21,833 nucleotides of DNA, taken from positions 1 to 21,833 of the IMG/VR virus record IMGVR_UViG_3300021197_001675; one strand, 5' to 3'. The position numbers and the translations under genes were made by a program. Below the pieces are notes generated by a model. It was given only the letters and a program-made list of their open reading frames with translations. It made no database searches and was not told the origin of the DNA. Origin of the DNA: a virus. This document shows, in pieces, positions 1 through 21,833 of the stretch. Every line of letters starts with the position of its first letter. The stretch's first letter is position 1.

Positions 1-20
1 GTCAAACTATTACTGGCTAA
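1..20 (+). CDS. C-terminal end of an upstream gene (partial)
   Basis: An open frame entering from the left edge ends at a TAA at 18-20 (last residues Q-T-I-T-G). The next gene's Shine-Dalgarno (AGGAG, 22-26) follows at once, the tight spacing seen throughout this strand. Too short to identify; it is called only because the stop fits the packing of the neighbouring genes. Confidence 0.3.
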
Positions 21-35
21 TAGGAGTTATTCCAA

Positions 36-1355
36 ATGGCTAGTGTAAACCCACTACTATCACCCTTAGCTCAAGGCGAAACAATGCGCGATTATAAACA
101 TGCGTCGCGCACTTTTGTTGACAATAACTTTGAATTACAGCCTAGGCACGGCAATCTCTTTCATGTAGTATTTGAATTTACTGCAGAAGCACAAAGCCTG
201 TTTAACACAGTTGAAAAACTTGAAATGCCTATACTTGTAAAAAGTATAGATCTTCCTTCATATTCTATTGATGTTCAAACTCACAATCAGTATAATAGAC
301 AAGTTCAAACACATCATAAAATCAGTTATAATCCGGTGACTGCAACATTTCACGATGATGTTAAAGAACTTATACGCAATCTTTGGCACAAGTATTATGC
401 GTTTTATAGTGCTGACCCGACCTATAGTTTAGACAGTAATAGTTATAATACACAGGATAGATACGCAAACAGAACTCAACAACAGTGGGGCATGCAGCGT
501 GGTAACAAACGTTTCTTTAAAAACATTAAAATCTATAGTATGCACAATCATAAGTTTGCAGAGTATACACTGATTAATCCTATTATTACTAGTTTTAATC
601 ATGACAATCATGCGTATGCAAACGGTGGACTAATGCAACATACTATGCAACTTGCTTATGAGACTGTAAAATATGCAACTGGATTTGTAAATGACGTAAG
701 TCCAACTGGCTTTGGTGAAATACATTATGACGTTGAAACCAGTGATCTAAGTAATGGAAATCCGTTCGGACAAGCATTCATTGATGGACAACTTGTTAAT
801 ACAAATGGACAACGTCCTACAGATCTGTTCAGTAGTAATTTAGGTACTATTAACAGCCAAGGTATATTGTTTGATAACTTGAGTAATTTGTCATTTGGAT
901 CTGTAATTAGTACAGCATTAGGAAAAGTTGCAAGTAACCTAATAACAGGACAAAAGCCTACAAGTAATATACTAGTACCATTTATTGGCAAGGCATCTAT
1001 AAGAGATCTTGATGTAAACGATGTTACAAGTATAGTAGTTAATAATCAAACTAATTTTGGAACAAATGATAGTATAAGCAGCCAAGGACAAAGTATTGGT
1101 AATCCATTATTTACAAATACAGTAACTAGTACACAGCAAACAAATGTAGGCTATGCTAGTACTATTCCTAACACAACAGGTACAGTTGGTGTTCCTAATA
1201 GAATAAGCGATGTAACAACTTATACAAAACAGAGCACAAGTGCAAATACACGAAGTGCTTCAGTTAATCTTGCAAAACAAAGATTACAAGATCCTAATCT
1301 TAGCGCAGAACTGCGCCAATACTACAGTGAAAAAATAAGGCTAAGTAATCTATAA
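36..1355 (+). CDS. Tail-tube-fold baseplate protein (gp48/gp54 type)
   Basis: A 439-residue protein whose first ~215 residues look like the tail-tube fold shared by T4 gp19, gp48 and gp54. Visible are the segment around residues 65-105 (LVKSIDLPSYSIDV followed by a Q/H/N-rich loop and a strand with YNPVTATFHDDV) and a second one near residues 180-215 (ITSFNHDNHAYANGGLMQHTMQLAYE). In T4 such proteins cap or start the tail tube on the baseplate. The C-terminal half (about 225-439) is rich in Asn, Ser, Thr and Gln and of low complexity, which would suit an extended or surface region. The start is set by AGGAG at 22-26. The stop overlaps the next ATG (TAATG). The length is longer than T4 gp48 (364) or gp54 (320), so I cannot choose between these two roles. 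Confidence 0.6.
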   Translation: MASVNPLLSPLAQGETMRDYKHASRTFVDNNFELQPRHGNLFHVVFEFTAEAQSLFNTVEKLEMPILVKSIDLPSYSIDVQTHNQYNRQVQTHHKISYNPVTATFHDDVKELIRNLWHKYYAFYSADPTYSLDSNSYNTQDRYANRTQQQWGMQRGNKRFFKNIKIYSMHNHKFAEYTLINPIITSFNHDNHAYANGGLMQHTMQLAYETVKYATGFVNDVSPTGFGEIHYDVETSDLSNGNPFGQAFIDGQLVNTNGQRPTDLFSSNLGTINSQGILFDNLSNLSFGSVISTALGKVASNLITGQKPTSNILVPFIGKASIRDLDVNDVTSIVVNNQTNFGTNDSISSQGQSIGNPLFTNTVTSTQQTNVGYASTIPNTTGTVGVPNRISDVTTYTKQSTSANTRSASVNLAKQRLQDPNLSAELRQYYSEKIRLSNL

Positions 1356-1726
1356 TGGCACAAGATACAAATTTACCAATTGTTAACCCAGCAGATAGTT
1401 TTGACCAGCGTGTTCAAGACTACTTTACTAACTACTTTACTGCTCCGGTTAAGATGACTGACCAGGAATATGAAGCAGCAAAAAGTTTTTTTGTAGCAAG
1501 AACTAATAATGAACAAGCCGCCGCGGCACTCACTGCAGCCACTATACAGTCAGCAAACGAACTAGACTTGTTTATTTTAGATGTTATTGCACAATTTGAA
1601 AGTACTGGAGATTTAAAAAGTGCTATCCCTACATTCTTAAACATGAGTCGCAGTGGTAGAAGTCTATTAGGTTATGAAGCAGACATTACTCCAAATGAGA
1701 ATACAGCACGCCAAGTGAGTGCATAA
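1355..1726 (+). CDS. Unknown structural-neighbourhood protein, 123 aa
   Basis: Not recognised. It starts within the previous stop (TAATG) and ends the same way on the gp4 gene, so the three genes are probably translationally coupled. The protein is largely helical by composition, with an Ala-rich centre (about residues 45-65, AAAALTAATIQSANELDLFI), no signal peptide, no membrane segment and no cysteine. Its place between a baseplate/tube protein and the head-completion nuclease suggests a virion-assembly role, for instance a small tail or neck component, but nothing in the sequence itself proves that. Confidence 0.7.
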   Translation: MAQDTNLPIVNPADSFDQRVQDYFTNYFTAPVKMTDQEYEAAKSFFVARTNNEQAAAALTAATIQSANELDLFILDVIAQFESTGDLKSAIPTFLNMSRSGRSLLGYEADITPNENTARQVSA

Positions 1727-2166
1727 TGTTTAGTCGTAACAAATATGCCAATGGCATATACACCATAACAAATCCTGAGAAATACAACGGAAATAAAGAG
1801 CCTAGATATCGCAGTGGATGGGAACATGCATTTATGCGATTTTGTGATAACAATCCAGCAGTTATAAGTTGGGCAAGTGAAGCAATAACAATACCTTATC
1901 GTAATCCACTTACCGGAAAAGGTACAATTTATGTACCAGACTTTATTGTAATGTATCAAGACAAACGCGGCAATAAACATGCAGAGCTTATAGAGATTAA
2001 ACCTAAAGCACAAACAATGCTAACAGAAAAGACTCGCGAGAAAGAAAAACTTTCAATTGCTATTAATCATGCTAAATGGGAAGCGGCTGCAAAGTGGGCA
2101 AAGCATAATGGACTACGCTTTAGAGTAGTGACAGAAGATGATATTTTCCATAACGGTAAACGCTAA
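1726..2166 (+). CDS. 4: Head completion nuclease-like protein gp4
   Basis: 146 residues, close to the 150 of T4 gp4 (also called gp50), which completes DNA-filled heads before tail joining. The protein reads as a PD-(D/E)xK-type nuclease core: Glu33 in GWEHAF, Asp72 in YVPDF, and Glu90-x-Lys92 in LIEIKPK, with the strand order expected for that fold. The typical opening (MFSRNKYANGIYTITNPEKY) and the WEHAFMRFCDNNP segment are what made me recognise it. It follows the 123-aa gene by a TAATG overlap and precedes the small terminase by 14 bases, the assembly-gene clustering normal in T4-like phages. What the nuclease cuts in vivo is not settled for the family; trimming of DNA ends at the portal is a common suggestion. 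Confidence 0.87.
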   Translation: MFSRNKYANGIYTITNPEKYNGNKEPRYRSGWEHAFMRFCDNNPAVISWASEAITIPYRNPLTGKGTIYVPDFIVMYQDKRGNKHAELIEIKPKAQTMLTEKTREKEKLSIAINHAKWEAAAKWAKHNGLRFRVVTEDDIFHNGKR

Positions 2167-2180
2167 GGATAACTATTAGT

Positions 2181-2693
2181 ATGACAAAAAAACTAGAAGA
2201 ATTATTTGATGTGTCGCCTGCAGATGAACTAGACATCACAGCACAAGAAAATAGTGCAGTTGTAGAGGCTGTAACTGCTAAAGATTTACCGCAAATACAA
2301 ACCGCACTTTCTAATGTAGATAAGATTGATGCTGCATTGCCTAGTGTAAGCGAACTTGGTACCAGCGATAAAGAAATGGATGACATTGCAGTGTTAGCAC
2401 AGGATACGTTCAAAGACCTAATGGATTTGGGTATGAATGTAGAAGCACGTTTTAGTGGTGAGATTTTTAGCAATGCTGCTCGTATGTTAGACACAGCACT
2501 AAGCGCAAAGAATGCAAAAATTAATAAAAAATTGCGCATGGTTGATTTACAACTGAAAAAAGCAACATTAGATGCTAGACTTGCAAAAGAAGCAAAAGCC
2601 AATGGCGAAGAAGTTGAAGATGGCGACGGGCAGACAGTTGATCGGAATCAACTTCTCATGGAAATTCTCGGCAGAAATTCAGACGTAAAGTAA
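2181..2693 (+). CDS. 16: Small terminase subunit gp16
   Basis: 170 residues, against 164 in T4 gp16. The small subunit forms a ring that recognises concatemeric DNA and stimulates the gp17 packaging motor. The N-terminus (KKLEELFDVSPADELD) is the acidic opening seen in marine T4-like gp16 proteins. A long helical core follows (about residues 75-145), with FKDLMDLGMNVEARFSGEIF and then a Lys/Ala-rich helix (AKNAKINKKLRMVDLQLKKA), consistent with the coiled-coil oligomerisation region. The end is short and acidic, then QLLMEILGR. The Shine-Dalgarno is weak (AAGGAT, 12-14 bases before the ATG). Unlike T4, gp17 is not the next gene: almost 4.2 kb lies between the two subunits. Confidence 0.72.
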   Translation: MTKKLEELFDVSPADELDITAQENSAVVEAVTAKDLPQIQTALSNVDKIDAALPSVSELGTSDKEMDDIAVLAQDTFKDLMDLGMNVEARFSGEIFSNAARMLDTALSAKNAKINKKLRMVDLQLKKATLDARLAKEAKANGEEVEDGDGQTVDRNQLLMEILGRNSDVK

Positions 2694-2699
2694 TAAATA
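2692..2699 (+). promoter_or_regulatory. T4-late-promoter-like octamer AATAAATA
   Basis: AATAAATA overlaps the gp16 stop and differs from the T4 late consensus TATAAATA in one base. With T4 geometry transcription would begin near 2705, giving a 19-base leader that contains AAGGA at 2711-2715 ahead of the ATG at 2724. Not tested against chance in AT-rich DNA. Confidence 0.4.
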
Positions 2700-2723
2700 C
2701 ACTACTATATAAGGAACACCGTA

Positions 2724-3221
2724 ATGAAAAGTTTAAAGAGTTACCTCGTTGAAAGCGAACAAACATACAAGTTTCGTATTAAAATGGCTGAAAAATGCGA
2801 TGACGAAACAATGAACGCACTGGAATCTGCACTTGAAAAATACGAAGTTGCAAGTATCAGCAAGCCAAAGAAAACTCCTATACAAGAACATCCCATGGAT
2901 TTTCAAACATTACAAAATGCAGAAGTGTTTATTATGGATGCTGAACTAAAGTATCCTGTTACTGCGCATCAACTATATGAATATATTAGTCAAACAGTTG
3001 GTGTTGCTGCAAGTCACTTGGTAGTAATTAACAGTGATCATCCTGAAGAAATTGCTCGCGAAGAAGCACTTAAAGAAGAAGGCGAAGAGTATACTGCAAA
3101 GTTAGAAAGTGATTATGAAGATGCAAACAATGCTAAAGATAATTTTGGTGATGAATACAACGAAAACATGTTAAAAGCAATTGAGAGTCGCAAAATGGAA
3201 TTTGCTAAAAAGGAAGACTAA
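2724..3221 (+). CDS. Conserved marine T4-like phage protein, 165 aa, function unknown
   Basis: Opens with MKSLKSYLVESEQTYKFRIK, a start style common to virion or prohead-core proteins of marine T4-like phages. The middle (about residues 45-105: KKTPIQEHPMDFQTLQNAEV, then ELKYPVTAHQLYEYISQTVG) matches my memory of an unnamed family found in the same neighbourhood in cyanomyophages; I have no function for it. The fold looks like alternating strands and helices, and the last 55 residues are highly charged and acidic. The start is well fixed by AAGGA nine bases upstream. Its stop overlaps the next ATG (TAATG at 3219-3223). Possible role: scaffold or minor virion protein, inferred only from position. 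Confidence 0.8.
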   Translation: MKSLKSYLVESEQTYKFRIKMAEKCDDETMNALESALEKYEVASISKPKKTPIQEHPMDFQTLQNAEVFIMDAELKYPVTAHQLYEYISQTVGVAASHLVVINSDHPEEIAREEALKEEGEEYTAKLESDYEDANNAKDNFGDEYNENMLKAIESRKMEFAKKED

Positions 3222-4558
3222 TGAAGGATCTGTACCACGCTATTAATTCACTGAACAATATTTTAAATGAAGCGCCACCGCAGGGCAGACAAGACGGCCC
3301 TGGTACTAGACAAGGCACAACACCTAAGCCAAAGCCTGCAGGACCTGCAGCATATAACAGTATTGGTGATATGGTTAAAGCAATCAAAACACCGGGCAGA
3401 CAAGGTGTATCAGATCCTAATCAAAGTGCAAAAAATATTGCAGCGGCACAACCAAAGCCTGCACCAGCAGCACCTAAACCAAAACCAGCCAAACCAGCAG
3501 CATTTACAGGTAGACCTGATGATGCGCAAAAGCCAGCAGCAGCACCAAAAATTAATCCAGCAGTACCTGCAGCAGGACCAGTTAGAGCAAATCCAATAGA
3601 TCCTCAGGCTATGGCTGCAACTAAAGCAGCGGCAAGTGTAGTAAATGCACCTAAACCAGCTGCACCTGCTCCTAGAGCAAAAGTAAAAGCAACTGCAGCA
3701 AACACTAAAGACTTTGATAAAACAATGGCACTTCAAAAGAAACTGCAAGCACAAGGTTTTGATATCAAAGCAGATGGTATTATGGGTAAGAATACAAGAG
3801 CAGCAATGGCTAAAGCAGGAAGTCCTGCACCAACAGGAACAGCTCGTAAAGTAAGCACAGTGGCACCAGGTGCAGATACAGGCGCAAAAGGGTTTACACC
3901 TATAGCAGGTGCAGGAGACAGAAAGTCTGGCGCTACTGCAGCGGACATAAGAATTGATAGAGGTAATAAAGCAGTAGCAAGAGATTTTAAAAAAGTAAAA
4001 GACGCTGGTAGCGGCATACTTGATAAGATTGGCGCAGGCATTAGTAGTATTTTTAAAGGCGGCAGCAACAGACGTGCTGAACGTGATGCAGAAAATAGAG
4101 CATCAGCACAAGCATACAGAGCAGGGCGAAATAGCTCTACCAGAACAGCGGCAGCGGCAAGACCAAATGCAGCAGGTAGTAATTTTGCAACTGCAGCAGA
4201 TGGATCAATTTCACGCACAGATAATCCAAGACAGCCTAGCGATGCAGCACCAACTACTAGAACTGCAGCGGCAACAGGCGCAGCACCTACTAGACGATCT
4301 GACACTAGTTTTAGAGCAAGTGACGGGACAAACACCGTTGCAAGAGATGCTAGTGGCAACCTAAATGTTAGACAAAGAGTAACAGATCCAGACGCAAAAT
4401 CGGCACTAATGCAAAGAATAGATAGAGCAAGAAAACAGCAGAGAGCCGCGTTGGCTGCAGGATCAACTGATCCCGACGACATTCGTGCATATCAAAGAAG
4501 AATGGCTAACACAACAGGAACTGGTGCCGCTGGCGGCACTGACCCGAATACATTTTAA
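3221..4558 (+). CDS. Ala/Pro/Lys-rich protein with a peptidoglycan-binding-like motif
   Basis: 445 residues. The N-terminal 20 residues are ordinary (MKDLYHAINSLNNILNEAPP). Then follows a long low-complexity stretch (about 25-160) of Lys-Pro, Ala-Pro and Ala repeats. Residues about 163-197 resemble a PG_binding_1 repeat: FDKTMALQKKLQAQGF, then DIKADGIMGKNTRAAMAKAG, with the usual L-Q-x-x-L, G, D-G-x-x-G and T-R/A-A positions. The rest is Arg/Ala/Gly/Thr-rich and disordered-looking. The protein as a whole is clearly basic, unlike its acidic neighbours. The real frame is shown by the preceding TAATG and by the motif; several long open frames on other strands here are artefacts of the repetitive composition. 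Possible roles are a virion protein touching the cell wall during entry, or a DNA-condensing internal head protein; I cannot decide. Confidence 0.8.
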   Translation: MKDLYHAINSLNNILNEAPPQGRQDGPGTRQGTTPKPKPAGPAAYNSIGDMVKAIKTPGRQGVSDPNQSAKNIAAAQPKPAPAAPKPKPAKPAAFTGRPDDAQKPAAAPKINPAVPAAGPVRANPIDPQAMAATKAAASVVNAPKPAAPAPRAKVKATAANTKDFDKTMALQKKLQAQGFDIKADGIMGKNTRAAMAKAGSPAPTGTARKVSTVAPGADTGAKGFTPIAGAGDRKSGATAADIRIDRGNKAVARDFKKVKDAGSGILDKIGAGISSIFKGGSNRRAERDAENRASAQAYRAGRNSSTRTAAAARPNAAGSNFATAADGSISRTDNPRQPSDAAPTTRTAAATGAAPTRRSDTSFRASDGTNTVARDASGNLNVRQRVTDPDAKSALMQRIDRARKQQRAALAAGSTDPDDIRAYQRRMANTTGTGAAGGTDPNTF

Positions 4559-4573
4559 ACAAGGAGACTAGCA

Positions 4574-5524
4574 ATGGATATTGCATCACTAAGAGCGAAA
4601 CTAGATAATATCGCAGAGGAACTAGCGCAGCTACCTGAGCAAGAATCTGTTGCGATTGAAGAAGAAGAAATTGAAGAAGCACACCACAACATGATGCCAA
4701 AAACATTACAGTGTGAACAGTGTGGTGACATGTTAGGCTGTCCAACTACAGATTGTGAATGTGACAGTATGGATCCAAAAGGTGACAACTGGATTATGGT
4801 TGATGTTGACAATGATGGCGACATGGATATGGCAATGGCAAACGAAGAAGATCTTTCAGAATTTAGCCCTGCAGACATGAAGGCAGCAAATAAAGACAGT
4901 AAAGCAATTCAAAAATCAGGATCTGGTATGAAAAGCACAAGTGCTGCTAGACCACAAGTAGCTGGTACATTAGCACAGCGTTTGAAAACTGAAGAAATTG
5001 AAGAAGTTGAAGAAGAAGCAGTTGAAGAAGGCTTTGCAGTAGGTGCAAGTGTTGCTCCATCGGAAGAAGGTCCTGACCAAGCACCAGGAAAAGTTGTTGC
5101 AGTAGATGGCGATAAAGTAACTGTTAAGTTTATGGATGGTTCACAAGAAGAATTTGCACAAGATGAATTATTTGCATTGCCAGATAATTTAAAAGTTGGT
5201 GAAGAAGTTGAAGAAGAAGCAGTTGAAGAAGCAATAGTAGAAATTCCTGTCCAAGAACTTGCAGACATTATGCAACTAGCAGGCTATACTGACTATGCAG
5301 AACGTATTGAAGAGTATGCCAATGAGCCAGATGAGCAGTACATGGATGCAGAAGATCAATTGATTGGTCTAGCAGGTGGACTAAACGGTCCTAAGAACAT
5401 GCATACTCCTGCAGCAGGCGGCGACAATCCAATGGATAAAGAAGCACTAAAAACTGTAGAAGAAAATCTTTACAAAAGTTACAAGGATTTTTTAGAAGAA
5501 GCAGAAATTAAAGAAGAAGACTAA
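4574..5524 (+). CDS. Acidic structural-type protein with Cys cluster and a SH3/KOW-like segment
   Basis: 316 residues, strongly acidic. The order is: helix (1-40); a Cys-rich knot at about 41-56, CEQCGDMLGCPTTDCEC, which could bind a metal; an Asp-rich stretch (VDVDNDGDMDMAM) of the sort that may bind calcium; a linker; then about residues 155-205 a small beta segment (PGKVVAVDGDKVTVKFMDGS, then EEFAQDELFALP) of the KOW/SH3-like type; and a helical acidic end. Two copies of EEVEEEAVEE flank the beta segment. AAGGAG at 4561-4566 fixes the start. It is the last gene of the plus-strand run and its end overlaps the convergent minus-strand gene by 17 bases. I do not recognise a family; scaffold or minor virion protein is a guess from location and charge. 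Confidence 0.75.
   Translation: MDIASLRAKLDNIAEELAQLPEQESVAIEEEEIEEAHHNMMPKTLQCEQCGDMLGCPTTDCECDSMDPKGDNWIMVDVDNDGDMDMAMANEEDLSEFSPADMKAANKDSKAIQKSGSGMKSTSAARPQVAGTLAQRLKTEEIEEVEEEAVEEGFAVGASVAPSEEGPDQAPGKVVAVDGDKVTVKFMDGSQEEFAQDELFALPDNLKVGEEVEEEAVEEAIVEIPVQELADIMQLAGYTDYAERIEEYANEPDEQYMDAEDQLIGLAGGLNGPKNMHTPAAGGDNPMDKEALKTVEENLYKSYKDFLEEAEIKEED
4999..5030 (+). repeat. 32-bp direct repeat, first copy (second at 5200-5231)
   Basis: The 32 bases at 4999-5030 recur exactly at 5200-5231, in the same frame, encoding the E-E-V-E-E-E-A-V-E-E stretches on each side of the beta segment. The identity at the nucleotide level, including third codon positions, points to a recent duplication or gene conversion rather than only selection for acidic residues. 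Confidence 0.85.
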
Positions 5525-6077
5525 GTTCTTCTTGTAGCAAACTATGTATATAGCGGTGACCTTCATCATTTGGATGTAAGTGATCCGCTATATATTTTGA
5601 CTTGCTTTCCTTGTTACTTCCGTCAGCACCCAGCGTGTTAACCATACCCGGCACACAATCAACATGCATATAGCGCAAGTTGTTTAACTTGCAAGTAGTT
5701 TCTACAATGTGACGAGGATACCAAGTGTGTATATGCTCAATGTATTCACTGTGTTGATTAACTAGATAGTCCTTGCAACTATCAACTAGCGCACTATCAG
5801 ACTTTTTCCCTTGTACATAATTCATATGTTCCCAACGTTGGGTTTTGTTGTTATACCAGCTCTGTCTATTTGGATGACTCCATCCAAATATCACTAGATC
5901 ATAGGGGGTAATGTCTGTATATGTTTCACAAAACTTTAGTGCAATATGAGGGTTACTAGCACTGCTTTCACTGTGTTGTACAAATCTAAATCCTAACTGC
6001 GCTGCTACAAGTTCGCCGTAGCAGATAGTTGCTTCTTCGCCTAAACTTACACTACATCCGTACTGATAAAGTTTCAT
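5508..6077 (-). CDS. SGNH/GDSL hydrolase-like protein
   Basis: 189 residues. I see the SGNH layout: block I as YGCSVSLGE with Ser9 as candidate nucleophile; SNPHIA with Asn42 in the block II region; block III replaced by DLVIFGWSHPNR (65-71) instead of the usual GxND; and a good block V, Asp165-His-Leu-His168 in DHLHPNDEGHR. SGNH enzymes are esterases, lipases or carbohydrate deacetylases; the substrate is unknown here. No signal peptide is seen, so it would act in the cytoplasm or in the virion. GGAG about 7 bases before the ATG sets the start. The first 26 bases overlap the end of the HNH gene, so the two are co-transcribed; the far end overlaps the convergent plus-strand gene by 17 bases. 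The family call is fair; catalytic competence is less sure because block III is atypical. Confidence 0.68.
   Translation of the reverse strand: MKLYQYGCSVSLGEEATICYGELVAAQLGFRFVQHSESSASNPHIALKFCETYTDITPYDLVIFGWSHPNRQSWYNNKTQRWEHMNYVQGKKSDSALVDSCKDYLVNQHSEYIEHIHTWYPRHIVETTCKLNNLRYMHVDCVPGMVNTLGADGSNKESKSKYIADHLHPNDEGHRYIHSLLQEELSLLL
5511..5533. other. Inverted repeat at convergent gene ends
   Basis: AAGAAGAA (5511-5518) and TTCTTCTT (5526-5533) form an exact 8-bp inverted repeat with a 7-base loop holding the plus-strand stop. It lies where two convergent genes overlap. The stem is weak (A/T-rich) and lacks a T-run, so any terminator role is doubtful; it may simply reflect Glu/Lys codons. Confidence 0.35.
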
Positions 6078-6597
6078 GTATTACTCCGTTAGGTATATAA
6101 TCTAACCAACTATGATGCTTTACCTGAAAAGGAAAACGGCTCCTTAGAGCCGCCATGTGGTAGTATGTTGGAGTCTTGGGCTCATGCCGGGGGTTCCAAA
6201 GTTTACTGCCTTTAGCAACATTACATGGTTTACAACTAATAACACAATTTTCCCAAGTACTTTTTCCACCTTTACTACGAGGTATAACATGGTCAATAGT
6301 CAAGTCTGGAAAATTATGTTGTTGTCCACAATACCCGCAGCGATATTCATCTCGTATTGCAAGATTGTGTCTATTGAAACATACATTATGATCAATCTTT
6401 TGAAACTTTTTAATCATTACAGTGGCAGGTACTTGCATTGTAGTTGTTGGACTGCTTATGCGCCAGTCATCATACCATTCTAGCACAGTGACTTTGTCTA
6501 AGAAAAACAACTTGACTGCACGTTGCCAATTAATAGTACTGACAGGAAAACTACTTATAGGTTGTCCGCTAGTGTTTAATAACAGTGTATCACTCAT
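6052..6597 (-). CDS. Free-standing HNH endonuclease
   Basis: 181 residues. The HNH/treble-clef core spans about 80-135. The zinc cysteines are Cys87-x2-Cys90 (RCGYCG) and Cys122-x2-Cys125 (CKPCN). The catalytic part is Asp102-His103 (TIDHVIPRSKGG), Asn117 in WENC, and Asn126. The N-terminal ~70 residues (LLNTSGQPISSFPVSTINWQ, then AVKLFFLDKVTVLEWYDDW) match the leading region of a widespread bacterial HNH family (the McrA-like COG1403 group), so this is a full-length protein and not a fragment. It lies inverted between small and large terminase genes, with the SGNH-like gene downstream. It may be a homing endonuclease-like element or assist DNA processing; T4-like headful packaging does not need one. 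Confidence 0.88.
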   Translation of the reverse strand: MSDTLLLNTSGQPISSFPVSTINWQRAVKLFFLDKVTVLEWYDDWRISSPTTTMQVPATVMIKKFQKIDHNVCFNRHNLAIRDEYRCGYCGQQHNFPDLTIDHVIPRSKGGKSTWENCVISCKPCNVAKGSKLWNPRHEPKTPTYYHMAALRSRFPFQVKHHSWLDYIPNGVIHETLSVRM

Positions 6598-6605
6598 TGC
6601 AATGC

Positions 6606-6613
6606 TATTTATT
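6606..6613 (-). promoter_or_regulatory. Late-promoter-like octamer for the HNH gene (minus strand)
   Basis: On the minus strand AATAAATA ends eight bases before the ATG at 6597; T4 geometry would give a 3-base leader. No properly placed Shine-Dalgarno exists (CGGAGC lies too far upstream). It is back-to-back with the plus-strand octamer at 6620-6627, making a compact divergent control region of 35 bases. Confidence 0.45.
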
Positions 6614-6619
6614 TGCTCC

Positions 6620-6627
6620 GATAAATA
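6620..6627 (+). promoter_or_regulatory. Late-promoter-like octamer for the Usg-like gene
   Basis: GATAAATA, one base off the T4 late consensus, then exactly five bases (TGTAC) and ATG at 6633. In T4 the octamer occupies about -13 to -6, so +1 would be the A of the ATG. No Shine-Dalgarno is present. Confidence 0.5.
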
Positions 6628-6632
6628 TGTAC

Positions 6633-6884
6633 ATGATAAAGAAGTTTTACAGAGACAAACTAGTCTCTATACAGGTTTATTATCACATGCCAGATCATGT
6701 ACATTTGATTAATGAGTTTGTTTGGCAAACTGAAGATATTGTACCTGAATTCCCCCGTAGTGTCAAGTTTATTCGTTTCTGGCATAAAAACATAGACGCA
6801 GTAATACAAGAAGCATATCTGTATCATACAAATTATTGGGGCGGTACAGACTATGTAGATTTACGAGGCGTATACAAAGTATAA
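6633..6884 (+). CDS. Usg-like family protein
   Basis: 83 residues from the ATG at 6633. The segment YYHMPDHVHLINEFVWQTED (17-35) followed by PEFPRSVKFIRFWHKNIDAV (38-57) is the signature of the Usg family: bacterial members read roughly 'Y-hydrophobic-PDHP-LLQ-FVWQ-D-APEFPRL-FL-FW'. Usg is a short alphaproteobacterial protein first named for its gene lying upstream of trpF; its function is unknown. Related small proteins appear to sit just before gp17 in marine T4-like phages. The start was chosen because the octamer at 6620-6627 lies in front of it; ATGs at 6627 and further upstream would precede or overlap that octamer. The stop overlaps the gp17 ATG (TAATG), so translation of the two is coupled, suggesting a link to packaging (inference). 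Confidence 0.78.
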   Translation: MIKKFYRDKLVSIQVYYHMPDHVHLINEFVWQTEDIVPEFPRSVKFIRFWHKNIDAVIQEAYLYHTNYWGGTDYVDLRGVYKV

Positions 6885-8449
6885 TGGCTAAAACACTAGA
6901 CGGTGTGCTTATTAAAAAGCCACATCAAAAAGAAAACTTTACTAAAGAGGAGTTCACAGAGTTTGCAAAATGTGCAGATCCTGTTAATGGTGCTCAGTAT
7001 TTTATGAACAACTTCTTTAACATTCAGCATCCTACCAAAGGACGCATGGTGTATCAAGCATTTGAGTATCAGACAAAACTACTAGACATATATCATAACT
7101 ATCGCTTTAACATTAATATGTTACCTAGACAGACAGGTAAAAGTACAACTGCAGCAGGATACTTGTTGTGGTATGCTATGTTTGTGCCTGATAGTGTGAT
7201 TCTTATTGCAGCACACAAGTATGCTGGTGCGCAAGAGATTATGCAACGTATACGTTATGCTTATGAACTATGTCCAAATCACATCCGTGCTGGTGTTACT
7301 AGTTACAACAAAGGCAGTATAGACTTTGACAATGGTAGTCGGATTGTAGCACAAGCAACTACGGACAACACAGGACGTGGTATGAGTATTACGCTACTGT
7401 ACTGTGACGAGTTTGCATTTGTGCGTCCTAGTATTGCCCGTGAGTTTTGGACAAGTATTTCACCTACACTAGCAACAGGTGGTAAGGCTATTATTACAAG
7501 CACACCTAACAGTGATGAGGATCAGTTTGCTACTATTTGGCGTGATGGTAATAAACAGTTTGATAGCGAAGGCAATGAAACAGACATAGGAATAAACGGA
7601 TTTAAAACGTTTCAAAGTTATTGGTGGGAACATCCTGACAGAGATGAAACTTGGAAACAAGAAGAACTAGGACGCATTGGGGAGGAACGCTTTAGACGAG
7701 AACACGACTGTGAATTTATTATCTATGATGAAACACTTATTGACAGTATGATACTTACTAACATGCGTGGCGAAGATCCTGCATTTAGACACGGTAGTGT
7801 GCGTTGGTACAAAGAACCAAGACAAGGCATGGCATATCTAGTAGGTCTAGATCCTAGTTTAGGCACAGGCGGAGATCCTGCTGCTATACAAATATTTGAA
7901 GTACCTAGCATGGAACAAGTGGGAGAATGGAGTCATAATAAAACTCCTATCCCACAACAAATCCGTATACTTGTAGACATAAACAAGTACTTGGTAGACA
8001 AATGCGGTGATAACAACAGTGTGTACTATAGTGTAGAAAACAACACCATTGGCGAAGCAGCATTGCAAAGCATTGCTGAAATAGGCGAAGAAAACATCCC
8101 TGGATACTTTTTAAGTGAACCTAGAGGTCACGGCAACAGTAAAGTGTTTAGACGAGGCTTTAACACAACACACCGCAGTAAACTTGCAGTGTGTGCTAAG
8201 TTCAAAACACTAGTAGAAACAGAAAAAGTAAAGATTAAAAGCAAGATGCTTATCAGTGAACTTAAAAGTTTTATTGCCAGCGGCAACAGTTATGCAGCAA
8301 AAATAGGCGATACTGATGACCTTGTAATGAGTACAATGCTTATAATGCGCATGGCACAAACACTGAAAAGTTACAATCCTGAACTCGAAAATCATATTAG
8401 AGACGGCGATGATTACGATCAAGCACCAATGCCATTCATCATGGTTTAA
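6884..8449 (+). CDS. 17: Large terminase subunit gp17 (packaging ATPase-nuclease)
   Basis: 521 residues (T4 gp17 has 610). N-terminal ATPase: Walker A PRQTGKST at 81-88, Walker B ending in Asp175-Glu176 (LLYCDEF), coupling motif ITSTPN about 205-210. C-terminal RNase H-like nuclease: Asp323 in VGLDPSLGTGGDPAA, an acidic position in YSVENNTIG, and the final Asp pair in DTDDLVMSTMLIMRM. It translocates DNA into proheads at the portal and cuts the concatemer. The start at 6884 (MAKTLDGVLIKK) is preferred over the frame's longer reading from 6836, because it makes a TAATG coupling with the Usg-like gene and the extra 16 residues would lie wholly inside that gene. All key residues are present, so it should be active. 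Confidence 0.96.
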   Translation: MAKTLDGVLIKKPHQKENFTKEEFTEFAKCADPVNGAQYFMNNFFNIQHPTKGRMVYQAFEYQTKLLDIYHNYRFNINMLPRQTGKSTTAAGYLLWYAMFVPDSVILIAAHKYAGAQEIMQRIRYAYELCPNHIRAGVTSYNKGSIDFDNGSRIVAQATTDNTGRGMSITLLYCDEFAFVRPSIAREFWTSISPTLATGGKAIITSTPNSDEDQFATIWRDGNKQFDSEGNETDIGINGFKTFQSYWWEHPDRDETWKQEELGRIGEERFRREHDCEFIIYDETLIDSMILTNMRGEDPAFRHGSVRWYKEPRQGMAYLVGLDPSLGTGGDPAAIQIFEVPSMEQVGEWSHNKTPIPQQIRILVDINKYLVDKCGDNNSVYYSVENNTIGEAALQSIAEIGEENIPGYFLSEPRGHGNSKVFRRGFNTTHRSKLAVCAKFKTLVETEKVKIKSKMLISELKSFIASGNSYAAKIGDTDDLVMSTMLIMRMAQTLKSYNPELENHIRDGDDYDQAPMPFIMV

Positions 8450-8460
8450 TCTATATCAAG

Positions 8461-8468
8461 CATAAATA
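8461..8468 (+). promoter_or_regulatory. Late-promoter-like octamer for the 855-aa gene
   Basis: CATAAATA, one base off the T4 consensus, followed by exactly five bases (CACAC) and the ATG at 8474. No Shine-Dalgarno lies before this ATG. The expected transcript starts at or next to the ATG. Confidence 0.5.
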
Positions 8469-8473
8469 CACAC

Positions 8474-11041
8474 ATGAGAAGCATTGATAATATAGCAGAA
8501 GAACTGTTTGATAAGATTCGTAGTCGTGTCGCTAACATTAAGTTGGGGGACGAAAATGGTGCGGTAACTACCAATTCAAGCCAAGCAAGATTCTTTGAAT
8601 TTAACTTTAAACACAGAGATTTGCCAGTTGGTGCAGTCACTATTAGCCTCAACGAAGAAGGTGTATTACAAGTATACTTTCCTAACAGTATGGTTGAAGA
8701 AGCAGATAGTAGCACAGCAGATGCTTGGTATGGATTTTTAAAAGAGCTGAGCAGATTCAGTGCAAGAAACATGTTAAACTATCAATCTCATAATGTAACA
8801 AAAGAGAGACTGGACAAAAAAGACTACCAGTTTTTAACACAACGTAACCAGGACGAAGTGATGGAAAACAGACTACACGGAACAAGCCAAAAGAGTTTCC
8901 TAGAAACAGGAACAGCAAAACTTATTATTAAACATAACGGCACAGTAGATGAAACTAAGATGGGTGCAAGAAGTCGCAACATCAGTGCTATCTACATTGA
9001 GAACAGTGAAGGCGAACGCTTCAAGTTTGCTAACAACTATCTACCTGGTGCAAGAGCAATGGCAAGACATGTGTCAAATGAAGGACACACCCGTGATGAT
9101 CGCGGCATGCACATTGTTGAGATTATGAAAGAAATGACAGATCTTAAAACATTTGTGCGTAGTGTAAAGCGTGAAGAGTATGTAAATGAGGATGCGCAGG
9201 AAGTGATTGATGCTGCAACTGATAGATACTACGGCTTAAAAGATACACTAAAAGCAATTAGCAGTGCTAAAGGCTATGGCGACTACTTTGAAAACTGGGT
9301 ACCTGGCGCAGTTGAAGTAGACGAAAATGACATCGAAGATCTAAAACAAAAACTAACTCGTGAAGTATATGATGATAGACTCACAGATAGTTTACCTAGT
9401 GTGAGAAAAGCAATGGATCATAAAGCAAACATGGAAGCAAAGAAAGATGATGAAGAGGAGTTAGATACCCCAATTAAACCTTACTTTGATAGATCAATTG
9501 ATCCTCAAGAGCCTAAGAACTTGGATGCAAAAGCAGATGCTAACACTGCTAAAGGTTCTCAGTCACTAAATGACATTGCAGACAGCGATGATGATATTGA
9601 AGTCTATAACAACGAAGCAGACATTGCTGAACTCCGCAACTATATGCAGTTTATGAAGAACAGCGACATGGAAGTAGGTAAGAAGAATCGCAGCATTCTA
9701 GTTGCTATTATGAAATACCTAGCAAACAACATGACCAATGATGCTGCAGCAAACAGTGTAAGTGAAATTGAACTTAATGACAAGGCGCAGGAAGCAACAG
9801 CACTTAAACTTGCAAAGAAGTATCTACAGGGCAAAATAGAGATTCTACAGCCCAAGGCTAAGAAAGATCTATATGGTAAAGACAAAACTGAAGATACTAC
9901 ATTTGAAGCATATGCACAGCGTATGGATATGATTGCAGAAGGCACATGGGCATTACCAGAGAACGAAGCAGAAGCAATGAAACTTGCAGCAATGATGGCT
10001 CAGCCTGTTACACTAGGTGATGGTGGTGATGATGCTGCAAGCGCACTTGGCGGACTAATAGGTGATGATGAGTTGTTTGATGATCTAGGTGTAGCAGGTG
10101 ACAAAGATCCAGAAGGTGATGCCCGTCCAATTATCATAGGCTGGTTAATGGATCATGTAGATGACTATGATCAGAAGTTCCAAGAAACAATGAAGATGGC
10201 ATTGGACAAGATTCGTTCAATGGGTGTTGACAGCGATATGGTTATCCCAAGAATGTTTGGTAATAAGCGCATGCCAGCAAACACAAGTGCTACACAGGGC
10301 GAGCGTATGGGCAGCAATGCAGACGACATGAAAGAAGATCCAAACGAAGGCAACGAATTCTCAGGCGCACTAGCAAAGGCTAAAGAAGAAGGCAAAGATG
10401 AATTTGAAGTTGATGGCAAAGTGTATAAAGTTTCAGAAGCAGATTATGATCTGTCAACACTAGACGGCAAATACGGCAATGAACCTGTAAAAGGTAAAGA
10501 AGGTATTCTACAAACTAATGTAGAGGACGATGTAAATGATATTGCAGCAACAATGGAAGAAGATCCAGAGTTGGAAAATTTTGCTATGGCATTTGAAAGA
10601 TCAGTATATGCAAGTGGTGACACAAGCCCAGAAGGAATTAGAGCAGCACTTGAAGAAGTACTGCCAGATTATATTGCAGGTTCTAGAATTGAAGACCTAA
10701 TGAAAGTTATTGAAAGCACTAACGAAGGCAGAATGAGTGACATCAATATTGAAATCCAGGATATGGTTGCAGATGGTGCAAGCAATGATGAGATTAAGAA
10801 AGCAATTCCAATGGCAACAGATCGTGTAATTGCAGACATTCGCAATGAAATGGATGAGTCAATTGATGAAGTAGACGAAGCAGCAGAAATGATTGCAAAG
10901 ATGCGTTCTATGGCAGGCGTTGGTAGTGGTACAAGAAGCAACCACGGCATACATGAAGGCGAACAAGGCTATCAACTTACTCCACGCAGTATTGTAGCAA
11001 GAGAATTACGCAAACTTCAGGATATTGAACGAAGCTCATAA
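8474..11041 (+). CDS. Large acidic protein, 855 aa, probably virion-associated
   Basis: No domain that I can name. The first ~270 residues look globular, with beta-type segments (ARFFEFNFKHRDLPVGAVTI, LQVYFPNSMVEEADSSTADA, and AKLIIKHNGTVDE around 150). From about 280 on the protein is strongly acidic, rich in Asp, Glu, Ala and Met and mostly helical or disordered, ending with a short basic segment (SIVARELRKLQDIERSS). Similar long proteins follow gp17 in other marine T4-like phages and have been called structural, to my recollection; this is from memory, not a search. The gene has its own late-like octamer and is followed by a strong terminator 20 bases after the stop, so it ends the packaging transcription unit. 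Length, charge and late promoter fit a scaffold, internal head or tail protein. Confidence 0.85.
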   Translation: MRSIDNIAEELFDKIRSRVANIKLGDENGAVTTNSSQARFFEFNFKHRDLPVGAVTISLNEEGVLQVYFPNSMVEEADSSTADAWYGFLKELSRFSARNMLNYQSHNVTKERLDKKDYQFLTQRNQDEVMENRLHGTSQKSFLETGTAKLIIKHNGTVDETKMGARSRNISAIYIENSEGERFKFANNYLPGARAMARHVSNEGHTRDDRGMHIVEIMKEMTDLKTFVRSVKREEYVNEDAQEVIDAATDRYYGLKDTLKAISSAKGYGDYFENWVPGAVEVDENDIEDLKQKLTREVYDDRLTDSLPSVRKAMDHKANMEAKKDDEEELDTPIKPYFDRSIDPQEPKNLDAKADANTAKGSQSLNDIADSDDDIEVYNNEADIAELRNYMQFMKNSDMEVGKKNRSILVAIMKYLANNMTNDAAANSVSEIELNDKAQEATALKLAKKYLQGKIEILQPKAKKDLYGKDKTEDTTFEAYAQRMDMIAEGTWALPENEAEAMKLAAMMAQPVTLGDGGDDAASALGGLIGDDELFDDLGVAGDKDPEGDARPIIIGWLMDHVDDYDQKFQETMKMALDKIRSMGVDSDMVIPRMFGNKRMPANTSATQGERMGSNADDMKEDPNEGNEFSGALAKAKEEGKDEFEVDGKVYKVSEADYDLSTLDGKYGNEPVKGKEGILQTNVEDDVNDIAATMEEDPELENFAMAFERSVYASGDTSPEGIRAALEEVLPDYIAGSRIEDLMKVIESTNEGRMSDINIEIQDMVADGASNDEIKKAIPMATDRVIADIRNEMDESIDEVDEAAEMIAKMRSMAGVGSGTRSNHGIHEGEQGYQLTPRSIVARELRKLQDIERSS

Positions 11042-11060
11042 TATTAAGAATAGAAAGGAA

Positions 11061-11087
11061 AGCAGTGCTACGGCGCTGCTTTTTTTT
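11061..11087 (+). terminator. Rho-independent terminator, UACG tetraloop
   Basis: AGCAGTGC-TACG-GCGCTGCT forms an 8-bp stem (one G-T pair) closed by a C(UACG)G loop, one of the extra-stable UNCG class, followed by eight T. It ends the unit that runs through the 855-aa gene and insulates the gp32 promoter just downstream. Confidence 0.92.
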
Positions 11088-11111
11088 ATCAAAAAAATTA
11101 CAAAAAAGTTA

Positions 11112-11140
11112 TTGACTTGATAAATAAAAGCGCATATACT
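11112..11140 (+). promoter_or_regulatory. Sigma70-type promoter for the gp32-uvsX-uvsY operon
   Basis: TTGACT (11112-11117), a 17-base spacer and TATACT (11135-11140): five of six matches at each box with optimal spacing. The start would be near 11147, giving a leader of about 59 bases. A late-like octamer GATAAATA (11119-11126) sits inside the spacer, so the gene may also be read late. An imperfect palindrome (ATACTGTAT/CTATAGTAT, 11136-11153) covers the -10 box and the start site and could be an operator. This is the only strong sigma70-like promoter I found in the window, suiting early or middle expression by host polymerase. Confidence 0.75.
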
Positions 11141-11159
11141 GTATCTATAGTATGTGAAT

Positions 11160-11193
11160 AGGCACATAAATTAACAAAGTAAACAGGCACATA
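11160..11193 (+). repeat. Direct repeat AGGCACATA in the gp32 leader
   Basis: AGGCACATA occurs at 11160-11168 and 11185-11193; the second copy runs into the Shine-Dalgarno AGGAG (11193-11197). T4 gp32 represses its own translation by binding its leader, so a repeated motif abutting the ribosome site is a candidate site for such control. The leader is otherwise A-rich and unstructured. Confidence 0.45.
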
Positions 11194-11205
11194 GGAGAAA
11201 ATATT

Positions 11206-12198
11206 ATGGCAACATCTTTGGCAGAAATTAGAGCAAAACTTAAATCTCAAGAATCACGCAGTGAGCGTACAGGCGGCGGCGACAACGCAATCTTCCCACA
11301 TTGGAATATCCCAGAAGGCACAACGACAGCAGTTCGTTTCTTGCCAGATGGCGATCCTAACAACACATTTTTCTGGGCTGAAAGGCTTATGATTCGTTTA
11401 CCATTTAATGGTATTAAGAATGATATGAACAGCAAGCCAATAGTGGTACAAGTACCATGTGTTGAGATGTGGAACGAGACCTGTCCAGTACTCAGCGAAG
11501 TTCGTGGTTGGTTCAAAGACTCGTCACTAGAAGAAATGGGACGTAAGTATTGGAAGAAGCGTAGTTATATCTTCCAAGGCTTTGTAAATGAAAACCCGCT
11601 TCAAGAAGATACACCTGAGAATCCAATTCGCAGATTTGTTATCTCACCAAGCATCTTTAACTTGATTAAAGACGCACTTATGGATCCGGATATTCAAGAA
11701 ATGCCAACAGATTATACTGCTGGTCTAGACTTCCGTATCACAAAAACCACTAAGGGACAGTATGCAGATTACAGCACCAGTAAATGGGCTCGTAAAGAAA
11801 CTGCTATTACTGAAGCACAAGCGCAGGCTATTGAAACACATGGTCTTCATACACTTAGTGATTTCCTTCCTAAGAAACCTACTGAAGTAGAATTACAGTG
11901 CATCAAAGAGATGTTCGAAGCAAGTGTAGATGGACAGCCCTATGACGTTGAACGTTTTGGGCAATACTATCGTCCATATGGTATTGACGCTCCTGCGAGT
12001 TCCTCAAACTCTAGTACGTCTACAGCACCAGCGGCAACTACCCCAGCACCTGCTCCGGCAGCAACTCCAACACCTGTAGCAGCGGCTCCTGTTCCTGCAC
12101 CACAAACTGAAACTGTGGCAGCACCAGCGGCAGCACCTGAAGGTGAAAGCAAGCGGGCAGAAGACATCCTCGCGATGATCCGTAACCGCCAATCATAA
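11206..12198 (+). CDS. 32: Single-stranded DNA-binding protein gp32
   Basis: 330 residues (T4: 301). It coats single-stranded DNA at the fork and during recombination and works with UvsX/UvsY. The N-terminal LAEIRAKLKSQESR is the cooperativity region. The OB-fold core follows, with HWNIPEGTTTAVRFLPDGDP (about 30-50), ERLMIRLPFNGIK, YWKKRSYIFQGFVNENPL, and FVISPSIFNLIKDAL. The zinc site of T4 is not intact by eye: only Cys in VPCVEMW and Cys in NETCPV, without a CxxC pair. Residues about 262-312 are an Ala/Pro/Thr linker, and the end is AEDILAMIRNRQS, not the long acidic tail of T4. AGGAG upstream sets the start, and a strong promoter and a stable 3' hairpin fit high expression. Confidence 0.93.
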   Translation: MATSLAEIRAKLKSQESRSERTGGGDNAIFPHWNIPEGTTTAVRFLPDGDPNNTFFWAERLMIRLPFNGIKNDMNSKPIVVQVPCVEMWNETCPVLSEVRGWFKDSSLEEMGRKYWKKRSYIFQGFVNENPLQEDTPENPIRRFVISPSIFNLIKDALMDPDIQEMPTDYTAGLDFRITKTTKGQYADYSTSKWARKETAITEAQAQAIETHGLHTLSDFLPKKPTEVELQCIKEMFEASVDGQPYDVERFGQYYRPYGIDAPASSSNSSTSTAPAATTPAPAPAATPTPVAAAPVPAPQTETVAAPAAAPEGESKRAEDILAMIRNRQS

Positions 12199-12204
12199 GG
12201 CACA

Positions 12205-12228
12205 GAGGGCGGCAGTAATGTCGCCCTC
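12205..12228 (+). other. Stable GUAA-tetraloop hairpin after gp32
   Basis: GAGGGCGGCA (12205-12214), loop GTAA, TGTCGCCCTC (12219-12228): a 10-bp stem with one G-T pair and a GNRA loop. No T-run follows (ATTTATACC), so it is not a standard terminator. Placed between gp32 and the next gene's ATG at 12240, it probably protects the gp32 mRNA 3' end, marks a processing site, or lowers downstream expression. Confidence 0.75.
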
Positions 12229-12239
12229 ATTTATACCTA

Positions 12240-13070
12240 ATGAAATTAGTTTTTGAAAATACCGGCGATGAATTGCTGTTTGATGCTGTCAATCATGAAG
12301 TCTTAGAACTTTTTGGTGATTGTAAATTTGTGAGCAATAATCAGTACAATGCTGTTGCAGACTTGTGGCAGCAGATAAATTACTGTGCTGATATAATTAA
12401 TAAATTTCTTGAATCTTCTGAAATACGGTTAGAATTTCCTAAGTTGCATTCACTAAGTCAGAGAAACTTAAATTCTATGCATGCGGTTTGGGCAAATATA
12501 TATAATTACCATATGTTTAAAATTTTAGATCATAAATCATTTATAGACTTTTTTGAAGATGAATCAGAAGAAAAAAGTCTGAGCGAAATTACAAGTAGAA
12601 TATCAGACCCTCAGATAAAACATTCATTTGAAAATTATAATCATTTAATTCATAAGATAGAAACACAATTTGGGACTAATAAGACGTTTTCTACAAAAGA
12701 TCGAATTTGGTTTGATACACCAAATATGAAGTACAATACTAGTAATAACATTGCAAACTTGAGTATACCAAGCAGTTTTATTGGGCGTACTTTAGAAAAT
12801 AAGTTTAGATATTTTGACAATGATTTAGAATTCTCAGATGAAAACAATTGGGATCAGACTCCGCAGCAATTAAGTATAAACTTTGGAAAATCCAGGACTA
12901 TACCTTACAGTAAAGAGTATATAGACTGGTGTAAAAGATTACAAAGAGAACCACTTGGACATTATTTAAATGTTGGAAACTTTGTAAATATAGACGAAAA
13001 CTTGACTACATATAGAACAATTATGTATAATAATACACAAGCAGAAAATTCATTCTCGATAAGGAAGTAA
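12240..13070 (+). CDS. Unknown protein between gp32 and uvsX, 276 aa
   Basis: Not recognised. It has a globular look with many Asn, Phe and Tyr residues, no signal peptide or membrane segment, and no catalytic motif I can name. Segments that may help a search are MKLVFENTGDELLFDAVNHE at the start, KIETQFGTNKTF near the middle, and KEYIDWCKRLQREPLGHYLN near residues 220-240. Its codons are visibly more AT-rich than those of gp32 and uvsX. No Shine-Dalgarno precedes the ATG; the nearest G-rich sequence is locked in the hairpin at 12205-12228. It ends two bases before uvsX, so it is part of the recombination operon. A recombination or replication accessory role is inferred from that position only; late acquisition is equally possible. 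Confidence 0.8.
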   Translation: MKLVFENTGDELLFDAVNHEVLELFGDCKFVSNNQYNAVADLWQQINYCADIINKFLESSEIRLEFPKLHSLSQRNLNSMHAVWANIYNYHMFKILDHKSFIDFFEDESEEKSLSEITSRISDPQIKHSFENYNHLIHKIETQFGTNKTFSTKDRIWFDTPNMKYNTSNNIANLSIPSSFIGRTLENKFRYFDNDLEFSDENNWDQTPQQLSINFGKSRTIPYSKEYIDWCKRLQREPLGHYLNVGNFVNIDENLTTYRTIMYNNTQAENSFSIRK

Positions 13071-13072
13071 AA

Positions 13073-14176
13073 ATGGCAAAACCGTTTGACGTAAGCAAAT
13101 TTAGAAAAGACATTACAAAAAGCATTGATGGATTAAGTATTGGCTTTCACGATCCCACAGATTGGATTAGTACAGGCAGTTATGCACTTAACTATCTTGT
13201 AAGTGGAGACTTTTACAAGGGTGTGCCTATGGGCAAAGTTACAGTGTTTGCTGGTGAATCAGGTGCAGGTAAAAGTTATTTTGCAAGTGGTAATATTATC
13301 AGAGCTGCACAAGAACAAGGTATCTTTGTTGTAGTAATTGACAGTGAGAACGCACTTGATGAAAAGTGGTTACAAGCACTTGGTGTTGATACAGATGAAA
13401 GCAAACTGCTTAAACTAAGCATGTCGATGATTGATGACGTTGCTAAAACATTTAGTACATTTATGGCAGACTACAAAGCAATGGCAGAGGAAGATCGGCC
13501 TAAGGTATTATTTGTACTAGATAGTTTGGGTATGATGATGACACCTACTGATGTTGACCAGTTTAACAAAGGCGACATGAAAGGTGACATGGGACGTAAA
13601 CCTAAGGCACTTACTAGTCTTGTGCGTAACACAGTTAACATGATTGGCAGTTATAACGTTGGTATGGTGTGTACTAATCATACATACGCAAGTCAAGATA
13701 TGTTTGATCCAGATGATAAAATTAGTGGCGGACAAGGCTTTATCTATGCAAGTAGTATTGTTATTGCAATGCGAAAACTTAAACTAAAAGTAGACGCAGA
13801 TGGTAATAAGACTACTACAGTACAAGGTATTCGTGCTGCGTGTAAAGTTATGAAAACACGTTATGCAAAGCCGTTTGAAGCAGTACAAGTACAGATTCCA
13901 TATGAAACAGGCATGGATCCATACAGTGGATTGCTTGACTTGTTTGAAGCAAAAGGCATGCTAACTAAACAAGGCAATCGTTTGAAGTATACAACTACTG
14001 CAGGTGTTGAAATGCTGGAGTTCCGCAAAGGATGGACAGGTGAAAAACTGCAGGCAATTATGGATGATATTAGTAACGCAGACGGACTAAGTATTGATGA
14101 TATAGTTGATGGCGCACCAACAGAAGATGTTGTTGATCCAGAAACAGGCGAAGTATTAGAGGAAAACAATGAGTGA
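13073..14176 (+). CDS. uvsX: UvsX RecA-like recombinase
   Basis: 367 residues (T4: 391). UvsX forms filaments on single-stranded DNA and drives strand invasion in recombination-dependent replication. Walker A GESGAGKS is at 61-68, Walker B near Asp151 in VLFVLDSLGMM. Downstream come the RecA-type loops, VGMVCTNHTYASQDMFDPDD (about 200-220) and ISGGQGFIYASSIVIAMRK. The C-terminus is acidic (DPETGEVLEENNE), as usual for regulation of DNA binding. AAGGAAG (13062-13068), 4 bases before the ATG, fixes the start. The last eight bases overlap the next gene. Confidence 0.96.
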   Translation: MAKPFDVSKFRKDITKSIDGLSIGFHDPTDWISTGSYALNYLVSGDFYKGVPMGKVTVFAGESGAGKSYFASGNIIRAAQEQGIFVVVIDSENALDEKWLQALGVDTDESKLLKLSMSMIDDVAKTFSTFMADYKAMAEEDRPKVLFVLDSLGMMMTPTDVDQFNKGDMKGDMGRKPKALTSLVRNTVNMIGSYNVGMVCTNHTYASQDMFDPDDKISGGQGFIYASSIVIAMRKLKLKVDADGNKTTTVQGIRAACKVMKTRYAKPFEAVQVQIPYETGMDPYSGLLDLFEAKGMLTKQGNRLKYTTTAGVEMLEFRKGWTGEKLQAIMDDISNADGLSIDDIVDGAPTEDVVDPETGEVLEENNE

Positions 14177-14390
14177 TGTAGAAATTGTAATTGACGCTTA
14201 TAAAATACTTAAAGAGTACATACCAGCAAAAGACCGACAGTTGGCAAGTGATCATTTTGTTGAAGATATGCAAGAAGTTCTAGAAGAAGAACAGTTGTAT
14301 AAACTTGGCGGAGTAGACAAATATCTTAAAGCAAGTGTTAAAGATTTGCTTGGAGAAGAGGACTTCGAAGACGAAGATGATGAGTATTGA
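14169..14390 (+). CDS. Small acidic protein between uvsX and uvsY, 73 aa
   Basis: It starts inside uvsX (8-bp overlap, GAGGAAAAC just upstream of the ATG) and its stop overlaps the uvsY start, so it is a true member of the operon. It is predicted helical: VEIVIDAYKILKEYIPAK, then RQLASDHFVEDMQEVLEE, then a last stretch of nearly pure acidic residues (EEDFEDEDDEY). A small protein in this position is, as I recall, common to marine T4-like phages, and has no known function. The acidic tail might mimic DNA or bind UvsX/UvsY, which is a guess. Confidence 0.82.
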   Translation: MSDVEIVIDAYKILKEYIPAKDRQLASDHFVEDMQEVLEEEQLYKLGGVDKYLKASVKDLLGEEDFEDEDDEY

Positions 14391-14848
14391 GCCAATACTA
14401 CAACAGAATCGTAAATGACTTAGGTGCTATTCCTAGTTTCATCAGTTACTTTGAAAGTGAATTGGAAGAAGCAAAGCGTGAGTGTATAGTCAAGGGCATT
14501 GTAGAACGTAATATTACCGCACTGCCGGGTATAACTGAGCATCGTTTTAATCAATTACAAGAGATTGAAGCAGTGCTTAACTTCTTAAACATACAGTTAC
14601 GCAAGATCAGACGCAAGCATTTCCAAAAATATTTGGAAGGATATGCCCGTGCGTTAACAAGTCGCGATGCTGAAAAGTATGTTGATGGCGAGGATGAAGT
14701 CATTGACTTTGAAACTATTATCAACGAAGTAGCACTACTACGCAATAGGTGGCTAGGCATTATGAAAGGCTTGGACACAAAGCAGTGGCAAATGGGACAT
14801 GTTGTTAGACTTAGAACAGCAGGCATGGAAGATATAAGAATAGACTAA
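14387..14848 (+). CDS. uvsY: UvsY-like recombination mediator
   Basis: 153 residues (T4: 137). UvsY loads UvsX on gp32-coated DNA. Recognition rests on the helical middle and end typical of marine T4-like UvsY: LPGITEHRFNQLQEIEAVLN (about 45-64), LRKIRRKHFQKYLEGYARAL, SRDAEKYVDGEDEVIDFE, VALLRNRWLGIMKGL, and the closing VVRLRTAGMEDIRID. Order after uvsX supports it. The start is unusual: the frame is closed by TGA at 14381, and the first possible start is TTG at 14387, overlapping the previous TGA as TTGA. No in-frame ATG exists before residue ~125, so TTG is nearly forced. The terminator at 14854-14882 follows directly. Confidence 0.85.
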   Translation: MSQYYNRIVNDLGAIPSFISYFESELEEAKRECIVKGIVERNITALPGITEHRFNQLQEIEAVLNFLNIQLRKIRRKHFQKYLEGYARALTSRDAEKYVDGEDEVIDFETIINEVALLRNRWLGIMKGLDTKQWQMGHVVRLRTAGMEDIRID

Positions 14849-14853
14849 GTCAT

Positions 14854-14882
14854 AAAAAAAGCAGCGTTTCCGCTGCTTTTTT
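14854..14882. terminator. Bidirectional terminator between uvsY and porin
   Basis: AGCAGCG-TTTC-CGCTGCT: a perfect 7-bp stem flanked by an A-run on one side and a T-run on the other, so it works in both directions. Read on the minus strand the loop is GAAA (GNRA) followed by T's, the more stable form, ending the porin mRNA. It separates two converging transcription units. Confidence 0.93.
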
Positions 14883-14898
14883 ATTATCCAAAAACAAA

Positions 14899-15738
14899 TT
14901 AGAATTTAATAGCAATACCCATTGCTGTTGTCTTTTCACTTGCTGTTTTGTCATCAGTTGTATTTTCGATAAATGCTACTGCACCTGGAGCAAGTGTATA
15001 CTGTGCGCCTAGTGTAATTTCATCACTTGAAACTGTACCTGCTGATTCAGTTTTCATTGTTTCAACACCTACCATCATTGCACCAACTGTGTAAGTTGCG
15101 CCCATTGTAGTTGTGTCTGTGTCAACGTCTGCTGCAGTTGTTGCTGTATGCTTTTCAAAAGCAACACCAATTGCACCAAGACTTGCAGTTGCATTCATTA
15201 GGAATTCTTCTGAATCATCAGCGTTTTTCATCTGACCTGCACCAATTGTTGCAATTTCTTCGAGACCATAAACAGCACTGTATGCATAGCCTTCGCCTGC
15301 TGATGTGCCATAGTCATTGCCAGTTGCATTACTAATGTTTACAGTAAGTCCGCCATATGGTGATAGACTTAAAATACTTGAATGATCTGTGCTTGGCGAG
15401 CCATTGCCCAATACATATGTAAAGTCTGTTGTATCGTCGATTGCGTCAAGCGCACTGTTTACATCACCTAGGTCAAGTTTAAATACGTCATTACTTACAG
15501 TAATACTATTGCCGCCATCATCTGCACCAGTGTGATCCAAGTTAATGTCTGCACCGATAGTTAAGCCTGTGTCTGTACTAGTACTTGCTTTAAAGTTAAT
15601 ATCACCATCCATTACTGTTGATGTTGTTCCGTCGTTGTCCTGGTATGACCATTCCATGTCTCCGCCGATAGTTACATCAGCCATAACAGGTGTTGTCAAT
15701 ACTGCCAGTAGAGCAGTAGTTGCGAGTAGTCTTTTCAT
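14899..15738 (-). CDS. Outer-membrane porin, alphaproteobacterial type (phage-borne)
   Basis: 279 residues. A Sec signal peptide covers 1-20: MKRL, then a hydrophobic stretch, then PVMA with cleavage before DVTIGG. The mature part starts as porins do (VTIGGDMEWSYQD), has alternating-strand pattern throughout (for example LTIGADINLDHTG, AYSAVYGLEE, MMVGVETMKTESAG), and ends with a terminal-Phe strand (AMGIAIKF), the beta-barrel assembly signal. The EITLGAQYTLAPGAVAFIEN motif near the end is typical of Porin_4-type proteins of Rhodobacterales and relatives. It is shorter than most (300-400). AAGGA lies ahead of the ATG. Its codon preference and AT content look like the neighbouring phage genes. 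It would be made by the host Sec/BAM route and could change uptake or mask receptors. Confidence 0.83.
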   Translation of the reverse strand: MKRLLATTALLAVLTTPVMADVTIGGDMEWSYQDNDGTTSTVMDGDINFKASTSTDTGLTIGADINLDHTGADDGGNSITVSNDVFKLDLGDVNSALDAIDDTTDFTYVLGNGSPSTDHSSILSLSPYGGLTVNISNATGNDYGTSAGEGYAYSAVYGLEEIATIGAGQMKNADDSEEFLMNATASLGAIGVAFEKHTATTAADVDTDTTTMGATYTVGAMMVGVETMKTESAGTVSSDEITLGAQYTLAPGAVAFIENTTDDKTASEKTTAMGIAIKF

Positions 15739-15769
15739 TGTCTTATATTTCCTTCTGGGGGGTTAGTTT

Positions 15770-15786
15770 ACAGCATTTATTGCTGT
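15770..15786 (-). other. Small inverted repeat in the porin leader
   Basis: ACAGCA-TTTAT-TGCTGT, an exact 6-bp inverted repeat lying 32 bases upstream of the porin ATG. It could be a leader hairpin or an operator. Too short for a firm call. Confidence 0.35.
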
Positions 15787-15853
15787 TTTGTTCTTTATTA
15801 TGCTTGCAAAAAGGTGAGTTAACACGAATTACTTGGCGAAAACATAACAAGGA

Positions 15854-15864
15854 TATTTATTATA
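15854..15864 (-). promoter_or_regulatory. Candidate porin promoter (TATAAT overlapping AATAAATA)
   Basis: In the 218-base gap between the radical SAM stop and the porin ATG, the minus strand holds TATAAT (15864-15859) overlapping a late-like AATAAATA (15861-15854). No convincing -35 box was found 17 bases upstream (TTTTAG). Either reading predicts a start near 15848-15852 and a leader of about 110 bases. The gap is otherwise AT-rich, without any gene. Confidence 0.4.
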
Positions 15865-15956
15865 TTTTTATTACTTTGTTGCTAAAAATGCAATATATTC
15901 TTTACCAGGTGTGAGATTTTTTTATTGGTGTTGCATATTTACAACTATGGAAGATA

Positions 15957-17429
15957 TTAGAATTGTGTAACAATTTTTGCTATTTCTGGGTAAGTTTCTT
16001 TAAAGTTTTCATTGCGTCTTGCATCAATAATATCTAATTCGGTCATAAGTTCTTTTTCAAGCCCATGGTATATATAATCTCCAAATTTATTTGCTAGGTT
16101 CTGAACATATTCAAACTTACTTGCTTTTAATTTTTTTACTACATAATCAGTATTCTTAATATTATACACACTAAAATATTCAGGATGCCATAAAAAATTA
16201 AAACTTATTTTTAAATTGTTATCTAATGCAAACTGAGCAACATCATCTAAATCTAACACATTAAAAATACTTACAGTACAGTGAAGATGCAGGTCAAAGT
16301 TGCATTTATTGTATTTTTCAATATTTTCTTCTACTATATTCCACTTTACCGTGCCGTGTCTTTCATAGTTAAATTTTTCATTTATGTTATCTATGCTAAA
16401 AACTAGTTTAACTTTTTGGAATTGTAATAACTCTTTGACTAACTCATTATTATAAATTGTGCCATTTGTATTGTAAGATATACTTATATTTTTTGGTAAA
16501 GTTTTAAGTAGTGCAATATGTTTTGTATCTAACATAGGCTCTCCGCCTATAAGTTTTATACTTTTTAATTCTTGTAAATCTTTTCCAAAATCTCTCCAAA
16601 ATTCACTAGTAGTTTTAAATGTGTAATCTACTTCATGTAATTCTGGTCGCTGTATACCAAATTTTTTATCTTCTTTGTACCAGGCACTACTTCTGCCATA
16701 GAAACAAATTCTGCACTTACTGTTACAACTAAATCCTATTTTCAAATCCACAGTAACTGGACTATTTTGGACATTAAAAAAGTCTGTAGTGAACGCAATA
16801 GGTTGTTTTAAATCTCGTGTTCTTTTACTAGGTAAGCCTACATTTTCAGATTTCCAACAATAATCACAATAACTTGATTTTTTTCCAGACAAAAAATCTT
16901 CTCTAAATGACTCATAGTCCTTACTTTTCCATGCATCTATTACGCTATCAGATAATATGTTCATTCTTGATTTATCTCGATAAAAATAATGTCCTACAGT
17001 TTCGCAACAAGATCTATAATCTCCATTGGTCTTAATTTCTAAATTAGTGAAAGGAGTAATGCAAATAGTATCCGGGTAGTCAAACCTAGTATTTCTTTGC
17101 ATTTTTAAAATTTTTTCGTCATTTATAGTGCAGTTGACAATATCTTTACAATAGGTGTTTATTAATTCTTCGGTGTGACTGTTGTTTGTAAAAAAATGTA
17201 TAAAATAAGTTGGTATATCTAAATATTCTACAATGCGAAAAAAATGTTTCCAAATGCCAAATTCAGTTTCTCCATAAGCAGTTATGATGATCCTTTCATC
17301 TGTACTATATGTTTCTTTGGCGATTGACTGTAAGTCATTATACATATCAGCGAAAGGAAGATTGTAATAATTGCTTATTTCTTTTTCAAATACGATCACG
17401 GATTCTGCTCCACTGTACACCAATTTCAT
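15957..17429 (-). CDS. Twitch-domain-type radical SAM protein
   Basis: 490 residues. The radical SAM cluster motif Cys235-x3-Cys239-x2-Cys242 (CNSKCRIC) follows a strand (VTVDLKIGFS). Further on are IKLIGGEPML (the GGE motif), ISYNTNGT and VKLVFSIDNINEKFNYERHG, as in SPASM/twitch radical SAM enzymes. Before the core, at about 125-205, lies a cysteine-bearing twitch-like segment (ICITPFTNLEIKTNGDYRSC, then CDYCW) for an auxiliary cluster. An added N-terminal region (1-115) has an alpha/beta look and no name. Such enzymes act on peptides, sugars or nucleotides; the substrate is unknown. ATG at 17429 is preferred; the frame can be extended two codons to a TTG. It overlaps the GT-B gene by 44 bases and is co-transcribed with it. 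Confidence 0.86.
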   Translation of the reverse strand: MKLVYSGAESVIVFEKEISNYYNLPFADMYNDLQSIAKETYSTDERIIITAYGETEFGIWKHFFRIVEYLDIPTYFIHFFTNNSHTEELINTYCKDIVNCTINDEKILKMQRNTRFDYPDTICITPFTNLEIKTNGDYRSCCETVGHYFYRDKSRMNILSDSVIDAWKSKDYESFREDFLSGKKSSYCDYCWKSENVGLPSKRTRDLKQPIAFTTDFFNVQNSPVTVDLKIGFSCNSKCRICFYGRSSAWYKEDKKFGIQRPELHEVDYTFKTTSEFWRDFGKDLQELKSIKLIGGEPMLDTKHIALLKTLPKNISISYNTNGTIYNNELVKELLQFQKVKLVFSIDNINEKFNYERHGTVKWNIVEENIEKYNKCNFDLHLHCTVSIFNVLDLDDVAQFALDNNLKISFNFLWHPEYFSVYNIKNTDYVVKKLKASKFEYVQNLANKFGDYIYHGLEKELMTELDIIDARRNENFKETYPEIAKIVTQF

Positions 17430-18240
17430 CTGCAAACCATTCGATATAACTCATACGGTTTAGCCACACATGTCTACTGGGCTTGCTTAACCATCCGCCC
17501 ATGCTAGTTCCAACATCGTACGCTAAACTACTTTCGCTTACTATTGCAGGCACACCTTGTATAATACTGTTTATGCCAGCATTGCTACTATGGCTTACAG
17601 TAAAGTGCGTATGCTTTAGCATATGCTCTAAATCAAAACTATCATAAGTTTGTTGAACCTGCTGAGGTATATTCCAAGTTACGTCTTGTTCTTTATACCA
17701 TTGCATATCGCATGACCAATGCAATGACTCTCTATAGCGAGGATGGCTTCGAACAACTATAGGCTTGTCTGTAAACTTGCGTATTTCTGCAATAGTATTA
17801 CGATAGTATGTATCCATATCGGGCATATTGCGCCACTGTTCACTGTGTCCGTGCTGTCCACAAATTAAAATGTATTCGCCATGTTGCTTCCAAGGTTGCA
17901 ATACAATACCAAACTTTTTTACTCTATCGTCTGGCATGTAAGTATCCACTGCAAAGTCTGCATCTCTGTTGATCCCGTTTATACCCAACTTCCAAGTTTC
18001 ATTGCGTATAAGCCCGCCCACTTCAATGACAATGACTGGCTTATTTCGTGCGCGGTAATGATCCCATACTGCTTTGTTAGCACCCATTTTACCAAACCAT
18101 AATACACTCCATATGAGAGCAGCATCAGCATCCATGTCATTTTCGACAAGTGTGTCTGTTTGTTGTATAGCATTTACGAGTTGTGGGTAAACTTCTTTTG
18201 CGTTACCTGGTAAATTGTCAGGAAAGTGAGATATTTTCAT
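17386..18240 (-). CDS. GT-B-fold glycosyltransferase-like protein (capsule KpsC/KpsS style)
   Basis: 284 residues. Recognition is by pattern: KPVIVIEVGGLIRNETWKLG (about 67-87), YILICGQHGHSEQW (near 120-133), KPIVVRSHPRY (about 155), and the nucleotide-sugar-site-like Ser216-His217-Ser-Ser-Asn-Ala-Gly followed by IIQGVPAIV. The last block, S-S-N-x-G-x-x-x-I-x-x-G-x-P, is the typical GT-B C-domain signature of capsule Kdo transferases and related surface enzymes. No membrane segment is seen; a cytoplasmic enzyme is expected. There is no Shine-Dalgarno; TAAAAT lies five bases before the ATG. First gene of the minus-strand unit, directly overlapping the radical SAM gene. Donor and acceptor are unknown. 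Confidence 0.62.
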   Translation of the reverse strand: MKISHFPDNLPGNAKEVYPQLVNAIQQTDTLVENDMDADAALIWSVLWFGKMGANKAVWDHYRARNKPVIVIEVGGLIRNETWKLGINGINRDADFAVDTYMPDDRVKKFGIVLQPWKQHGEYILICGQHGHSEQWRNMPDMDTYYRNTIAEIRKFTDKPIVVRSHPRYRESLHWSCDMQWYKEQDVTWNIPQQVQQTYDSFDLEHMLKHTHFTVSHSSNAGINSIIQGVPAIVSESSLAYDVGTSMGGWLSKPSRHVWLNRMSYIEWFADEIGVQWSRIRDRI

Positions 18241-18245
18241 TGTGA

Positions 18246-18251
18246 ATTTTA
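18246..18251 (-). promoter_or_regulatory. Possible -10 element for the GT-B gene
   Basis: Minus-strand TAAAAT, five bases (TCACA) before the ATG at 18240. It lacks a clear -35 partner. If used, the transcript would be leaderless or nearly so, matching the absence of a Shine-Dalgarno. Confidence 0.25.
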
Positions 18252-18256
18252 AAACC

Positions 18257-18264
18257 TATAAATA
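18257..18264 (+). promoter_or_regulatory. T4 late promoter, exact consensus TATAAATA
   Basis: A perfect TATAAATA octamer, five bases (GTTAT) before the ATG at 18270 and no Shine-Dalgarno. It is the only exact consensus noted in the window and drives the plus-strand accessory genes, 18270 onward, which overlap one another as ATGA or are adjacent. Confidence 0.62.
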
Positions 18265-18269
18265 GTTAT

Positions 18270-19160
18270 ATGCGCACATTATCAGTATTTACCACTTGGC
18301 ATCCAATAGGCTATAAGAAATATGGCAAGCAGTTCATTGAAGGATACAATGCAAACTGGCCCAAGGAAGTTTCTCTAACAATCTATGCTGAGGATCACAA
18401 TCCAGATGTACAGGGTAATCACATGATTACACTGAACGATCAACGAACAGCATTGCCAGATTTAAAAAGTTGGCAAGAGCGTCATAAAAATAATCCACAC
18501 GCACACGGATATAACAAGGACAAAACTAAAAAAAGTTTTCTTTGGGATGCAAGTCGTTTTGCAAACAAAGTGTTTGCACTGTGGCACTTTGCAGAACACT
18601 GCAACACAGACACGTTCATATGGTGTGACGGCGATGTAAGAACACATACACCTATGACACTGGAGTTTATACACAGCATTGCTCCTAGTGAAAATCAACT
18701 TGCTACATACTTGGGACGCAGGACTTGGCCCGAGTGCGGCTGGATGATGTTTAATCGCAACCATCCAAAGTTTGCGGAGTTTATGGAGCAATGGCGTTGG
18801 ATATACGAAAGTGATGACATCTTTGAACATGATGAATACCATGATAGTTTTATCTTTGGCGAACTAGTGGAAGACTTTAAAGCAGTGGGTGTAGAATTTA
18901 ATGATCTGGGCGGACCAGACAAAGGCGGGCATATCTTTATTAATAGTCCATTAGGAGCATACATGGATCACTTAAAAGGCTTTAGAAAAGAAGTTGGAAA
19001 AAGTCTAGCAGGTGACCTAGTAGGTGGATTTCAACATAGTGATAATCCTCATTGGCAAGACCTAAGACAAGTTAGTAAACAACAAATACGAGCAGAGAAA
19101 ATGAAAAATCCACATGAGTATGATGCAACACAAGAACAAAAAAGTAAGGGGATAAAATGA
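18270..19160 (+). CDS. GT-A-like glycosyltransferase
   Basis: 296 residues. The start MRTLSVFTTWHPIGYKKYGK, then a strand and loop (EVSLTIYAEDHNP), the aspartate pair Asp120-Gly-Asp122 in FIWCDGDVRTH (a DxD-type metal/nucleotide site), and then GWMMFNRNHPKF (about 154-165) with DDIFEHDEYHDSFIFG reads as a GT-A transferase of the GT8-like sort. Donor and acceptor cannot be told. No signal or membrane segment. Read from the TATAAATA promoter at 18257; the end overlaps the oxygenase gene (ATGA at 19157-19160), which suggests linked expression and related function. The C-terminus is charged and tail-like. Confidence 0.66.
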   Translation: MRTLSVFTTWHPIGYKKYGKQFIEGYNANWPKEVSLTIYAEDHNPDVQGNHMITLNDQRTALPDLKSWQERHKNNPHAHGYNKDKTKKSFLWDASRFANKVFALWHFAEHCNTDTFIWCDGDVRTHTPMTLEFIHSIAPSENQLATYLGRRTWPECGWMMFNRNHPKFAEFMEQWRWIYESDDIFEHDEYHDSFIFGELVEDFKAVGVEFNDLGGPDKGGHIFINSPLGAYMDHLKGFRKEVGKSLAGDLVGGFQHSDNPHWQDLRQVSKQQIRAEKMKNPHEYDATQEQKSKGIK

Positions 19161-19930
19161 GTAACCTAAGTGTATTACAAAACATAACAGAAGTGCGCAG
19201 CGATCCGTATCCTTATGTATGCGTGGAAGGCGCAATGCCTGACAGATTTTACAGAGAACTAGAAGCAACATTTCCAGAGGATATGATTGTTAATAATACA
19301 CAGCCACATGATGGCGGTATTTGTTATCGCTTTAAATGTAAAGAAGCAGAGATGTGGGAACCACCTGCTATCTGGCAAGACTTTTTTAGATATCATTCAA
19401 GTACAGAGTACTTTCGTGCATGTGCAGAATTATTTGCTCCGCATATTGTTGCAGCATATGGTGAAGAGTTTTATGAAAATTTAAAAACTAAGCCAGTTAG
19501 TGTGCGTGATGTAGACAGCAGTGGACACTATGTTACTGACTGTCAGTTTGTTGTACATGAACCTGTGGATCAAACAGGCACAAGTCGTACACCGCATGTG
19601 GATAATCCTGTTGAGATCTATGCTGGACTGTTATACATGCGCAAGCAAGCAGACATGGCAGAGGGCGGTAACTTTACAGTGCATAGAGTCACAGGCGAAA
19701 TCACAGAAGTAAACAAGAGCTTGGGCAGACAAGTGGATGCTAGTTTACATGAGCCTGTGTTTGAAGTACCTTATCGTGCAAACAACTTTTGTATGTTCCT
19801 CAATGTAAAAGACAGTGTACACAGTGTTACACCTCGCATTGCTCCTGTAGAGCGTAGACACAGCATTAATATTATAGGCGAGTTTAACGGTACAGGCAAG
19901 ATGTGGAAGGTAAAAGAAATTAAGTCATGA
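19157..19930 (+). CDS. 2OG-Fe(II) oxygenase
   Basis: 257 residues. The iron site is His147-x-Asp149 (RTPHVDNP) with distal His222 (DSVHSVTPR), and an Arg about 11-12 residues later (Arg233/234, VERRHSINIIGEF) for the 2-oxoglutarate carboxylate. The jelly-roll strands between (IYAGLLYMRKQADMAEGGNF) fit the prolyl-4-hydroxylase-like group. Enzymes of this type hydroxylate proteins, sugars or small molecules and are frequent in marine T4-like phages. AAGGGG (19146-19151) supports the start. It is overlapped by genes on both sides (ATGA), inside the glycosyltransferase/methyltransferase run. The substrate is not evident. Confidence 0.88.
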   Translation: MSNLSVLQNITEVRSDPYPYVCVEGAMPDRFYRELEATFPEDMIVNNTQPHDGGICYRFKCKEAEMWEPPAIWQDFFRYHSSTEYFRACAELFAPHIVAAYGEEFYENLKTKPVSVRDVDSSGHYVTDCQFVVHEPVDQTGTSRTPHVDNPVEIYAGLLYMRKQADMAEGGNFTVHRVTGEITEVNKSLGRQVDASLHEPVFEVPYRANNFCMFLNVKDSVHSVTPRIAPVERRHSINIIGEFNGTGKMWKVKEIKS

Positions 19931-21171
19931 GATATGCCATTGGCAAAGTTAGTGGTGTATTCATTGACAATGATGTAGCAGTAAAGTTTTTTGGAATAAG
20001 AAACAAAAGTGTAAAGGAAGTCCGTGGCACTATACAAGAATGTTATGCTAGGGAATTGCTATGTTTGCAAAGGCTCCAAGGCATGCCTGGATTTCCTAGT
20101 ATTATAGCACATAGAGACGATGAGTTAATAATAGAAATGGAGAATTGTGGAGAAAGTTTATTTAATACTTGGCACGAATATGATTTAACATTATACTTGG
20201 ATCAAGCAAATCGTATTTGCGATGCATTAGAAAAAGCAAATATACAATACTTCTTTGCAGGATTAAATAAAAAACCTAACAAGCCACCTATAGCATATAA
20301 TCCTAGAAGCGACTTTCCTTTAAGTAATCTGTGCATTAAAGATGGAGAACTAACACTAATAGACTTTGAAATGGCTAACCCAAAAGGATCTTATTTAGAA
20401 GATGCATTACATCCTAGACTTAAAGCATTGTATGAGAACTATAACCCTGATCATTTTAGAGAGTTTTTACTAACTGGATTGCGTTACCCAAAAGAAAGTT
20501 TTGACAAAGAAATGTGGAGGAAAATACCTCCTAGTGATTTTAAAGAAGAAAAATGGAATAAAATGAAAGATACTAACCCAAGAGAGGTATACAAATCAAT
20601 GACAACATTCACACAACCCAGCGATAAGATTGTTAAAGAATGGCGCAAGTATCAAAAACGTTTTGGTAAAGATCAAGCAGTTGAAAGAGTGCAAAAAATG
20701 AACCTGTCCAGTGTTTGTGGAGCAGACAAAACAGTGGTTGACATTGGGTGTAATGATGGATATATCAGTATGCTAGTAGCACCCTTGGTAGCAAGCGTAA
20801 CAGGAGTTGAGCCACATGTTGAACTAACTGAGGACAAGCCTGCAAATGTTACTTGGGTGCGCAATACCTTTAACGAGTTTTTGGCAAGCAATCCAGGCAC
20901 ATTTGATGTACTACTTAGTTTAGCAGTAAGTATTCAGTTGCGAGACTTTGGTGGACTTACAGAACAAGAGATAGTAAACGGATACTATAGTTTACTACCT
21001 GTTGGCGGCATTGTTGTACATGAGACACAAAAATTAGAGAATAGACCCAATAATCAAGAACATACAGCAGCAATGATTGACGCCTTTAAAACTAAGTTTG
21101 TGCAAATAGAACATGGAGATGCTAGAGGCAGCGGCAAACGAGAATACTATCATTTTCGCAAGGAGGCGTAA
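19927..21171 (+). CDS. Kinase-like domain fused to a class I methyltransferase
   Basis: 414 residues in two parts. Residues 1-~235 are kinase-like: Lys20 in VAVKFFG, Glu43 in the helix ARELLCLQRL, Asp129-x4-Asn134 in RSDFPLSNLCIKDG, and Asp146-Phe-Glu in LTLIDFEMA. This matches the layout of aminoglycoside-phosphotransferase/lipopolysaccharide-kinase folds, though the usual His before the catalytic Asp is missing. Residues ~255-410 are a SAM methyltransferase: VVDIGCNDGYISML (Asp272), VTGVEPHVEL, and a late FDVLLSLAVSIQL with LLPVGGIVVHETQKL. One protein could phosphorylate and methylate the same target. The start overlaps the oxygenase stop (ATGA), with only a weak ribosome site. Confidence 0.8.
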   Translation: MRYAIGKVSGVFIDNDVAVKFFGIRNKSVKEVRGTIQECYARELLCLQRLQGMPGFPSIIAHRDDELIIEMENCGESLFNTWHEYDLTLYLDQANRICDALEKANIQYFFAGLNKKPNKPPIAYNPRSDFPLSNLCIKDGELTLIDFEMANPKGSYLEDALHPRLKALYENYNPDHFREFLLTGLRYPKESFDKEMWRKIPPSDFKEEKWNKMKDTNPREVYKSMTTFTQPSDKIVKEWRKYQKRFGKDQAVERVQKMNLSSVCGADKTVVDIGCNDGYISMLVAPLVASVTGVEPHVELTEDKPANVTWVRNTFNEFLASNPGTFDVLLSLAVSIQLRDFGGLTEQEIVNGYYSLLPVGGIVVHETQKLENRPNNQEHTAAMIDAFKTKFVQIEHGDARGSGKREYYHFRKEA

Positions 21172-21833
21172 ATGGCATTTAATAATATTATGCAACTAGC
21201 AACTGCAACGTTGACAGCACAAGGTGCATTTGCTCCAGGTGCAACAGTGGTTGAATGGGGCAATCAACGTTTTAGATACAGTGAGGATTGGTTGAATGAA
21301 TGTGAAAAAACAAGCGGACGAACATTGCGTAAACCAACACAGTTTGTATGGGAATACTTTGAGGATCTGGGGTTTAGTGATTACCTTGCTATTGATATCA
21401 ACACTGAACTTAGGTCTATCGCTATGGATCTTAATTTTATCCTAAAAGACAAGTACAACTACACACAAGAGTTTGACTATGTAACAAACAATGGCACAGG
21501 TGAACACATCTTTGACCAGCGCACAGTGTTTGAGAATATGCATAACTTATGTAAAGTTGGCGGTACTATGATAAATGTACTTCCTTTTGCGCCCTGGTTT
21601 AATCATTGCTTTTACAGTTTCCATCCGCAGTTGTTCCGTGACATAGCTGCAGCAAATGGATATACCTGGCAGTTTATGTGGTTAGCACAAAACACAGGCA
21701 AGTACGTTGAATGCCCTACAGACTTTGATAGTTGGAGTTACTATGAACAAAAAAAGCCGCGCAATCCTATTAGTGATTTGGAAAAGCATTTTGATGCCCT
21801 TCATAATCGCGAAGGCAAAACTCATAATGTTAG
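21172..21833 (+). CDS. Methyltransferase-like protein (partial, runs off the right edge)
   Basis: Open for 220 codons with no stop before the window end. AGGAGG at 21161-21166, the best Shine-Dalgarno of the window, sets the ATG; a TAAATG junction joins it to the gene before. Visible features are an N-terminal helix and TVVEWGNQ, a degenerate Rossmann-type strand (YLAIDINTELRSIAMDLNF), EFDYVTNNGTGEHIFDQ, then VFENMHNLCKVGGTMINVLP with PWFNHCFYSFHP, like SAM methyltransferases of the Methyltransf_23 sort in which motif I has decayed. The call is moderate because the glycine-rich loop is not clear. Confidence 0.58.
   Translation, partial: MAFNNIMQLATATLTAQGAFAPGATVVEWGNQRFRYSEDWLNECEKTSGRTLRKPTQFVWEYFEDLGFSDYLAIDINTELRSIAMDLNFILKDKYNYTQEFDYVTNNGTGEHIFDQRTVFENMHNLCKVGGTMINVLPFAPWFNHCFYSFHPQLFRDIAAANGYTWQFMWLAQNTGKYVECPTDFDSWSYYEQKKPRNPISDLEKHFDALHNREGKTHNV

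Follow-up and report, generated by a model that had tools for sequence, protein, structure and literature searches.

A flippable and exchangeable porin module with a late-type promoter motif at one locus in relatives of jumbo phages

Why would a phage carry a gene for an outer-membrane porin, and does such a gene belong to the phage at all? The question is raised by a 21.8-kb viral fragment (hereafter the window, meaning the whole stretch of DNA that was analysed), in which a porin gene lies between genes for UvsY and a radical SAM protein (Table 1). As a porin gene normally belongs to the bacterial host, an obvious explanation would be that the segment is host DNA or that host and phage sequences were joined in assembly, and an earlier note made from the sequence had named such a chimera among the results that would undo its finding. 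A porin was found, however, in another 45 IMG/VR contigs, which come from many different metagenome samples; it lies between the same neighbours, UvsY and g17, and its locus is the same in every contig that shows both sides. In addition, the window-type phage porins form one clade apart from all cellular porins found. The host or chimera reading is thereby already refuted, and we give it practically no weight. The porin is also no isolated oddity: it is an exchangeable module, present in most of the close relatives that were found.

The gene order in these contigs is UvsX, a small gene, UvsY, an optional cupin and methyltransferase, the porin, an optional radical SAM gene, g17, g18, a 2OG oxygenase and g19. 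The radical SAM gene comes and goes at the porin slot, and distantly similar genes are variably placed near UvsX and UvsY in relatives. Downstream of g18 the window (19157-21831) encodes 2OG oxygenase-like, methyltransferase-like and other proteins, the order of which is conserved beside the porin locus.

Table 1. Features of the porin slot and its flanks in the window.
Feature	Position	Strand	Basis or remark
UvsX-like recombinase	13073..14176	+	phrog_97, 5.7e-71
UvsY-like recombination mediator, left flank of slot	14387..14848	+	phrog_231, 1.2e-12
Bidirectional intrinsic terminator, AAAAAA-AGCAGCG-TTTC-CGCTGCT-TTTTT	14854..14882	.	palindrome with A and T runs
Porin gene, 279 aa	14899..15738	-	ORF, Porin_4, 16-strand model, OmpU/2por folds
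Porin precursor: signal peptide	residues about 1-20		
Porin precursor: mature barrel	residues 21-279		
Conserved 5' leader (GTTATGTTTTCGCCAAG...CACCTTTTTGCAAGCATAA...)	15739..15853	-	leader alignment
Shine-Dalgarno AGAAGGA	15750-15756		within porin 5' leader
Leader hairpin	15770-15786		within porin 5' leader; consensus fold, pair counts
NATAAATA promoter motif (AATAAATA), late-promoter type	15854..15861	-	conserved motif
Degenerate copy of module-end palindrome GTGTTGCAWATWTGCAACAC	15928..15947	.	
Scar: second copy of uvsY 3' end (TATGGAAGATATTAGAATTG); overlaps the rSAM gene at its end	15946..15965	+	
Twitch-domain radical SAM (rSAM) protein, right flank in window	15957..17435	-	NF033640, 6.7e-77
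g17, protein of unknown function, right flank in most relatives	17386..18240	-	

The porin reading frame is complete from ATG to stop, and a typical signal peptide (MKRLLATTALLAVLTTPVMA/D) and a C-terminal phenylalanine can be read in it by eye, in line with the earlier description. The match to the Pfam family Porin_4 is far above chance (E 1.1e-19; 71.8 bits with a cut-off of 27; profile positions 1-306 of 310), and a profile of the phage porins recovers the Vibrio OmpU in the PDB (2.9e-8). Searches of PHROGs and NCBIfam gave no porin-family match for the protein. The barrel pattern noted before, for which a structure prediction had been proposed, is borne out by an AlphaFold2 model (alignment A4, 26 sequences; pLDDT 72, pTM 0.64) with 16 strands and, between strands 5 and 6, a 25-residue loop at the place of the constriction loop L3; the evidence here is a model and not a solved structure, and part of the L3 loop falls below pLDDT 50. 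An earlier run on 21 close sequences had reached a pLDDT of 46 and was unusable by itself. The solved structures that Foldseek ranks best for the model are OmpU (8.6e-11), 2por and other porins, and VIA-align gives Z scores of 18.7 for OmpU and 17.6 for 2por. Together these results identify the protein as a general-diffusion porin of the Porin_4 class, with a fold class predicted by the model.

The protein is a small member of this class. The mature chain has 259 residues, whereas the solved porins listed by the Foldseek search have 289 or more; it contains no arginine and carries a net charge of about -32, and in the model its outer loops L5-L8 measure just 2-5 residues each. Identity to the four cellular porins compared is about 32-39%. 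By a simple pairwise method the mean dN/dS over 20 porins is 0.23, with 0.16 for the outer loops and 0.25 for the strands when the loop positions are taken from the model. The porin is thus under purifying selection and kept intact.

The earlier note had called the phage T4-like. T4-type core genes are indeed found in the window (gp32, UvsX, UvsY and Terminase_6N), but in the strict sense the label does not hold: the large terminase TerL is nearest to those of the jumbo phages of the PA5oct type (52%), Phosso (49%) and 2.275.O (45%), and UvsY is likewise nearest to jumbo-phage proteins (46-50% identical). Relatives of the fragment include contigs of 203 and 209 kb. Judged by these genes, the phage is a jumbo-phage relative that is T4-like only in a broad sense; no sign of a temperate phage was seen. 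The label "marine" is our reading of the sample series. In PA5oct, Phosso, Atu_ph07 and 2.275.O, as in the window, UvsY follows UvsX, but unlike the window, 2.275.O, Phosso and vB_Pa-PAC2 have no annotated porin beside UvsY. A direct search among genome contigs yielded no relatives of the window, and there was no match in tblastn searches of both porin types against phage records or of the window porin against plasmids. Beside the terminase gene the window encodes, on the minus strand (6052-6597), an HNH protein with a core similar to the HNH regions of IscB and Cas9d (NF040563, 3.6e-12, below the family cut-off).

What surrounds the porin gene suggests that it is a self-contained module, consisting of the gene with a bidirectional terminator, a conserved leader and a NATAAATA promoter motif. 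The terminator proposed earlier stands, with the addition that it is common to the convergent UvsY and porin genes. The relatives inspected keep it at the porin 3' end, and this holds also where the porin is of a different, gammaproteobacterial type. On the other side of the gene, most of the window-type relatives have the palindrome GTGTTGCAWATWTGCAACAC directly after the stop codon of the neighbouring gene, and a less constant promoter-like stretch lies between the palindrome and the ATAAATA motif. A 60-kb relative has palindrome and terminator nowhere but at the porin; in the 203-kb relative, a carrier of the other porin type, the palindrome is missing and the terminator occurs once more at another place. 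The leader is about 115 nt long. A structured, riboswitch-like leader was considered and rejected, as its consensus stem has little covariation; some covariation is seen only in the hairpin before the ribosome-binding site, and a search of Rfam gave no match.

The earlier note had further proposed that the porin has its own promoter. A conserved candidate does exist, yet it is not of the sigma70 type: a sigma70 scan returned no minus-strand promoter just upstream of the porin, and a TTGCAT-17-TATAAT-like box, which many relatives show on inspection, is only weak here in the window, so that a sigma70 promoter was rejected for this gene. The candidate is instead a phage motif, probably of the late type. 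Its core, ATAAATA, is invariant in 19 of 19 aligned porin leaders, and both porin types have the motif, at 122 nt upstream of the ATG in the window, at 120 nt in G986, and at 89 nt before the gammaproteobacterial-type porin of G987, the 203-kb relative. When gene starts are assigned by a simple ORF caller, the share of ATAAATA copies that stand 10-160 nt upstream of a same-strand gene start is 6 of 7 for the window, 14 of 18 for the 60-kb relative and 36 of 47 for the 203-kb relative. With permuted 7-mers the share is 13-16%, and all 20 permutations stay below ATAAATA. The genes behind the motif encode virion structural proteins, a tail spike, a baseplate connector and an endolysin, but also NrdB and a protein of the ferredoxin family. 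The latter gene (L300 1181-1858, minus strand, in the 203-kb relative) matches the PHROG "ferredoxin" at 8.6e-103 and has no Pfam match.

A NATAAATA motif before virion, tail and lysis genes is the pattern of the late promoters of T4 and the cyanophages. Because structural, tail and lysis genes throughout the 203-kb relative bear the motif, the porin, too, is probably transcribed late, its timing being read from the motif. The more distant relative L316 (G992) has a recognisable gene for a gp55-type late sigma factor (3.2e-6), and none was found in G987 or G986, two fragments nearer to the window; an initial gp55 match in G987 proved to be a false positive, the protein being a UDP-glucose dehydrogenase. 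At two sites in the window (8461-8476 and 18257-18272) and at many sites in L298-L307, ATAAATA stands only 11-15 nt before an ATG (for example ATAAATAcacacATG); if the motif is a -10 box, such spacing would leave the late mRNAs with no leader or almost none.

The motif common to structural, tail and endolysin genes could also indicate a porin that is made late for the virus particle itself, or for weakening the outer membrane at release. A standard signal peptide and a porin barrel with an L3 loop do not agree with a virion or lysis role, and the gene is absent from the close relatives L172, L173, L263 and L273, which must still assemble and lyse. We therefore hold a virion-associated or lysis-stage porin to be improbable.

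The module is not fixed in its direction. The porin faces UvsY in most contigs, and runs with it in 11 (L008, L015, L016, L025, L171, L264, L286 and L292-L295). On the porin tree this amounts to 5 orientation changes, at least 4 of which are forced by well-supported branches, and the orientation label is about as scattered as shuffled labels; on the backbone tree there are 4 changes. Close relatives can differ, as in the same-strand porin of L008 and the convergent one of the window, which are 92% identical while the UvsX proteins are 98% identical. Whichever way the module lies, the junctions read show it ending at the stop codons of its neighbours; its promoter side is marked by the palindrome and its other side by the terminator. 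A site-specific inversion system was rejected, since the module ends are two different palindromes, and inspection of the junctions read revealed no inverted-repeat pair that would explain the inversion. In L019 (1-1804) the order is a partial UvsY (+), the porin (+) and UvsY (-), with uvsY sequence on both sides of the porin and a palindromic join; this contig may reflect both orientations in one population, or it may be misassembled.

The module is also gained or lost. The methyltransferase gene is joined to g17 in the porin-less relatives L173, L277, L278 and L281, and in L263 and L273, likewise porin-less, the radical SAM gene directly adjoins UvsY; in all, porin presence changes 3 times on the backbone tree. 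The uvsY 3'-end pattern is present only twice in the window, and the copy beyond the porin matches the UvsY/rSAM junction of the porin-less L263 and L273 in about 18 of 20 bases. We read this second copy as a recombination scar. Other genes can be found in this position: the slot of the porin-less L172 (6213-7025) holds a cytidylyltransferase fused to a mannose-6-phosphate isomerase-like cupin protein, and in L184 and L207 a sugar epimerase or dehydratase-like protein, identified by eye, comes after UvsY.

Finally, the porin is exchanged against the phage backbone. The window and L171 have UvsX and UvsY proteins that are 96 and 97% identical, and porins that share 59%; for the window and L005 the relation is reversed, with 78% for UvsX, 81% for UvsY and 93% for the porin. 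The extreme case is L015 versus L251, where UvsX and UvsY are 95 and 97% identical and the porins only 26%. The porin of L251-L253, a Porin_4 protein of 312 aa, groups with OmpU/OmpC-type porins of the Gammaproteobacteria (support 97/84), and the window porin family groups with porins of small AT-rich alphaproteobacterial genomes (97/90), outside the Rhodobacteraceae; the taxon labels of these cellular sources were inferred from sequence, genome size and GC content. A single origin of both phage porin types is disfavoured and not rejected (p-AU 0.07), with long branches in play. The comparisons thus show exchange of the module, with a gammaproteobacterial-type porin among those in the slot. 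The earlier note had suggested a comparison with the porins of the Pelagibacterales and Rhodobacterales. Among the cellular porins sampled, the nearest are those of small AT-rich alphaproteobacterial genomes, with the Rhodobacteraceae further out; all cellular matches of the window-type porin are remote (best E about 7e-10, with well over a thousand genomes sampled).

The occurrence in both orientations, the uvsY scar and the exchange between lineages would also fit a mobile cassette that is kept by recombination between phages and brings them little benefit. A dN/dS of 0.23, the conservation of leader, promoter motif and terminator, and the presence of the porin in most close relatives found make such selfish or neutral cargo improbable as well.

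What, then, would the phage gain from the porin? The earlier note had put forward a block to superinfection or a rise in nutrient uptake. We propose, at a probability of about one half, that a late-made porin module adds to or replaces the porins of the host and so lowers re-adsorption of phages. Late in infection the module would be transcribed from the phage's own late-type promoter, the precursor would be exported by the host Sec and BAM machinery, and porin trimers would add to or replace the host porins in the outer membrane. In view of the short outer loops and the lack of arginine in the mature protein, the pore is expected to be small and cation-preferring and to offer little surface for phage binding. 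The most likely benefit of the changed surface would be that its own progeny, and competing phages as well, re-adsorb less to infected cells and debris.

The same pore could serve nutrition, by letting more of the small cationic or neutral solutes through the outer membrane of a nutrient-poor host while a long infection lasts, with the synthesis of host porins shut off. The pore fold is conserved and under purifying selection, the strongly acidic, arginine-free mature chain would suit a cation-preferring pore, and a phage OmpL porin beside amtB and glnK is on record in marine viral contigs (PMC8115048). In the window, however, the porin has no linked nutrient gene, a late promoter would leave little time for uptake, and fast exchange up to total replacement on a near-identical backbone is more like a surface or exclusion module. 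We consider an auxiliary nutrient porin, the chief competing reading, possible, though rather unlikely. Because porin replacement on a stable backbone resembles surface and exclusion modules, we favour, by inference, receptor change over nutrient uptake, at about 5 to 3.

Some observations count against remodelling of the surface by a short porin. Late synthesis would displace pre-existing porins only slowly, and the gammaproteobacterial-type porin of the slot is longer (312 aa). Moreover, the outer loops are conserved and not diversifying, a conservation that an arms race might not predict.

Going one step further, we tentatively suggest, as a view that may well prove wrong, that marine jumbo phages maintain a dedicated "porin slot", a cassette that is expressed late, can be inverted and exchanged, and is filled with porins from different bacterial lineages, and that they thereby rebuild the outer membrane of infected cells, in its pore as well as its receptor content, as competing phages or hosts change. 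A porin that is flipped and swapped under an apparent late switch suggests that phages rebuild the surface of the cells they infect. If so, uncultured marine jumbo phages would control both the permeability of the outer membrane and the display of receptors by the infected cell. The natural set of paired genomes, with, without, flipped and swapped, allows a direct test of the use of a phage porin.

How does the module compare with known systems? With general porins of the Porin_4 class, such as OmpU of Vibrio and 2por of Rhodobacter, the window porin shares a whole-length HMM match, the predicted 16-strand barrel, L3 and the C-terminal phenylalanine; unlike these, it is phage-encoded, shorter in its mature chain and free of arginine there. 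Phage porins have so far been known mainly from temperate enterobacterial phages. The lambdoid examples are Lc of phage PA-2 and NmpC of a cryptic prophage, both OmpC-type porins of temperate enterobacterial phages, and Lc changes the porin make-up and the phage receptors of the host. Like them, the window porin is carried by a phage and has its own control signals; it differs in belonging to a jumbo-phage relative, in its phage late-type promoter motif and in the exchange of porin types at one slot. The "OmpC" porins of uncultured Caudovirales (A0A6J5LP82, A0A6J5L4P1) and A0A2I7SAB4 resemble the window model in fold (Foldseek E 1.7e-4 to 8.4e-8) and are 13-16% identical over the model. The OmpL found beside amtB in marine viral contigs has been assigned to phages of Bacteroidetes (PMC8115048), and a search of the open-licence literature turned up no article that describes a porin in marine jumbo phages. 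With the phage morons, the module has in common that one gene, equipped with promoter and terminator signals, stands between genes that are adjacent in relatives; unlike the morons, it has the NATAAATA phage promoter motif and not a sigma70 promoter, and occurs in both orientations at one site. Phage porins as such are therefore already known, and what is new here is a porin of apparent late type that can be flipped and swapped at one jumbo-phage locus.
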